Shown here in pieces: positions 1 to 64,000 of a DNA stretch of 64,000 bases. A program made the position numbers and the translations under genes. The DNA comes from Vannielia litorea. Lineage in GTDB: Bacteria; Pseudomonadota; Alphaproteobacteria; Rhodobacterales; Rhodobacteraceae. The notes under the pieces are model-generated. The model saw only the letters and a list, made by a program, of their open reading frames with translations. It did not search any database and had not been told where the DNA came from. The DNA is taken from the NCBI RefSeq assembly GCF_900142295.1, contig NZ_FSRL01000001.1, forward strand, positions 1,364,001-1,428,000, written 5' to 3'. Position 1 is the stretch's first letter. The number at the start of each line of letters is the position of its first letter.

Positions 1-1
1 G

Positions 2-271
2 ATGACGGGCAAGAAGCGCGAAGAGAAGTTCTACTGGCACACCGGCCACCCCGGCGGGATCAAGAGCCGCACCAAGGCCCAGATCCTCGAGGGGGCCCAC
101 CCCGAGCGCGTCGTGACCCAGGCGGTCAAGCGCATGCTCCCGGGTAACCGCCTGAGCCGCCAGCAGATGACCAACCTGCGCGTCTATGCCGGCGCCGAGC
201 ACCCCCACGAGGCCCAGAGCCCCGAGGTGCTGGACGTTAAATCCATGAACAAGAAGAACACGAGGGTCTGA
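2..271 (+). CDS. rplM: 50S ribosomal protein L13, 3' part (partial)
   Basis: This is the C-terminal 89 residues of ribosomal protein L13, a large-subunit protein that binds 23S rRNA early in assembly. The 5' part lies outside the window, so the ATG at base 2 is internal and not the real start. The family motif [14 protein letters not shown] followed by an ERVV..AVK.MLP segment is clear. The full protein is normally about 150 residues. The stop is 5 bases before the rpsI start, which is the usual rplM-rpsI operon. Confidence 0.97.
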
Positions 272-276
272 ATCAG

Positions 277-765
277 ATGGCTGACCAGGTGAATTCGCTC
301 GAAGAGCTGGGCACGGTCGCTGAAGGCAGCGCTCCCGTGACCGAAGAGATCGTCAACCGTGGCCCCGTCCGCGACGAGCTGGGCCGTGCCTATGCCACCG
401 GCAAACGGAAGGATGCGGTCGCCCGCGTCTGGATCAAGCCGGGCTCCGGCAAGGTCATCGTGAACGGCAAGGACCAGGACCAGTACTTTGCCCGTCCGGT
501 GCTGCAACTCATCCTTCGCCAGCCCTTCCAGGTTGCTGGCGTCGAGGGCGAGTTCGACGTGCACGCCACCGTCAAGGGCGGCGGCCTGACCGGACAGGCC
601 GGTGCGGTGAAGCACGGAATTTCCAAGGCCCTGCAGCTCTACGAGCCCTCGCTCCGTGGTGCACTCAAGGCGGCCGGCTTCCTCACCCGCGACAGCCGCG
701 TGGTCGAGCGCAAGAAGTACGGCAAGCCGAAGGCGCGCAAGAGCTTCCAGTTCTCCAAGCGCTGA
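277..765 (+). CDS. rpsI: 30S ribosomal protein S9
   Basis: Ribosomal protein S9, whose C-terminal tail reaches the P-site tRNA in the small subunit. The 162-residue product has the S9 core ([14 protein letters not shown], the GGG-GQ motif in the middle) and the diagnostic basic C-terminus [11 protein letters not shown]. An acidic N-terminal extension of about 35 residues precedes the core, which is common in alphaproteobacteria. It is cotranscribed with rplM 5 bases upstream and is followed directly by a factor-independent terminator. Confidence 0.98.
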
Positions 766-786
766 GGCTGGTTTCTGTCGACCGAG

Positions 787-816
787 AGGGGCGTCCATCA
801 AGGGCGCCCTTTTTGT
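787..816 (+). terminator. Rho-independent terminator of rplM-rpsI
   Basis: An imperfect GC stem (GGGCG region at 789-793 against CGCCC at 805-809, with an 11-nt loop) is followed by a run of five T residues at 810-814. It lies 22 bases after the rpsI stop and closes the ribosomal-protein operon. Confidence 0.8.
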
Positions 817-874
817 TTGGCGAGTCGACGGCTGGCCAGTAAGCTCCGGGCAGGTCAACCAGGGAGGGTCATGG

Positions 875-1315
875 ATGCCCCCGGCCACGGACGAGCCCGT
901 GAAAAGGTTCTATCTCGAGAACGCCTGGCCAACGGCCGCGGGAGCCCGCTATGGCGGCACCTACAGCGTGGCGCAGGTACAGCACAGGACTGCGGCGTCA
1001 GGCAAGGAAGAGCACCACTTCACCATCACGTTGCAGGATGCGCCAATTGCATCCGTCTCGGGTGTAGTCGAGCTTGGTGCCCCGGTTCAGCGGCAGTCCG
1101 CGACGGAGGAGGTGGCCTTCTGCTTCCAGAAGATCATCTGGACCAACGCCAGGGCGGCGCGTGCCGAGACGATGCTGCTTCCCCGGATCGGGCAACGCTT
1201 CCGGCTTCTCCTGAACGGCCGGACCAGGCTCGAAGGGACGCTGAAGGCGGCCCGCAGCCTCGGGGCAGGCGGGGAGCTGTGCGAGGTCCTGATCTCCGAC
1301 GCCCGGCGGCACTGA
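875..1315 (+). CDS. Hypothetical protein, 146 aa
   Basis: Not recognised. The ATG at 875 is preceded by a strong AGGGAGGG ribosome-binding sequence at 861-868, which favours it over upstream starts that would run back into rpsI. The product is soluble with no signal peptide or membrane span. Its C-terminal half alternates hydrophobic and charged residues in a beta-rich pattern (RFRLLLNGRTRLEGTLKAAR). It stands alone between the rpsI terminator and the promoter at 1339. The coding call rests on the RBS and on base composition matching neighbouring genes. Confidence 0.55.
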   Translation: MPPATDEPVKRFYLENAWPTAAGARYGGTYSVAQVQHRTAASGKEEHHFTITLQDAPIASVSGVVELGAPVQRQSATEEVAFCFQKIIWTNARAARAETMLLPRIGQRFRLLLNGRTRLEGTLKAARSLGAGGELCEVLISDARRH

Positions 1316-1338
1316 CGCAGCATGATCCAACGGACCCA

Positions 1339-1367
1339 TTGACAGGGCCGCACCCCTGACCTATATC
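1339..1367 (+). promoter_or_regulatory. Candidate sigma-70-type promoter of the polyamine-type transporter operon
   Basis: A perfect TTGACA (-35) at 1339-1344 is separated by exactly 17 bases from TATATC (-10) at 1362-1367. It points toward the transporter genes and would give a leader of roughly 155 nt before the TTG start at 1532. Confidence 0.65.
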
Positions 1368-1380
1368 TGAGGTGATCTCC

Positions 1381-1410
1381 TGGGGCGTGTTTCGTTGGAA
1401 GCGCGCCCCA
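1381..1410 (+). promoter_or_regulatory. Leader hairpin upstream of the transporter genes
   Basis: TGGGGCG at 1381-1387 is complementary to CGCCCCA at 1404-1410, and the sequence that follows is T/pyrimidine-rich. It lies just after the predicted transcription start in the long leader. It could be an attenuator or an mRNA-stabilising element; no known riboswitch class was recognised. Confidence 0.4.
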
Positions 1411-1531
1411 TTTGATTCTCTCCCCACGTCATCCAATTCATTTCTGCGCCGCCGCAAATCTCCCCTTGAGCGTGCCCGCATTTCGCATAACGTTGCCAAG
1501 ACGTTGACGCACCATCGCGGGGGACAGGCGA

Positions 1532-2404
1532 TTGAGCGCAGGCCACGGGCTGAGCGAGAAGCAAAAGGGGTTGCTGCTGGCCGCGCCGCCGGGGCTCTAT
1601 GCCATCCTGCTGCTGGCGGTCCCGCTGGGTGCAGTGGTCCTCTTGTCGTTCTGGAGCCAGGACTTTCTGACGCTGGACCGGACCTTCACCCTCAAGAACT
1701 ACCGCGAGGCCTTCTCCGAGCCGCTCTACATGCTGCTGCTGGGCCGGTCGCTGATGATCTCAGCTGCCGTCACCATCGCCACCGTGGTTCTGGCCTTTCC
1801 GATCGCCTATTTCGTGTCGTTTCACGTGCGGCCCGAGCGCAAGTCGCTCTGGATCTTTCTCATCACCATCCCGTTCTGGACCAGCTACCTGATCCGGGTG
1901 TTCCTGTGGAAGGTGATCCTGGGCTACAACGGCGTCTTCAACTCGGCGCTCCTCGGGATGGGCTTCATCGACGAACCGCTGACCTTCATCCTCTACAATG
2001 CCAACGCGGTGGTCATCACGCTGGCCCACGCCTTCGCGCCCTTCGCGATCCTGCCGATCTTCGTGGCGCTCGAAAAGATCGACCGCTCGCTGCTGGAGGC
2101 CTCCCGTGACCTTGGCGAGGGCACCGTGCGCACCTTCACCCGCGTCACCCTGCCGCTGGCCATGCCCGGCGTGGTGGCGGCCATCCTCATCGTCTTCATT
2201 CCCACGATCGGCGACTATGTGACCCCCGACCTGGTGGGCGGCCCGAACGGGCTGATGATCGCAAACATGATCCAGACCCAGTTTCTCAAACTCAACAACG
2301 CACCCATGGGCGCAGCGCTCGCGGTGATCGCGATGGTCTCGGTCTCGATCATCTCGCTGCTGATCGTGCTGGTCACGATGCGGTGGAGCCGGAGGGGCGC
2401 ATGA
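1532..2404 (+). CDS. ABC transporter permease, spermidine/putrescine (PotB) type
   Basis: Inner-membrane permease of a polyamine-type ABC importer. The 290-residue protein has about six membrane spans. The cytoplasmic EAA loop lies at about residues 189-209 (EASRDLGEGTVRTFTRVTLP), and this loop contacts the ATPase. The start is a TTG, since no in-frame ATG gives a complete first span. The stop overlaps the next gene by four bases (ATGA), so the two permeases are translationally coupled. There is no periplasmic binding-protein gene on either side, so the substrate (polyamine or related cation) is a family-level guess. Confidence 0.9.
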   Translation: MSAGHGLSEKQKGLLLAAPPGLYAILLLAVPLGAVVLLSFWSQDFLTLDRTFTLKNYREAFSEPLYMLLLGRSLMISAAVTIATVVLAFPIAYFVSFHVRPERKSLWIFLITIPFWTSYLIRVFLWKVILGYNGVFNSALLGMGFIDEPLTFILYNANAVVITLAHAFAPFAILPIFVALEKIDRSLLEASRDLGEGTVRTFTRVTLPLAMPGVVAAILIVFIPTIGDYVTPDLVGGPNGLMIANMIQTQFLKLNNAPMGAALAVIAMVSVSIISLLIVLVTMRWSRRGA

Positions 2405-3228
2405 GCGGCTGGCTCTCCAAGCGTGGCGGGTGGCTGGCTGTCTATGCCGTGGCCTATCTCGTGTTCCTCTACGCCCCAATCTTCCTGCTGCCGATGTTCG
2501 CCTTCAACGACAGCACGGTCATCGCCTTTCCGCTGAAAGGCTTCACGACGGAGTGGTTCAGCGGGCTCACCGGCGTGCCAGCACTGACCGGCGCGGTGAA
2601 GACCTCGCTGCTCATAGCCGTCACGTCCGCTTTGCTGGCAACGACCCTCGGGCTCTGCGCGGCCCGTGCCGGCGTGCGGTACAGGTTTCCCGGGAAGGGA
2701 CCAATTCTCGGGCTCATCATGGTGCCGCTGGTATTGCCCGAGATCATCGTGGGGGTTTCGCTGCTCGTCGTGATCGTTTCAATCCTCGGCCTGCCGCTCT
2801 CGTCCTGGACGGTGATCCTTGGCCATACGCTCATCTGCACGCCCTTTGCCGTGGCGATCCTCAACGCCTCCTACCAGTCGCTCGACACGTCGCTCGAGGA
2901 GGCCGCCATCGACCTCGGTGAGACCCCCGCCAGCACCTTCCGGCTCATCACCCTGCCGCTCATCATGCCGGGTATCATCGCCTCGCTCCTGATCTCCTTC
3001 ACCATCTCGCTCGACGAGTTCATCATCGCATTCTTCCTCACCGGTGCGGAGCCCACCCTGCCTGTCTACATCTGGTCGCAACTGCGGTTTCCGCAAAAGC
3101 TGCCAATCGTCATGGCACTGGGTACGATCCTGGTGGCGGCCTCCATCGTGATGCTCACCATCGCCGAAATCATGCGCCGCCGCGGCCTCCGCAAGGCGGG
3201 CAAGGAAGATCACGGAGGGTTCCTCTGA
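2401..3228 (+). CDS. ABC transporter permease, PotC type
   Basis: Second permease of the same importer, 275 residues with about six spans. The EAA loop is at about residues 167-190 (EEAAIDLGETPASTFRLITL). The ATG at 2401 overlaps the preceding stop. A GTG 18 bases upstream would also read in frame but would lengthen the overlap without adding conserved sequence. It is followed two bases later by the ATPase gene. The pairing of PotB-like and PotC-like subunits supports a heterodimeric transmembrane unit. Confidence 0.9.
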   Translation: MSGWLSKRGGWLAVYAVAYLVFLYAPIFLLPMFAFNDSTVIAFPLKGFTTEWFSGLTGVPALTGAVKTSLLIAVTSALLATTLGLCAARAGVRYRFPGKGPILGLIMVPLVLPEIIVGVSLLVVIVSILGLPLSSWTVILGHTLICTPFAVAILNASYQSLDTSLEEAAIDLGETPASTFRLITLPLIMPGIIASLLISFTISLDEFIIAFFLTGAEPTLPVYIWSQLRFPQKLPIVMALGTILVAASIVMLTIAEIMRRRGLRKAGKEDHGGFL

Positions 3229-3230
3229 CC

Positions 3231-4319
3231 ATGACACCACTCATTTCGCTCTCGGGCATCCACAAGAGCTACGGCGACGTCGAGGTGTTGAAGGGCATCG
3301 AGGCCGAGATCGGGGAGGGCGAGTTCTTTTCGCTGCTCGGGCCCTCGGGCTGTGGCAAGACGACCCTGCTGCGCATCATCGCGGGCTTCGAGACACCCAC
3401 CAGCGGCGGCCTCAGGATCGACGGCCGCGACATGAGCAAGGTGCCCGCCAACGAGCGGCCCACCAACATGGTGTTCCAGTCCTACGCCGTCTTCCCGCAT
3501 CTCAGCGTGGCCCAGAACGTGGGCTTTGGCCTGCGGCGCTCGGGCCTGTCGAAGGCGGAGAAGGGAAAGAAGATCGAGGAGGCCCTCGGCATGGTCGGCC
3601 TTGCCGGGCTCGGCGGCCGCGCGGCACACGCGCTTTCGGGCGGACAGAGACAGCGGGTGGCGCTCGCGCGTGCGCTGATCCTGGAGCCCAAGGTGCTCTT
3701 GCTCGACGAACCGCTCTCGGCACTCGACAAGAAGCTCCGCGAGCAGATGCAGGGCGAGCTTCGGAGGCTGCAACGTCAGGTCGGCATCACCTTTATCCTG
3801 GTCACCCATGATCAGGAGGAGGCGCTCATCATGTCCGACCGCATCGCGGTGATGTTCGACGGCCAGATCGCGCAACTCGCCGCCCCGCAGGAACTCTACA
3901 GCCGCCCGCTGACGCGCCGCGTGGGAGATTTCATCGGGGTGATGAACTTTCTCCCCGCCGAGGGGCGGCTTGAAGAGGGGCGAGACATCGTGCTCGACGT
4001 CGCGGGCCTCGGACGCACATTGATCGACCAGAAGCAATGCCCGGCCGGTTTTGTCAACGGCTCCGGATCGGTCGGGGTGCGGCCCGAGAGCCTCCAGGTG
4101 CTGTTCGACGGCGAGCAGGCAAAGGGAGAGGTCGCCAACGGGCAAGTCGCCGAAGTAATTTATTACGGCGACATGACCTACTACCAGATCGCCTTGCCCG
4201 ATGCGCCCGGAACACTGACGGTTTCAATGAAAAACCGGTTCGGGCGGCCTGTTCTCGAACGCGGCTCACCGGCGCGGTTGGAGTGGGATGCCTCTTCGCT
4301 GATCTACTTCCCGGGCTGA
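3231..4319 (+). CDS. ABC transporter ATP-binding protein, PotA type
   Basis: ATPase subunit that powers the two upstream permeases. Its 362 residues show Walker A GPSGCGKTT at 37-45, Q-loop Gln83, signature LSGGQ at 135-139, Walker B VLLLDE at 155-160, D-loop SALD and switch His193. The C-terminal ~80 residues form a TOBE-type domain, as in PotA/MalK-like ATPases. It is the last gene of the three-gene operon and converges on xerD with a 40-base gap in which no clear terminator is visible. Confidence 0.93.
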   Translation: MTPLISLSGIHKSYGDVEVLKGIEAEIGEGEFFSLLGPSGCGKTTLLRIIAGFETPTSGGLRIDGRDMSKVPANERPTNMVFQSYAVFPHLSVAQNVGFGLRRSGLSKAEKGKKIEEALGMVGLAGLGGRAAHALSGGQRQRVALARALILEPKVLLLDEPLSALDKKLREQMQGELRRLQRQVGITFILVTHDQEEALIMSDRIAVMFDGQIAQLAAPQELYSRPLTRRVGDFIGVMNFLPAEGRLEEGRDIVLDVAGLGRTLIDQKQCPAGFVNGSGSVGVRPESLQVLFDGEQAKGEVANGQVAEVIYYGDMTYYQIALPDAPGTLTVSMKNRFGRPVLERGSPARLEWDASSLIYFPG

Positions 4320-4359
4320 CCTGACGCCCGCACATCCTGCCGCCAATGACCGAATGCAA

Positions 4360-5292
4360 TCAGTCTCGGGCGAGCGGATGGTGCTCGAGCACCAAAGCCT
4401 TCAGGCGCTCCTCCAGAACGTGGGTGTAGATCTCCGTCGTCGAGATATCGGCGTGGCCGAGCAGCACCTGGATCGACCGCAGATCGGCTCCGCCGGCGAG
4501 CAGATGGGTGGCAAAGGCATGGCGCAGCCGGTGCGGGGTCACCCGTGACGGCATGACACCCGCCGCCACCGCGATTTCCTTGATGAGCACATAAAAGCGG
4601 TGCCGTGTGAGGTGGCCTTCCTTCGATGAGGACGGAAAGAGGAATCGAGAAGGAGCCACACCGCGCTCGAGTCTGGCCTTCTCCTGCGCGGCGTCCAGGG
4701 CCAAGAGCCAATCGGCCAGGGCTTCGCGGGCAGGAGGCGAGAGAGGAACCATCCGCTCCTTGCCGCCCTTGCCGCGCACGAGCAGCATTCGCGGGTCGCC
4801 CCGTGCCGCCTGGATCGGCAGGGAGACCAGCTCTGACACGCGCATGCCGGTGGCGTAGAGCAGCTGCATCAGGCAGGCATTGCGCAGCCGGTCGTCGCCA
4901 CGGCCGGTTTCGGGCGCTGCGTTGAGAAGGCGTTCGACCTCCTCGGGAGAGAGCGTCTTCGGGAGCGCCTTCGACCGGCCCGGGCCCTTGATCTGGAGCG
5001 CGGGGTTGTCGGCCCGCAGTCCCTCCTCGAACGCGAAGCGATAAAGCTGCTTGATCGCCGACAGCCTGCGCGCACGGGTGGATTTGGCCAGCCCCTGTGC
5101 CTCGCAATCCACGAGATAGGCCTCGATGCTGCTTCGATCGGCCTTGGCCACGCTGTGGCCTGTCCGATCAAGAAACTCCGCAAAATCAGTGAGATCGCGC
5201 CCATAGGCCAGTTGCGTGTTCCGCGCGGCGTCCAGTTCGGCAGCCTGGGCCGAAAGAAAGGCGCTGATCCAGTGTTGGGCGGTCGGCTCCAC
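4360..5292 (-). CDS. xerD: Site-specific tyrosine recombinase XerD
   Basis: XerCD-type recombinase that resolves chromosome dimers at dif. The 310-residue protein has the N-terminal SAM-like core-binding domain and the catalytic domain. The full active-site set is visible: Arg151, Lys175, His254, Arg257, His280 and nucleophile Tyr289. XerD is favoured over XerC by the KTLS..EVERLL linker and ordinary XerD length, but the distinction is by pattern only. No phage or integron genes flank it. The gene lies 6 bases downstream of the minus-strand gene ending at 5299, so the two may be cotranscribed. Confidence 0.92.
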   Translation of the reverse strand: MEPTAQHWISAFLSAQAAELDAARNTQLAYGRDLTDFAEFLDRTGHSVAKADRSSIEAYLVDCEAQGLAKSTRARRLSAIKQLYRFAFEEGLRADNPALQIKGPGRSKALPKTLSPEEVERLLNAAPETGRGDDRLRNACLMQLLYATGMRVSELVSLPIQAARGDPRMLLVRGKGGKERMVPLSPPAREALADWLLALDAAQEKARLERGVAPSRFLFPSSSKEGHLTRHRFYVLIKEIAVAAGVMPSRVTPHRLRHAFATHLLAGGADLRSIQVLLGHADISTTEIYTHVLEERLKALVLEHHPLARD

Positions 5293-5298
5293 CGCGCC

Positions 5299-6843
5299 TC
5301 AGCCTCGCCGGTCGAGCAGCATGAGTTGAAGCGCGTATCGGCGGGCAACGTCCTCAAGCCGCACGCTGCGGAGGAAGGCGATCGCGTTGGTCACATCGTC
5401 GAGGTCGCCTCCAGCCCCGTTCTCGAGCACGCTCATCGACAACAGGATCGCCTCGCCGATCCGACCGTCGGCGAGCGGGCGGGAGAGAGTCTCGGGCAGT
5501 GTGCCGGTTGTGAACCCCTCGGTGATCGCCTCGGCCAGCACCCCCGGGGCCTTGGCCTCCTCCGGAAGACCCCGGGCGAGCGCAACGAGAAAGGCATCCA
5601 TCTCACCAGGCGGTGGCGGCTGGGTCAGTGCAAGCCGCTCGTAGGCATCGGTCAGTAGACCGACCCTGAAAGCGAGCGCGGCGCTCTGACCGCTGAGAAC
5701 GATATCTTCAAGCCGCGGTCCGAACAGCGCGGCAAACGGCAGTTCGAGATGCGCAGATTGTGCCTCCGCCCAGGCTTCGGGCAGCAGGCTTGCAACGCGC
5801 GATGGGTCGGCCTCCGTTACGGCAGCGTCAAGGGCCTGCATGACCTCGACACGTTCCCAGACCCCACCCGAGGCCGCAGGTTTCTGCTCCGACCAGATCT
5901 CCAGCAGGCGGTCTGGTGCCAGGCTTCCGACCCGGGCCAGCCGCTCCGCCGCGCCGATGCGGGCGCGCCAGCCGGCGGTTTCGCGCAGGTCGGCGTGGGC
6001 GAAGGCCAGCGGCAGTTGCGCGGTGGGCACCGGCTCGCCGATCGCTTCAAGCATGCGGTAGACCAAGGGTGACGGGCGCTCCGGCGCGGGCAGGGGCTCT
6101 GCGCCATCGGCCAGTTCGGGCTCGAGGAAGCGGGCGAGCAAGGCGTCCTCCTCCTCGCTCAGGTGCCCGAGGGCCTTGGCCGTATCGAGCGTGAGCGCGG
6201 CGGCCTGCCAATCACCCGTTCGTGCAAGGCAGAAGATCCGGGTGCTGTAACTCGGCGAAATGCCCGGGGTGGCCCGGAGTTGATGGCAGCCCGCGTCCTC
6301 TCGGCCCTGCAGCAGGGCCACATCGAAGGCGCGCTGAAAGATCGCCGGCGCCTTGGAACCCGTGCGCTTCAGCATCTCGGCCGCCTCGTCCACCGCGCCA
6401 CGTGCGAGCAGAGCGTCGATTCGGGCCTGGAACAGAAACCCCTCGGGCCCGGCGCCGATCGGCGGGTCGAGTTCGGTCAGCAGGAGAAGGCGGATCAGGT
6501 CCTGCTGGGCGGGAAGCGGCTCGATGGGGAGGGTGGCGATCAGCCGCCTCAGCTTGTCCAGTTCGGAGCCGCCCCAGAGATTGCCGGGAAACCCGGATTC
6601 GCGCCGTCCGATCAGCCCGATCCCATCCGGGCTAGGCGCGCCGAGCGGTGTGACTGTTACAGATTCGATCCCGGCCGAGTTGGCGACGGGTGGCTCGTTC
6701 GAAGGGGCAACCGCCACCACGGGCGTCGCCAGGCTGTCGGACAGCCAGTCGATGGAGGAGATCGGTGCGTCCTGGCCGTGCACCGCCGCTCCGAGGCTCA
6801 TCACCCCGGTGGCTACGCACCCCATCAACACCCCTCGCTTCAT
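5299..6843 (-). CDS. Secreted helical (TPR-like) protein of unknown function
   Basis: Not assigned to a named family. The chosen ATG gives a 514-residue protein beginning with a clear signal peptide (MKRGVLMGCVATGVMSLGAA, cleavage near residue 24). The remainder is alanine/leucine-rich and helical, with repeated ALLARG/AAEML patterns like tetratricopeptide or Sel1-type arrays. It is presumably periplasmic. An upstream extension in frame would run across a divergent promoter region and lose the signal peptide position. It sits two bases after a 44-residue membrane protein gene and six bases before xerD. Confidence 0.75.
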   Translation of the reverse strand: MKRGVLMGCVATGVMSLGAAVHGQDAPISSIDWLSDSLATPVVAVAPSNEPPVANSAGIESVTVTPLGAPSPDGIGLIGRRESGFPGNLWGGSELDKLRRLIATLPIEPLPAQQDLIRLLLLTELDPPIGAGPEGFLFQARIDALLARGAVDEAAEMLKRTGSKAPAIFQRAFDVALLQGREDAGCHQLRATPGISPSYSTRIFCLARTGDWQAAALTLDTAKALGHLSEEEDALLARFLEPELADGAEPLPAPERPSPLVYRMLEAIGEPVPTAQLPLAFAHADLRETAGWRARIGAAERLARVGSLAPDRLLEIWSEQKPAASGGVWERVEVMQALDAAVTEADPSRVASLLPEAWAEAQSAHLELPFAALFGPRLEDIVLSGQSAALAFRVGLLTDAYERLALTQPPPPGEMDAFLVALARGLPEEAKAPGVLAEAITEGFTTGTLPETLSRPLADGRIGEAILLSMSVLENGAGGDLDDVTNAIAFLRSVRLEDVARRYALQLMLLDRRG

Positions 6844-6845
6844 CG

Positions 6846-6980
6846 TCAATCCACGTCGAGCTCTACCGGCTCGCGTACCTCTTGCATGTCCGGGCTGAGA
6901 TCGCCCAGGTAGGCAAACCCTACCAGCCCGATGAAGCCAAGCACCAGCAATACCACAATGAGTTTGAGAATCCGGACCAT
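6846..6980 (-). CDS. Small membrane protein, 44 aa
   Basis: Short gene whose ATG is at 6980 and whose stop ends two bases before the start of the secreted protein gene. The 44-residue product has one membrane span at about residues 4-25 (ILKLIVVLLVLGFIGLVGFA) followed by an acidic tail (DLSPDM...VELDVD). The tight spacing indicates translational coupling with the downstream gene. Topology suggests a cytoplasmic-side start and a periplasmic acidic tail. Its function is unknown; it is divergent from aroK. Confidence 0.65.
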   Translation of the reverse strand: MVRILKLIVVLLVLGFIGLVGFAYLGDLSPDMQEVREPVELDVD

Positions 6981-7110
6981 ATGCCCTGCTGTCCTGCCCT
7001 TGTTTTTTCTGCCTCATTCCCCCGCTGGCGCGATTATATATGGCAATCCGCCCGAGTTCACGCCATTGAGGGCGACAAAATTTTTTGACCGGCAGGAAGG
7101 CGCCAAGGGC

Positions 7111-7656
7111 TTGGCAGAGCGGCTGAAGAAGACGGTTGCCCTCGTGGGGATGATGGGATCGGGCAAGACGGCGGTGGGCACGGCGCTCGCAAGACGCCTC
7201 GGTGTGCCCTTTCTCGACAGCGATGCCGCCATCGTCGAGGCCGCCAACATGAGCATCGCCGAGATCTTCGAGCGCGACGGCGAGGCGTTCTTTCGGGCGC
7301 GCGAGTCGGAGGTTCTTGCGCGGCTGCTGGAGGGCCGGGTCGGTATCCTCTCGACCGGGGGCGGGGCCTATCTTTCGGCCGCCAATCGCGAGCTCATCCA
7401 CCGAAAGGGCGTGGCGCTGTGGCTTAAGGCCGATACCGAGCTGCTCTGGAACCGGGTGAAGCACAAGTCAACCCGGCCGCTCCTGCGCACCGCCGATCCG
7501 CGGGCCACGCTTGAAGACCTGGTCGCCCGCCGCGAACCCTCCTACGCGCTGGCTGAACTGACCGCCCTGGCCCAACCGGAGTACTCCATCGCCGAGATGG
7601 TCGAGGTGGTTGTGGATGTGCTCAAGCAACGTGAAGATGTTCTGGCAAGTGTCTGA
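7111..7656 (+). CDS. aroK: Shikimate kinase
   Basis: Phosphorylates shikimate to shikimate-3-phosphate in the chorismate pathway. From the TTG at 7111 the product is 181 residues, the normal size. An AGGAAGG ribosome-binding site lies about 10 bases upstream. Upstream in-frame ATGs would overlap the divergent 44-residue gene. Walker A GMMGSGKT is at 13-20, the substrate-binding Asp is in FLDSD, Arg62 and Arg64 in FRARE, a GGG loop at 83-85, and the lid Arg at about 122. aroB follows 18 bases later. Confidence 0.93.
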   Translation: MAERLKKTVALVGMMGSGKTAVGTALARRLGVPFLDSDAAIVEAANMSIAEIFERDGEAFFRARESEVLARLLEGRVGILSTGGGAYLSAANRELIHRKGVALWLKADTELLWNRVKHKSTRPLLRTADPRATLEDLVARREPSYALAELTALAQPEYSIAEMVEVVVDVLKQREDVLASV

Positions 7657-7674
7657 GAACCGGGAGATAACCAG

Positions 7675-8787
7675 ATGACCGATACCGTTCAGGTCGCCCT
7701 GCCGGGGCGCGAGTACGACGTGCGGATCGGGGAAGGGCTCATTGCGCGCGCGGGCGAAGAGATCGCGCCCTTGCTGGCGCGCAAGCGCGTGGCCGTGGTG
7801 ACCGATGTGCATGTCGCCGACGCCCATCTGGCAAGTCTCGAAACGGGACTGCGGCAGGCCGGGGTCGAGCCGGTCTCCCTGGTGCTGCCGGCGGGGGAGG
7901 CGACCAAGAGCTGGGAGCAGCTCGGTCGCACGGTAGAGTGTCTCATTGCCCAGAAGGTCGAGCGGCGCGACGTCGTGGTTGCCCTCGGCGGAGGCGTGAT
8001 CGGCGATCTGGCGGGCTTCGCGGCAGCCGTCCTGCGGCGGGGCGTCCGCTTTGTGCAGGTTCCGACCTCGCTGCTCGCGCAGGTCGACAGCTCCGTGGGT
8101 GGCAAGACCGGCATCAACTCGCCGCTCGGCAAGAACCTCGTGGGCGCGTTTCACCAACCTTCGCTGGTGCTGGCCGATATCCTTGCCCTCGACAGCCTGA
8201 CCCAGAGGGATTTTCTGGCCGGCTATGGCGAAGTGCAGAAATACGGGCTGCTGGGCGATGCGCAATTCTTTGAATGGCTTGAGAAAAACGGCCCCGCCCT
8301 TGCTGCCGGAGACCGAGCGGCGCGGGCCTACGCGGTGCGCCGCTCGGTGGAGATGAAGGCGGAGATCGTGCTGCGGGACGAGACCGAGCAGGGCGATCGG
8401 GCGCTGCTGAACCTCGGTCATACCTTCTGTCACGCGCTCGAAGCCGCCACGGGCTACTCCGACCGGCTCCTTCACGGTGAGGGCGTTGCCATCGGCTGTG
8501 CGCTCGCCTTCGAACTCTCGGCGCGTCTCGGGCTCTGTGCGCAAGAGGCCCCGAGCAGGGTGCGGGCGCATCTGGCCGCGATGGGCATGAAGAAGGACCT
8601 GGCCGACATCGAGGGCAATCTGCCCTCCGCCGGGGCCCTGCTCGACCTGATGGGGCAGGACAAGAAGGTGGTGGACGGCAAGCTGCGCTTCATCCTTGCG
8701 CGGGGCATCGGCGAGGCCTTCGTGACCTCGGACGTGCCGCGGGACGTTGTTCTCAAGGTGCTCGGGGACGCGCTCGACGCCAGATAG
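7675..8787 (+). CDS. aroB: 3-dehydroquinate synthase
   Basis: Converts DAHP to 3-dehydroquinate, the second step of the shikimate pathway, using NAD and a divalent metal. The 370-residue protein shows the dinucleotide-binding GGGVIGD at about 105-111, the VPTSLLAQVDSSVGGKTGIN block, and the three metal ligands Glu186, His249 and His267. It pairs with aroK in the usual aroKB operon. A small hairpin with limited T content follows at 8851. Confidence 0.96.
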   Translation: MTDTVQVALPGREYDVRIGEGLIARAGEEIAPLLARKRVAVVTDVHVADAHLASLETGLRQAGVEPVSLVLPAGEATKSWEQLGRTVECLIAQKVERRDVVVALGGGVIGDLAGFAAAVLRRGVRFVQVPTSLLAQVDSSVGGKTGINSPLGKNLVGAFHQPSLVLADILALDSLTQRDFLAGYGEVQKYGLLGDAQFFEWLEKNGPALAAGDRAARAYAVRRSVEMKAEIVLRDETEQGDRALLNLGHTFCHALEAATGYSDRLLHGEGVAIGCALAFELSARLGLCAQEAPSRVRAHLAAMGMKKDLADIEGNLPSAGALLDLMGQDKKVVDGKLRFILARGIGEAFVTSDVPRDVVLKVLGDALDAR

Positions 8788-8850
8788 CGCTTGACCGGGC
8801 GTTTCCGCAGCGTCACTTTCGGACCCATATTTTTCAGCCGTCTCAAGACC

Positions 8851-8867
8851 GCGCCAATTTTTGGCGC
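8851..8867 (+). terminator. Candidate terminator after aroB
   Basis: GCGCCAA and TTGGCGC form a perfect 7-bp stem with a TTT loop, followed by a T-rich stretch (ATTTTCTTAT). It lies between aroB and the unknown gene at 8907, so it may separate the two transcripts. Confidence 0.45.
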
Positions 8868-8906
8868 CGCATTTTCTTATCCATAGATCATCGGGAGGCC
8901 ATTCTC

Positions 8907-9551
8907 ATGCCCAATCCAACAACCCTTGTCGGCAAGTTCATTGACTACCGTGTCCCGGATGGCGGGGCCCTCTTGCCCGCCGATGAGGCCCATATGCACC
9001 ACGGATTCTTGCGGGGAAAGAGCACCATTGTGGCGGCCAACGTCTATTCTGCGGCTGTCGGCGGTGCGCCGACCTCGATCTGGAATTTTCGCTTTTTGCA
9101 GTATGTGCAGGGCGCGGTCACCAACTGCCGCTTCGATCAACCGGTTCTGACCGGTCCGCTCTCGGGCTGCTGGTGCTTTACCTACATGCGCGGCGCTCAA
9201 AGGCGGGTGGCCCATGTGGGAACGCTTGTGTCGCCCGACTCAGCGGAGTCCATCAAGGTAAAGAAGGCCTGGTCCAGCCGGATCGCCAAGAACCCGGCCG
9301 ACCCGAACACCGGGATCACCCAGGTGATGGGCAACAACGCCGCCCAGGTCATGGGCGATGCCGAAACCCACGTGCTCCATGGCCAGATCGGCGGAAGCCC
9401 CTATGACATCAAGGTCTGCGCTTACTTCGAGAACAACCAGGCCTGGTCCATCCTGACCTGCCGGGAAGGCGGGCGAACCAAGATCGTGAAGGCCAAGCCG
9501 ATGCCTCTGGTCACCTGGCAACGCGCTCAGCAGGTGCTGACCTTCGCTTGA
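8907..9551 (+). CDS. Hypothetical protein, 214 aa
   Basis: Not recognised. The ATG at 8907 follows a GGGAGG ribosome-binding site. The product has no signal peptide or membrane span and is rich in Gly, Ala, Val and Asn. It contains His-Met-His-His near residue 29 and cysteines in the stretches FTNCRF-like, GCWCFTYM and KVCAYFE/LTCREG. The four or five Cys could bind metal or form disulfides but do not match a motif I know. It is a single gene converging on ssb. Confidence 0.7.
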   Translation: MPNPTTLVGKFIDYRVPDGGALLPADEAHMHHGFLRGKSTIVAANVYSAAVGGAPTSIWNFRFLQYVQGAVTNCRFDQPVLTGPLSGCWCFTYMRGAQRRVAHVGTLVSPDSAESIKVKKAWSSRIAKNPADPNTGITQVMGNNAAQVMGDAETHVLHGQIGGSPYDIKVCAYFENNQAWSILTCREGGRTKIVKAKPMPLVTWQRAQQVLTFA

Positions 9552-9567
9552 GTGCTCATAGGGTTTC

Positions 9568-9587
9568 GGGCGCGGCCAGCCGCGCCC
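9568..9587. terminator. Bidirectional hairpin between convergent genes
   Basis: GGGCGCGG and CCGCGCCC form a perfect 8-bp stem around a CCAG tetraloop, placed between the stops of the convergent unknown gene (8907) and ssb. There is no T run on either side, so termination strength is uncertain. Confidence 0.5.
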
Positions 9588-9609
9588 GGTGCCTCGCAGC
9601 AGGGCCGTG

Positions 9610-10122
9610 TCAGAACGGGATTTCGTCGTCGATGTCGCCGGCCGGAGCACGGCCGCCGCCACCACCGGACCCGCCACCGTAGTCGCGATCGTCATAGCCG
9701 CCACGGTCGTCGTAGCCGCCGCCGGAGGAAGACCCTCCACCGTAGCCACCACCACCGCCGCCGCCTTCGCTGCGACCGTCGAGCATGGTCAGCGTGCCGT
9801 CGTAGCCTTGCAGCACCACCTCGGTAGAGTAGCGATCCTGTCCGCTCTGGTCTTGCCATTTGCGGGTTTGCAGCTTGCCCTCGATGTAGACCTTGGAGCC
9901 CTTCTTGAGGTACTGCTCCGCGATCCGCACGAGACCTTCCTGGAAGATCGCCACAGAATGCCACTCGGTGCGCTCCTTGCGCTCGCCGGTGTTGCGATCC
10001 TTCCAGGTCTCGGAGGTGGCAATGCGCAGGTTGCACACCTTGCCGCCATTCTGGAATGTGCGGACCTCGGGATCGCGACCCAGATTGCCAATCAGGATCA
10101 CCTTGTTCACGGAACCGGCCAT
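9610..10122 (-). CDS. ssb: Single-stranded DNA-binding protein
   Basis: Binds single-stranded DNA during replication, repair and recombination. The 170-residue protein has an N-terminal OB fold ([17 protein letters not shown] to about residue 110). A glycine-rich, low-complexity linker with [12 protein letters not shown] repeats follows. It ends in the conserved acidic tip DDEIPF that recruits partner proteins. The start has MAGSVNKV, typical of the family. It is transcribed divergently from the lytic transglycosylase gene. A clear SOS box was not found upstream. Confidence 0.97.
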
Positions 10123-10311
10123 GGCACGGACCTCCCCATATCTTGTGGCTCGAATCTTTCGCTGACGCTACACCACCTGAACATGGTTAAAAACCGGTTT
10201 ACGGTGCCCCGGGCGCTTGTGCGCAAATGCGGGGTGGAAGACCGGTCGATTTCGACTAGAATGCCGGGAGCGAAATGGCCCGAGGGCCAGTGAACAACGG
10301 GACCGAGGGGC

Positions 10312-10896
10312 ATGAAGAGAACAGTTGCGGCGGTGGTCTGCCTGTGTCTGGCAACGCCTGTGGTGGGTGAATCCTTTTCATCGAAGTCACGCAAGAAGCT
10401 CTTTCTCAACCAGACCAAGCTGCTCGATAGCCGTGCGGCGAGCCAATATGCCGCTTCGGTGCGGCTCCAGCCGCCGACGGTCAATACGCCCTCCAAGCAT
10501 GACGATCAGGGGCCGCGGTTCAACGGCTCCTACAAGGGTGTCTACCTTCCGATGGCGAGGGCGGCCGCGCAGAAGCACGGCGTGCCGGAAGACCTGTTTC
10601 TGCGGCTGGTGCAGCAGGAAAGCGGATGGAAGCCCGCGGCCAAGAGCCACAAGGGCGCGATCGGGCTGGCCCAGCTCATGCCGTTCACGGCGGCCAAGAT
10701 GGGCGTGGACCCGCATGACCCCAAGCAGAACCTCGACGGCGGCGCCAAGTACCTGCGGCTGATGTACGACCGCTACAAGAGTTGGCGCCTTGCGCTGGCG
10801 GCCTATAACGCCGGGCCGGGCGCGGTGGACAAGTACGGGGGCGTGCCGCCGTACCGGGAAACCAAGAACTACGTCAAAGTGATCTGGGGCTCCTGA
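10312..10896 (+). CDS. Lytic transglycosylase, Slt/GH23 type
   Basis: Periplasmic enzyme that cleaves the MurNAc-GlcNAc bond in peptidoglycan. A signal peptide covers about residues 1-19. The transglycosylase domain runs from about residue 85 to the end. Catalytic Glu103 is in QQESGWKP, followed by [10 protein letters not shown] at 115-124 and AYNAGPGAV at 164-172, the order expected for GH23. At 194 residues it is a compact single-domain form. A TAGAAT -10-like element lies upstream near 10256. The next gene starts 10 bases after the stop and may be cotranscribed. Confidence 0.9.
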
Positions 10897-10906
10897 GCCT
10901 GTCTCG

Positions 10907-11353
10907 ATGAAAAGATCGCTTATCATCATCCTGTCCGTGGTGGTCCTTGCCGGCGTCGGCAGCCTTGGGTGGCTGGGGTATCGGGGCATTTCCGGCCTGT
11001 TCTCGGTTTTCACCGAGGTCGATGACCCGGTGATCTCGATGCACGCGGCGATGGCCGATAACCGCGATGACGAGGCCTACGGCTACCTGGCGCAGGACCT
11101 TCAGGCGAAGGTCGGCCCGGAGGAGTTCGAGCGCGAGTTCCGTGCCCAGCAGATCTGGGGCGATGACGGCACCTTCTCTTTCACCAGCCGCAACATCAGC
11201 GGCAAACTGGCGCGGATCAAGGGCAGCTATACCCGCGCAGACGGCTCGGTGCTGCCGGTTTTCGTGGAGCTGGTCCACGAACGCGAGCAATGGAAGATCT
11301 CGCGCTTCCACTTCGGCTCGCCGCCGCCGGGACAGGAGGAGTGGGAGATCTGA
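10907..11353 (+). CDS. Membrane-anchored hypothetical protein (DUF4864-like fold)
   Basis: A 148-residue protein with one N-terminal membrane anchor (about residues 4-25) and a periplasmic domain. The domain resembles the NTF2-like proteins annotated as DUF4864/DUF4878: a helical start (HAAMADNRDDEAYGYL) and then beta strands ending in WKISRFHF. The match is by eye only. It follows the lytic transglycosylase gene by 10 bases and probably shares its transcript. The biochemical role is unknown. Confidence 0.7.
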   Translation: MKRSLIIILSVVVLAGVGSLGWLGYRGISGLFSVFTEVDDPVISMHAAMADNRDDEAYGYLAQDLQAKVGPEEFEREFRAQQIWGDDGTFSFTSRNISGKLARIKGSYTRADGSVLPVFVELVHEREQWKISRFHFGSPPPGQEEWEI

Positions 11354-11416
11354 CCGCGGTCAGAAGCGCTCCCTGGTTATTCTTGCGTTAACACGCCGCC
11401 CGACGCAGAGGGCCGT

Positions 11417-13501
11417 TCATTCCGCCGCCATCGTGATCACCGGCTCCATGCCCTGAAGTTCCTCGTCGGAGAGGTGGCATTTGATCTGGTGGCCCTCGGC
11501 CATTGTCCGCATCGGCGGCACTTCGCGTTCGCAGAGCCCGCCCGGCACCTTGTCTTTCCAGTGGCAGCGGGTCTGGAACGGGCAGCCGGAGGGCGGGTTC
11601 ATGGCGGAGGGAATGTCGCCCTCCAGCACGATATGTTTTTTCTTCACCCGCGTGTCGGCAATGGGCACGGCCGAGAGCAGGGCCTCGGTATAGGGGTGAT
11701 AGGGCGGCGAGAACACCTGGTTGGTCTCGCCGATCTCGACGACATGGCCGAGATACATCACCATCACCCGGTCTGACAGGTAGCGCACGATCGAGAGGTC
11801 GTGGCTGATGAACAGGAGTGTTGTCTTCTCTTCGCGTTGAATTTCCATTAACAGGTCGGTCACGGCAGCCTGCACGCTCACGTCCAGCGCCGAAACCGGC
11901 TCATCCGCAACCACGATCTTGGCCCCGCCCGCGAAGGCTCGGGCGATCCCGACCCGTTGCTTCTGGCCGCCCGATAGCTGGCGTGGCATGCGCTCTGCGA
12001 AGGCGCGGGGGAGCTTTACGAGGTCGAGCAATTCGAGCATTCGCGCCTCGCGCTCGCGGTCGTTCTGTCCGATACGGAAGATCTCGAGCGCGCGGATGAT
12101 CTGGCGCCCAACGGTCATCGAGGGGTTGAGCGTGTCGAAGGGGTTCTGGAACACCATCTGCACGGAGGACACGGTATCGGGGTTGCGGGCCTCGATGGGG
12201 GTGTCCTGGATGTCCTGGTTGAAGAGCAGGATCTGGCCTTCGGTCGCCGTCTCGAGCCCCATCAGCACCTTGGCGAAGGTAGATTTGCCGCAGCCGGATT
12301 CGCCAACGATGGCAAGGGTTTCGGACTCGCGGGCCTCGAAGGTGAGGGTTTCGTTGGCCTTGACCACGCGAGTGTCGCCGCCGCCGAAAAGGGCGTTGGA
12401 TGCGACCTCGTAGTACTTCTTGAGGTGGTCCATCTTAAGCACCACATCGCCGGGCTCGGACTTCTTGTGGGTGGTCTCGGCGACCACCGGGGCGTTCCAG
12501 TCGATCTCCTCGAAGCGCAGGCAGCGGGTGGCGTGGCGGTCGTTGCCCGCCACGTCGAACATGGGAATGCTGCCCTGGTCGCAGCGGCCCGCCTCGAAGT
12601 AGTCGCAGCGGGGGCCGAAGTTACAGCCCTGCGGGCGCTCGTGGGGCAGGGGGAAGTTGCCGGGAATGGCCTTGAGGGGCCTTGCGTTCTTGTCGGCTCC
12701 GGGCAGCGGGATGGAGCGGAAGAGGGCCTGGGTGTAGGGGTGCTGCATCTGGTCGAAGACGTCTTCGATGGAGCCCCGCTCGACGGCCTCGCCGGAGTAC
12801 ATGACGCAGAGGCGGTCGCAGGTTTCGAGCACCAGGCCGAGGTTGTGGGAGATGAACAGCATCGAGGTGCCGTATTTCTTGCCGAGATCCTTCACCAGAT
12901 CGACCACGGCGGCCTCGACGGTCACGTCGAGGGCGGTGGTGGGCTCGTCGAGGATCAGCAGAGAAGGCTTTGACATCAAGGCCATGGCGATGACGATGCG
13001 CTGTTGCTGGCCGCCGGAGAGCTGGTGCGGGAAGCTCTTCAGCATCCGTTCGGGGTCGGGGAGCTTGACGTCGGTGACCACTTCGAGCGCGCGCTGCCAG
13101 GCCTCCTTCTCGCCGATGCCCTCGTGGATCATCGGCACTTCCATAAGTTGCTTGCCGATCCGCATTGCGGGGTTCAGCGAGGCCATAGGCTCTTGATAAA
13201 TCATGGCAATTTCCTTGCCACGGATGTCGCGCAGGCGCTCGTCACTCATCTGGCCGAGGTCTTCGCCCTTGAACTTGATCGAGCCGCCGACGACCCGGCC
13301 GTTGACGCCAAGATCCTGCATCACGCCCAGCGCCACGGTGCTCTTGCCGCAGCCGGATTCTCCAACCAATCCAAGGGCTTCGCCCGGCATCACCTTGGCG
13401 GAGAAGTCCATGACGGCGGGGATCTCCCGGAGCCGGGTGAAGAAGGAGATGGAGAGCTTGTCGATCTCCAGGATGGGCCCGTCATAATTTTTTTCAGCCA
13501 A
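11417..13501 (-). CDS. Dipeptide/oligopeptide-type ABC transporter, fused double ATPase
   Basis: One 694-residue polypeptide carries both ATPase domains that are separate (DppD and DppF) in many bacteria. Domain 1 has Walker A GESGCGKST at 47-55, LSGGQ at 161-165 and LLILDE at 181-186. Domain 2 has Walker A at 400-408, LSGGQ at 509-513 and its own Walker B near 529. Each half ends in an oligo-HPY region with a four-cysteine set (293/299/307/327 and 640/646/657/675), which in related DppD/F proteins can hold an iron-sulfur cluster. The TTG at 13501 has GGAGG five bases upstream; earlier in-frame ATGs lack homology. Confidence 0.9.
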   Translation of the reverse strand: MAEKNYDGPILEIDKLSISFFTRLREIPAVMDFSAKVMPGEALGLVGESGCGKSTVALGVMQDLGVNGRVVGGSIKFKGEDLGQMSDERLRDIRGKEIAMIYQEPMASLNPAMRIGKQLMEVPMIHEGIGEKEAWQRALEVVTDVKLPDPERMLKSFPHQLSGGQQQRIVIAMALMSKPSLLILDEPTTALDVTVEAAVVDLVKDLGKKYGTSMLFISHNLGLVLETCDRLCVMYSGEAVERGSIEDVFDQMQHPYTQALFRSIPLPGADKNARPLKAIPGNFPLPHERPQGCNFGPRCDYFEAGRCDQGSIPMFDVAGNDRHATRCLRFEEIDWNAPVVAETTHKKSEPGDVVLKMDHLKKYYEVASNALFGGGDTRVVKANETLTFEARESETLAIVGESGCGKSTFAKVLMGLETATEGQILLFNQDIQDTPIEARNPDTVSSVQMVFQNPFDTLNPSMTVGRQIIRALEIFRIGQNDREREARMLELLDLVKLPRAFAERMPRQLSGGQKQRVGIARAFAGGAKIVVADEPVSALDVSVQAAVTDLLMEIQREEKTTLLFISHDLSIVRYLSDRVMVMYLGHVVEIGETNQVFSPPYHPYTEALLSAVPIADTRVKKKHIVLEGDIPSAMNPPSGCPFQTRCHWKDKVPGGLCEREVPPMRTMAEGHQIKCHLSDEELQGMEPVITMAAE

Positions 13502-13650
13502 GGGGGCCTCCGGCGTTAAGTGGTTTTGAGGACACAGGCACAACCGATACACAACCCATGCACAACCCATATGCATGTCTTTTGACATAGGCCGCGCGGG
13601 TTAACCCGGCGGGCGCAGGGGGTTGACGGCGCCCAGAGGGTTGGCGGGAG

Positions 13651-13673
13651 ATCCTCGGGTCAGGCCCGAGGAT
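13651..13673. repeat. Palindromic interspersed repeat (REP-like)
   Basis: ATCCTCGGG and CCCGAGGAT form a perfect 9-bp inverted repeat around TCAGG, followed by GAC. This sequence resembles a palindrome widely scattered between genes in alphaproteobacteria, which creates false VILGPDPRI-like peptides when translated. It sits between the permease and ATPase genes of the transporter and may stabilise or attenuate the mRNA. Assignment to the repeat family is from memory. Confidence 0.6.
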
Positions 13674-13702
13674 GACGGCGGAAGGGACGGCGGGCAGGCG
13701 CA

Positions 13703-15118
13703 TCAATCCTTCAGGCTCTCTTCGCGCAACCCGTCGGCCAGCAGGTTGAGGCCGAGCACGAGGCTCATCAGGGCCAGCGCGGGAGCGAGGGCCGGGTGGG
13801 GGTAGATCGACAGCAGCTTGCGGCCGGAGTTGATGGTGGTGCCCCAGTCCGGGCTGTCGGGCGGCAGGCCGAGGCCGAAGAAGCCGAGCGTGCCGAGCAG
13901 GATGGTGGTGTAGCCGATGCGCAGGCAGAAATCGACGATCAGCGGCCCGCGGGCGTTGGGCAGGATCTCCCAGAGCATGATGTACCAGGGGCCCTCGCCG
14001 CGGGTCTGGGCGGCGGCCACGTAGTCGCGGGTCTTGATGTCGAGCGCGAGGCCCCGGACGATCCGGAAGACGGTGGGCGAGTTCACGAAGACCACCGAGA
14101 CAAAGACCACGAGGATGTTGCCCGGCATCGAGATGAGGCCGAAGGGATCGGCGTTCCAGGCCACGCCGAGGTAGATGTAGCCGCCGATCAGCACCGAGGC
14201 GCCGATGTAGAGGTTTCGCTTGGTCGGGTCGGTGAAGTAGCGCGAGTTGAAGAGCACCACGAGGAAGATGATGGGGAAGAGGAAGAGCACGCCGGCCATG
14301 TAGCGCGGCAGGCCGGACTGGACGATCTCGGGGGTGACCAGCAGGTAGAAGAGCAGGATCACCGGGAAGGCGAGGATGAGGTTGGCGAGGAAGCTCAGGA
14401 AGGTGTCGAGCTTGCCGCCGTAGAAGCCCGCGGGCAGGCCGAGGGTGATGCCGACCATGAAGGCGAAGATGGTGGCGAAGGGGGCGATCTTCATCACTTC
14501 CCAGCTGCCGGCGACCATGCGCGAGAAGACATCACGGGCCAGGGTGTCGCCGCCCAGCAGATACCACTCCAGCCCGGCGGTGCCCTCGGGCGTGGGCGTG
14601 CCCGGCACCTTGTTCTTCAGGCCCGAGACGGCGGTGAGCGGATCGTGGGTGAGGATCATCTGGTGAAAGATCGCGGTGAAGACCCAGAACAGCACGACGC
14701 CGAAGCCGATCATGCCGACGGTGGAGTCGAAGAGCTTGCCGTAGAGCCCGAGCCTCCGCTTGAAGAGGATCGAGAGGGTGAAGACGGCGGCCATGGCGAT
14801 CCAGACCGGGATCAGCCGGGCCGAGACATGGCCGATGATGCCCTTGGCGCCGCCGGGCAGCAGCATGCCCACCAGCAGGTAGCCCACCACGCAGGCCAGC
14901 GCGACGTAGAGCGCGCCCAGGGTGACGAAGCCGATGTAGTCCATCGGCGTGCGGGTTCGCACCGCCGTACCGTCGTGCTGGATCATCAGCTCGCCCGACT
15001 TCATGCCGAAGAGGCCGAGCAGGAATTGCAGCAGGAAGGCGGCGGCCAGCACCGCCGCGGCGGTGAGGAAGATCGGGTTGAGGAAGCCGAGGCTGCCGGT
15101 CCAGGTAAGGGGTTCCAT
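13703..15118 (-). CDS. Dipeptide-type ABC transporter permease (DppC type, enlarged)
   Basis: Permease subunit of the importer, with the DppC-type GGDTLARDVFSRM motif. The EAA-like loop is TRDYVAAAQTRGEGPWYIML, followed by the C-terminal LPPDSPDWGTTINSGR signature. At 471 residues it is much longer than the usual ~300. About 150 residues with three or four extra spans precede the canonical part, and roughly 70 extra residues with two spans separate the ILAFP segment from the EAA loop. The ATG at 15118 has GGGAG upstream. The preceding permease ends 13 bases before it. Confidence 0.85.
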   Translation of the reverse strand: MEPLTWTGSLGFLNPIFLTAAAVLAAAFLLQFLLGLFGMKSGELMIQHDGTAVRTRTPMDYIGFVTLGALYVALACVVGYLLVGMLLPGGAKGIIGHVSARLIPVWIAMAAVFTLSILFKRRLGLYGKLFDSTVGMIGFGVVLFWVFTAIFHQMILTHDPLTAVSGLKNKVPGTPTPEGTAGLEWYLLGGDTLARDVFSRMVAGSWEVMKIAPFATIFAFMVGITLGLPAGFYGGKLDTFLSFLANLILAFPVILLFYLLVTPEIVQSGLPRYMAGVLFLFPIIFLVVLFNSRYFTDPTKRNLYIGASVLIGGYIYLGVAWNADPFGLISMPGNILVVFVSVVFVNSPTVFRIVRGLALDIKTRDYVAAAQTRGEGPWYIMLWEILPNARGPLIVDFCLRIGYTTILLGTLGFFGLGLPPDSPDWGTTINSGRKLLSIYPHPALAPALALMSLVLGLNLLADGLREESLKD

Positions 15119-15131
15119 GTGCTTTTCTCCC

Positions 15132-16178
15132 TTACGAAATGCGGATGCGCGGGTTGAGGTAGACATATCCGATGTCGGATATGAGCTGGGTGATCAGCAC
15201 CACCAGTACCGAGACCACCGAGACCCCGAGCAGCAGGTCGATGTCGTTGTTGCCGGCCGCCTGCACCAGCGCCCAGCCGAAGCCCTTGTAGTTGAAGAGG
15301 CTCTCCACGATCACCACGCCGTTCAGCAGCCAGGGGAACTGCAGCATGATGACGGTGAAGGGGGCGATGAGCGCGTTGCGCAGCGCGTGCTTCATCACGA
15401 TGTTGGGAAAGCTCACCCCCTTCAGCCGGGCGGTGCGGATGTATTGCGCGGTCATCACCTCGGCCATCGAGGCGCGGGTCATCCGGGCGATGTAGCCCAT
15501 GCCGTAGAGCGCGATCGTCAGCACCGGGAGGAAGAAGTTCTCGAAGGTGGCGCCGTCCATGGCGGAGGTGGCGGTGCCTTTGAACCATTTCAGCCCGACG
15601 GCGGAGGAGGCGAAGATGGCGATCAGGATCACGCCCGAGACGTATTCGGGCATCGCGGTGGTGGCGATGGAGACGGTGGAGAGGGTCCGGTCGGTGCGGG
15701 AGCCCTCGCGCATGCCGGCGAGCACGCCGAGCAGCAGGGCGGAGGGCACCATCAGCACCATGACCCAGAGCATGAGCTTGGCGGTCAGCCCGAGCCGGGT
15801 TCCGATGATGCTGGCCACGGAATCGCGGAAGACGGTGCTCTCGCCCCAGTAGCCCTGGAGGATGCCGCAGAAGGTGGGGGACTCGGCGGGTGTTTCGGCC
15901 AGTTCGGCGCAGCGGCCGGCGACCACCTCGCCGTTCTCCTCGCGGGTCCAGCCCGGCACGACGCCGAGCCATTCGCCATAGCGGACGACCATGGGTTGCC
16001 CGAAGCCGTTCTTCTCGAGCCAGCCCTGAACCTCGGTGTCCGACATCCGCGAGTTGCCCTGGAACTTGGCGAGCTTCTCGAGATTGCTGTCGAGGTTGGT
16101 CAGGTAGAACACGATGAAACTGAGGCAGAGGGCCGTCAGGATCATCGTCCCGATGCGACGTAGGAGAAATCTTCCCAT
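15132..16178 (-). CDS. Dipeptide-type ABC transporter permease (DppB type)
   Basis: A 348-residue permease with the N-terminal MGRFLLRRIGTMILTALCLSFIVF span typical of DppB/OppB. It has five or six further spans and an EAA-type loop (IRTARLKGVSFPNIVMKHALRNA region, in two overlapping parts). A periplasmic segment of about 100 residues follows the first span, as usual in this family. It is preceded by the binding-protein gene with a strong hairpin between them and followed by the DppC-type gene. Confidence 0.9.
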   Translation of the reverse strand: MGRFLLRRIGTMILTALCLSFIVFYLTNLDSNLEKLAKFQGNSRMSDTEVQGWLEKNGFGQPMVVRYGEWLGVVPGWTREENGEVVAGRCAELAETPAESPTFCGILQGYWGESTVFRDSVASIIGTRLGLTAKLMLWVMVLMVPSALLLGVLAGMREGSRTDRTLSTVSIATTAMPEYVSGVILIAIFASSAVGLKWFKGTATSAMDGATFENFFLPVLTIALYGMGYIARMTRASMAEVMTAQYIRTARLKGVSFPNIVMKHALRNALIAPFTVIMLQFPWLLNGVVIVESLFNYKGFGWALVQAAGNNDIDLLLGVSVVSVLVVLITQLISDIGYVYLNPRIRIS

Positions 16179-16238
16179 GGGTGGTCCCTGTCTGGCCGCG
16201 CGGGGTTATTGATTTTGGGTGTGCGCGGCTTGGATGGG

Positions 16239-16266
16239 CGGACGGGGCCGGAACCGGCCCCGTCCG
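16239..16266 (-). terminator. Intercistronic hairpin after the binding-protein gene
   Basis: CGGACGGGGCCGG and CCGGCCCCGTCCG make a perfect 13-bp inverted repeat separated by two A residues. It lies 7 bases past the stop of the substrate-binding gene. Such hairpins often let the binding protein be made in excess over the permeases by partial termination or 3' protection. No T run is seen. Confidence 0.7.
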
Positions 16267-16273
16267 GATGGCA

Positions 16274-17923
16274 TCAGGCCTGTTCGATCCACCACTTGTA
16301 GTGATGCATCTCGAAGGTCGGGTGCATCTCGGTGTTGTGGACGGTGGGCTTGTAGTGGCGGAAGAGCGAGCGCCAGTAGGGCTGGATGACCACGCCCTCG
16401 TCGAGCATGATCTGCTCGAGCTTGGCCATGACCTCCGAGCGCTTCTCGGCGTTGTCGATCGACATGGCCTCGGCCAGGAGGTTGTCGAACTCCTCGTTGG
16501 CGAAGGCGGCCTCGTTCCAGGCCACGCCGGACTTGTAGGCCAGCGCGAGGATCTGGACACCGAGGGGGCGCATGTTCCACTCGGTGGCCGACCAGGGGTA
16601 GGCGAGCCAGTCGTTCCAGAAGGTCGAGCCGGGCAGGATGGTGCGCTTGACGTTGATGCCCGCGTCGCGGCACTGGGCGGCCACGGCATCGCAGGTGGCG
16701 GACTGCCATTCGTCGTCGATCGAGATCAGCTCGAACTCGGTGTCGGCGTGGCCGGCGGCCGTGAGCATCTCCATCGCCGCCGCCGGATCGGGCGCGGGCG
16801 TGTCGATCTTGGCGTATTCCGGGTGGATCGGGCAGACATGGTGGTTTTCGGCCACCGTGCCGAGGCCGGAGTAGCCCAGCTCGAGCACCACCGCGTTATC
16901 GACCGCGCGCTGCAGCGCCTTGCGGACATCGGCGTTGTCGTAAGGGGCGTTGGACTGGTTGAAGCGCACGCAGAGCGTGGCCGCCGTGACCGCCTCGGAC
17001 TTGGTGAAGCCGATGCCGTCGAGCACGTCGATGAACTCGCCGGTGGACTGGTAGGTCATGTCGACCTCGTCGGCGTCCATCGCGGCCATCCAGGCGGCCA
17101 TGTCGGTGCCGAAGTCGATGAACTCGATGGTGTCGAGATAGGCCTCGCCGCCCCACCAGTTGTGGTCGGTGTTCTTGACCAGGGTCTGCTTGACGCCCAC
17201 TTCGTTGTCGCCGGGCAGGAAGGGCCCGGTGCCGATCGGGTTCTCGGCCGGATCGCCGCCGTCGTAGCTCTGGTGCACGATCGCGGCCGGGTAGTCGGCC
17301 ATGCCGGGCACGATGGTGATGTCGGGCGCGGAGCAGACGAGCTTGACGGTCAGATCATCGACCTTGGTGATCGCGCCGTCGCGGGCCATGCCCTTCTCGT
17401 CGTCGATCAGCGAGGCCATGCGGGAGGCCATCGAGTTGCCCTCGACGCCCTTCTCGCACCAGCGGTTGAAGTTGAACACCACGTCGTCGGCGGTGAAGGG
17501 GTCGCCGTTGTTCCAGGTCACGCCGGGGCGGACCTTGAGGGTGTATTCGGTGGCGTCGTCATTGGCCTCCCAGCTCTCCAGCAGGCGGCCTTCAAAGGTG
17601 CCGTCCTTGTTGTACTGGACGAGATACTCGAGCCAGCCGCGGGAGAAGTTGGCCATCTGGGACCAGTCGAAGTTGCGCGGGTCCTTCAGCGCCTTGGTTT
17701 CCATCTGCACGCGCAAGGTGCCGCCCATCTGGGGTTCCATGGCGTGGCTCTCGGCCTTCGCGGGCGCGGCGCCGATCAGGCTGTAGGCGCCGGCGGCGGT
17801 CACGCCGAGCGCGGTGGCGCGGGTCAGGAACTCGCGGCGGTCGAGTTTGCCCTCGAGATGCTCTTGGGCATACATCCGGGCCGCGTCGTGCACCGGCCGA
17901 GCGGTTTGGGGGGTGTGCGTCAT
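16274..17923 (-). CDS. ABC transporter substrate-binding protein, family 5 (Tat-exported)
   Basis: Periplasmic binding protein of the SBP_bac_5 family (peptide, nickel or opine-type solutes). The 549-residue product has a long N-region and a twin-arginine signal (DRREFLTR, Arg29-Arg30, then a hydrophobic stretch ending AAPAKA), so it is probably exported folded by Tat. The mature part has the family pattern [11 protein letters not shown]... and [11 protein letters not shown]. The ATG at 17923 follows GGGAGA. It is first of four genes (SBP, DppB, DppC, fused ATPase). The ligand cannot be told from sequence. Confidence 0.9.
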
Positions 17924-18233
17924 CTTGTTCTCCCTGTGACACATGGCTTGGCGGCCCCTTGGTGGCGGCCTTTCTTGTCGTTGCCGGGGAGGCGCGGATG
18001 CCGCATGGGCTGCGGCGATGCGGGAGCGCGATGGCTCGAAAGCAGCTCCCCCCCTGATAACGCAATGAGGCCTGAGCCTCGGGCTCGCGTCAACGTCGCT
18101 TTCCGCCATAGCATGTAACAAATACGACATGGGTGCGAGCCAAAAACGACATCTCCGGCCGAATGCGTCGGAAACGGTCGGTCTTGACCTTAGGGCAGGA
18201 TTTCAACCACTTGCCGGGCGGGCCGCAGGGGGC
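17924..18233. promoter_or_regulatory. 310-bp regulatory gap before the transporter operon
   Basis: No gene is supported here. The stretch holds the presumed promoter and 5' leader of the binding-protein operon (minus strand), and the candidate operator at 18121-18152. To the right lie the last ~80 bases after the AraC-type gene stop. No terminator with a T run is visible after the AraC-type gene. Confidence 0.6.
18121..18152. promoter_or_regulatory. Direct repeat, candidate AraC-family operator
   Basis: AATACGACAT at 18121-18130 recurs as AAAACGACAT at 18143-18152, nine of ten bases identical and 22 bases apart start to start. That is about two helical turns, as for paired AraC half-sites. 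It lies about 200 bp upstream of the binding-protein start codon and about 80 bp beyond the stop of the AraC-type regulator gene. Whether that regulator binds here is inference. Confidence 0.5.
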
Positions 18234-19073
18234 TCAGGCCCGCCGTGTGCTGCGAAAGCCCGAAGGGGTCAGCCCGGTGCGCTCGTGAAACAGGCGCGAG
18301 AAGTAGGCCGAGGAGCGGTAGCCCAGCATCTCGGCCACCCGGCGCACCGGCATGTCGGTCTCCACCAGCAGGCGTCGGGCCTCGTAGCCCAGCCGGTCGG
18401 CGAGGATGGCCGAGGCGGGGCGGCCGCAGGTGGCGCGGCAGGCGCGGCTGAGGTGGGTGGAGGTGACGCCAAGCCCCTCGGCATAGTCCGAGACCGACTG
18501 GCCGGTATAGAGCCCGCGCTCGATGGCATCGGTGTAGCGGCGGGCGAGGCGGCGCGCGGCGCTGTCGGCCACCGCATCCTGCGCGCCGGCGTGCTGGCGC
18601 TCGATCCAGACCGAGAGCAGCCCGCCCTGATGGGTCAGGGCCTTGTCGCGGGCCGGGCGGCTGCCGTCGATCTCGCGCTGCATGGTTTCGAGAAGGGTGG
18701 TGATCTCGCCCTGCGCCAGCGCGTCGCGCACCCGGAGGTGGCAGGGCTCGGCGGGCAGGTCGATGCCGGACTCCTCGCTGAAGAAGACGGCGGTGCCGTA
18801 GACCTGCGCAGTGACCTCGAAGCCGAACATGGTGCGCGGCGGGATGAAGATGGCGTTGTGGGCACCGTAGCCGCGGGTGGTGCCGGCGACGGTGATCCGG
18901 CCCTGGCCGCGGGTGAACCACAGCATCAGCGGCATGCGGTAGCTGCGCATCGCCTCGGTGCGCCACTTGCCGCCCGAGGCCAGGCGGGCCAGCGGCACAA
19001 GCTCGATGGGCGCCTTGGGCGTGGCGGGCGTCAGGGGGCCGGTGACCGGGCGCGAGGTGGGGCGGGGCATCAT
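18234..19073 (-). CDS. AraC-family transcriptional regulator
   Basis: A 279-residue regulator. The N-terminal ~170 residues look like a cupin-type sensing domain. The C-terminal ~90 residues hold two helix-turn-helix motifs (VSDYAEGLGVTSTHLSRACR and PVRRVAEMLGYRSSAYFSRL), followed by the family ending FHERTGLTPSGFR. It is just upstream, on the same strand, of the dipeptide-type transporter and probably controls it. Either of two adjacent ATGs (19073 or 19070) could start it; neither has a strong ribosome-binding site. Confidence 0.9.
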   Translation of the reverse strand: MMPRPTSRPVTGPLTPATPKAPIELVPLARLASGGKWRTEAMRSYRMPLMLWFTRGQGRITVAGTTRGYGAHNAIFIPPRTMFGFEVTAQVYGTAVFFSEESGIDLPAEPCHLRVRDALAQGEITTLLETMQREIDGSRPARDKALTHQGGLLSVWIERQHAGAQDAVADSAARRLARRYTDAIERGLYTGQSVSDYAEGLGVTSTHLSRACRATCGRPASAILADRLGYEARRLLVETDMPVRRVAEMLGYRSSAYFSRLFHERTGLTPSGFRSTRRA

Positions 19074-19270
19074 GGTGGCGGCAGTTTCCCGACAGGCGAA
19101 CGCGGCGCAGAGTGGCGGGGCGGCGCGGGGCGATCAAGGGGGCAGTTCGGGGCGATGCAGGAAAACCGCACATCGCCCGACGTGCCGCTCGACCGGGCAT
19201 CGCGGGGCGGGGATGCAGGCTCTGTGGCACATCTCGGGGCAGCGGAGGGCAGGGCCGCCGCATGTGGTGC

Positions 19271-20140
19271 TCAGAGGGCTGCGCCGGGCACGATTTGCCA
19301 GTCCTTCATCCGCGACCGGAACCAGCTGCGCTGCCGTTTGGCATATTGCCGTGTTGAAATTTTGGCACGTTCGGTGGCGTCGGCGAGGGGTATCTCGCCG
19401 CGCAGATGGGCGATCAGCTCGGGCGCGCCGATGGCCTTGGCGGAGGGCAGGGCCGGGGACCAGCCTGAGAGATTCGCCCGCGCCTCCTCCAGTGCGCCGG
19501 CCTCGATCATCAGCTCGAAGCGGCGGGCGATGCGGGGGGTGAGCCAGTCTTTCGGGGCATCGACAAGAAAGGGCTGGGCCGAGGACAGCGGCAGCAGGGG
19601 CGGCGGGGTATCCTCCTGCCAGCGCCAGAGCGGCTTGCCGGTGGCGGCCTGCACCTCGAAGGCGCGCTGCACCCGCGCGCGGTTGGCGCAGTCGATCCGG
19701 GCCTTCTGGGGCTCGTCCAGCGCGGCCAGCAGGGCGGCGAGCGGCAGGGCATCGGCCTCGGCGCGCACCTCGGGTGGCACCTCGGGGATCACCGCCAGCC
19801 CCTCGGTGAGCGCGGTAAAATAGAGCCCGGTGCCGCCCACGAGGATCGGGCGGGAGCCGGAGGCGAGCCGCGGCACCACCTCGCGCAGCCAGTGGCCGAC
19901 GGAATAGGCCCTGTCGCCGGGCACGTGGCCGTAGAGCGCGTGGGGGGCTGCGGCCTCCTCCGCGGTGGAGGGGCGGGCGGTGAGCACGCGCCAGTTGGCA
20001 AAGACCTGAAGGGCATCGGCATTGACGATGCAGCCGCCGGACCGGCTGGCGATCTCGAGCGCGAGCGCCGATTTTCCGCTTGCTGTCGGCCCGGCGATGA
20101 GCACCGGGCGCTCCGCGTCGAGCGATTTCCAGTCGATCAT
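19271..20140 (-). CDS. miaA: tRNA dimethylallyltransferase
   Basis: Adds the isopentenyl group to A37 of tRNAs that read UNN codons. The 289-residue product begins [15 protein letters not shown] with the P-loop GPTASGKS at 17-24, then the substrate-binding NADALQVF and GGTGLYF motifs and the C-terminal [13 protein letters not shown] signature. In-frame starts farther upstream would add about 100 unconserved residues running into pyrH. It is divergent from pyrH, with an 85-bp shared promoter region. Confidence 0.95.
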
Positions 20141-20225
20141 GCCTTGTGCCGATATCCGCCGTTGAACCCGCCTGCAAATTCCGACATTTTGCGCCGCAGT
20201 TGCAAGAGACCCCGGGGAGAGCGTG

Positions 20226-20963
20226 ATGATGGATGCAGGCGGAGACGGGGCAGGGACCAAGTATCGCAGGGTTCTTCTGAAGATCTCGGGCGAGGCGCTG
20301 ATGGGCGACCAGGGCTTTGGCCTGCACCCGCCCACGGTGGAGCGCATCGCCCGCGAGGTGAAGAGCGTGGCCGATCTGGGCGTCGAGATCTGCATGGTGA
20401 TCGGGGGCGGCAACATCTTTCGCGGCCTCGCCGGCGCGGCGCAGGGTATGGAGCGGACCACGGCCGATTACATGGGCATGCTCGCCACGGTGATGAACGC
20501 GCTGGCGATGCAGGGCGCGCTGGAGAGCCTGGGCATTCATACGCGGGTGATCAGCGCGATCCCGATGGACCAGGTCTGCGAGCCCTACATCCGCCGCCGC
20601 GCGGTGCGCCACCTGGAGAAGAAGCGGGTGTGCATCTTTGCCGCCGGCACCGGCAACCCCTATTTCACCACCGATACCGCGGCGACGCTGCGGGCCAACG
20701 AGATGGCCTGCGAGGCGATCTTCAAGGGCACCAAGGTGGACGGGATCTATGACATGGACCCCAAGCTGCACCCCGAGGCCAAGCGCTATGACCGGGTGAG
20801 CTATGACGAGGTGCTGATGAAGAACCTCAAGGTGATGGATGCGAGTGCGATTGCGCTGGCGCGCGACAACAACCTGCCGATCATCGTGTTCAGCCTCGAC
20901 GAACCGGGCGGGTTCACGAGCATCCTGGCGGGCGAGGGCACCTGCACCGTGGTGAAGGGGTAG
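20226..20963 (+). CDS. pyrH: UMP kinase
   Basis: Phosphorylates UMP to UDP; an amino-acid-kinase-fold enzyme. The product is about 245 residues with [14 protein letters not shown] near the N-terminus, the nucleotide-binding GGGNIFRG, the [17 protein letters not shown] core and the [14 protein letters not shown] segment. A GTG and two ATGs stand in a row (20223, 20226, 20229); the GGGGAGA at 20214-20220 best fits the first ATG. frr follows 94 bases later, the usual pyrH-frr order. Confidence 0.96.
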
Positions 20964-21057
20964 GGCGTTCGATTGGCGGGGCGCAGGCCCCCGGGGCGTT
21001 TGAATTGTGCCGCGCGCTGGCTTAGAAGCGCGGGCAGACTGAGGAGAGGGCAGAGAC

Positions 21058-21615
21058 ATGTCTGACGATTTCGAGCTGGATACCGACGATCTGGAGCGCC
21101 GGATGGATGGCGCCCTCGCCAACCTGCGGACCGAGTTTGCCTCGCTGAGGACCGGCCGGGCCTCGGCCTCGATGCTGGAGCCGGTGCAGGTGGAGGCCTA
21201 TGGCCAGATGACCCCGATCAACCAGGTGGGCACCGTCAACGTGCCCGAGCCGCGGATGGTGACGATCAACGTCTGGGACAAGGGGTTGGTGAACGCGGTG
21301 GAAAAGGCCATTCGCAACTCGGGCCTTGGGATCAATCCGCAGATGAACGGCACGATCATCATGCTGCCGATCCCCGAGCTGAACGAGGAGCGCCGCCGCG
21401 AGCTGAGCAAGGTGGCCGCGCAATATGCCGAGAGCGCCCGGGTCGCGGTGCGCAACGTGCGACAGGACGGGATGCAGCAGATCAAGAAGGCCGACAAGCT
21501 GGCCGAGGACGACCAGAAGCTCTGGGAATCCGAGGTGCAGGAGATGACCGACGCCCATATCAAGAAGATCGACGCGGCGCTGGAGGCCAAGCAGGCGGAG
21601 ATCATGCAGGTCTGA
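21058..21615 (+). CDS. frr: Ribosome-recycling factor
   Basis: With EF-G, splits the post-termination ribosome. The 185-residue protein has the RRF signature [20 protein letters not shown], the [10 protein letters not shown] segment and the long C-terminal helix with [31 protein letters not shown] ribosome-binding region lies just upstream. The 94-bp gap from pyrH has a TTGAAT / TAGAAG promoter-like pair, so it may have its own promoter as well as read-through. Confidence 0.97.
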
Positions 21616-21792
21616 CCGGCATGGGATCCGGTAACCATTTCGCAAGGCCGGGCGCGTAGGACTGGGGCCGGGTCTGCGGCCCGGGCCCGAACCTGCCGCG
21701 ATGCGGCGCGAATCTGGCATTGCGGGCCGGGCCGGGTTAAAGACGGCAAAGCCGCCGCCCGAACAGGGCGGTGCGGTCAGGAGGCCGGCAGT

Positions 21793-22518
21793 ATGGCGAA
21801 ACAGGCGAGCGAAGGCTCTGCACCGCGGCACGTTGCGATCATCATGGACGGCAATGGACGCTGGGCCACGCGCCGGGGCCGCCCGAGGCTGTTCGGCCAC
21901 CAGGCGGGTGCCCGGCGGGTGCGCGAGATCGTGGAGGCCTGCCCGGATCTGGGTGTGGAATACCTCACCATCTTTGCCTTCAGCACCGAGAACTGGAAGC
22001 GGACCCAGGCCGAGGTGGCCGGGCTGATGCTGCTGTTCCGCCGCTACATCACCAAGGAGGCGCAGCGCCTGCTGGCAAAGGGCGTGCGGGTGCGGTTCAT
22101 CGGCGACCGGGTGCGGCTGGATGCCAAGCTGGTGGCGCTGATGGACGAGCTGGAGGCGATGACTGCGGGCAACACCAAGGTGCATCTGACCATCGCGCTC
22201 AACTACGGCGGGCGCGACGAGGTGACCCGCGCCACCCAGCGCCTCGCCGTCGAGGTGGCTGCCAGCCGGATCCGGCCCGAGGAGGTGGATGCCGAGACGC
22301 TGAGCCGGTTTCTCGACACCTGCATGCTGCCCGACCCGGACCTGGTCATCCGCACCAGCGGCGAGGCGCGGATCAGCAACTTCCTGCTGTGGCAGTCGGC
22401 CTATGCCGAATACGAGTTTGTCGACACGCTCTGGCCGGATTTCTCGGCGGCGTGCTTTGCGGAAGTGATCGAGGGGTTTGCCGCCCGTGACAGGCGGTTC
22501 GGGGCAGTGAAAGCATGA
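21793..22518 (+). CDS. uppS: Isoprenyl transferase (undecaprenyl diphosphate synthase)
   Basis: Condenses isopentenyl units onto farnesyl diphosphate to make the undecaprenyl carrier used for peptidoglycan and O-antigen. The 241-residue cis-prenyltransferase shows MDGNGRWATRRG with catalytic Asp19, FAFSTENWKR and the C-terminal RTSGEARISNFLLWQSAYAEYEF block. The stop overlaps cdsA by four bases. The 177 bp after frr is GC-rich with short inverted repeats but no definite terminator. Confidence 0.96.
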   Translation: MAKQASEGSAPRHVAIIMDGNGRWATRRGRPRLFGHQAGARRVREIVEACPDLGVEYLTIFAFSTENWKRTQAEVAGLMLLFRRYITKEAQRLLAKGVRVRFIGDRVRLDAKLVALMDELEAMTAGNTKVHLTIALNYGGRDEVTRATQRLAVEVAASRIRPEEVDAETLSRFLDTCMLPDPDLVIRTSGEARISNFLLWQSAYAEYEFVDTLWPDFSAACFAEVIEGFAARDRRFGAVKA

Positions 22519-23297
22519 GCGGAAAGTGGGACGATCTGGCGCCGCGGGTGATCGCTGGTGCTGTCATGGTGGTTGTCGGCGTGGCGGCGATCCGGGCCGG
22601 GGGCATCTGGTTTCAGATGCTGGCGGTCTTCGTGACCGCGGTCATGGTCTGGGAGCTTGCCAGCATGATCAAGCGCGAGGGCGACAGCGCCATGCTGCTC
22701 GCGGCGATCACCGCCTCGGTGCTCTCTGGCCTTCTGGCGCAGGAGGCGGATTGGGCCCTGCTGCTGCTGTTCCTGCCGCCGGTGGTGGGCACGGCGATGA
22801 TGCCGCGCGAGAGGGTGACCTTCTTTCTCTTCGCGCTGGGGATCATGGCCGCCGGGTGGGGGCTGGTCACCTTCCGGGCGGAATACGGCGGGACATGGCT
22901 GTTCTGGCTGGTGATCGTGGTCGTGGTGACCGATGTGGCGGGCTATTTTGCCGGGCGGATGATCGGCGGGCCGAAGTTCTGGCCCAAGGTCAGCCCGAAG
23001 AAGACCTGGAGCGGCACGGTGGCGGGCTGGATCGGCGCGGCCTGCGTGGGCGCGCTGTTTCTCACCTTCACCAACGCCGGGCGCGACCTGATCTGGATCT
23101 CGGCGGTACTCGCCTTCGCCAGCCAGATGGGCGACATCGCGGAATCGGCCCTGAAGCGGCGGATGGGCGTGAAGGACAGCTCGGCGCTGATCCCCGGCCA
23201 CGGCGGGCTCTTCGACCGCTTCGACGGGCTGCTGGGCGCGGCGATCTTCCTGCTGCTGGTGGCGATGGTCGTCGATGTGCCCGAGGTGCGGATTTGA
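22515..23297 (+). CDS. cdsA: Phosphatidate cytidylyltransferase
   Basis: Inner-membrane enzyme making CDP-diacylglycerol from phosphatidic acid and CTP, the entry to phospholipid head-group synthesis. The 260-residue protein has about seven spans. The C-terminal CdsA signature is SQMGDIAESALKRRMGVKDS..LIPGHGGLFDRFDG, here given in parts. Overlaps of four bases link it to uppS upstream and dxr downstream. Confidence 0.95.
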   Translation: MSGKWDDLAPRVIAGAVMVVVGVAAIRAGGIWFQMLAVFVTAVMVWELASMIKREGDSAMLLAAITASVLSGLLAQEADWALLLLFLPPVVGTAMMPRERVTFFLFALGIMAAGWGLVTFRAEYGGTWLFWLVIVVVVTDVAGYFAGRMIGGPKFWPKVSPKKTWSGTVAGWIGAACVGALFLTFTNAGRDLIWISAVLAFASQMGDIAESALKRRMGVKDSSALIPGHGGLFDRFDGLLGAAIFLLLVAMVVDVPEVRI

Positions 23298-24469
23298 AGC
23301 GCGTCACCCTGCTCGGGTCCACGGGCTCCATCGGAGAGAGCGCGCTGGACCTGATCGGGCGCGGCGGGTTCAGGGTGGAGGCCGTGACCGGCGGGCGCAA
23401 CCTGGCACGGCTGGCCGAACAGGCGGTCGAGACCGGCGCGGCGTTGGCAGTGACCTGTTTTTCCGAGTGTTACGAAGAGCTTGCGGCCCGCCTTGAAGGC
23501 ACGGACGTGGAGGTGGCGGCGGGCCCTGACGCGGTGGCGCAGGCCGCCGGCCGGCCTGCCGACCTGGTGCTGAACGGGATCGTCGGCGCGGCGGGGTTGC
23601 AGCCCTCCCTGGCCGCGCTGACGGCCGGGAGCACGCTGGCGCTGGCCAACAAGGAGAGCCTTGTCTGTGCCGGGCCGCTGGTGATGGCCACGGCCGCGCG
23701 ACATGGCGGGCGGGTGCTGCCGGTGGACAGCGAACATTCGGCGGTGTTCCAGGCGCTGGTGGGTGAAGACATCGGCGCCGTCGAACGGGTGGTGATCACC
23801 GCCTCGGGCGGCGCGTTTCGGGACTGGCCGCTGGAGGAGATCGCCCGGGCCACGCCGGAGCAGGCGGCGACCCATCCGAATTGGGATATGGGCCAGCGGA
23901 TCACCATCGACTCGGCCTCGATGTTCAACAAGGCGCTCGAAGTGATTGAAGCGCATGAATTTTTCGGTCTTGCGCCGGAGCAGATCGAGGTGCTGGTGCA
24001 TCCGCAGAGCGCGGTGCATGCGCTGGTGGGCTTTGTCGATGGCGCGATGATGGCGCATCTGGGCGCGCCCGACATGCGCCACGCGATCGGCTATGCGCTG
24101 AACTGGCCGGAGCGGGCCGCGCTGCCGGTGGACCGGCTCGACCTGGCCGCGCTCGGACGGCTCGACTTTGCCACGCCGGACCCGGCGCGCTACCCGGCTC
24201 TCGGCCTCGCCTGGGAGGTGATGCGCGCGGGCGGTCTGATGGGCGCGGTGTTCAATGCCGCCAAGGAGGCCGCGCTCGACGGATTTCTCGACCGCCGGAT
24301 CGGCTTTGCCGACATGGCGCGGATCGTGGAACGGGTGATGGGCCGCATGGCCTCGCAAACCGGCCTTAACAATGACATGATGAGCCTTGATAACGTGCTG
24401 CAAGCAGACCAGATGGCACGGCAACTGGCCCGAGAGGCCATGGCTGAGGCAAAAGAGGCGACGGGCTAG
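23294..24469 (+). CDS. dxr: 1-deoxy-D-xylulose 5-phosphate reductoisomerase
   Basis: Makes MEP, the committed step of the non-mevalonate isoprenoid route that feeds uppS. A TTG start at 23294 overlaps the cdsA stop and yields 391 residues, the family length; no in-frame ATG precedes the NADPH-binding GSTGSIG at 8-14. ALANKESLV (Lys120-Glu121), the metal ligands in DSEH (Asp145, Glu147) and HPNWDMG at 194-200 are all present. Followed three bases later by rseP. Confidence 0.96.
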   Translation: MKRVTLLGSTGSIGESALDLIGRGGFRVEAVTGGRNLARLAEQAVETGAALAVTCFSECYEELAARLEGTDVEVAAGPDAVAQAAGRPADLVLNGIVGAAGLQPSLAALTAGSTLALANKESLVCAGPLVMATAARHGGRVLPVDSEHSAVFQALVGEDIGAVERVVITASGGAFRDWPLEEIARATPEQAATHPNWDMGQRITIDSASMFNKALEVIEAHEFFGLAPEQIEVLVHPQSAVHALVGFVDGAMMAHLGAPDMRHAIGYALNWPERAALPVDRLDLAALGRLDFATPDPARYPALGLAWEVMRAGGLMGAVFNAAKEAALDGFLDRRIGFADMARIVERVMGRMASQTGLNNDMMSLDNVLQADQMARQLAREAMAEAKEATG

Positions 24470-24472
24470 GGT

Positions 24473-25840
24473 ATGGATTTCTTCGGGATCGTGGGAGGCA
24501 CGGCAGGATATGTCGTGGCCTTCATCGTGGCGCTTTCGATCATCGTGGCGGTGCATGAATACGGCCATTACATCGTGGGCCGCTGGTGCGGGATCCATGC
24601 CGAGGTGTTCTCGCTCGGCTTTGGCAAGGTGCTCTACACCCGGACCGACAAGCGCGGCACCGAGTGGCAGGTGGCGGCCTTGCCCTTTGGCGGCTACGTC
24701 AAGTTCATGGGCGATGCCAACGCGGCCTCGGCGGGCGCCGACGGCGAGGCGATGGCGGGGCTCAGCGCGGCCGAGAAGCGCCGCACCATGCCGGGCGCGC
24801 CCCTGTGGGCAAGGGCCGCGACGGTGGCGGCGGGGCCGGTGTTCAACTTCATTCTCAGCCTGGTCATCTTCAGCGCGATGGTGGCCCTTCGCGGCGTGCC
24901 GACCGAGCCGGTGCAGGTGGGCGCGTTGCAGCCGCTGCCGCAGCAGGTGAGGGTGCTGGAGGCGGGCGACACGATCCTGGAGATCGGCGGCACCGAAATC
25001 ACCGATATCGGCAGCCTCTACGACGCGACCGCCGCGCTCGACCTCACGCGCCCGGTGTCTTACCGGATCGAGCGCGAGGGCGCGGAGATGATCGTGGAGG
25101 GCACGACGCCGTTTCCGCCGCTCATTGCGAGCGTGAGCCCGCATTCGGCGGCGATCGACGCGGGCCTCGAGGTGGGTGACGTGATCACCAGCGTCGACGG
25201 CGTTGCGATTACCGCCTTCAAGGAATTGCAGGAGGCCGTTCGGCTGGGCGAGGGCAAGCCGGTGGCGCTGAAGGTCTGGCGCGACGGGCAGGTGCTCGAT
25301 TTCACCATGACCCCGCGCCGCACCGACCTGCCGACCGCCGATGGCGGTTTCGAGACGCGCTACCTGATCGGGATCAACGGGGGCCTGGCCTTCGAGCCCG
25401 CGACCGACCGGCTGGGGCCTTTTGCGGCGCTGGGATACGGGGTGAAGCAGACCTGGTTCATCGTGACAAGTTCGATCAACGGCCTGGCCAAGATGATCTC
25501 GGGCGCGATCTCGAGCTGCAACCTGAGCGGGCCGCTGAAGATTGCCACCACGGCAGGGCAGATGGCCAGCCAGGGGGGCGAGAGCTTTATCTGGTTCGTG
25601 GCGGTGCTTTCCACCGCCGTGGGGCTGCTCAACCTGTTTCCGATCCCGGTGCTCGACGGCGGGCACCTGGTGTTTCACGCCTGGGAGGCCGTCTCGGGCA
25701 AGCCGCCCCCCGAGAAGGCGCTGAACATCCTGATGATGATCGGGCTGACGCTGATCCTGAGCCTGATGGTCTTTGCGCTCGGCAACGACCTGTTCTGCGA
25801 GGGCGGGCTGTTCTGGAAGATCCGGAGCTGGTTCGCCTGA
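24473..25840 (+). CDS. rseP: RIP metalloprotease RseP
   Basis: Site-2-type intramembrane protease that cuts anti-sigma factors and spent signal peptides. The 455-residue protein has zinc motif HEYGH (His28, Glu29, His32) in the first span and a tandem PDZ region at about 115-300. The second catalytic motif PVLDGGH has Asp395 in a C-terminal span. It lies in the usual dxr-rseP-bamA order. A 126-bp gap and a 43-residue gene separate it from bamA. Confidence 0.95.
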   Translation: MDFFGIVGGTAGYVVAFIVALSIIVAVHEYGHYIVGRWCGIHAEVFSLGFGKVLYTRTDKRGTEWQVAALPFGGYVKFMGDANAASAGADGEAMAGLSAAEKRRTMPGAPLWARAATVAAGPVFNFILSLVIFSAMVALRGVPTEPVQVGALQPLPQQVRVLEAGDTILEIGGTEITDIGSLYDATAALDLTRPVSYRIEREGAEMIVEGTTPFPPLIASVSPHSAAIDAGLEVGDVITSVDGVAITAFKELQEAVRLGEGKPVALKVWRDGQVLDFTMTPRRTDLPTADGGFETRYLIGINGGLAFEPATDRLGPFAALGYGVKQTWFIVTSSINGLAKMISGAISSCNLSGPLKIATTAGQMASQGGESFIWFVAVLSTAVGLLNLFPIPVLDGGHLVFHAWEAVSGKPPPEKALNILMMIGLTLILSLMVFALGNDLFCEGGLFWKIRSWFA

Positions 25841-25966
25841 GCCTCGGATCGCCGCGCCCGGCCTGCCCTGAAATTGCCACATTTCGGGTGGGGCGGGCCA
25901 AAATGGTGCCATGATCCGCCCTTAGACAGGTTGCCGAACCAAACCGGGAACCGCAGGGGCAGACCC

Positions 25967-26098
25967 ATGCAAACCATGACTCAAGGATATCGCAGCCTGA
26001 GCCTGATCGTCCGGCTCAACCTCGACCGGATGCTCTATGTCGCCACCATCGTGGCTGCGCTCGGCGGCGGCGCCTGGCTCGGCTCGCTGTTCAACTGA
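25967..26098 (+). CDS. Small membrane protein, 43 aa
   Basis: A 43-residue reading frame with an AGGGG ribosome-binding sequence about 10 bases upstream of its ATG. The first 22 residues are polar with a basic/aromatic patch (YRSLSLIVRLNLDRM). Residues 23-41 form one membrane span (LYVATIVAALGGGAWLGSL). A terminator hairpin follows 28 bases after the stop. It sits between rseP and bamA; function unknown. The coding call rests on RBS, composition and the clean single-span product. Confidence 0.6.
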   Translation: MQTMTQGYRSLSLIVRLNLDRMLYVATIVAALGGGAWLGSLFN

Positions 26099-26126
26099 GC
26101 ACAGACAGCTGAAGCATTGAGGAAAC

Positions 26127-26144
26127 AGGCGCCCACGGGCGCCT
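26127..26144 (+). terminator. Terminator after the 43-residue gene
   Basis: AGGCGCCC and GGGCGCCT form a perfect 8-bp inverted repeat around AC, followed by TTCC. It separates the rseP transcript from the promoter-like element just before bamA. The T run is short. Confidence 0.6.
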
Positions 26145-26153
26145 TTCCGCGCT

Positions 26154-26182
26154 TTGACACCATGCCCAATACCCGCTAGTGA
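26154..26182 (+). promoter_or_regulatory. Candidate promoter of the bamA operon
   Basis: TTGACA at 26154-26159, a 17-base spacer and TAGTGA at 26177-26182 form a promoter-like pair directly after the terminator hairpin. The -35 is perfect and the -10 weak. It would drive bamA and the genes after it. Confidence 0.5.
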
Positions 26183-26222
26183 AGTTGGATAACAAAAGGC
26201 GGTAAATTTGGGGACTGTGGGC

Positions 26223-28586
26223 ATGTTTCGAGCACGCGAGACCGGCGGAATAACGGGCGCGGCGAGGGGGCTTTTGCACCGCCTCGCGCTATCACTTTTC
26301 ACAACATTTGCAGTGGCTTGCGCGATTGCACCGGGGGCGGCCACGGCGCAGTCGTTCAGCTTCAGCCGGGTCGAGGTGAACGGCAACCAGCGGGTCGATG
26401 CGGCCACCATCGTCTCCTACGCCGGAATCGCCCGGGGCGAGGCGGTGAGCGCGGCGCAGATCAACGACGCCTATCAGAACATCCTGGGCTCCGGCCTGTT
26501 CGAGAGTGTCGAGGTGGTGCCGCGCGGCTCCACCCTCGTCATCAACGTGCGCGAGTATCCCACGATCAACCGCATCGCCTTCGAGGGCAACAAGCGGGTG
26601 AAGGACGAGGCGATGGCCGGGGTCATCCGGAGCCAGTCGCGCCGGGTGTTCCAGCCCAGCCAGGCCGAGGCAGATGCCGCCGCGATCACCGAGCTCTACC
26701 GGGTGCAGGGGCGGGTGGCGGCGACGGTCTCTCCCAAGATCATCCGCCGCACCGGCAACCGGGTCGACCTCGTCTTCGAAGTGACCGAGGGCCGGACGGT
26801 GGAGAACGAGCGGATCAGCTTTGTCGGCAACCGCGAGTTCAGCGACCGCCGCCTGCGCGGCGCGCTCGAGACCAAGCAGGCGGGCCTGTTCCGCCAGCTC
26901 ATCCAGCGCGACACGCTGGTGGAGGAGCGGATCGAGTTCGACAAGCAGGTGCTGCGCGATTTCTACCTGAGCCGCGGTTACGTGGACTTCCGGGTGCAGG
27001 CGGCCACCGCCGAGATCACCCGCAACCGCGATGCTTTCCTGGTCACGTTCAACGTGCAGGAAGGGCAGCAATTCCGGATCGGGCGGGTTTCGGTGACCTC
27101 GTCGATGCCGGAGGTGAACGCCAACGAGTTCGCCAATGCGCTGCGCATCCGCGAAGGCAAGGTCTACAACCCGCAGATCGTGGAAACCAACATCAGCCGT
27201 CTGGAGCGGCTGGCGGCCCAGAAGGGCATCAACTTCATGCGGGTCGAGCCGCAGATCAGCCGCAACGAGCGGAACCTGACGCTCGACATCAACTTTGCCC
27301 TGAGCCGCGGGCCGCGGATCTTTGTGGAGCGGATCGACATCGAGGGCAACGCCAGCACGCTGGACCGCGTGGTGCGCCGCCAGTTCAAGGTGGTGGAAGG
27401 CGACCCGTTCAACCCGCGCGAGATTCGCGAGGCGGCGGAGCGCATCCGCGCCCTCGGCTTCTTCGAGACGGCCGATGTGAACGCCCGCGAGGGCTCGGCC
27501 CCCGACCAGGTGGTTGTCGATGTGGATGTGACCGAAGCGCCCACCGGCTCGCTCGGGTTTGGCGCCTCCTACGGCTCCGACGCGGGGCTTGGCTTCAACA
27601 TCAACTTCTCCGAACGCAACTTCCTCGGCCGTGGCCAGTCGCTGAGCTTTGGGGTGGATACCACCAGCTCGGCCAATGCCTTCACCTTCGCCTTCCGCGA
27701 GCCGGCCTTCCTGGGGCGCGAGGTGACCTTTGGCCTGGATGCCAACTACCGAAAGTCGGAGAGCGAGAACTCGCGCTACAACTCGGTGACCGGCGTGGTG
27801 CGGCCGCTGTTCGAGTTTCCGCTCGGCGAGCGCAGCCGTCTTCAGGTGCGCACGGCGCTTCAGTACAAGGAGCTGTCGGGGATCGACCTGGGTGACGGCG
27901 GAACCGATACCGGCTCCTCCTTCATCCTCCGCGAGGAAGAGGGCGAGCGCTGGGACGTGAGCCTGGGCTACACCTACATCTACGACAGCCGGATCGTCGG
28001 CATTAACCCCAACGCCGCGATCCGGTTCACCTTCGGGCAGGATTTTGGCGGGCTGGACGGCGAGAACCAGTACATCAAGACCACCGCCTCGATGACCGCA
28101 CAGACGAAAGTGTGGAACGAGGAGGTGACCCTGCGGGCCGAACTGGAGGGCGGTGCGCTGCACTATACCTCGGGCGGCTCCACCGTGCTGGACCGCTTCT
28201 CGCTCAACGGCCGGATCCGGGGCTTCGAGGCCGGGGGCACCGGCCCGCGCGACCTGAACGTGACCAACGAGGACGCGCTCGGCGGCAACTACTTCTTCGT
28301 GGCGCGGCTCGAAGCCGACTTTCCGCTCGGTCTGCCGGAGGAATACGGGATCTCGGGCGGTGTCTTCTATGACATCGGCTCGGTCTGGGGCCTCGACAGC
28401 ACCGGCGGCGGGCCGACCGGCACAGACCCTGTGGACGACGACCTCCACTGGCGCTCGTCGATCGGCGTGTCGATCTTCTGGGATACCCCGATCGGGCCTC
28501 TGCGGTTCAACTTCTCGAACGCGATCATGAAAGAGGATTACGACGAGACCCGCAGCTTCGACATCTCGATCCGCACCGACTTCTGA
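26223..28586 (+). CDS. bamA: Outer-membrane protein assembly factor BamA
   Basis: Essential outer-membrane insertase for beta-barrel proteins. From the ATG at 26223 the product is 787 residues: a signal peptide ending at ATAQS, five POTRA domains (about 45-380, beginning FSFSRVEVNGNQRVDAATIV) and a C-terminal 16-strand barrel. The barrel has the GGSTVLDRFSLNGRIRGFE lid-loop region and ends with ISIRTDF, a terminal Phe as expected. A TTG at 26208 with AAGGCGG just upstream is an alternative start. Its stop overlaps the skp start by one base. Confidence 0.95.
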   Translation: MFRARETGGITGAARGLLHRLALSLFTTFAVACAIAPGAATAQSFSFSRVEVNGNQRVDAATIVSYAGIARGEAVSAAQINDAYQNILGSGLFESVEVVPRGSTLVINVREYPTINRIAFEGNKRVKDEAMAGVIRSQSRRVFQPSQAEADAAAITELYRVQGRVAATVSPKIIRRTGNRVDLVFEVTEGRTVENERISFVGNREFSDRRLRGALETKQAGLFRQLIQRDTLVEERIEFDKQVLRDFYLSRGYVDFRVQAATAEITRNRDAFLVTFNVQEGQQFRIGRVSVTSSMPEVNANEFANALRIREGKVYNPQIVETNISRLERLAAQKGINFMRVEPQISRNERNLTLDINFALSRGPRIFVERIDIEGNASTLDRVVRRQFKVVEGDPFNPREIREAAERIRALGFFETADVNAREGSAPDQVVVDVDVTEAPTGSLGFGASYGSDAGLGFNINFSERNFLGRGQSLSFGVDTTSSANAFTFAFREPAFLGREVTFGLDANYRKSESENSRYNSVTGVVRPLFEFPLGERSRLQVRTALQYKELSGIDLGDGGTDTGSSFILREEEGERWDVSLGYTYIYDSRIVGINPNAAIRFTFGQDFGGLDGENQYIKTTASMTAQTKVWNEEVTLRAELEGGALHYTSGGSTVLDRFSLNGRIRGFEAGGTGPRDLNVTNEDALGGNYFFVARLEADFPLGLPEEYGISGGVFYDIGSVWGLDSTGGGPTGTDPVDDDLHWRSSIGVSIFWDTPIGPLRFNFSNAIMKEDYDETRSFDISIRTDF

Positions 28587-29245
28587 TGCCGGCCCCTGCA
28601 CATAGCCGTTGGGCGGCGATGCGGGCAGGGGCGATGATGATGGCCCTCGGTCTCGCTCTGGGCGGGGCCGGGGCGGCTGCGGCGCAGGACGCCAACCGGC
28701 CGGCCTTTTCGGTGCTGACGCTGAACCAGGAGCGGCTCTTTCAGAGCACGCTCTTTGGCCAGCGGTTGCAGCGCGAGCTGAACGCGGCGCGCGCGGAGCT
28801 GATTGCCGAGAACAGCCGCATCCAGGAAGAGCTCGAGGCCGAGGAGGCCAAGCTCACGGAACAGCGCGCCGGTATGGACCCGGCGGCCTTTCGCGCGCTA
28901 GCCGATGCCTTCGACGAGCGGGTGACCGCGATCCGGGCAGAGCAGGAGGCCAAGACGCGCAGCCTGCAACGCAAGCAGGAGCGCGATCAGCAGGTGTTCA
29001 ACTCGGCGATCGTTGGCGTGGTGCGCGAGGTGGTCGAGGAGCGCGGCGCCTCGGTGGTTCTGGACTCGCGCGCGATCCTGCTGGCGGCGACCGGCGTTGA
29101 TGTGACAGATGTCGTGCGGGCAAGGGTGGACGCGATCCTCGGGGATGGCGGCACACTGAGCACGCCGGAGGAGCCGGCGGAAACGCCCGGTGAAACCCCG
29201 TTCTCGACCGGCGAGCCGGCAGACGACGGCACCGGCTCGGACTGA
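28586..29245 (+). CDS. skp: OmpH/Skp family periplasmic chaperone
   Basis: Holds unfolded outer-membrane proteins on the way to BamA. The 219-residue product has a signal peptide (hydrophobic [17 protein letters not shown]), then [14 protein letters not shown] long charged coiled-coil hairpin runs from about residue 60 to 150, then a beta segment [18 protein letters not shown]. The C-terminal ~40 residues are an acidic Pro/Glu/Thr tail not found in E. coli Skp. It is coupled to bamA through TGATG. Confidence 0.88.
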
Positions 29246-29262
29246 AGAAGAAGGAAGACCCC

Positions 29263-29733
29263 ATGAGCGATACGCCCGAGACCGTTGATCTGGAGATGAT
29301 CCAGCGGATCATTCCGCACCGCTACCCGTTCCTGCTGGTCGACAAGCTGCGCGACGTGAAGTTCTGCGAGAGCGCGACAGGCATCAAGAACGTGACCTTC
29401 AACGAGCCGCATTTCCAGGGGCATTTTCCCGGCGCGCCGATCATGCCGGGCGTCACCATCATCGAGGCGCTGGCTCAGACGGCGGCGGTGATGGTGGGCG
29501 CGAGCCTTGGCCTGCAGGACAAGGGAATGCTGGTGTATTTCATGGGCATGGAGGCGGTGAAGTTTCGCCGCAAGGTGGTGCCGGGCGACGTGCTGGAGCT
29601 GCATGTGCAGGTGACCCGCGGCAAGCCGGGCGGCAAGGTCTGGAAGTTCCGCGGCGAGGCGAAGGTGGAGGGCGAGATGGCCGCCGAGGCCGAGTTTACC
29701 GCGATGATGGATATGCCTGCGGAGGCCAAATGA
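29263..29733 (+). CDS. fabZ: 3-hydroxyacyl-ACP dehydratase FabZ
   Basis: Dehydrates beta-hydroxyacyl-ACP in fatty-acid elongation, at the branch point with lipid A. The 156-residue hot-dog-fold protein has [11 protein letters not shown], catalytic His54 in [15 protein letters not shown] and Glu68 in [17 protein letters not shown] ribosome-binding site precedes the ATG. It overlaps lpxA by four bases. lpxD, usually between skp and fabZ in proteobacteria, is not here. Confidence 0.96.
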
Positions 29734-30527
29734 GCGTCGCCTCGACGGTTACCATCCACCCCACGGCCTGCGTCGACGAGGGCGCGGAGATCGCCGGCGG
29801 TGTCGATATCGGACCGTTCGCCTATATCGGGCCGGAGGTGAAGATCGGCGAAGGCTGCCAGATCAAGAGCCACGCGGTGCTTACCGGCAACACCGAGATC
29901 GGGCCGGAGTGCACGGTGTTTTCCTTCGCCGTCATCGGGGAGATCCCGCAGGACCTGAAGTTCTCGGGCGAGAAGACCCGGCTGGTGATCGGCGCGCGCA
30001 ACCGCATCCGCGAGCATGTGACGATCAACTGCGGCACCGAGGGCGGCGGCGGGGTGACCCGGGTGGGCGACGATTGCCTGATCATGGCGGGCGCCCATGT
30101 GGCGCATGATGCCCAGGTGGGCAACCGGGTGATCATCGTCAATTCGGCTGCCGTTGCAGGCCATTGCGTGATCGAGGATGACGTGATCATCGGCGGGCTT
30201 GCGGGCATCCACCAGTGGGTGCGGATCGGGCAGGGCGCGATCATCGGGGCGGTCAGCATGGTGACCCATGACGTGATCCCCTACGGCCTGGTGCAGGCCA
30301 GCCGGGGCAAGCTCGAGGGGCTCAACCTGGTGGGGCTCAAGCGCAAGGGCGTGGCGCGGGCCGACATCACCGCGCTGCGCGCCGCCTACCAGATGCTGGC
30401 GCAGGGCGAGGGGGCCTTTCAGGACCGCGCCCGGCGGCTCGGCGAGGAGACCGAGAGCGACTACGTGCGCCGGATCGTGGATTTTGTCACCGGGGAGAGC
30501 GACCGCTCTTTCCTGACCCCGGAGTAG
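29730..30527 (+). CDS. lpxA: UDP-N-acetylglucosamine acyltransferase
   Basis: First enzyme of lipid A synthesis, transferring a 3-hydroxyacyl chain to UDP-GlcNAc. The 265-residue protein has hexapeptide repeats for a left-handed beta-helix over residues 1-190 ([25 protein letters not shown]), and [20 protein letters not shown] around the catalytic His in [11 protein letters not shown] helical C-terminal domain ([11 protein letters not shown]) follows. It overlaps fabZ and is followed four bases later by lpxI. Confidence 0.96.
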
Positions 30528-30531
30528 GGCC

Positions 30532-31473
30532 TTGCTGGCGCTGATTGCGGGGCAGGGGCTGTTGCCGTCGCGGCTGGTGGCGGCGCTGGAAGCCGAGGGG
30601 CGGGAGTTCAGGATCTACGCGCTGGAGGGCTTTGCGCCCGAGATCGACCGGACGGTTGCGACCTTCAGGCTGGAGGAGCTGGGCAGTTTCATTGCCGGGC
30701 TGGTGCAGGGCGGCTGCGAGGCGGTGTGCCTGGCGGGTGCGGTGCGGCGGCCGGTGATCGACCGCGCGCGGGTGGATGCGGCGACCCATGGGCTGATCGT
30801 GCGGCTGGCGGGCGCGATGGAGCGTGGCGACGACGGCACGCTGCGCGAGATTGTGGCGATCTTCGAGGAGGCCGGGCTGAAGGTGGTGGGCGCCCATGAG
30901 ATCGCGCCCGACCTGCTGCCGCCCACGGGCGCGCTGACCCGTGCCACCCCCGGCCCCGGCGACCATGCCGATGCGAGCCGGGGCGAGGCAGTGGTGGCCG
31001 CATTGGGCGCGGCCGATGTGGGCCAGGCCTGCGTGGTGGCGGGTGGCCAGGTGCTGGCGGTGGAGGCCGCGGGCGGGACCGACTGGATGATCCGCTCGCT
31101 GATGCGCGTGCCCGAGGCGGTTCGGCGGGAAGAGCAGGAACTGCTGAAGGGGGCGACCCTCTTCGAGCGGGCCTCCGAATGGGTGGCCGATGTGACCGAG
31201 TTTCTCACCGCCTCCGAGCCCTCGCGGCTGCCCGAGCGCGACACGGCGCTGCCGGGCGGCGGGCTGCTCTACAAGGCGCCCAAGCCCGGCCAGGACCGCC
31301 GCGCCGACCTGCCGGTGATCGGCCCGGCCACGGTGATGCTCGCCGCCGAGGCGGAGCTGCGCGGGATCGTGGTGGAGGCGGGCGGGGTGATGGTGCTCGA
31401 TCTCGACACGGTGCTGGCGATGGCCGATGCGGTGGGGCTGTTCCTCTGGGTGCGGCCGAAGGACGGCCCATGA
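30532..31473 (+). CDS. lpxI: UDP-2,3-diacylglucosamine pyrophosphatase LpxI
   Basis: Cleaves UDP-2,3-diacylglucosamine to lipid X in species lacking LpxH. The 313-residue product starts at TTG (30532), four bases after lpxA, with LALIAGQGLLPSRL, the usual DUF1009/LpxI beginning. The C-terminal domain contains GQACVVAGGQVLAVEAAGGTDWM and the TVMLAAEAELRGIVVEAGG segment. Its place between lpxA and lpxB is diagnostic for alphaproteobacteria. It overlaps lpxB by four bases. Confidence 0.93.
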   Translation: MLALIAGQGLLPSRLVAALEAEGREFRIYALEGFAPEIDRTVATFRLEELGSFIAGLVQGGCEAVCLAGAVRRPVIDRARVDAATHGLIVRLAGAMERGDDGTLREIVAIFEEAGLKVVGAHEIAPDLLPPTGALTRATPGPGDHADASRGEAVVAALGAADVGQACVVAGGQVLAVEAAGGTDWMIRSLMRVPEAVRREEQELLKGATLFERASEWVADVTEFLTASEPSRLPERDTALPGGGLLYKAPKPGQDRRADLPVIGPATVMLAAEAELRGIVVEAGGVMVLDLDTVLAMADAVGLFLWVRPKDGP

Positions 31474-32618
31474 GGATCTTCGTGATCGCGGGCGAGCCTT
31501 CTGGCGACAGGCTGGGGGCCGCGCTGATGGGCGGGCTGAAGGCGCTGGCACCGGGCATGGAGTTCCGCGGCGTCGGCGGCAGCGGCATGGAGGGCGAGGG
31601 GCTCGCGAGCCTGTTTCCGATGGAGGAGCTTTCGGTGATGGGAATCGCCGAGGTTCTGCCCCGGTATCGCCAGCTGATGCGGCGGATCGGAGAATGTGCG
31701 GCGGAGGTGGTGGCCTGGAAGCCCGATGCGCTGGTCACCATCGACTCGCCCGACTTTTGCCTGCGGGTGGCGCGGCGGGTGAAGGCGGAGGCCGAGGTGA
31801 AAACCATCCACTACGTCGCGCCCACGGTCTGGGCCTGGCGGTCGGGGCGGGCCGAAAAGATGGCGCAGGTGATCGACCATGTGCTCGCGCTGCTCCCTTT
31901 CGAGCCGCCCTACATGGAAGCCGCCGGCATGAGCTGCGATTTCGTGGGCCACCCGGTGGTGTCGGAGCCGGTCGCCAACCAGGAGGATGGCGTGGCGTTC
32001 CGGGCGGCCCATGGGATCGGCGACGCGCCGCTGGTGATGGCGCTGCCGGGCTCGCGGCGCGGCGAGGTGAGCCGACTGGCCCCGATCTTCGGCGAGGCGC
32101 TGCGGCCGGTGGTTGCGGCACGCCCCGACACCCGCGTGGTGGTGCCCTGCGTCGGCGCGACGGCGGCGCTGGTGAAGGAGCTGACCGCCCGCTGGCCCGG
32201 CGCGCCGGTGCTGCTGGACCCGCGCGGCGACCCGGCCCATGCCACCACCAAGCGCGCCGCCTTCGCCGCCGCAGACTTGGCGCTGGCGGCCTCGGGCACG
32301 GTCTCGCTCGAACTCGCGGCCAATGCGCTGCCGATGGTCATCGCCTATGACATGAACTGGCTCAGCCGCCAGATCATCAGCCGGATGCTGAAGGTGGACA
32401 CGGTGACGCTGGTGAACCTTGTGGCCGAGAGCCGGACCATCCCGGAGTTCATCGGCGCCGACTGCAAGCCCGCGAAGATCGCCGAGGGGCTGAAGGCGGT
32501 GATGGCCGCGCCGGGGGCGCAGCTGGAGGCCATGGCAATCACCATGGACCGGCTGGGCCGGGGCGCGGAGCCGCCGGGGTTGCGCGCGGCGCGTTCGGTG
32601 CTCTCCCAGATAAACTGA
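31470..32618 (+). CDS. lpxB: Lipid-A-disaccharide synthase
   Basis: Glycosyltransferase (GT19) joining UDP-2,3-diacylglucosamine and lipid X. The 382-residue protein starts MRIFVIAGEPSGDRLGAALM and contains VTIDSPDFCLRVARRVK, IHYVAPTVWAWRSGRAEKM and the C-terminal donor-site ASGTVSLELAANALPMV. The ATG overlaps the lpxI stop. It ends the envelope operon; a repeat-type hairpin follows. Confidence 0.96.
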   Translation: MRIFVIAGEPSGDRLGAALMGGLKALAPGMEFRGVGGSGMEGEGLASLFPMEELSVMGIAEVLPRYRQLMRRIGECAAEVVAWKPDALVTIDSPDFCLRVARRVKAEAEVKTIHYVAPTVWAWRSGRAEKMAQVIDHVLALLPFEPPYMEAAGMSCDFVGHPVVSEPVANQEDGVAFRAAHGIGDAPLVMALPGSRRGEVSRLAPIFGEALRPVVAARPDTRVVVPCVGATAALVKELTARWPGAPVLLDPRGDPAHATTKRAAFAAADLALAASGTVSLELAANALPMVIAYDMNWLSRQIISRMLKVDTVTLVNLVAESRTIPEFIGADCKPAKIAEGLKAVMAAPGAQLEAMAITMDRLGRGAEPPGLRAARSVLSQIN

Positions 32619-32628
32619 CTGCGGTCAT

Positions 32629-32675
32629 CTTCTTGGTGAAAATACCTCGGGGGGTGTGGGGGGCTGGCCCCCCAC
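32629..32675 (+). terminator. Terminator-like interspersed element after lpxB
   Basis: The segment TCTTCTTGGTGAAAATACC followed by a G-rich run resembles a sequence found repeatedly after genes in Rhodobacteraceae. GTGGGGGGC (32656-32664) and GCCCCCCAC (32667-32675) form a perfect 9-bp inverted repeat around TG. There is no T run. It probably terminates the lpx transcript; membership in a repeat family is from memory. Confidence 0.5.
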
Positions 32676-32727
32676 TGGCTCCGGGCAGGCGCGCGCGCCT
32701 GCCCCGTGCCTGACGCGCCGCTTTGCC

Positions 32728-33402
32728 GTGGACCCATCCCACCCTAGACTGGGCACATGTCCCTCCGGGAGAAGCACCCTGTTTCGGCTCCGGTTCATCG
32801 CCCTGTGCCTGGCCCTGCTGCCGGGCGGCCCCGCCCCGGCCCAGGAGGCCGAGGCGGAGGGCGCCTTGGCGGTTCTGGTCGATCTCGATCCGGGCAGTCG
32901 GGAGGAGGTGCTGGGCGCGCTGGGAGCGGCCTGGCCGGGCACGCGGCGGATCGGTCCGGGGCCTGACCCCGCAACGGAGGGCGACCCGGCGTTCTGGAGC
33001 GCGGTGTTTCAGACACCGGGGGTGACGGAGACGCCGCCGCATGGCCTGACCCTGACCTGCACCCGTTACGGCCATGTCAGCCACCGCGCGTTGATCGCCC
33101 GGCGCCACCGCGGGCTGCGGCCCTGGCCGGGCGGGGCGGAGGTGCGGCTGCACTGCGAGGGGCACGGGGTGTTCTGGGGGCGCGCGCTGACCGACGGGCT
33201 GGTGCGGGGGGCGCGGGCGATGCTGGAGACCTGGGCGGTGGATGCGGATCCGTCGCAGCCTGGACAGCGGAGCTTTCGGGGCGGTGATACGGGCCCGAGA
33301 GGCGGGCGCATGGTCAAGGGCTTTTGGCTCGAGGTCAGCCCGGCGGGCGGGCGGCTGCCGGGTGTGGTGGTGGCGCTCGAGGTGGAGATCTTCGGGTTCT
33401 GA
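32728..33402 (+). CDS. Secreted hypothetical protein
   Basis: Not recognised. A signal peptide (LFRLRFIALCLALLPGG, cleavage after APAQ) precedes about 185 residues with the cysteine-containing stretches LTCTRYGHV and RLHCEGHGV and a C-terminal GGRLPGVVVALEVEIF. The start is uncertain. GTG at 32728 is the nearest standard start, but GGGAG lies seven bases before an in-frame CTG at 32779 that would begin exactly at the signal peptide. It stands alone after the lpx operon and is followed by a strong hairpin. Confidence 0.65.
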   Translation: MDPSHPRLGTCPSGRSTLFRLRFIALCLALLPGGPAPAQEAEAEGALAVLVDLDPGSREEVLGALGAAWPGTRRIGPGPDPATEGDPAFWSAVFQTPGVTETPPHGLTLTCTRYGHVSHRALIARRHRGLRPWPGGAEVRLHCEGHGVFWGRALTDGLVRGARAMLETWAVDADPSQPGQRSFRGGDTGPRGGRMVKGFWLEVSPAGGRLPGVVVALEVEIFGF

Positions 33403-33407
33403 GGGAG

Positions 33408-33431
33408 GGGCGGGCCCCGAAGGGCCCGCCC
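33408..33431 (+). terminator. Strong hairpin after the secreted protein gene
   Basis: GGGCGGGCCC and GGGCCCGCCC form a perfect 10-bp stem around a CGAA tetraloop, six bases after the stop codon. It lacks a T run. It also faces the stop end of the convergent small genes. Confidence 0.65.
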
Positions 33432-33522
33432 GCCGGCCCCGGAGGAACCGGGAAGAACCGAGGCGCGGCGAGCGGGAGGAAACGGGCGGCGGGGGCCGCG
33501 TCGTCTCCTTGGAGGGTGCCCG

Positions 33523-33774
33523 TCAGGCGGCGTGAGGCAGCGCCATGTTGGAGACCAGCACGAGGGCGGGCCTTGCGGCGGGCGCATTGGCGGCCACGGG
33601 GAGGGTGGCCAGCTCGGGGCATTCCTTGCGGCGGGCGGCGAAGCTCAGCACCGGTAGGGGCGCGTTGCGCTCGCGCCCGAAGGCGACGTTCAGCACGTTG
33701 CCGGAGCGGCGGCGGGCGAGGGCGAGGAGGGCGGTTTCGCGGTTCTGGCGGGCGCGGGTGGCGAGGTTGGTCAT
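33523..33774 (-). CDS. Small basic protein, 83 aa (paralogue of the gene at 33811)
   Basis: Not recognised. The 83-residue product begins MTNLATRARQNRETALLALA and has a basic first half (many Arg) with a hydrophobic Ala/Val tail. Its first ~40 residues match the neighbouring small gene in the pattern MTNLA--ARQ-R--ALLA-AR----NV--V-F---R--P. AAGGAAA lies upstream of the ATG. It is second of two, 36 bases after the first. No membrane span or signal peptide is convincing. Confidence 0.55.
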   Translation of the reverse strand: MTNLATRARQNRETALLALARRRSGNVLNVAFGRERNAPLPVLSFAARRKECPELATLPVAANAPAARPALVLVSNMALPHAA

Positions 33775-33810
33775 CGGGGCGTTTCCTTGTGTGGGGTGAG
33801 GCTGTTGGGG

Positions 33811-34008
33811 TCAGGCGGCGAGGGCCAGGCCTGCATCGTTGGCGGGGGCGAGGGTGGCAGCCGGGCGCAGGCCGAGGTTCGGAGGCAGCACGGGGCGGGT
33901 GCGCGAGGCGCGGAAGTCCACCGCGATCACGTTGCTGGCCAGGGGGCGGGCGATGGCCAGCAGGGCGGAGAGGCGGCGCTGGCGGGCGAGGGGGGCAAGG
34001 TTGGTCAT
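33811..34008 (-). CDS. Small basic protein, 65 aa (paralogue of the gene at 33523)
   Basis: Not recognised. The 65-residue product begins MTNLAPLARQRRLSALLAIA, keeps NVIAVDFRASRTRPVLP, and ends with TLAPANDAGLALAA, echoing the hydrophobic Ala-rich end of its paralogue. GGAGCC stands about six bases before the ATG. A longer in-frame extension exists but would run through the divergent gene. The two small genes look like a tandem duplication and are probably cotranscribed. Confidence 0.55.
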   Translation of the reverse strand: MTNLAPLARQRRLSALLAIARPLASNVIAVDFRASRTRPVLPPNLGLRPAATLAPANDAGLALAA

Positions 34009-34362
34009 CGGTTCGGCTCCTGTGGGGCGGCGGGATCGAGTGCTGTCGGGCGCCGGGTTTCGAGGGCTGCGGCGGGGCGAGTGGGCCTGCCGCACTGGAT
34101 GAGCCAAGCAGGCCATCACCACGCCGCCGACAAAATTGGCCGATGGGGGGAAGAGGGGGCTTTCCACCCAGGGGACCAAGGTAGACTTCAGGAAAACAAG
34201 GGATTTGCGCCCTGGGGTGGAGGCGAAAAACCGGCCGAAACCGCCGATCGTACCCAGGGTGGAGAGGCCGAATTTCGGCCTCAAAGTCGATCTAATTTCA
34301 TTCAAATGCCGCAGACCAGCCGCATTTCGGGGGCACGGTCGAATCATCAGGAGGGATCTGCC
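34009..34362. promoter_or_regulatory. 354-bp divergent intergenic region
   Basis: No gene is supported. The region should hold the promoter of the small-gene pair (minus) and of the glycine-rich protein gene (plus). It contains GGCCTGC near 34083 matched by GCAGGCC about 25 bases later. A CCACCCAGGG / CCCTGGGGTGG inverted pair lies between about 34167 and 34222, and another CCCAGGGTGG follows near 34255. The last ~100 bases are AT-richer, ahead of an AGGAGGG ribosome-binding site. Confidence 0.5.
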
Positions 34363-34947
34363 ATGACCCAAGGGAAGATGTTTCGAATGACCGCGACCCT
34401 GACGGGTGCGGCGCTGCTCGCGGGGGCCTTCGGGGCCGCTCCGGCCGAGGCGGCGCGCAGCGGCATGAAGAGCGGGGCGCAGGTTCGGGTGATCCTCGCG
34501 CGCCAGAGCTATACCGACGTGATCGCCAATCTCGAGAACGATGGGTACCGGGTGGTGAAGATGACCAGCACCATGCTGGGCCGGGTGAAGATCATCGCCC
34601 AGAACCGCGTGCATCTGCGCGAGATCGTCGTCAGCCGCTCGACCGGCGAGATCAAGCACGACGTGATCCTCAAGGTCTTCAACACCAACCTCGGCGACGG
34701 CGCCGCCGCCACCACCAAGAAGTCGCGCACCGGCGTTTCGGTCGAGGCCGGCGGCGGTGGCAGCACGGGCGGCACCACGGGCGGCGGGGTTTCGGCCTCG
34801 GTCGGTGGCAGCGGTGGCGTCAATGCCAGCGTCGGCAGTGGCGGGGTTTCGGCCTCGGTGGGCGGCAGTGGCGGTGTCAACGCCAGTGCCGGAAAGGGGG
34901 GCGTTTCGGCCTCGGTCGGCGGGATCGGTGTGAGCCTTGGCAACTGA
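34363..34947 (+). CDS. Exported glycine-rich repeat protein with PepSY-like domain
   Basis: A 194-residue product with a signal peptide (ATLTGAALLAGAFGAAPAEA) and a compact domain at about 40-110. That domain (SYTDVIANLENDGYRVVKMT then VHLREIVVSRSTGEIKHDVI) looks PepSY-like. A glycine-rich tail follows, built from GGVSASVGGSGGVNASVG-type units repeated two and a half times. The ATG has AGGAGGG about 8 bases upstream. Its last 11 bases overlap the LuxR-type gene, suggesting coupled control. The repeat tail may be surface-exposed or elastic; function unknown. Confidence 0.75.
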   Translation: MTQGKMFRMTATLTGAALLAGAFGAAPAEAARSGMKSGAQVRVILARQSYTDVIANLENDGYRVVKMTSTMLGRVKIIAQNRVHLREIVVSRSTGEIKHDVILKVFNTNLGDGAAATTKKSRTGVSVEAGGGGSTGGTTGGGVSASVGGSGGVNASVGSGGVSASVGGSGGVNASAGKGGVSASVGGIGVSLGN

Positions 34948-35581
34948 CTTTCCCATAGAGTTCGGCCTGAGCGGGCAGCCTTCCGCGCTCGGCCGTGGCT
35001 CGGGAGAAGGCGCCCGCTCTCTGCGACCGCTGGCACGGATCGCGGGGCGCGGCAGCCTTTACGTGGCGCTCGCCTTGCAGGGGCTTGGCGCGCTCTTCTT
35101 CGTCGGCGACCTCTGGAGCGAGGTCCTGGGGCTGCGCACCGCGCCCATCCCTTACGAGTGGCAGGAGATGATCCAGCTATTGGCCTCGGTCGGCCTGGTG
35201 ATCGGCCTCTTCGTCTCGGCACTTTACCTGCGCCGCAGCCATCGCCGCGTGGCCGAGTTGAACCGGACGGTCGACGTGGCCTCGGGCAACTTCTCGCAGC
35301 ACCTGCTGCACCTCTTCGCGCAGTGGGACCTGTCGGACAGCGAGCGCAGCGTGGCGGTCTACGCGATGAAGGGGTTCTCGAACGGCGAGATCGCCCGGCT
35401 GCGCGGCACCAGCGCCTCCACGGTGAAGAGCCAGATGAACGCTGTTTACCGCAAGTCGGGCCTCAACAGCCGCGGCCAGCTCATCGCCTGCCTGGTCGAG
35501 GAGCTCTTCGAGGGCGTGGCGATGCCGCAGGTGGTGGTGGAGGCGGCAGAGCACCGGGCGATGGGCCTCGCGGCCAAGTAG
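34937..35581 (+). CDS. Membrane-tethered LuxR-type regulator
   Basis: The 214-residue product has two predicted spans (YVALALQGLGALFFVGDLW and MIQLLASVGLVIGLFVSALY) near residues 42-95. A cytoplasmic LuxR helix-turn-helix follows (LSDSERSVAVYAMKGFSNGEI then ASTVKSQMNAVYRKSGLNSR). No receiver or autoinducer domain is present. A TTG start overlapping the previous gene is the best in-frame candidate. It likely senses the membrane or envelope and may control the adjacent glycine-rich protein gene. Confidence 0.85.
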   Translation: MATDFPIEFGLSGQPSALGRGSGEGARSLRPLARIAGRGSLYVALALQGLGALFFVGDLWSEVLGLRTAPIPYEWQEMIQLLASVGLVIGLFVSALYLRRSHRRVAELNRTVDVASGNFSQHLLHLFAQWDLSDSERSVAVYAMKGFSNGEIARLRGTSASTVKSQMNAVYRKSGLNSRGQLIACLVEELFEGVAMPQVVVEAAEHRAMGLAAK

Positions 35582-35585
35582 GGCC

Positions 35586-36728
35586 TCAGCGGGGCGCGCC
35601 GCGCCAGATCCAGCCGCCGCCCAGCACGCGGGTGCCCTCGGGGGCGTAGAACACGCAGGCCTGGCCCGGTGACACGCCTTCTTCCGCCGTCAGCAGATCG
35701 ACTTCGGCCGTGCCGTCCGCCAGCGGGCGCAGGATTGCTTCGGCCGGGGGGCGGGTGGAGCGGATGCGCGTGCGGATCGGGATCTCCTGGCCGGGCGCCA
35801 GCGGCGTGTCACCCAGCCAGTTGATCTCGCGCACCGGCACGGTGCGCCTGGCCAGCGCCTCCTTGGGGCCGACCACCACCTGCCGCTTGTCGGGGTCGAG
35901 GCGCACCACGTAGAGCGGGTCGGCGAGGCCGCCGATACCGAGGCCGCGGCGCTGGCCGATGGTGTAGTGGATCACGCCCCGGTGCTCGGCCAGCCGGTTG
36001 CCGGCCATGTCGACGATCTCGCCCGGCTCGCCCGCGCCGGGGCGGAGCTTTTCGATCACGCTCGCGTAGTTGCCGTTGGGAACGAAGCAGATGTCCTGGC
36101 TGTCGGGCTTGTCGGCCACGGCGAGCCCGTGCTTTGCGGCCAAGGCGCGGGTTTCGGCCTTGGAGGTCAGGTGGCCCAGCGGAAACCGCAGGTAGGAGAG
36201 CTGCTCGGGCGTGGTCGAGAAGAGAAAATAGCTCTGGTCGCGGTTCGGGTCGCCGGCCATGTGCAGCTCGGGGCCCCGGGCGCCCGTCTTGCGCTGGATG
36301 TAATGGCCGGTGGCCATGCAATCGGCATCGAGGTCGCGGGCCGTCTCGAGCAGGTCCTTGAACTTGACGCGCTCGTTGCAGCGGATGCAGGGCACGGGCG
36401 TGGCCCCGGCGAGGTAGCTCTCGGCAAACTCCTCGATCACCGCGTCGCGGAAGATGTTCTCGTAATCCAGCACGTAATGCGGAAAGCCCATGCTCTCGGC
36501 CACCCGGCGGGCATCGTGGATGTCGACGCCGGCACAGCAGGCGCCCTTCCTGGCCAGGGCCGCTCCGTGATCGTAGAGCTGGAGGGTGACGCCGACGACG
36601 TCATAGCCCTGGCTCTTCAGCTCCGCCGCGACAACGGAGGAATCGACGCCACCCGACATGGCGACAACCACGCGGGTTTCGGAGGGCGGCTTGGCGAAGC
36701 CGAGGGAATTGAGGGTATCGAGTGGCAT
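35586..36728 (-). CDS. mnmA: tRNA-specific 2-thiouridylase MnmA
   Basis: Sulfurates U34 of tRNA-Lys, -Glu and -Gln. The 380-residue protein has the PP-loop SGGVDSS at 25-31, catalytic Cys117 in [10 protein letters not shown] and the partner Cys214 in [13 protein letters not shown], with the usual TGHYI and QSYFLFS motifs. It is convergent with the LuxR-type gene and divergent from sciP. A GAGTC (GANTC-type methylation site) lies at 36737 between it and sciP. Confidence 0.96.
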
Positions 36729-36854
36729 GGGGCCCCGAGTCGGTGGAGAAGAGGGGAATATAGGAAAATCCTAAGCACTCTCAAGGGTGGGTTCATCCCC
36801 CGTTAAGCCCGCCGTGCCTAAGGTGCGGGCACTCAGGCGAATGACGAGACAGGC

Positions 36855-37127
36855 ATGTTCCTCAAGCGCATAGATGGCCCCCGCGCGGTGACGCTTCCGG
36901 ATGGCACGGTGATGACCCGGGCCGATCTGCCCCCGCGCGACACGCGGCGCTGGGTGGCCAGCCGCAAGGCCGCGGTGGTGCGGGCGGTCGAGAACGGTTT
37001 GATTTCGCTCGAGGATTGCATGGAAACCTATGGCGTCTCCGAGGAGGAATACGCCAGCTGGGTTCACGCGGTGGAGCAGCACGGCGAACAGGCGCTGAAA
37101 GCGACCAGTCTCCAGAAATTCCGTTGA
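36855..37127 (+). CDS. sciP: CtrA inhibitor SciP (DUF1153)
   Basis: Small helix-turn-helix protein that in Caulobacter binds CtrA and blocks transcription from CtrA promoters. The 90-residue product has the conserved core VTLPDGTVMTRADLPP...RRWVASRKAAVVRAVENG and the trp-repressor-like helices through EEEYASWVHAVEQHG. It lies 165 bp upstream of ctrA on the same strand, a conserved link in Rhodobacterales. A GC hairpin region (37150-37180) may partly terminate its transcript. Confidence 0.92.
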   Translation: MFLKRIDGPRAVTLPDGTVMTRADLPPRDTRRWVASRKAAVVRAVENGLISLEDCMETYGVSEEEYASWVHAVEQHGEQALKATSLQKFR

Positions 37128-37205
37128 CCCGGCAGGGATTTGCGGCGGCCTTTTCAGGCCGGGCCGCACTCCCCCAAAATAGCGAACTGGACAACGCAGA
37201 GTTGT

Positions 37206-37248
37206 GACTCGACACTGTTTACCATTGGTAACCGGCAATTAACCATTG
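37206..37248 (+). promoter_or_regulatory. Candidate regulatory sites upstream of ctrA
   Basis: Within 90 bp of the ctrA start lie a GACTC (GANTC, CcrM-type methylation) at 37206-37210 and a direct repeat of ACCATTG at 37221-37227 and 37242-37248, 21 bases apart. A TTAACC CtrA-like half-site at 37239-37244 overlaps the second copy. These suggest cell-cycle or autoregulatory control, but the classic TTAA-N7-TTAA pair is not complete. Confidence 0.45.
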
Positions 37249-37292
37249 TGATCCATGGTCGTAGCTGAACAGTAGATAAACGGAGCATTCCG

Positions 37293-38009
37293 ATGCGTAT
37301 ACTCTTGGTTGAAGACGATCCCACCACCGCGAAGAGCATCGAGATGATGCTGACCCATGCCAACCTGAACGTGTATTCGACGGACCTGGGCGAAGAGGGG
37401 ATCGACCTGGCCAAGCTCTACGATTACGACCTCATCCTGCTCGATCTCAACCTGCCCGACATGACCGGCCACGAGGTGCTGCGCCAGCTCCGGCTCGCGC
37501 GGATCGATACGCCGATCCTGATCCTGTCGGGCGCGGATGACACCGAGAACAAGATCAAGGGGTTCGGCTTCGGGGCCGACGACTACCTGACCAAGCCGTT
37601 CCACCGCGAGGAGCTGGTGGCGCGCATCCATGCGATCATTCGCCGCTCCAAGGGCCATGCGCAGAGCGTCATCAAGACCGGCAAGATCGTGGTGAACCTC
37701 GATGCAAAGACGGTGGAGGTGGACGCGCGGCCGGTGCATCTGACCGGCAAGGAATACCAGATGCTGGAGCTTCTGAGCCTGCGCAAGGGCACGACGCTGA
37801 CCAAGGAGATGTTTCTCAACCACCTCTACGGCGGGATGGACGAGCCGGAACTGAAGATCATCGACGTGTTCATCTGCAAGCTCCGCAAGAAGCTCGCCGC
37901 GGCGACGGGCGGCGACAACTACATCGAGACGGTCTGGGGCCGGGGCTATGTGCTGCGCGATCCCGAACCGATGGAAGACAGCGGCAAACGGTTCGCCGTG
38001 GGCGCCTGA
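37293..38009 (+). CDS. ctrA: Cell-cycle response regulator CtrA
   Basis: OmpR-type response regulator that in Rhodobacterales mainly controls motility and gene-transfer-agent genes. The 238-residue protein has acidic pocket EDDP, phosphoacceptor Asp51 in [14 protein letters not shown] and Lys101 in [10 protein letters not shown]. The winged-helix half carries [17 protein letters not shown] and [12 protein letters not shown], both strongly CtrA-like. It is preceded by sciP and followed by a stable hairpin. The last ~12 residues form a variable tail. Confidence 0.97.
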
Positions 38010-38035
38010 GCCGGGGGCCCTCGCGGCCGGAGACG

Positions 38036-38061
38036 CCTCCACGGCGCGGCACCCGTGGAGG
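38036..38061 (+). terminator. Hairpin terminator after ctrA
   Basis: CCTCCACGG and CCGTGGAGG pair perfectly over 9 bp with an 8-base loop, 27 bases after the ctrA stop. No T run is present. Confidence 0.6.
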
Positions 38062-38070
38062 TCAGGATGA

Positions 38071-42494
<4,424 letters not shown>

Positions 42495-42499
42495 CTTTT

Positions 42500-42557
42500 G
42501 TTCTCAAAAGGTTAACGCCGGAATTCACTTCTGTTCGCGGATGTTCTCAAAAAGTTC
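42500..42557 (+). promoter_or_regulatory. Candidate LexA (SOS) boxes
   Basis: GTTCTCAAAAAGTTC at 42543-42557 is a perfect GTTC-N7-GTTC, the LexA box of alphaproteobacteria. A second, near-perfect copy (GTTC-TCAAAAG-GTTA) lies at 42500-42514; both share the spacer TCAAAA. They precede the 36-residue peptide gene by 62 and 105 bases, and a TATGAG -10-like element lies just downstream near 42575. Confidence 0.65.
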
Positions 42558-42619
42558 TGGACAGTCTGTGCGCGATATGAGAACAAAGTGGCAACGAAAC
42601 GCCCGAAGGATCGCCGCCC

Positions 42620-42730
42620 ATGATCACCAAGCTCTCGCACCACATTCCGCTGCTCGCGCAAGACGCCATTGGCGCCGTGGCCCTGATGGTTCTGCTGGTC
42701 GGGGGGCTGCATCTGCCCGGACTTCTCTAG
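42620..42730 (+). CDS. 36-residue membrane peptide, putatively SOS-induced
   Basis: A short gene with AAGGA nine bases before the ATG. The peptide starts MITKLSHHIPLLAQ, amphipathic and His-rich. One membrane span follows at about residues 16-36 (AIGAVALMVLLVGGLHLPGL), ending almost in the membrane. It has no named homologue that I can confirm. The LexA boxes upstream and the small single-span form recall SOS-induced division inhibitors such as Caulobacter SidA. That is an analogy of architecture, not of sequence. Confidence 0.6.
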   Translation: MITKLSHHIPLLAQDAIGAVALMVLLVGGLHLPGLL

Positions 42731-42739
42731 AGTTTCTCT

Positions 42740-42874
42740 GCGGGGTGACAGTTGCCTCTTGTCACCCGGCTTGCCTGCGGTCCAGGGACCGGGCGCACCG
42801 CATCCACCTGTCCCCAACAACGGGATGCGCGCGCTCTCTTGCCTGTTCCGAGCGCCTCTTCGGGCCTTCCCCGC
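42740..42874 (+). ncRNA. Candidate structured RNA
   Basis: GCGGGG at 42740-42745 can pair with CCCCGC at 42869-42874 and enclose several helices. These include GGGTGACA (42743-42750) with TGTCACCC (42760-42767), an 8-bp stem that competes with the outer one, and GGTCC with GGACC near 42779-42790. GCATCC (42800) also pairs with GGATGC (42823), with GCGC flanks. It precedes a strong terminator. It is either a 3' UTR of the 36-residue gene or a separate RNA of about 200 nt; 6S RNA is a possibility I could not confirm. Confidence 0.35.
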
Positions 42875-42907
42875 CCGGCGCCCGGTCTCTGCCACCGTCC
42901 TAGCCTG

Positions 42908-42944
42908 CCGCCGCCACCCGACCGGGTGTGCGGCGGTTTTTTTT
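42908..42944 (+). terminator. Strong Rho-independent terminator
   Basis: CCGCCG (42908-42913) pairs with CGGCGG (42931-42936) and, inside it, CACCCG with CGGGTG; eight T residues follow (42937-42944). This is the best intrinsic terminator in the window. It is about 210 bases beyond the 36-residue gene, which implies transcription of the whole interval. Confidence 0.9.
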
Positions 42945-43004
42945 GGTGGATGGGGCGTTGGAGGGCAATCGGCCGGGTCTGTGCCGCGGGCGCGCAGGGT
43001 CTCG

Positions 43005-43178
43005 GCTGGACGGTCACGTGCCGGTCGAACGGCGAAGAAGCCTCGGCCGAACGGTCACGCGTCGGCCATTCGGCCGGGCCACCGCCGGAGCGTCAAGCGC
43101 GGGCCAGACGGCCAGGCCTCCGCCGGATGGTCAGGCGCCGGCGAAAGGGCCAGGCCCACGCCGAATGGTCAGGCGCCG
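43005..43178. repeat. 19-bp tandem repeat array, nine units
   Basis: Nine degenerate units with consensus near GCCGGACGGTCAGGCGCCG run head to tail at 43005, 43024, 43046, 43065, 43084, 43103, 43122, 43141 and 43160. All are 19 bp except the second, which is 22 bp. Most keep a GGTCA or GGCCA core. The array begins 60 bp after the terminator, and its last unit covers the final codons of the minus-strand NifU-like gene. The 19-bp period is not a multiple of three, so it is not a protein repeat. Confidence 0.75.
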
Positions 43179-43609
43179 GCCTGCTCCATCGCCTCGGCCA
43201 AGGCCTCCAGCGTGAGCATGATCGAGGCGTGGCGGTTGCGGTAGCCCCGCGCGGGCAGCAGCACCTCGTAATCCTCGAAAGGCGCGTCGGGCACCGGGCC
43301 CTCGGCGGTGAGCATCGCCTTGAGCTGGTCGCGGGCGGTGCGGATCTCCTCGGCTGTGCGGCCGATCACATTGGCCCCGACGATGGCGGCTGAGGCCTGG
43401 CCAAGGGCGCAGGCCTTCACATCCTGCCCGAAGGCCGAAATGCGCCCGTCCTCGACGTTCAGATCGACGGTCACGGTGGAGCCGCAGAGGGGCGAGCGCC
43501 GCTTGACCGTGGCCTGGGGTGCCTCCAGCCGGTCGGTCAGCGGAATGTCGGCCGCGAGCGACAGAATCCGGCCCGAGTAGAGCTTGATCAGGTCGTTTTC
43601 GGCGTTCAT
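43169..43609 (-). CDS. NifU/IscU-like iron-sulfur scaffold protein
   Basis: A 146-residue protein with the NifU_N/SufU fold: [27 protein letters not shown] (Cys42) and [14 protein letters not shown] (Cys68). The third cluster ligand of IscU/SufU, a Cys in an R-x-x-C-A-x-L context, is replaced by His127 in RNRHASIML. It may bind a cluster with Cys2His or act in another transfer step. No isc or suf genes are nearby. The ATG is at 43609; the stop lies within the tandem repeat array. Confidence 0.82.
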
Positions 43610-43675
43610 GGGGCTGGCCTCCGGCAGATGTGCCCCATAGATAGCGGTGAGGGCGCGGAATGCAAAGGAGCGGGC

Positions 43676-44035
43676 ATGTCGTTCGACACCGAGACATTGG
43701 TCTATGACGCAAAGGGGCTGATACCCGCCGTGGCACAGGATGCCGCGAGCGGCGAGGTGCTCATGGTGGCCTGGATGAACGCCGAGGCGGTGGCGAAAAC
43801 GCTCGAGACCGGGCGGGTGACCTATTGGTCGCGGTCGCGCGCCAGCTTCTGGGTGAAGGGCGAGACCTCGGGGCATGTGCAGACGCTGGTGGAGATGCGG
43901 GTCGATTGCGACCGCGATTGCCTGCTGGTGCTCGTGGAGCAGGAGGGCCCGGCCTGCCATACCAATCGGCGGAGCTGCTTTTACACCGCCGTTCGGGCGG
44001 GGGAAGAAGTGATCATCTCCGAGCCGATCGCATGA
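43676..44035 (+). CDS. hisI: Phosphoribosyl-AMP cyclohydrolase
   Basis: Opens the adenine ring of phosphoribosyl-AMP, the third step of histidine synthesis. The 119-residue monofunctional form (no HisE fusion) shows [22 protein letters not shown] and the metal-binding DCDRDC (Cys78, Asp79, Asp81, Cys82) with Cys94 and Cys101. AAGGAG precedes the ATG at 43676. It is divergent from the NifU-like gene and not in a his operon here. Confidence 0.95.
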
Positions 44036-44045
44036 AGGTCGTCTC

Positions 44046-44891
44046 TTAAAGGTCTACCATGGAACGAATTTGCTCCGGCGTGAGCCCGTCGTCGCGGTAG
44101 CGGGCGATGGCGCGGGCGTCGTCGCGCTTGGCCAGCCGCTTGCCCGCCGCGTCGCGGATGAGCGCGTGGTGGTGATAGGCGGGCGTGGGCAGGTCGAGGA
44201 GATGTTGCAGGAAGCGGTGGAGAAAGGTTGCGGTGAAGAGATCCTCGCCGCGAATGACATGGGTGACGCCCTGCGCGGCGTCATCGACCACCACGGAAAG
44301 ATGGTAGCTCGCGCCCATCTGCGGACGGGCGAGCACCGGGTCTCCGATGCCGGTGAGCAGGTAGTCGGCGGTGAGCAGGTGCTGGCCGGCGTGGGCCGGG
44401 CCGGTCTCGGTGAAGCCGGGGAGCGCGCCCTGGCCGAGGGCCTTTTCGATGTCGAGGCGGATCGCGTCGCCGGGGCGGGCCTCGGACATCGAACGCGCAC
44501 GACAGGTGCCGGGGTAGATGAGGCCATCGGGCCCAAAGTGCGGTGCGCCCTCCTGCGGGGCGGAGGCGGCGGCGGAGATGTCGCGGCGGGAGCACTGGCA
44601 GGGGTAGGTGAGGCCGCGCGCGGTGAGGCGGTCGAGCGCGGCGCGGTAGTCGGCGAGGTGATCGGACTGGCGGCGGCAGGGCTCGGGCCATGTGAGCCCG
44701 AGCCAGGCGAGATCGCCCTTGAGCTGGGCCTCCCATTCGGGGCGGGCGCGGGACTGGTCGAGATCGTCGATCCGGAGCAGGAAGCGTCCCCCGGCGCTGC
44801 GGGCCATGTCATGGGCCAGAAGGGCCGAAAAGGCATGGCCGAGGTGCAGCGGGCCGGTGGGCGAAGGGGCAAAACGGGTGGTGAATGTCAC
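44046..44891 (-). CDS. gluQ: Glutamyl-Q tRNA(Asp) synthetase
   Basis: Attaches glutamate to queuosine at position 34 of tRNA-Asp; a truncated GluRS paralogue. The 281-residue protein has the HIGH-type motif HLGH at 16-19, a KRLAKR form of KMSKS near the end and the zinc set Cys98-x-Cys100, Tyr126, Cys130, but no anticodon-binding domain. The start is GTG, overlapping the trmFO stop by four bases (GTGA). Confidence 0.93.
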
Positions 44892-46252
44892 GCCGGTTCA
44901 ACGGGTTGGGCGGCAGAGTTCAACCAGGCCTGCCAATCTTCCTTGGCACGGTCGGTGTAGGCCTTGTAGCGGTCCTTGCGGCCCCGGCGGCCGCCCTTGG
45001 CCTCGACCGGCGGGAAAAGCCCGAAGTTCACGTTCATCGGCTGGAAGGTCTTGGCCTCCGCGCCACCGGTGATGTGGGTGACGAGCGCGCCCATGGCGGT
45101 GGTCTCTGGCACCGGTGGAAGGCGCTCGCCGCGCAGTTCGGCCACGGCGAGGCGACCGGCGAGCAGACCCATGGCGGTGCTCTCGACATAGCCCTCGACC
45201 CCGGTGATCTGGCCGGCGAAGCGGATGTGGGGCCGGGACTTCAGCCGCATCTCGGCGTCGAGCAGCGTGGGGCTGTTGAGGAAGGTGTTGCGGTGGATGC
45301 CGCCGAGGCGGGCGAACTGCGCGTTCTCAAGGCCCGGAATCATTCGGAATACAGAGGCTTGCGCGCCATACTTCATCTTGGTCTGGAAGCCCACGATGTT
45401 GTAGAGCGTGCCCAGCTTGTTGTCGCGCCGCAGCTGGACGACGGCATAGGCCTTCTCGTCGGGCTTGTGGGCGTTGGTGAGGCCGATGGGCTTCATGGGG
45501 CCGTGGCGGAGGGTCTCGCGGCCGCGCTCGGCCATGACCTCGATGGGCAGGCAGCCGTCGAAGTATTTCGCGGTCTCGCCCTCGCGGAACTCGGTTTTCT
45601 CGGCCTCGAGCAGCGCGTCGATGAAGGCCTCATACTGGGCGCGGTTCATCGGGCAGTTCATGTAGGCGGTGCGCTCTTCCTCGGTCTCGCCCTTGTCGTA
45701 GCGCGACTGCATCCAAGCCACGGACATGTCGACGGTGTCGGCGTGGACGATGGGGGCGATGGCATCGAAGAAGGCGAGGGCCTCGGCGCCAGTCTCGGCG
45801 GCGATTGCCTCGGCCAGGGCACCGGAGGTCAGCGGGCCGGTGGCGATGATGGCAAGGCCATCCTCGGGCTTGGGCAGGGCGGTGATTTCGCCTTCGGAAA
45901 CAGTGACAAGCGGGTGGTTTCTCAACTGTGCGGTGATCCACTCGGAAAACGGCTCGCGGTCGATCCCGAGCGCCGATCCAGCGGGGAGCGCGTGACGGTC
46001 GGCGGAGGTGATGACGAGGCCTTGAGCGGCGCGCATCTCCCAGTGCAGGAGGCCCACGGCGTTTTGCTCGTCGTCGTCGGAGCGGAAGGAGTTGGAGCAG
46101 ACCATCTCGGCAAAGTTGCCGGTCTGATGGGCGAAGGTGCCGATGTGGGGGCGCATTTCGTGGAGCACCACGGGGATGCCTGCGGAGACGGCCTGCCATG
46201 CGGCCTCGGAGCCGGCCATGCCGGCGCCGATGATATGGAGCGGTTTGGTCAT
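44888..46252 (-). CDS. trmFO: Methylenetetrahydrofolate-tRNA-(uracil-5-)-methyltransferase TrmFO
   Basis: FAD- and folate-dependent enzyme methylating U54 of tRNA. The 454-residue protein has the FAD-binding [13 protein letters not shown] at the N-terminus, the conserved catalytic Cys in [11 protein letters not shown] and [12 protein letters not shown], and the [14 protein letters not shown]-terminal motif. The ATG at 46252 is chosen because it begins directly at the FAD motif. It is coupled to gluQ. Confidence 0.95.
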
Positions 46253-46292
46253 GGGGGCGGAGATAGGGCCTCCGCCCCGATTTGGAAAGCCC

Positions 46293-47081
46293 TCAGCGGC
46301 TGCCGACGAAATCCCAGACCAGGCCGCGCTCGAGCAGCGGCTGCAGCGGGCGGACCGGGGCGAAGTTGCGCTGCGCCGCAGTGGCACGGGCAGTGCGGGC
46401 GCCGCCGATGGCCGCCGTGAGGCCGATGGTGACGCGGGTTTCGCTGGCGGTGTGCGTGCCGGAGATCCGGGTGTGGCTGGCCCCGAGGGAGAGCGCCACG
46501 GGCGCGTCGGGGAGGTGGTAGCTGAGGCCGAGGTCGAGCGTGGTGCCGGTGAGCGCGGCGCGGGCCTCGTCGGCATCGACGATGCCGAGGCGGCCGGAAA
46601 GAGCAAGCTGCCGGGTCAGGGCGTGGCGTGCGCCCAGCGAGGCAAAGAGGTAATCGACCTCGGAGGGGTCGGCGCGGCCCATGCCGGCGCGGGCCTCGAC
46701 GGTGGTGGAGCTCCCGAGCGACCAGATGCCCTCGACGCCGATCTCGGTGGTGGCGGCCTCCCTGTCATCGGCATCGGAGTAGGCGAAGAAGAGGCCGTAC
46801 TTGGCCGCCTGGGTGGGCTGGAGATAGGCATGGGCGGCGAGGGTGCCGAACCAGATGTTGCCGTAGTCGATGATGCCCAGATCGAGCTGAAGGCCGTGCT
46901 GGGCGGTGATCGCGAAGTCCGCACTGGCATCCAGCGTGGTGAGGGTGCCGGTTTCGCCAGAGGCATGGCCGAGCGTCAGTTCGGCGCCGGAAAAGCCGAT
47001 GGCGGAGCTTTGGGCTTGGGTGGGGAGGGGCAGCAGGGCGCTGGCAACGGCAAGGGCTGCCGCGCAGATGCGGGTTTTCAT
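46293..47081 (-). CDS. Putative outer-membrane beta-barrel protein
   Basis: A 262-residue product with a signal peptide ([20 protein letters not shown]) and about 200 residues of alternating hydrophobic/polar strands ([45 protein letters not shown]), typical of small barrels. The C-terminus lacks an obvious terminal aromatic signal, so a periplasmic soluble beta protein is possible. A perfect GAAC-N7-GAAC box (minus strand) sits 50 bases upstream of the ATG. Confidence 0.6.
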
Positions 47082-47130
47082 GGTCTGATCCTTTGTGCGA
47101 GTGACCGAGCCCCCATCCACCGGCCCTGTC

Positions 47131-47145
47131 GTTCGTCCCGTGTTC
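47131..47145 (-). promoter_or_regulatory. Second candidate LexA-type box
   Basis: GTTCGTCCCGTGTTC is a perfect GTTC-N7-GTTC located 50 bp upstream of the putative barrel-protein start on the minus strand. The 8 fixed bases occur by chance about twice in a window this size, so this one alone is weak evidence. Confidence 0.35.
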
Positions 47146-47272
47146 TGCCCGACTTCGCGCCAAATTTGAAAGGAATCCGCAACCATTGGTTAACCGATGC
47201 CCGCCTGGACCTAACCCGGAGCCAGGTTCTGCGCCCTGGGCGCGCCGCTCGGGCGGCATCCCGACGGCCAGA

Positions 47273-47308
47273 CAAAAAAGGGGGCGCCGCAACACACGCG
47301 ACGCCCCT
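47273..47308 (-). terminator. Rho-independent terminator of the DoxX-like gene
   Basis: Read on the minus strand, GGGGCGTCGC and GCGGCGCCCC pair over 10 bp (one G-T) with a 7-base loop, followed by CTTTTTT. It lies about 35 bases after the stop of the gene at 47343. Confidence 0.85.
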
Positions 47309-47342
47309 GAGTGAAGTCCGTTCGACCAGTGCGGTTACGATG

Positions 47343-47744
47343 CTAGAGATCAGTCAGCCCGGACCATCCTTTACGATAGAGTGCGAAGGCGCCTCCGCCT
47401 GCCGCGAGGAGCGGAAGGGCGAGGCCGAAAGCGACGAAGATGCCGATGCCGAGGTTGTCGGCCTCGAGGCCGCCGCTGGAGATCGTGTAGCCCGCGTAGA
47501 TCACCAGGCCGATGGCGGTGACGAGGCGGGTGCGGATGCCGAAGGCCACCCAGATCGCGATGACGATCAGTAGCGCGTTGACGGCGATGAATTGAAAGGT
47601 TTCGACAGGGGCCCTGAAAGCAGAGACGCCGGTTGACGCCTCTGCTGCCAGGGAGGGAACGACGAGCGTGGAGAGTGCCTGGTTGGCAAGGATATAGGCA
47701 AACGCCAGGCGGAATGCGCATTGCGCAAGAGGTGTAACTGTCAT
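47343..47744 (-). CDS. DoxX-like integral membrane protein
   Basis: A 133-residue protein with four predicted spans (FRLAFAYILANQALSTLVVP, FIAVNALLIVIAIWVAFGI, LVTAIGLVIYAGYTISS, LGIGIFVAFGLALPLLAAGG). Size and topology fit the DoxX/DoxD family, whose members act in redox-linked membrane processes. The match is by topology only. It is transcribed alone: an AT-rich gap with a GATGAA/TTCATC hairpin separates it from the LysR-type gene and a clear terminator follows. Confidence 0.65.
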   Translation of the reverse strand: MTVTPLAQCAFRLAFAYILANQALSTLVVPSLAAEASTGVSAFRAPVETFQFIAVNALLIVIAIWVAFGIRTRLVTAIGLVIYAGYTISSGGLEADNLGIGIFVAFGLALPLLAAGGGAFALYRKGWSGLTDL

Positions 47745-47928
47745 CGTCTGCTCTGCCTCGGGTGATGAATTTTCTTCATCGTTGGGTTGAGCATCGCCGG
47801 GAAGTGTTAACGTGGAAATAGAAAATTATGCAAAACGGAAACGTTAAAATATGTGACTGGCACATCGTTTTAAGTGGCACGAGATGCCGAAGGTCTTGTT
47901 TTTATGGATTTTCGCGTGATCGGAGGGG

Positions 47929-48795
47929 TCAGGCGCGACGCAGGTTGACCACCCTGGACTGTTGGCTTTGCATTCTGGCAAAGCTGTCCTTCACCCAGGC
48001 AACGGTCTGTTCCATCACCGGATCGCCCCTGCGCGAGGCGTGGTAGATCAGCCAGAGCGCGGTTTCGGAGATGGTCTCGCCGCCCGGAACGATCTCGAGC
48101 TCGGGGTTGCTGGCGGCGACCAGGTCGGGGATGGGGCCCGCCATGCCGGTGGCGCCGATCAGCTCGTAAAGCTCGTACATCGACTGAACCCGCACCGAAG
48201 GCGGGGTGCCGAAGAACCGGTAGCCGGCCTGGTTGAAGGGCGTGGGGTCATACTGCTCGCTGAGCGAGACCCACCCGCCGGTCTCCCGCCCGCCCTTGAG
48301 CCGGTAGATGCTGGAGGAGAGCGTGGCGATCTTCTGGGTGATGACCCGGCCGGACTCGGGGCGCTTGTGCTGGATCACCAGGTCGTTCTCGCCCAGGCCA
48401 TCCTCCATCACGCGCTGGGTGAAGCTGTAGCTCACGTTGCCCAGGGCTGGGTCGCGGTTGGCAATGTTGGGGTAGAGCACGAAGAGAGAAATGATCGGCG
48501 GGCAGCCGATGGAGAACCGGGTGTTCTGCGCGGCGGTGCCGGAGCGGATGCTGTTCATCTCGGTCTCCAGCCGCTGTTCGACCTCTTCGGCGATGTCGAG
48601 CAGGCCGGTGATGACGGGGCTCGGCTCCCAGCCGTCGGCTTTCTTGACAAAGGGAGGCTGGCCGAGGATCTCGCCGAGGCGCTCGATCCGGCGCGACATG
48701 GTGGCGACGTTGATGCCGAGGCTCTGGGCGGCAGAGTTCATCCGGCCGTGACGTGAGAGGGCGAGAGCAAACTTGAGATCGTCCCACGACGGCAT
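47929..48795 (-). CDS. LysR-type transcriptional regulator
   Basis: A 288-residue regulator with the N-terminal winged helix-turn-helix (DDLKFALALSRHGRMNSAAQSLGINVATMSRRIERLGEI, given here in its two halves) and a periplasmic-binding-protein-like effector domain. The recognition-helix region VATMSRRIERL is close to the LysR consensus. It lies directly downstream of the one-span protein gene and is not obviously divergent from any target. The AT-rich gap downstream may contain its target promoter. Confidence 0.85.
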   Translation of the reverse strand: MPSWDDLKFALALSRHGRMNSAAQSLGINVATMSRRIERLGEILGQPPFVKKADGWEPSPVITGLLDIAEEVEQRLETEMNSIRSGTAAQNTRFSIGCPPIISLFVLYPNIANRDPALGNVSYSFTQRVMEDGLGENDLVIQHKRPESGRVITQKIATLSSSIYRLKGGRETGGWVSLSEQYDPTPFNQAGYRFFGTPPSVRVQSMYELYELIGATGMAGPIPDLVAASNPELEIVPGGETISETALWLIYHASRRGDPVMEQTVAWVKDSFARMQSQQSRVVNLRRA

Positions 48796-48825
48796 GTTGG
48801 GGTTCCTGCGGTTGGGTCCGGGCTG

Positions 48826-49203
48826 CTACGGCAAAAGACACTTTTTGTTATTACGCTTTTGCAATTCTGGGGTTACGCGCGCATCTGGAAGAGTGCAACC
48901 CGTTCGGCACAACCGAACGGTGAGTTGGGGCAATCTGGCCGCACCGTGGCGGGCTGACGTTGAGGCAGCCGGCCCGTGACCCCAAAGGCGTGGCGGTCCG
49001 CCGGGGGCGCCGTCAGGGCCCGGGCGGGGGGGGGAGAGGCGCTCTTCGATTCGCTTGAGCGCGGCGGCATTGCGCTCGCTCTGGTCGATCGGGCGTTGCA
49101 TCAGGCGCTGTTGACGCGCCGCGCGCTGGCCGCCGATGAAGAGCACGGCGGCCACGATGACGATGACGATCAGCAAGGGCAGGAGCGCCATGAGACCCTG
49201 CAT
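48826..49203 (-). CDS. Small one-span membrane protein after gyrA
   Basis: The 125-residue frame starts MQGLMALLPLLIVIVIVAAVL, one N-terminal span, then a charged helix (RQQRLMQRPIDQSERNAAALKRIEERL), a PspB-like layout. After residue 57 it crosses a run of nine G/C bases (49026-49034) and becomes proline/glycine-rich low complexity with no conserved look. The 3' part may be the product of a frameshift or homopolymer slip. It starts 18 bases after the gyrA stop. Confidence 0.5.
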   Translation of the reverse strand: MQGLMALLPLLIVIVIVAAVLFIGGQRAARQQRLMQRPIDQSERNAAALKRIEERLSPPRPGPDGAPGGPPRLWGHGPAASTSARHGAARLPQLTVRLCRTGCTLPDARVTPELQKRNNKKCLLP

Positions 49204-49220
49204 CGCGTCGGGGACTGATA

Positions 49221-51992
<2,772 letters not shown>

Positions 51993-52208
51993 AAGGTATC
52001 CCGCATCGGCGCCACGTGGCATGGGCGCTTCTAGATTTTGTTGCGGATTTATACAGCCAACACGATATGGGGTGCAACCAGCGCCTCCTCTTTAGGCAAA
52101 AGTGCAACGCAGGCACTTTGTAGCGCATTGTTTTCATTGAAAAGTAAATGGGCTGTGGCAAGCTTTGTAACAGGGGGACGACACCGAGGCGCGAACAGGA
52201 GGCGCGAA

Positions 52209-52478
52209 ATGGCGGAATCGGAAACCGAACTGATGCTGCGGGGATACGGGTTGACGACGGCGGAGCTGTTCTACCGGATGCCGGATTTCCGCAGTGTTCT
52301 CAATACCTTCATCTGGCAGGACTACGACCTGGCACCGGACCATCCGAAGCTCTTCAGGTTCATCGAGTTCTGGCAGGACGAGATCGAGGGGCCGCTGCAC
52401 TCCGTGCGGTTCACCCATCGCAAGATGATCTCGCCGGGAGAGTGGCGCAACGTGACGGGCGAGTTCACGCTGCATTGA
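52209..52478 (+). CDS. usg: Usg family protein
   Basis: An 89-residue protein of the Usg family, defined by LMLRGYGLTTAELFYRMPD, FIWQDYDLAPDHPKL, FWQDEIEGPLHSVRF and WRNVTGEF. The family is found in alphaproteobacteria, often near trp or gyr genes; its function is not known. The ATG at 52209 has an ACAGGAGG ribosome-binding site close upstream. It is divergent from gyrA and convergent with dsbB. Confidence 0.88.
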   Translation: MAESETELMLRGYGLTTAELFYRMPDFRSVLNTFIWQDYDLAPDHPKLFRFIEFWQDEIEGPLHSVRFTHRKMISPGEWRNVTGEFTLH

Positions 52479-52488
52479 TCGGCGCGGA

Positions 52489-52959
52489 TCAGGCGCGGCG
52501 GGTCGCCGCGTAGATCCAGACCGCCACCAGGGCGAAGGAAAAGAGCGCGTTCCAGCTCGGCATCGAGAGCATCAGGAATTCGCCGGCGGACTGGTCGCAC
52601 ATCACCGGCGCGGCGCCGCTCGGGTCGAGGAGCGAGGCCCCGTCTAGCCCGCCCAGCCCGGAGCCGGTGCAGGAGGAGGGGCCTTCCCACCATGTGCGCT
52701 CCACGCCGGTGTGAAACACGCCGATCCCGGCGGTGGTCGCGGCGGCCAGCGCCCCGAGCCAGGCCAGCAGACGGTGGCCGGCATGGAGGCCGGGCAGAAG
52801 GAGGATCAGCACCCCGATGCCGAAGGCCGCCCAGTGCGGGTAGCGTTGCCACAGGCACATGGCGCAGGGCGCCATGCCGAAGCCGTATTGGAAGACCCAG
52901 GCACCGAGCACCATGGCGAGAGAGCCCAGACCGGCGAGCGAGGCGTATCGTTTCAGCAT
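52489..52959 (-). CDS. dsbB: Disulfide bond formation protein DsbB
   Basis: Inner-membrane quinone reductase that reoxidises DsbA. The 156-residue protein has four spans and both cysteine pairs: Cys32-x-x-Cys35 in APCAMC, and Cys97/Cys121 in the second periplasmic loop. The ATG overlaps the stop of the YqaA-type gene by one base (TGATG), so the two are coupled. The partner dsbA is not in this window. Confidence 0.93.
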   Translation of the reverse strand: MLKRYASLAGLGSLAMVLGAWVFQYGFGMAPCAMCLWQRYPHWAAFGIGVLILLLPGLHAGHRLLAWLGALAAATTAGIGVFHTGVERTWWEGPSSCTGSGLGGLDGASLLDPSGAAPVMCDQSAGEFLMLSMPSWNALFSFALVAVWIYAATRRA

Positions 52960-53537
52960 CAGATGTATTTCACCAGGAAGAAGCCTCCGACGAGGATGAC
53001 GACGAAGAGCGTGAACATGAGGCCGAGGCGCTTTTCGATGAAGTCGCGGATCGGCGCGCCGAATTTCCACAGCAGGGCCGCGACGATGAAGAAGCGCAGC
53101 CCGCGGGCGAGGATGGAGGTGACGATGAAGGTGGCGAGGGGCATGCCGGTCCAGCCCGACATGATGGTGATGACCTTGAAGGGGAAGGGCGTGACGCCCG
53201 CGGTCAGCACCGCCCAGAAGCCGAAATCGTTGAACCGGGTGTTGAACTCGGACATCGCGTCGCCCTTGCCCAGCGCCGCGAGGATGGGCTGGCCGACGGA
53301 CTCGAACAGCAGGGCGCCGATGGCGTAGCCCAAGAGCCCGCCCAAAACGGAGGACAGGGTGGCGATGCCCGCGATCAGCCAGGCCCGCTGCGGCATGGCC
53401 AGGATCATCGGGATCATCAGCACGTCGGGCGGGATCGGGAAGACCGAGCTTTCGATGAAGGCCACGGCGGCCAGCACCCAGAGCGCGTGGCGGCTCGTGG
53501 CCTGGCGGATCGTCCAGTCGTAAAGGGAACGCAACAT
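52959..53537 (-). CDS. YqaA/DedA-type membrane protein
   Basis: A 192-residue protein of the SNARE-associated/DedA superfamily, YqaA branch. It has FIESSVFPIPPDVLMIPMIL (ESS-FPIPPD motif), GGLLGYAIGALLFESVG, the AGVTPFPFKVITIMSGWTGM re-entrant helix and five or six spans. These proteins support membrane homeostasis and possibly lipid flipping. The ATG at 53537 is preferred to one 36 bases upstream that would add a polar leader. Coupled to dsbB. Confidence 0.88.
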   Translation of the reverse strand: MLRSLYDWTIRQATSRHALWVLAAVAFIESSVFPIPPDVLMIPMILAMPQRAWLIAGIATLSSVLGGLLGYAIGALLFESVGQPILAALGKGDAMSEFNTRFNDFGFWAVLTAGVTPFPFKVITIMSGWTGMPLATFIVTSILARGLRFFIVAALLWKFGAPIRDFIEKRLGLMFTLFVVILVGGFFLVKYI

Positions 53538-53604
53538 GCGTGGGCCTGTTATTGATTTGGGGCCAGTGACCATGCAGGCTCGGTGAGGTCAAGGGAGACG
53601 CGTG

Positions 53605-54459
53605 ATGAAGTGGAGAGGACGGCGCGGCAGCCGCAACGTGATCGACCGGCGCGGGGTGAGCGCAGGCAAGGCAGGCGGACTCGGTGGCGTGGGGCTGATC
53701 GCGGTGCTGGTGATCGGCTATTTCCTTGGCATCGACGTGACGCCCTTGCTGAACGGCGGCGGTGGGGTGCCGGTGGAGACGGGCGGCGAGCGGCGCGCGC
53801 TGAGCGAGGCGGAGAGGGCCTCGGGCCAGTTCGTCAGCGTGGTGCTGGCGGATACCGAGGAGGTTTGGGGCGCGGTCTTTCCAGAGCAGCTCGGGCGTGA
53901 CTACCGGCCGACGCAGCTGGTGCTGTTTTCCGACCGCATTACCTCGGGCTGCGGCGGGGCGAACGCGGCGACGGGGCCGTTCTACTGTCCGGCCGACAGC
54001 CGGGTGTACCTGGACACCAGCTTCTTTGCCACGCTCCAGAACCGGCTCGGGGCCGGGGGCGACTTTGCGGCGGCCTATGTGGTGGCGCATGAGGTGGGGC
54101 ATCACATTCAGAACGAGCTGGGGATCCTGGGACAGGTGAACCGGGCCCGCGTGGAGGCCCGGGGTGCGGAAGCCAATGCCCTCAGCGTGCGGCTCGAGTT
54201 GCAGGCGGATTGCCTCGCGGGGGTCTGGGCCCGGCACGCGGAGGCCCGGCTCGGCACGGTCGAACCGGGCGACCTGCAGGAGGCGATGAACGCGGCGCAA
54301 CAGATCGGCGACGACGTGCTCCAGCGCAACGCCGGCCGGGTGCCGATGCCCGAGACCTTCAGCCACGGATCGGCCGAGCAGCGGCAAGGCTGGTTTGCCA
54401 AGGGCTACGAGCGCGGCGTCGTGGAGGACTGCGACACCTTCGGGACGGCGCGGCTCTGA
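53605..54459 (+). CDS. YpfJ-type neutral zinc metallopeptidase
   Basis: A 284-residue membrane-anchored protein of the putative neutral zinc metallopeptidase family (YpfJ). One N-terminal span (LIAVLVIGYFLG) anchors a periplasmic domain with zinc motif HEVGH at 162-166, the CGGANAATGPFYCPAD pair of Cys and LELQADCLAGVWA. Its substrate is unknown. The ATG at 53605 has GGGAG upstream; a GTG three bases earlier is also possible. Confidence 0.9.
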   Translation: MKWRGRRGSRNVIDRRGVSAGKAGGLGGVGLIAVLVIGYFLGIDVTPLLNGGGGVPVETGGERRALSEAERASGQFVSVVLADTEEVWGAVFPEQLGRDYRPTQLVLFSDRITSGCGGANAATGPFYCPADSRVYLDTSFFATLQNRLGAGGDFAAAYVVAHEVGHHIQNELGILGQVNRARVEARGAEANALSVRLELQADCLAGVWARHAEARLGTVEPGDLQEAMNAAQQIGDDVLQRNAGRVPMPETFSHGSAEQRQGWFAKGYERGVVEDCDTFGTARL

Positions 54460-54519
54460 GCGCCCGCTTTCCGAGAGGCGTTGACGGGGCAGGGGCCGCG
54501 CCTTAGGAAGCGCCTGCTG

Positions 54520-54605
54520 GCCGGTGTGGCGGAATGGTAGACGCAGGGGATTCAAAATCCCCCGATGGCAACATCGTGAGAGTTCGAGTCTCTCCACCGG
54601 CACCA
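54520..54605 (+). tRNA. tRNA-Leu (CAA)
   Basis: A complete cloverleaf is visible. The acceptor GCCGGTG (54520-54526) pairs with CACCGGC (54595-54601), followed by discriminator A and an encoded CCA. The anticodon loop TTCAAAA within GGGGA/TCCCC reads CAA, so it decodes UUG. The long variable arm (GATGGCAACATC) and the T loop GTTCGAGTC are typical of leucine tRNAs. It follows the metallopeptidase gene. Confidence 0.96.
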
Positions 54606-55614
54606 GATCTCCGAGGGTTGCTCTCACTTGCAGGGATGAACGACGCGTCACGCCCTGGGCAAAAGCGTGGCTTTGCCAAGGGGTTGCGGAGCGTCGTGGC
54701 CGTTGGGCCCATCTGCTCGCTGTCGTTCGGCCAGAATCGATTCGAGCAGATTTTGCCGGGCGGAGAGACCAATCCCGGCCCCGTCGCGGCATTGTTGCAA
54801 AATCGCGCACCGATCGGAGCGCCACAGTGCTGCCACATTCCCGACCCGTGAAAATGTGAACAGTTGGGTTAATTGTTCGGGGATCGGAAACAGTCCGTCG
54901 ACAAGCCTTTGACTGCGCCGCCGCATTGCAGCAGGCCAAAACCCGCGCATTTTGAAGAAAACAACTTGTAAATGCCCGCATTGGCTCTGCAGGAGCCTTA
55001 ACCGGGCGTCAACCTATGGCGAGAATCGCCAATAAACCGCTCGCCTTAAACGTGCCGAAACCAAGGCAGAATTGGATGCATCCGGCACGCTTTCGCCGCA
55101 ATCGCGCCACTTTTCGCTTTTGGCCGCGCGCCTGGAACGGCTATACCGAAGGCGCCCAACTGGGGGGCGATGTTTGCTGGCTGCGGGGGCGGCCGCACGA
55201 CGACGCAGAGGTCATTTCTGCGGGATCGGTGCGTGTCTGCTGTCGCTTTTTTGGCAGTCAAACACGACAGGTGTGGAGGCATGGGCCCGAAAGAGGCCTG
55301 GACCTTCCCGATACCACTCCGGCGCGTTTGCTCGCGTTTCGGACACCGTTCCCCTTTTGGCTGAAGAGTGCGTGTCGCGCGGAACCGCTATTGGCCGGCT
55401 GCGCCGCCCGGGGTGGGTGAGGGTGAAGGAACGTTTGGATGACGACGGATGATGCAGCGCGAGCGAAGCTCGATCCAACGACCGGGAGTTTTGTCCCGGC
55501 GCTGCTGCTCCTGACCCAGAGTGTTCAACGCGGTCCCGTGCGCGGGGCCGGTCACGAAATGAAACGCGCGGGGTCGCTGCCGACCGCATCCGCAAGCTTG
55601 CAGGGGAAGATCTG
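54606..55614. other. 1-kb non-coding stretch between tRNA-Leu and the RTX genes
   Basis: Open frames exist on both strands but have no domains, no good ribosome-binding sites and atypical composition, so no gene is called. The middle (about 54840-55060) is less GC-rich than its surroundings. The last ~120 bases should contain the promoter and leader of the first RTX gene, with an AGGGGAAG ribosome-binding site before 55615. The junction downstream of a tRNA gene is a common site of insertion, but no integrase or attachment repeat is seen. Confidence 0.45.
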
Positions 55615-58600
55615 ATGACCAAGGTCACACTGGATTTCAACGACGCTGCCACCGGCACCGTTGTGGACAACGAATACAAGTCGGAAGGCGTGACGATCTC
55701 CTCGATCGTGAACGGCACCGTGAACGGGTCGAAAAGCCCGGCGATGATCTTCAACACGGCAAAGCCGACCGGCGGTGACACCGACCTGGCCACCAGCAAC
55801 CTGGGCAAGGTGCTCATCATCAGCGAGGACGGCGACTCCAACGACCCCGATGACGAGGCCTGCGGCGGCACCCTGCGCTTTGACTTCGACGAAAACGTCA
55901 CCTTCCACGGCCTGACCCTGCTCGACGTGGAAGAGGGCGCCTACGTGAAGCTCTATGACGCCGATGGCAAGTCGCTGGGCTACAAATACGTCACGACCAA
56001 GAACAACGGCCAGTGCGACGTCAACTTCGGCGCGGTCGAAGGCGTGGCGCGCATGGAAGTGGTGCTGAAAGGCTCCGGTGCCGTGGACAACGTGTCCTAC
56101 ACCCTCCCCGAGCCCGAGAGCGAGCTTGACGGCATCGTCGAGGGCACGGCTGGGGACGATGTGATCGACACCGCCTACACCGGCGACCCCGAAGGCGACA
56201 TGATCGACAACAACGATGCGATCCTGCCGGGCGAGGCCCCGAACGATGATATCGTGGTGGCGGGCGACGGCGATGACATCGTCAAGTCCGGCGAGGGCGA
56301 CGACGAGGTTTATGGCAACGGCGGCTCCGACACGCTTTATGGCGGCGCGGGCAACGACATCCTGATCGGCGATGCGGCCGGCGCCTACGGCAACGGCGCG
56401 GGCGGCGAGACCTCGGAGCAGGAAGTGTTCAAGTGGTCCGAACTCAAGGACTACAACGGCGGCAGCCTCCAGAACGGCGAAAAGATCGTCAGCCAGAGCC
56501 AGGACACCGGCGACAACGTGGTGAAGCTGACGCTTCAGAAGTCCTACGACAACACCTTCTCGACCGACCAGCAGAAGGTGCATTCGATCGACACCGGTAA
56601 CCTGCCCGGCGCGAACCCCTATTCGTCGCTGGAAAGCGAACTGGACGACAAGGGCGACAGCCAGACCTACACGCTGGAGTTCGAGAAGGATGCCGAGAAC
56701 GTATCGTTCCGCATAAACGACATCGACTTCGACAGCACCGTGGTGGTGAAGGCCTACGATGCCAACGGCAATGCGGTTTCGGTCAACATGACCGCTGGCA
56801 GCGGCGTGGCGCTCTATGACAACGATGGCGTGGCCGGCAAGGAAACCGCAGTGTCCAAGGGTGGCGGCCAGCCGGACACCTCGCCGACCTACTCGGCGCT
56901 GGTGAGCGCGGCCGGTCCGGTGGCGAAGCTCGTCATCACCCATAGCCAGCACGGCAATTCCGACAGCGGCGTGAACGTGACCGATATCTACTTCGACACG
57001 GTCATTGCCGGCGAAGGGTCGGGTGCGGAAGGCAACGACACCATCTACGGTGGCGACGGCGACGACTACATCGAGGGCAATGGCGGCGACGACTACCTGA
57101 ACGGTGGCGAAGGCGACGACACGATCCTCGGCGGGTCTGGCAACGACGAGATCCACGGCGGTGGCGGCAACGACACCATCGACGGGGGGTCGGGCAACGA
57201 TTACATCACCGGCAACCGCGGCGACGACGTCATCGAAGGTGGCGAGGGTGACGATGTCATCTACGGCCAGGACGGCAACGACCAGCTCTCGGGCGGCGCG
57301 GGCAACGACTACATCCGCGGCGGCCAGGATGCCGACATCATCGACGGCGGCGACGGCGACGACGAGATCTACGGCATGTCGGGCGATGACACGATCACCG
57401 GCGGCAAGGGCAACGACTACATCGATGGCGGCGGCGGTGAAGACACCATCGACGGTGGTGACGGCGATGACACGATCATCGGCTGGAACAACAAGGACAC
57501 CATCATCGGCGGCAAGGGCAACGACACCATCACCGCCGGCGGCTCCGATGACATCGTTCATGCCGGTGACGGCAACGACACCGTCGATGGCGGCGATGGC
57601 AACGATTACATCGACACCTCGGGCAACATTCACCCGGTGACCGGCCTCTCGGGCACGCCAGACCAGGGTTACCCGGGGATCTGGGCGCCCGACGCCGACC
57701 CCAATGACGACAAGGACACTGTCTACGGCGGCAAGGGCAACGACACCATCATCACCGGCGACGATGACGACTACATCGAAGGCGGCGAAGGCAACGACAC
57801 CATCAATGCCGGCTACGACGATGACATCGTCTACGGCAACGAAGGCGACGACTACATCGTCGGCGGCGAGGGCAACGACTACATCGACGGAGGCGACGGT
57901 GACGACATCATCTATGGCGGTCTCGACCCGGCCTTCCCGGATGCGCTGAACATTCCCGACGAGGATGGCGACCTGCGCCCCGACAACGGCGATGACGAGA
58001 TCCACGGCGGCGCCGGCAACGACCGGATCTTCGGCCAGGACGACGACGACCTGATCTACGGCGACGAGGGTGACGACTACCTCGACGGCGGCGTGGACGA
58101 TGACACCATCTACGGTGGCACCGGCAACGACACGATCATCGGCGGCGAGGGCGAGGACAAGCTCTACGGCGACGACGACCGCGACACCTTCATCGGCGGC
58201 AACGCGGGCGACCATGTGGACGGCGGCGCGGGTGGCGATGACTACGACACGCTGGACCTGACCGGCTCGGGTGTGGACTACATCCAGTACACCTCTCCCG
58301 ACAAGGAAGACGGGATCGTTCACTTCCTCGACGGCGGCACGATGACCTTCGAGGAAGTCGAGAACGTCATCCCCTGCTTCACCCCCGGCACGCTGATCGC
58401 GACGCCGCGTGGCGAGGTGGCCGTGGAAGATCTGAAGGTGGGCGACAAGGTCATCACCCGCGACAATGGCATCCAGGAGATCCGTTGGCTGGGCCGGACC
58501 GAGGTGGGCACGGTGGAGCTGATGAAGCGCCCCGAGCTGCGCCCCGTCCGGATCGCCCAGGGTGCGCTCGATGGCAACCTGCCGGAGCGTGACATGCTGG

Positions 58601-58959
58601 TGAGCCCGCAGCACCGCGTGCTGGTGGCTTCCGACCGCGCCGCGCTCTACTTCGAGGAGCGCGAGGTTCTGGTGGCGGCCAAGCACCTTGTGAACGGCAA
58701 GGGCATTGCCGAGGCTGCCGACGTGGCTAGCGTCACCTACATCCACTTCATGTTCGACCAGCACGAGGTGGTTCTGTCGGATGGCGCCTGGACCGAGAGC
58801 TTCCAGCCCGGCGACTACACGCTGGAGGGGCTGGACCGCGAGCAGCGCGAGGAACTCCTGGCGCTGTTCCCCGAACTGAAGGAGAAAGCGGGCCGCGATG
58901 GATACAGCGCTGCGCGCAAGACCCTGAAGAAGCACGAGGCCCTGCTGCTCACCGAGTAA
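55615..58959 (+). CDS. RTX-type calcium-binding protein with C-terminal Hint domain (1)
   Basis: A 1114-residue secreted-type protein. In order: an N-terminal beta domain (about 1-165); a spacer DTAYTGDPEGDMIDNNDAIL near 177-210; a few RTX repeats; a lectin-like beta module (about 267-466, with VSFRINDIDFDSTVVVKAYD); a long array of GGxGxDx(L/I)x nonapeptides (about 470-915); and a Hint_2 domain from Cys921 (CFTPGTLIATPRGEVAVEDL) with His1000 (SPQHRVLV). It has no signal peptide, as expected for type I secretion. Autoprocessing by the Hint domain is family inference. Confidence 0.9.
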   Translation: MTKVTLDFNDAATGTVVDNEYKSEGVTISSIVNGTVNGSKSPAMIFNTAKPTGGDTDLATSNLGKVLIISEDGDSNDPDDEACGGTLRFDFDENVTFHGLTLLDVEEGAYVKLYDADGKSLGYKYVTTKNNGQCDVNFGAVEGVARMEVVLKGSGAVDNVSYTLPEPESELDGIVEGTAGDDVIDTAYTGDPEGDMIDNNDAILPGEAPNDDIVVAGDGDDIVKSGEGDDEVYGNGGSDTLYGGAGNDILIGDAAGAYGNGAGGETSEQEVFKWSELKDYNGGSLQNGEKIVSQSQDTGDNVVKLTLQKSYDNTFSTDQQKVHSIDTGNLPGANPYSSLESELDDKGDSQTYTLEFEKDAENVSFRINDIDFDSTVVVKAYDANGNAVSVNMTAGSGVALYDNDGVAGKETAVSKGGGQPDTSPTYSALVSAAGPVAKLVITHSQHGNSDSGVNVTDIYFDTVIAGEGSGAEGNDTIYGGDGDDYIEGNGGDDYLNGGEGDDTILGGSGNDEIHGGGGNDTIDGGSGNDYITGNRGDDVIEGGEGDDVIYGQDGNDQLSGGAGNDYIRGGQDADIIDGGDGDDEIYGMSGDDTITGGKGNDYIDGGGGEDTIDGGDGDDTIIGWNNKDTIIGGKGNDTITAGGSDDIVHAGDGNDTVDGGDGNDYIDTSGNIHPVTGLSGTPDQGYPGIWAPDADPNDDKDTVYGGKGNDTIITGDDDDYIEGGEGNDTINAGYDDDIVYGNEGDDYIVGGEGNDYIDGGDGDDIIYGGLDPAFPDALNIPDEDGDLRPDNGDDEIHGGAGNDRIFGQDDDDLIYGDEGDDYLDGGVDDDTIYGGTGNDTIIGGEGEDKLYGDDDRDTFIGGNAGDHVDGGAGGDDYDTLDLTGSGVDYIQYTSPDKEDGIVHFLDGGTMTFEEVENVIPCFTPGTLIATPRGEVAVEDLKVGDKVITRDNGIQEIRWLGRTEVGTVELMKRPELRPVRIAQGALDGNLPERDMLVSPQHRVLVASDRAALYFEEREVLVAAKHLVNGKGIAEAADVASVTYIHFMFDQHEVVLSDGAWTESFQPGDYTLEGLDREQREELLALFPELKEKAGRDGYSAARKTLKKHEALLLTE

Positions 58960-58971
58960 GAGGCTCTGGCA

Positions 58972-58996
58972 CCCGGCGATGGCATTCATCGCCGGG
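58972..58996 (+). terminator. Terminator after the first RTX gene
   Basis: CCCGGCGAT (58972-58980) and ATCGCCGGG (58988-58996) pair perfectly over 9 bp with a 7-base loop, 12 bases after the stop. No T run follows. Confidence 0.65.
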
Positions 58997-59409
58997 CGTC
59001 GCGCCGCAGGGTCGGGGCCGAACGCCCCGAAAGCGGCAGATCATCCACATCCGCGCCCCGGCTGTCATGGGGCGGGTCCGCAAGGGCCCATGGTTGGCAG
59101 CCGATGAAGGGCGATCCCCGAGGGGACATATGCAGCTTGTCCGCGCGGCGAAAGCCTCGCGGACATCTGCGTTTCAGGCCCGGCACGATGCTGCTGCACT
59201 GCGGCGGGTGGACAGTGGGGGCCATGGGGCCGGGATTGTTTCTGGCTCGTGAACAGGGCTGCGATGTTCCGCCACGTCACCAAAATGCGGACTGAATATG
59301 GCAGGATTCTGGTGTAAGGAGGGCCCCGCTGCTCATGTCGCGGTTTCTGCCGCCGCACAATATGCCCATCTGCCGGGCTGTTCTAACTAGTACTGGGGGA
59401 CCAACCACC
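58997..59409. promoter_or_regulatory. Intergenic region between RTX genes 1 and 2
   Basis: No gene is supported in this 413-bp stretch. The last ~140 bases are somewhat AT-richer and should hold the promoter of the second RTX gene, whose ribosome-binding sequence GGGGGACC lies about 10 bases before the ATG at 59410. No repeat or known regulator site was recognised. Confidence 0.4.
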
Positions 59410-61269
59410 ATGGCCACGATCAATGGCAACGACACCGATGAAACCATCCAGGGCACGGATGAGAACGATGTCATCAATGCGGCGGGGGGCAATGACCGGG
59501 TCTCCGGGGAAGGCGGCGACGACACCATAAATGGCGGCGACGGCAATGACGTGATCTTCGGCGATGCGGGCGAGGGCACGGCCCCCGGCAATGACGCGAC
59601 GCCCCTGCAGCTTTCGATCTTCAATGTGCGGCCGGGCAGCGAGACAGCCTCTGCGGCAAACAGCGCAACGCCGGGCGACAGCGTGATCTACGACCGCGTG
59701 GCCACGCTCGATGACGGCACCAGCATCTCGGCCCGGCTCGTGCTGGTCAGCGTGTCGGATTCGCGGCTGCAGGTGGATCTCGCCAGTGGCAACGGCTCGG
59801 AGATCCTGCTGAACGGCGGCAACAGCCGGTTCCGGGCAGGGGACGAGGCGACCTTCCGGCTCGAGTTCTTCAACCCGGTCACGGGCGAACCGGTGGCGCT
59901 CAACTCCACCGCCACCTTCAACGATCTCGACCAGAACAGCGCGACCGACTTCGAGGCGGTGACGCTGGATGCAGGCAGCTTCGGTGCCTATGGCACGGCG
60001 GCCGACACATCGCTCGCGGTGAGCTCCGGCGCCGGGTTCGTGACCGCGCGCGGCACCGAGGCCAACACCCCCAGCGACCAGGACGCCTGGTTCTCTGCGG
60101 AATTCGACAACCGCACAGCGATCGAGTTCACCCTGACGACGCGCAGCACGCAGTCGGGCTTCTCGATGAACGGAGACCTGATCGACGACGTGATCGTCGA
60201 GCCGATCCCGGACGGGAACGACACGCTCTTCGGCGGGGCCGGCAACGACACGATCTACGGCCAGGGCGGCAATGACGTGATCGACGGCGGCAGCGGCAAC
60301 GACGTGATCGAGGGCGGCACTGGCGATGACGTGATCACCGCGGGCGACGGGTTTGACCTGGTCAACGGCGGCGCAGGCAACGACGAGATTCACGGCGGCG
60401 GCGACAACGACGTGCTCTCGGGCGGCGACGATGCCGACACGATCTTTGTCGACAGCCTCGGCTCGGCGGGGGTGAACAACACCACTGTCAACGGCGGATC
60501 GGGTGGCGACGATTGGGACGTGCTCAACCTCGGCGGTTTGCGCAGCCAGGGATTCAAGATCACGAACCTCGTGCAAAATCCTGAAAACAATGGGACTCCA
60601 GGGTTCAACGGGCAGGTGCAGCTGTTCAACGAGAGCACCGGGCAGTGGGCCAACATCACCTTCACCGACATCGAGGAGATCATCCCCTGCTTCACGCCGG
60701 GCACGAGGATCGCCACCGCCAGGGGCGAGGTGCCGGTCGAGCGGCTGAAGGCGGGTGACCGGGTGATGACCCGCGACCATGGCTTGCAGAGGATCCGCTG
60801 GGTCGGACGCAAGACGCTGGGTGCGGCGCAGCTGGCCCGCCAGCCCGAGCTGCGGCCGGTGCTGGTGACCAAGGGCGCAATGGGGCAGGGGCTGCCGGAG
60901 CGCGACATGATGGTTAGCCCGCAGCATCGGATGCTGGTGACGGGGGACCGTGCCGCGCTGTGGTTCGAGGATCGCGAGGTTCTGGTGGCCGCGCTGCACC
61001 TGGTGAACGGCGGCACCATCCGCCGGGCCGAGGTGGAAGAGGTGACCTATATCCACATACTCTTCGACCAACACGAGGTGGTGCTCTCCGACGGGGCCTG
61101 GACCGAGAGCTTTCAGCCCGGCGACCGGACCCTGGCCGGGCTGGACGGGGCCGCGCGCGCCGAGGTGCTGGCGCTCTTCCCCGACCTGGCGGAAGCCGAG
61201 GGGCGTGACGGATACCTGGCCGCGCGTCGCGTGCTGAAGCGCCACGAGGCCGCCCTGGTCGCCGTCTGA
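59410..61269 (+). CDS. RTX-type calcium-binding protein with C-terminal Hint domain (2)
   Basis: A 619-residue protein. It has a short RTX block (about 8-56, GGNDRVSGEGGDDTINGGDG), a beta-rich domain (about 62-262), a second RTX block (about 268-350) and a Hint_2 domain from Cys427 (CFTPGTRIATARGEVPVERL) with His506. The Hint parts of proteins 1 and 2 are close homologues throughout, ending in the same FDQHEVVLSDGAWTESFQPG block. The start at MATINGNDTDETIQG is preferred to an ATG 75 bases upstream. No signal peptide. Confidence 0.9.
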   Translation: MATINGNDTDETIQGTDENDVINAAGGNDRVSGEGGDDTINGGDGNDVIFGDAGEGTAPGNDATPLQLSIFNVRPGSETASAANSATPGDSVIYDRVATLDDGTSISARLVLVSVSDSRLQVDLASGNGSEILLNGGNSRFRAGDEATFRLEFFNPVTGEPVALNSTATFNDLDQNSATDFEAVTLDAGSFGAYGTAADTSLAVSSGAGFVTARGTEANTPSDQDAWFSAEFDNRTAIEFTLTTRSTQSGFSMNGDLIDDVIVEPIPDGNDTLFGGAGNDTIYGQGGNDVIDGGSGNDVIEGGTGDDVITAGDGFDLVNGGAGNDEIHGGGDNDVLSGGDDADTIFVDSLGSAGVNNTTVNGGSGGDDWDVLNLGGLRSQGFKITNLVQNPENNGTPGFNGQVQLFNESTGQWANITFTDIEEIIPCFTPGTRIATARGEVPVERLKAGDRVMTRDHGLQRIRWVGRKTLGAAQLARQPELRPVLVTKGAMGQGLPERDMMVSPQHRMLVTGDRAALWFEDREVLVAALHLVNGGTIRRAEVEEVTYIHILFDQHEVVLSDGAWTESFQPGDRTLAGLDGAARAEVLALFPDLAEAEGRDGYLAARRVLKRHEAALVAV

Positions 61270-61548
61270 TCCGCCACGGGACCTTGCTCATCCGGGGGTT
61301 GACTGGCTCCCCGGGTGACGCCGGGAAAACTCTTCTAGTGATTGAAAACAGGGGCATTTTCGCGCCTCTTGCCTTATTTCTGCCGCGATAAAACCCCTCG
61401 GTCTTCAGCATTTCTCAAAGTTTCGCCGCTTTAGTCGCGCATATCTCCTCGCGTGCGAGCCCGAACGGCCTCGCAGAGTAGGGACAATCGGCTGAGAAGG
61501 GTGCGCAGACACCTGCATGAGCTGGACAGCGCGAGCAGGACACCGACG
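61270..61548. promoter_or_regulatory. Intergenic region between RTX genes 2 and 3
   Basis: A 279-bp gap with an AT-richer patch near 61320-61440, likely containing the promoter of the third RTX gene, and GCAGGACA shortly before its ATG. No gene or terminator with a T run is visible. Confidence 0.4.
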
Positions 61549-64000
61549 ATGGCGATTGGGTACAGGGTAAACCTTGGTGACGGGACGTTGCAGACCGGCG
61601 ACAGCATTGTCGGCGGGATGGAGGCCTTCTCTGTCGACGAGGTCATCGGGACCGGGCAGTGGCGCTGGACCGGCACCTACACCGGAAACGGCTCAACCTA
61701 CACCAACATCACCGACAGCGGCACCTACTACCTGGCCACCGACGGCAACGTCTATTTCGTGCCGGACAACTACTTCATCAGCTCGATCACCTCGGCGACC
61801 GCCACCAGCGCGCCCACCTATACGCCGCCCGTCGCCGGGCCGGTCGATGGCACCAGCGGCGACGATGTGATCGACGGCCGCTTCGAGGATGCGCAGGGCG
61901 ACGAGATCAGCGGCAATGGCAACGTCATCAACGCTGGAGCGGGCAACGACACCATCGTGGCCGGGGCCGGCAACGACACGATCAACGGCGGCTCCGGTGC
62001 CGACACGATCCATGCCGGCAGCGGCAACGACACCATCTCGGGCGGTGACGGCAACGATATCATCCACGCCGACAACGCCCCGGTCTCCGCCACGAACGAG
62101 GCGCTGAACTGGACCGACCAGGTCGGCAGCGGCACAAATCTTGCCGCAGGCTTCACCCAGAACACCGGCACGATGAACGTGTCGGTGCGCATCGACGACG
62201 ATGGCGGGCTGAACGCGGCCGAGGTGTCGAACAGCACGCAATACGTAAACACCGGCCAGGGCGAGACCTTTGCCAACAACTCCTCGCTCTTTCTGGGCGG
62301 CGACGGCGCATCCAACACCGGCTTCTCCAACACCGGCACGGTGACGATCGACTTCAACGCGATTGCCGGGTCGGGCATGTCGAACCAGGTGGGCAACGTC
62401 CGGTTCCGGATCAACGACATCGACCAGGGCGGGTGGGACGACCTGATCACCGTGGTTGCCTATGACGCGCAGGGCAACAAGGTGCCGGTCACCTTCCGGC
62501 TCGACGGCGACGACAGCATGTATGACGCCGACACGATCAACGGGGCCGGCAGCAACTCCGCCGCCGACGTGGGTGGCTCGGCGCTCATCACCGTGACCGG
62601 GCCGGTGGCGCAGATCATCATCGCCTATCAGAACGATGGCAGCTCGGGGCAGGCGCTCTGGATCACCGATGTCGAGTTCACCACCATCCCCGACAGTGCC
62701 GCGGGCAATGACACCGTGTCCGGCGGGGCCGGGAACGACCAGATCTTCGGCTACGGCGGCAACGACACGCTCGATGGCGGCACCGGCAACGACATCATCG
62801 ACGGCGGCACCGGCAATGACGTGATCACCGGCGGCTCGGGCAACGACACGATGAGTGGCGGGGCGGGCGACGACGGTTTCATCCTCGGCAACAGCTTTGG
62901 CACCGATACCATCGTCGGTGGCGAGAGCGGCGAGACCGCAGGCGACAGAATCGACGCCAGCGCGGTGACCCAGAACCTCACCGTCAACCTGACCAGCCCG
63001 GAGAGCGGCACGATCACCGGCACCGGCAGCAATGCCAGCTTCAGCGAGATCGAGCGGGTCACGCTGGGCAGCGGCAATGACACGGTCACCGGCTCCTCGG
63101 GCAACGACTACATTGCCACCGGTGCGGGCGCCGATACCGTCACGATGGGCGCGGGCAACGATACCGTGCTCCTCGGCGCCGGCGATGGTGCGGTGGATAC
63201 CGTGGTGTTCGGCAACGGCCACGGCCAGGACCGGATCGAGGGCTTCGAGGCGCCCACCGCCAATGGCGACGGCACCTTTGCCGGGCGCGACCAGATCAAC
63301 GTGAGCGGGCTCAACGATGCCGGGGGCAACCCCGTTTCGGTGCATGATGTCGTCGTCACCAACGACGGTTCCGGCAACGCGGTGCTGACCTTCCCCAATG
63401 GCGAGAGCCTGACGCTGGTGGGCGTCAGCCCCGCCGTGGCCGCCCAGCCGATGTGGTTGATCGCCGCCGGAATCCCGGGGGACGGGATCGTCAGCGGCAC
63501 CGCCGGGAACGACGTGATCAACGGCACCTACACGGGCGACCCCCACGGCGACATGGTGGACGCGGGCGACGCGATCCTGCCGGGCGAGACGGGCAATGAC
63601 GACATCATCCAGGCCGGGGCCGGGAACGACACCATCTATGCCGGCCTCGGCAATGACGAGGTTTATGGCGAGGCCGGTGACGACACTGTCATGCTGGAGA
63701 ACGGCTTCGGCAACGACATCATCGTGGGCGGCGAGACCGGGGAGACCACGGGCGACACGCTCAACGCCTCGCTCGTGAGCGGCAACCAGACGGTCACCTT
63801 CAGCGGTGGCGAATCCGGTACGCTGACGGTGGGCGGCAACACCGCGACCTTCAGCGAGATCGAGGCGGTGGTGACCGGCTCCGGCAATGACGTGGTCACG
63901 GGCGGCGCGGGCAACCAGACCGTCTATACCGGCGCGGGCAACGACAGCATCGCGCTCGGCGCGGGCAACGACGCGATCTATGCCGGCACCGGCGACGACA
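61549..64000 (+). CDS. RTX-type calcium-binding protein (3), 3' end outside the window
   Basis: A frame of at least 817 codons open to the window edge. It starts MAIGYRVNLGDGTLQTGDSI, an N-terminal domain of about 90 residues. RTX repeats (about 104-174) and a lectin-like module (about 184-381, VRFRINDIDQGGWDDLITVV) homologous to that in RTX protein 1 follow. More RTX blocks follow, with a spacer at 655-684 (NGTYTGDPHGDMVDAGDAIL) nearly identical to protein 1. A ~95-residue unit (GGESGETAGD...) occurs at about 447-545 and again from about 719. A C-terminal Hint domain is expected but not seen. Confidence 0.88.
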   Translation, partial: MAIGYRVNLGDGTLQTGDSIVGGMEAFSVDEVIGTGQWRWTGTYTGNGSTYTNITDSGTYYLATDGNVYFVPDNYFISSITSATATSAPTYTPPVAGPVDGTSGDDVIDGRFEDAQGDEISGNGNVINAGAGNDTIVAGAGNDTINGGSGADTIHAGSGNDTISGGDGNDIIHADNAPVSATNEALNWTDQVGSGTNLAAGFTQNTGTMNVSVRIDDDGGLNAAEVSNSTQYVNTGQGETFANNSSLFLGGDGASNTGFSNTGTVTIDFNAIAGSGMSNQVGNVRFRINDIDQGGWDDLITVVAYDAQGNKVPVTFRLDGDDSMYDADTINGAGSNSAADVGGSALITVTGPVAQIIIAYQNDGSSGQALWITDVEFTTIPDSAAGNDTVSGGAGNDQIFGYGGNDTLDGGTGNDIIDGGTGNDVITGGSGNDTMSGGAGDDGFILGNSFGTDTIVGGESGETAGDRIDASAVTQNLTVNLTSPESGTITGTGSNASFSEIERVTLGSGNDTVTGSSGNDYIATGAGADTVTMGAGNDTVLLGAGDGAVDTVVFGNGHGQDRIEGFEAPTANGDGTFAGRDQINVSGLNDAGGNPVSVHDVVVTNDGSGNAVLTFPNGESLTLVGVSPAVAAQPMWLIAAGIPGDGIVSGTAGNDVINGTYTGDPHGDMVDAGDAILPGETGNDDIIQAGAGNDTIYAGLGNDEVYGEAGDDTVMLENGFGNDIIVGGETGETTGDTLNASLVSGNQTVTFSGGESGTLTVGGNTATFSEIEAVVTGSGNDVVTGGAGNQTVYTGAGNDSIALGAGNDAIYAGTGDD

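Follow-up and report, generated by a model that had tools for sequence, protein, structure and literature searches.

The closest described systems to the locus reported here are small membrane proteins linked to the DNA damage response. In Caulobacter crescentus, SidA, a 29-residue, SOS-induced peptide of the inner membrane, has FtsW and FtsN as interaction partners. FtsW/FtsI/FtsN are the targets of SidA and DidA, and both membrane micropeptides that have been described for Caulobacter as induced by damage are division inhibitors (PMC4211646). The membrane helix of YneA binds FtsW, and models by the same authors, whose confidence is not high, put SidA, SosA, and ChiZ on FtsW as well (PMC13396833). 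DinQ, a peptide with a single transmembrane span, is SOS-regulated and toxic (PMC3567139). For Rhodobacteraceae, no SOS division inhibitor was found described in the literature searched. A LexA study in Dinoroseobacter names the lexA, recA, dprA, pde2, flagellar, pilus, and GTA promoters, and recG is absent from its main text (PMC6473078). We also found no description of the peptide or the RNA reported below in a search that left outside its scope most subscription papers and supplementary files, for example those of PMC8632094, which lists Rhodobacterales RNA motifs. The locus lies in a 64,000-nt stretch of Vannielia litorea DNA (the window). Judged from sequence, it is a LexA-type transcription unit of about 350 nt specific to Rhodobacteraceae, whose peptide gene and structured 3'UTR are probably co-transcribed.

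The unit is on the forward strand, as are all of its features, and its upstream anchor is recG (40404..42494), which encodes an ATP-dependent DNA helicase (NCBIfam NF008164, 1088 bits; Pfam domains). The initial annotation had placed a perfect LexA box, GTTC-N7-GTTC, ahead of a short peptide gene. This box (GTTCTCAAAAAGTTC, 42543..42557, operator 1) is present and is kept family-wide. A one-mismatch copy, GTTC-N7-GTTA (GTTCTCAAAAGGTTA), had also been noted, and it does occur at 42500..42514, but it is not conserved within the genus, being missing in two genus rows (L003 and L004). The conserved second site lies downstream instead, GAAC-N7-CAAC at 42581..42595 (operator 2), over the presumed −10/start region. 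An additional half-site 10 bp upstream of operator 1 (42533..42536) is GTTC in 97 of 107 loci. TGGACA (42558..42563) is the presumed −35, and TTTACA stands at the equivalent site, directly after the box, in 71 of the 107 loci. A scan with consensus promoters, which is a weak test as not all promoter types are covered, recognised none on either strand.

A single box is no better than chance by itself. The window contains two exact GTTC-N7-GTTC sequences against a shuffle mean of 1.59, two or more occurred in 46 of 100 shuffles, and the whole genome contains 63. The second exact box of the window (GTTCGTCCCGTGTTC, 47131-47145) is inside an ORF (46137-47573) and is probably there by chance. For operator 1, conservation gives the significance. 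Among 108 recG-linked loci, which are the better-scoring profile matches and not a random draw, 107 have the exact box between recG and the peptide (L007 is the exception), and only 2 exact boxes occur in the 244,877 bases of the same loci outside this interval. Thus a chance occurrence is ruled out, even though the single box lacks significance. The exact box is also found in 24 of the 25 initial homologues and in 79 of 80 named loci, whose genomes overlap with the 108-locus set. In the recG-linked loci, the flanks of the box are conserved nearly as well as the box. Boxes of this class also lie upstream of recA (21 of 25 loci) and lexA (21 of 21), no more than about 600 nt away, the family and other families being pooled. 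A conserved GTTC-N7-GTTC in the promoter is what marks the alphaproteobacterial LexA (SOS) regulon, to which the unit would accordingly be assigned.

Operator 2 is degenerate (CAAC) in most loci. Its sequence is GAAC-N7-CAAC in 100 of 107, the other second halves being GAAC (2), TAAC (4), and AAAC (1), and GAAC-N7-NAAC starts 23 bp after operator 1 in 98 of 107. Four divergent members (L205, L206, L208, and L216) have a perfect GAAC-N7-GAAC as the downstream site, which supports LexA as the reader of operator 2. The arrangement suggests two LexA dimers over the −35 and −10. Since about 97% of the SOS promoters of Caulobacter have a single box (PMC12700426), the presence of two operators hints that a harmful product is kept under tight control.

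The short gene with a good ribosome-binding site was recovered as annotated. It is a 36-codon ORF (42620..42730) with an ATG at 42620 and a TAG stop at 42728-42730, and AAGGA (42606..42610) is located 9 nt before the ATG. The peptide starts with ATG in all 109 distinct loci (118 given, minus 9 duplicates), and purine-rich, mostly GGAG-like stretches were seen by eye ahead of the 109 ATGs. Members are 36–42 residues long, with 40 residues in 86 loci, 39 in 11, 36 in 7, and 42 in 5. The pN/pS ratio was 0.32 over 36 independent pairs and 1.16 and 2.45 in the two wrong frames of the same DNA, which rules out a non-coding ORF; the peptide frame is under purifying selection. In a 25-row peptide profile (A1), Asp15, Gly18, and Leu30 are invariant and Leu22, Leu26, Leu32, and Pro33 are conserved in at least 90% of the rows. 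AlphaFold2 predicts one helix at residues 9–35 with a mean pLDDT of 77. In having a tiny peptide with a single hydrophobic span downstream of a LexA box, the locus shows the hallmark of the SidA type, and we infer that the peptide is located in the inner membrane in an N-in/C-out orientation. The invariance of Asp and Gly hints at a specific partner. The peptide gave no match in Pfam and one in NCBIfam far under the cut-off (E 0.31), and its profile matched no solved structure by sequence. An origin from phages or plasmids was rejected, as the L008 peptide had no tblastn match in either and 26 family members had none in PHROGs.

A peptide of this kind might regulate another membrane process during the SOS response, such as a transporter, the CckA/CtrA relay, gene transfer agent release, or respiration. 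Small bitopic proteins often tune transporters and kinases. Upstream of ligA-recG there is also an OmpR-type response regulator gene (37293-38009; Response_reg and Trans_reg_C), a possible cell-cycle regulator close to the SOS unit, which we guess to be CtrA. We regard such a role as rather unlikely; it has no direct support, and the two damage-induced membrane micropeptides of Caulobacter both inhibit division (PMC4211646). Division inhibition is the function that we prefer for the peptide.

The position after recG, pointed out in the initial annotation, is a near-fixed trait in Rhodobacteraceae, found in 108 of the 109 distinct loci. The first search covered 61 genomes and listed 35 matches at E up to 10. 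Twenty-five (L001-L025) were taken as homologues, all with recG directly upstream; the other ten (L026-L030 and five without a locus) sit in long frames and were judged spurious. The A1 profile matches 261 of 295 Rhodobacteraceae genomes (one per genus), and 232 of 260 when only genomes with at least 90% completeness and no more than 5% contamination are considered. By our own count, a second profile match is listed in 13 of the 261. Class-wide, A1 matched 5 of 289 genomes, four of which are Rhodobacteraceae; the fifth match is weak, lies within a 290-residue frame, and was judged spurious. A named scan kept 80 loci from 170 relatives, with recG synteny in 80 of 80, and all of them come from genomes named as Rhodobacteraceae or from genera that we take to be members. 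Reading frame and box are both conserved in the relatives, across the family, so that a LexA-box promoter before a conserved single-span membrane peptide, as originally proposed, is now strongly supported. For other families, 28 recG loci were examined, the best matches among 132 genomes in which recG was found. None had a box in the 600 nt following recG, and the unit therefore appears to be an innovation of the family that hardly changes its place. Two deviations were seen inside the family. Peptide and recG are about 66 kb apart in G580, and L119 (G575) has the peptide but no recG in its stretch. They could be rare relocations, which would be useful for asking whether the linkage to recG matters.

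Among the 34 genomes without a profile match, recG was searched in 20 and matched in 19, at recG level in 16; lexA matched in 17 of 20 genomes without a profile match, 16 of them above the cut-off, so that the pattern of losses is uninformative as to a joint loss of peptide and lexA. We read 14 such loci downstream of recG. In our reading, eight (L205-L208, L210-L212, and L216) have a divergent short hydrophobic ORF behind LexA-type boxes. The AT-rich locus L217 has GAACAAAACAAGAAC and, at the same place, a short ORF that is hydrophobic but unrecognisable in sequence, so the layout may outlive the sequence. No unit was seen downstream of recG in L209 and L213-L215, and the sequence of L218 ends early. 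The genomes with a lexA match include G023, G348, and G402, in which this reading downstream of recG showed no peptide. G020, G035, G352, and G448 have no recG-level match (Mfd-level at most) and no peptide match; lexA was matched in G020, G448, and, under the cut-off, G352, and not in G035. These four may have lost recG together with the unit, or their assemblies may have gaps.

The promoter and the ORF of the initial annotation stood, but the picture had missed a 3'UTR with conserved structure (42731-42943). In the genus alignment, the stretch from the peptide to the terminator is conserved. A first 3'UTR hairpin (GGGUGACA...UGUCACCC, 42743..42767) is seen in L001-L006. It is followed by a structured RNA (42777..42898), identified by its fold, the genus consensus, and a weak match of the model R2 described below, in which a closing helix (42777-42796 paired with 42878-42898) encloses three hairpins. 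The closing helix and hairpin 1 (42799-42829, loop with CCUGUCCCC) appear in both the single-sequence fold and the genus consensus. Hairpin 2 (42831-42855, loop UCUUGCCUGUUCC) and hairpin 3 (42861-42877, loop CUUCCCC) are from the single-sequence fold, the genus consensus being partly different there. The unit ends in a predicted intrinsic terminator (42907..42945), a hairpin with a T run that folds at −27.0 kcal/mol and pairs in the genus consensus; the consensus scanner did not list it. A strong hairpin with T5 was found in 105 of 108 loci, at a median of 174 nt after the stop. Just beyond the unit is a degenerate 38-bp tandem repeat (43046-43181; 3.6 copies, 78% matches), which adjoins a SufU-like gene on the opposite strand.

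The structure recurs across the family. CTGCCTGCG is found in 53 of 102 UTRs and CCTGTCCC in 69 of 102, against at most 8 in mononucleotide shuffles. In a set of 184 UTRs, which includes loci of overlapping genomes, CTGTCC or TGCCTG occurs at least once in 179 and at least twice in 162. Single UTR sequences fold alike, with a closing helix, hairpins (loops CUGUCCC, CUGCCUGUCC, and UGCCUC), and then the terminator, and CUGCCUG/CUGUCCC is repeated in the loops. The mean MFE z-score was −2.5 for 60 of 175 trimmed UTRs, 62% of them below −2. For the window, the UTR with its terminator (42731-42943) had a z-score of −6.17, and none of 200 shuffles was as stable. No Rfam match was found in the 1-kb stretch of the window, and the loci of seven relatives gave sub-threshold matches only, all outside the structured element. 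UdsC of Rhodobacter sphaeroides was rejected as the identity of this RNA, as it is RpoHII-dependent and 67 nt long (PMC9779115). A conserved ORF beside an independently conserved RNA structure, both between a single promoter and a single terminator, is the arrangement of a putative dual-function RNA.

A strong RNA structure on the transcript of a single-span peptide with a LexA box also recalls the TisB/DinQ-like SOS membrane toxins, which share the size class. The peptide would then lower membrane potential or function and slow growth, and the RNA would provide translational control. However, toxin modules are patchy in distribution, whereas the present unit occupies a nearly fixed place in most genera of the family. 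The RNA structure of tisB and dinQ is at the 5' side, and here it lies 3'. The specific partner suggested by the invariant Asp and Gly also speaks against a toxin. Neither Rfam in the 1 kb nor, in a weak test, the consensus promoter scan of both strands gave a sign of an antisense or antitoxin RNA gene, which may count against a toxin as well. We therefore consider a toxin unlikely and retain division inhibition by the peptide as the working interpretation.

The covariation of the 3'UTR structure is strong. RNAalifold recovered only the terminator from a 56-sequence alignment (A6), we think because MAFFT misaligned hairpins of variable length. The model accordingly comes from A7, a sequence-only alignment of 15 close sequences picked for aligning and folding alike. 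In A7, 18 of 40 pairs show two-sided change (8.6 in shuffles) in 36 cells (14.0 in shuffles), and 83.9% of the cells pair, against 78.5% in shuffles and 30–43% in slid controls; one slid control reaches 19 two-sided pairs, with 25 cells. The resulting model, R1, was tested on 100 of the 109 peptide loci and matched 70 at E up to 0.1, including 10 training rows. All matches are on the gene strand just after the stop, the farthest (L066) starting about 105 nt after it. R1 gave one match (E 0.064) on 75 control sources and none in the window. In a fitted alignment (A8), which is biased towards structure by design, 40 of 40 pairs change on both sides (32.4 in shuffles), with 551 two-sided cells against 170 in shuffles and at most 149 in slid controls.

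The model built from A8, R2, matched 79 of 87 loci (80 named and 7 of the genus). Some of the named loci come from genomes that had already served for training, and the sequences of two missed loci (L320 and L380) stop short of the UTR. R2 also matched 15 of 30 divergent loci at E up to 0.05; in five of the 30 the unit is missing or doubtful. The weak match of R2 in the window is at 42789-42886 (18.9 bits, E 0.056), and the scores for L002-L007 are 23–33 bits. The consensus of the seven genus members contains 62 pairs, of which 10 show two-sided change, 9 show one-sided change, and 43 are invariant, with 32 of 434 cells unpaired. Genome-wide, R2 matched 51 of 120 genomes, many of which supplied training rows, with one match each. 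Forty-one of the matches lie directly 3' of known peptide coordinates, and the remaining 10 all have recG, an exact box, and a peptide ORF just upstream. No extra RNA copies were seen elsewhere in the 120 genomes under strict filters, which lose weak members and left 69 genomes without any match, that of the window among them.

Covariation across the whole structure and the repeated C-rich loop motifs raise the idea that the RNA is the main product, an SOS-induced regulatory RNA, with a peptide that is minor or tunes RNA stability through its translation. UTR-derived sRNAs are documented in R. sphaeroides (PMC8625941). The peptide, however, is under purifying selection, keeps to a narrow range of 36–42 residues with invariant positions, and is absent from none of the 51 genome-wide RNA matches, which makes this idea improbable in our view.

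By analogy with the known inhibitors, we hypothesize that the peptide inhibits division during the SOS response in the manner of SidA, that its transcript may have a dual function, and that it binds the late divisome; we give this an even chance of being correct. Division inhibition is proposed because SidA and DidA act on FtsW/FtsI/FtsN and the YneA helix binds FtsW. Following established SOS biology, LexA would occupy operators 1 and 2 and keep the promoter tightly shut, and RecA-triggered LexA cleavage would free it. The peptide would insert into the inner membrane, N-in/C-out, and its conserved helix face (the invariant Asp and Gly, with Leu/Leu-Pro near the C-terminus) may bind a late divisome membrane protein, the likeliest partners being FtsW/FtsI/FtsN. 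Such binding would delay septation until repair is finished. The role of the 3'UTR RNA is speculative. Most likely it serves either as a riboregulator or, within its own transcript, as an element for stability or binding, and the repeated C-rich loops suggest base-pairing to targets or a protein partner. More tentatively, the unit may be a checkpoint module, in which one LexA-controlled transcript gives both a membrane division inhibitor and a trans-acting 3' riboregulator with three C-rich loops, a possibility about which we have more doubt than confidence.

Members of the Rhodobacteraceae, among them Ruegeria, Phaeobacter, Sulfitobacter, Rhodovulum, and their kin, occur in abundance and have been studied well. 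The locus would supply them with a candidate SOS division inhibitor in 261 of the 295 sampled genera. Its peptide has no Pfam, NCBIfam, or PHROGs model, and the adjoining structured RNA has no Rfam counterpart above threshold. For the DNA damage response, it would be unusual to yield two outputs in this way, a peptide and an RNA structure under constraint within a single SOS-type transcript. If true, the dual-output checkpoint module would be of a new kind and would occur almost throughout a major marine and phototrophic family.

Among known systems, SidA resembles the unit in being a tiny single-span peptide of an alphaproteobacterium under LexA control, which is indicated here by the box. 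The present peptide differs in being 36–42 residues long, in occurring family-wide, and in nearly always following recG, and its unit has two operators and a structured 3'UTR. We know of no structured 3'UTR in SidA-type inhibitors. DidA, YneA, SosA, and ChiZ are likewise small membrane proteins, and all four are raised by DNA damage, for which the box stands here. DidA is SOS-independent, unlike the LexA-box peptide, and YneA and ChiZ carry LysM domains (PMC13396833), whereas our peptide is little more than one helix. TisB and DinQ share SOS control (here by the box), a single hydrophobic helix, and a regulated RNA, but no antisense partner was seen here, the distribution is near-core, and the structure is at the 3' end. 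On the RNA side, a short ORF followed by a structured RNA with C-rich loops is reminiscent of the UTR-derived sRNAs and the small ORF-CcsR1-4 cluster of R. sphaeroides and of RNAIII of Staphylococcus aureus. The promoters and loop motifs differ, and the RNA here is predicted to form one cloverleaf-like element in place of repeated hairpins.
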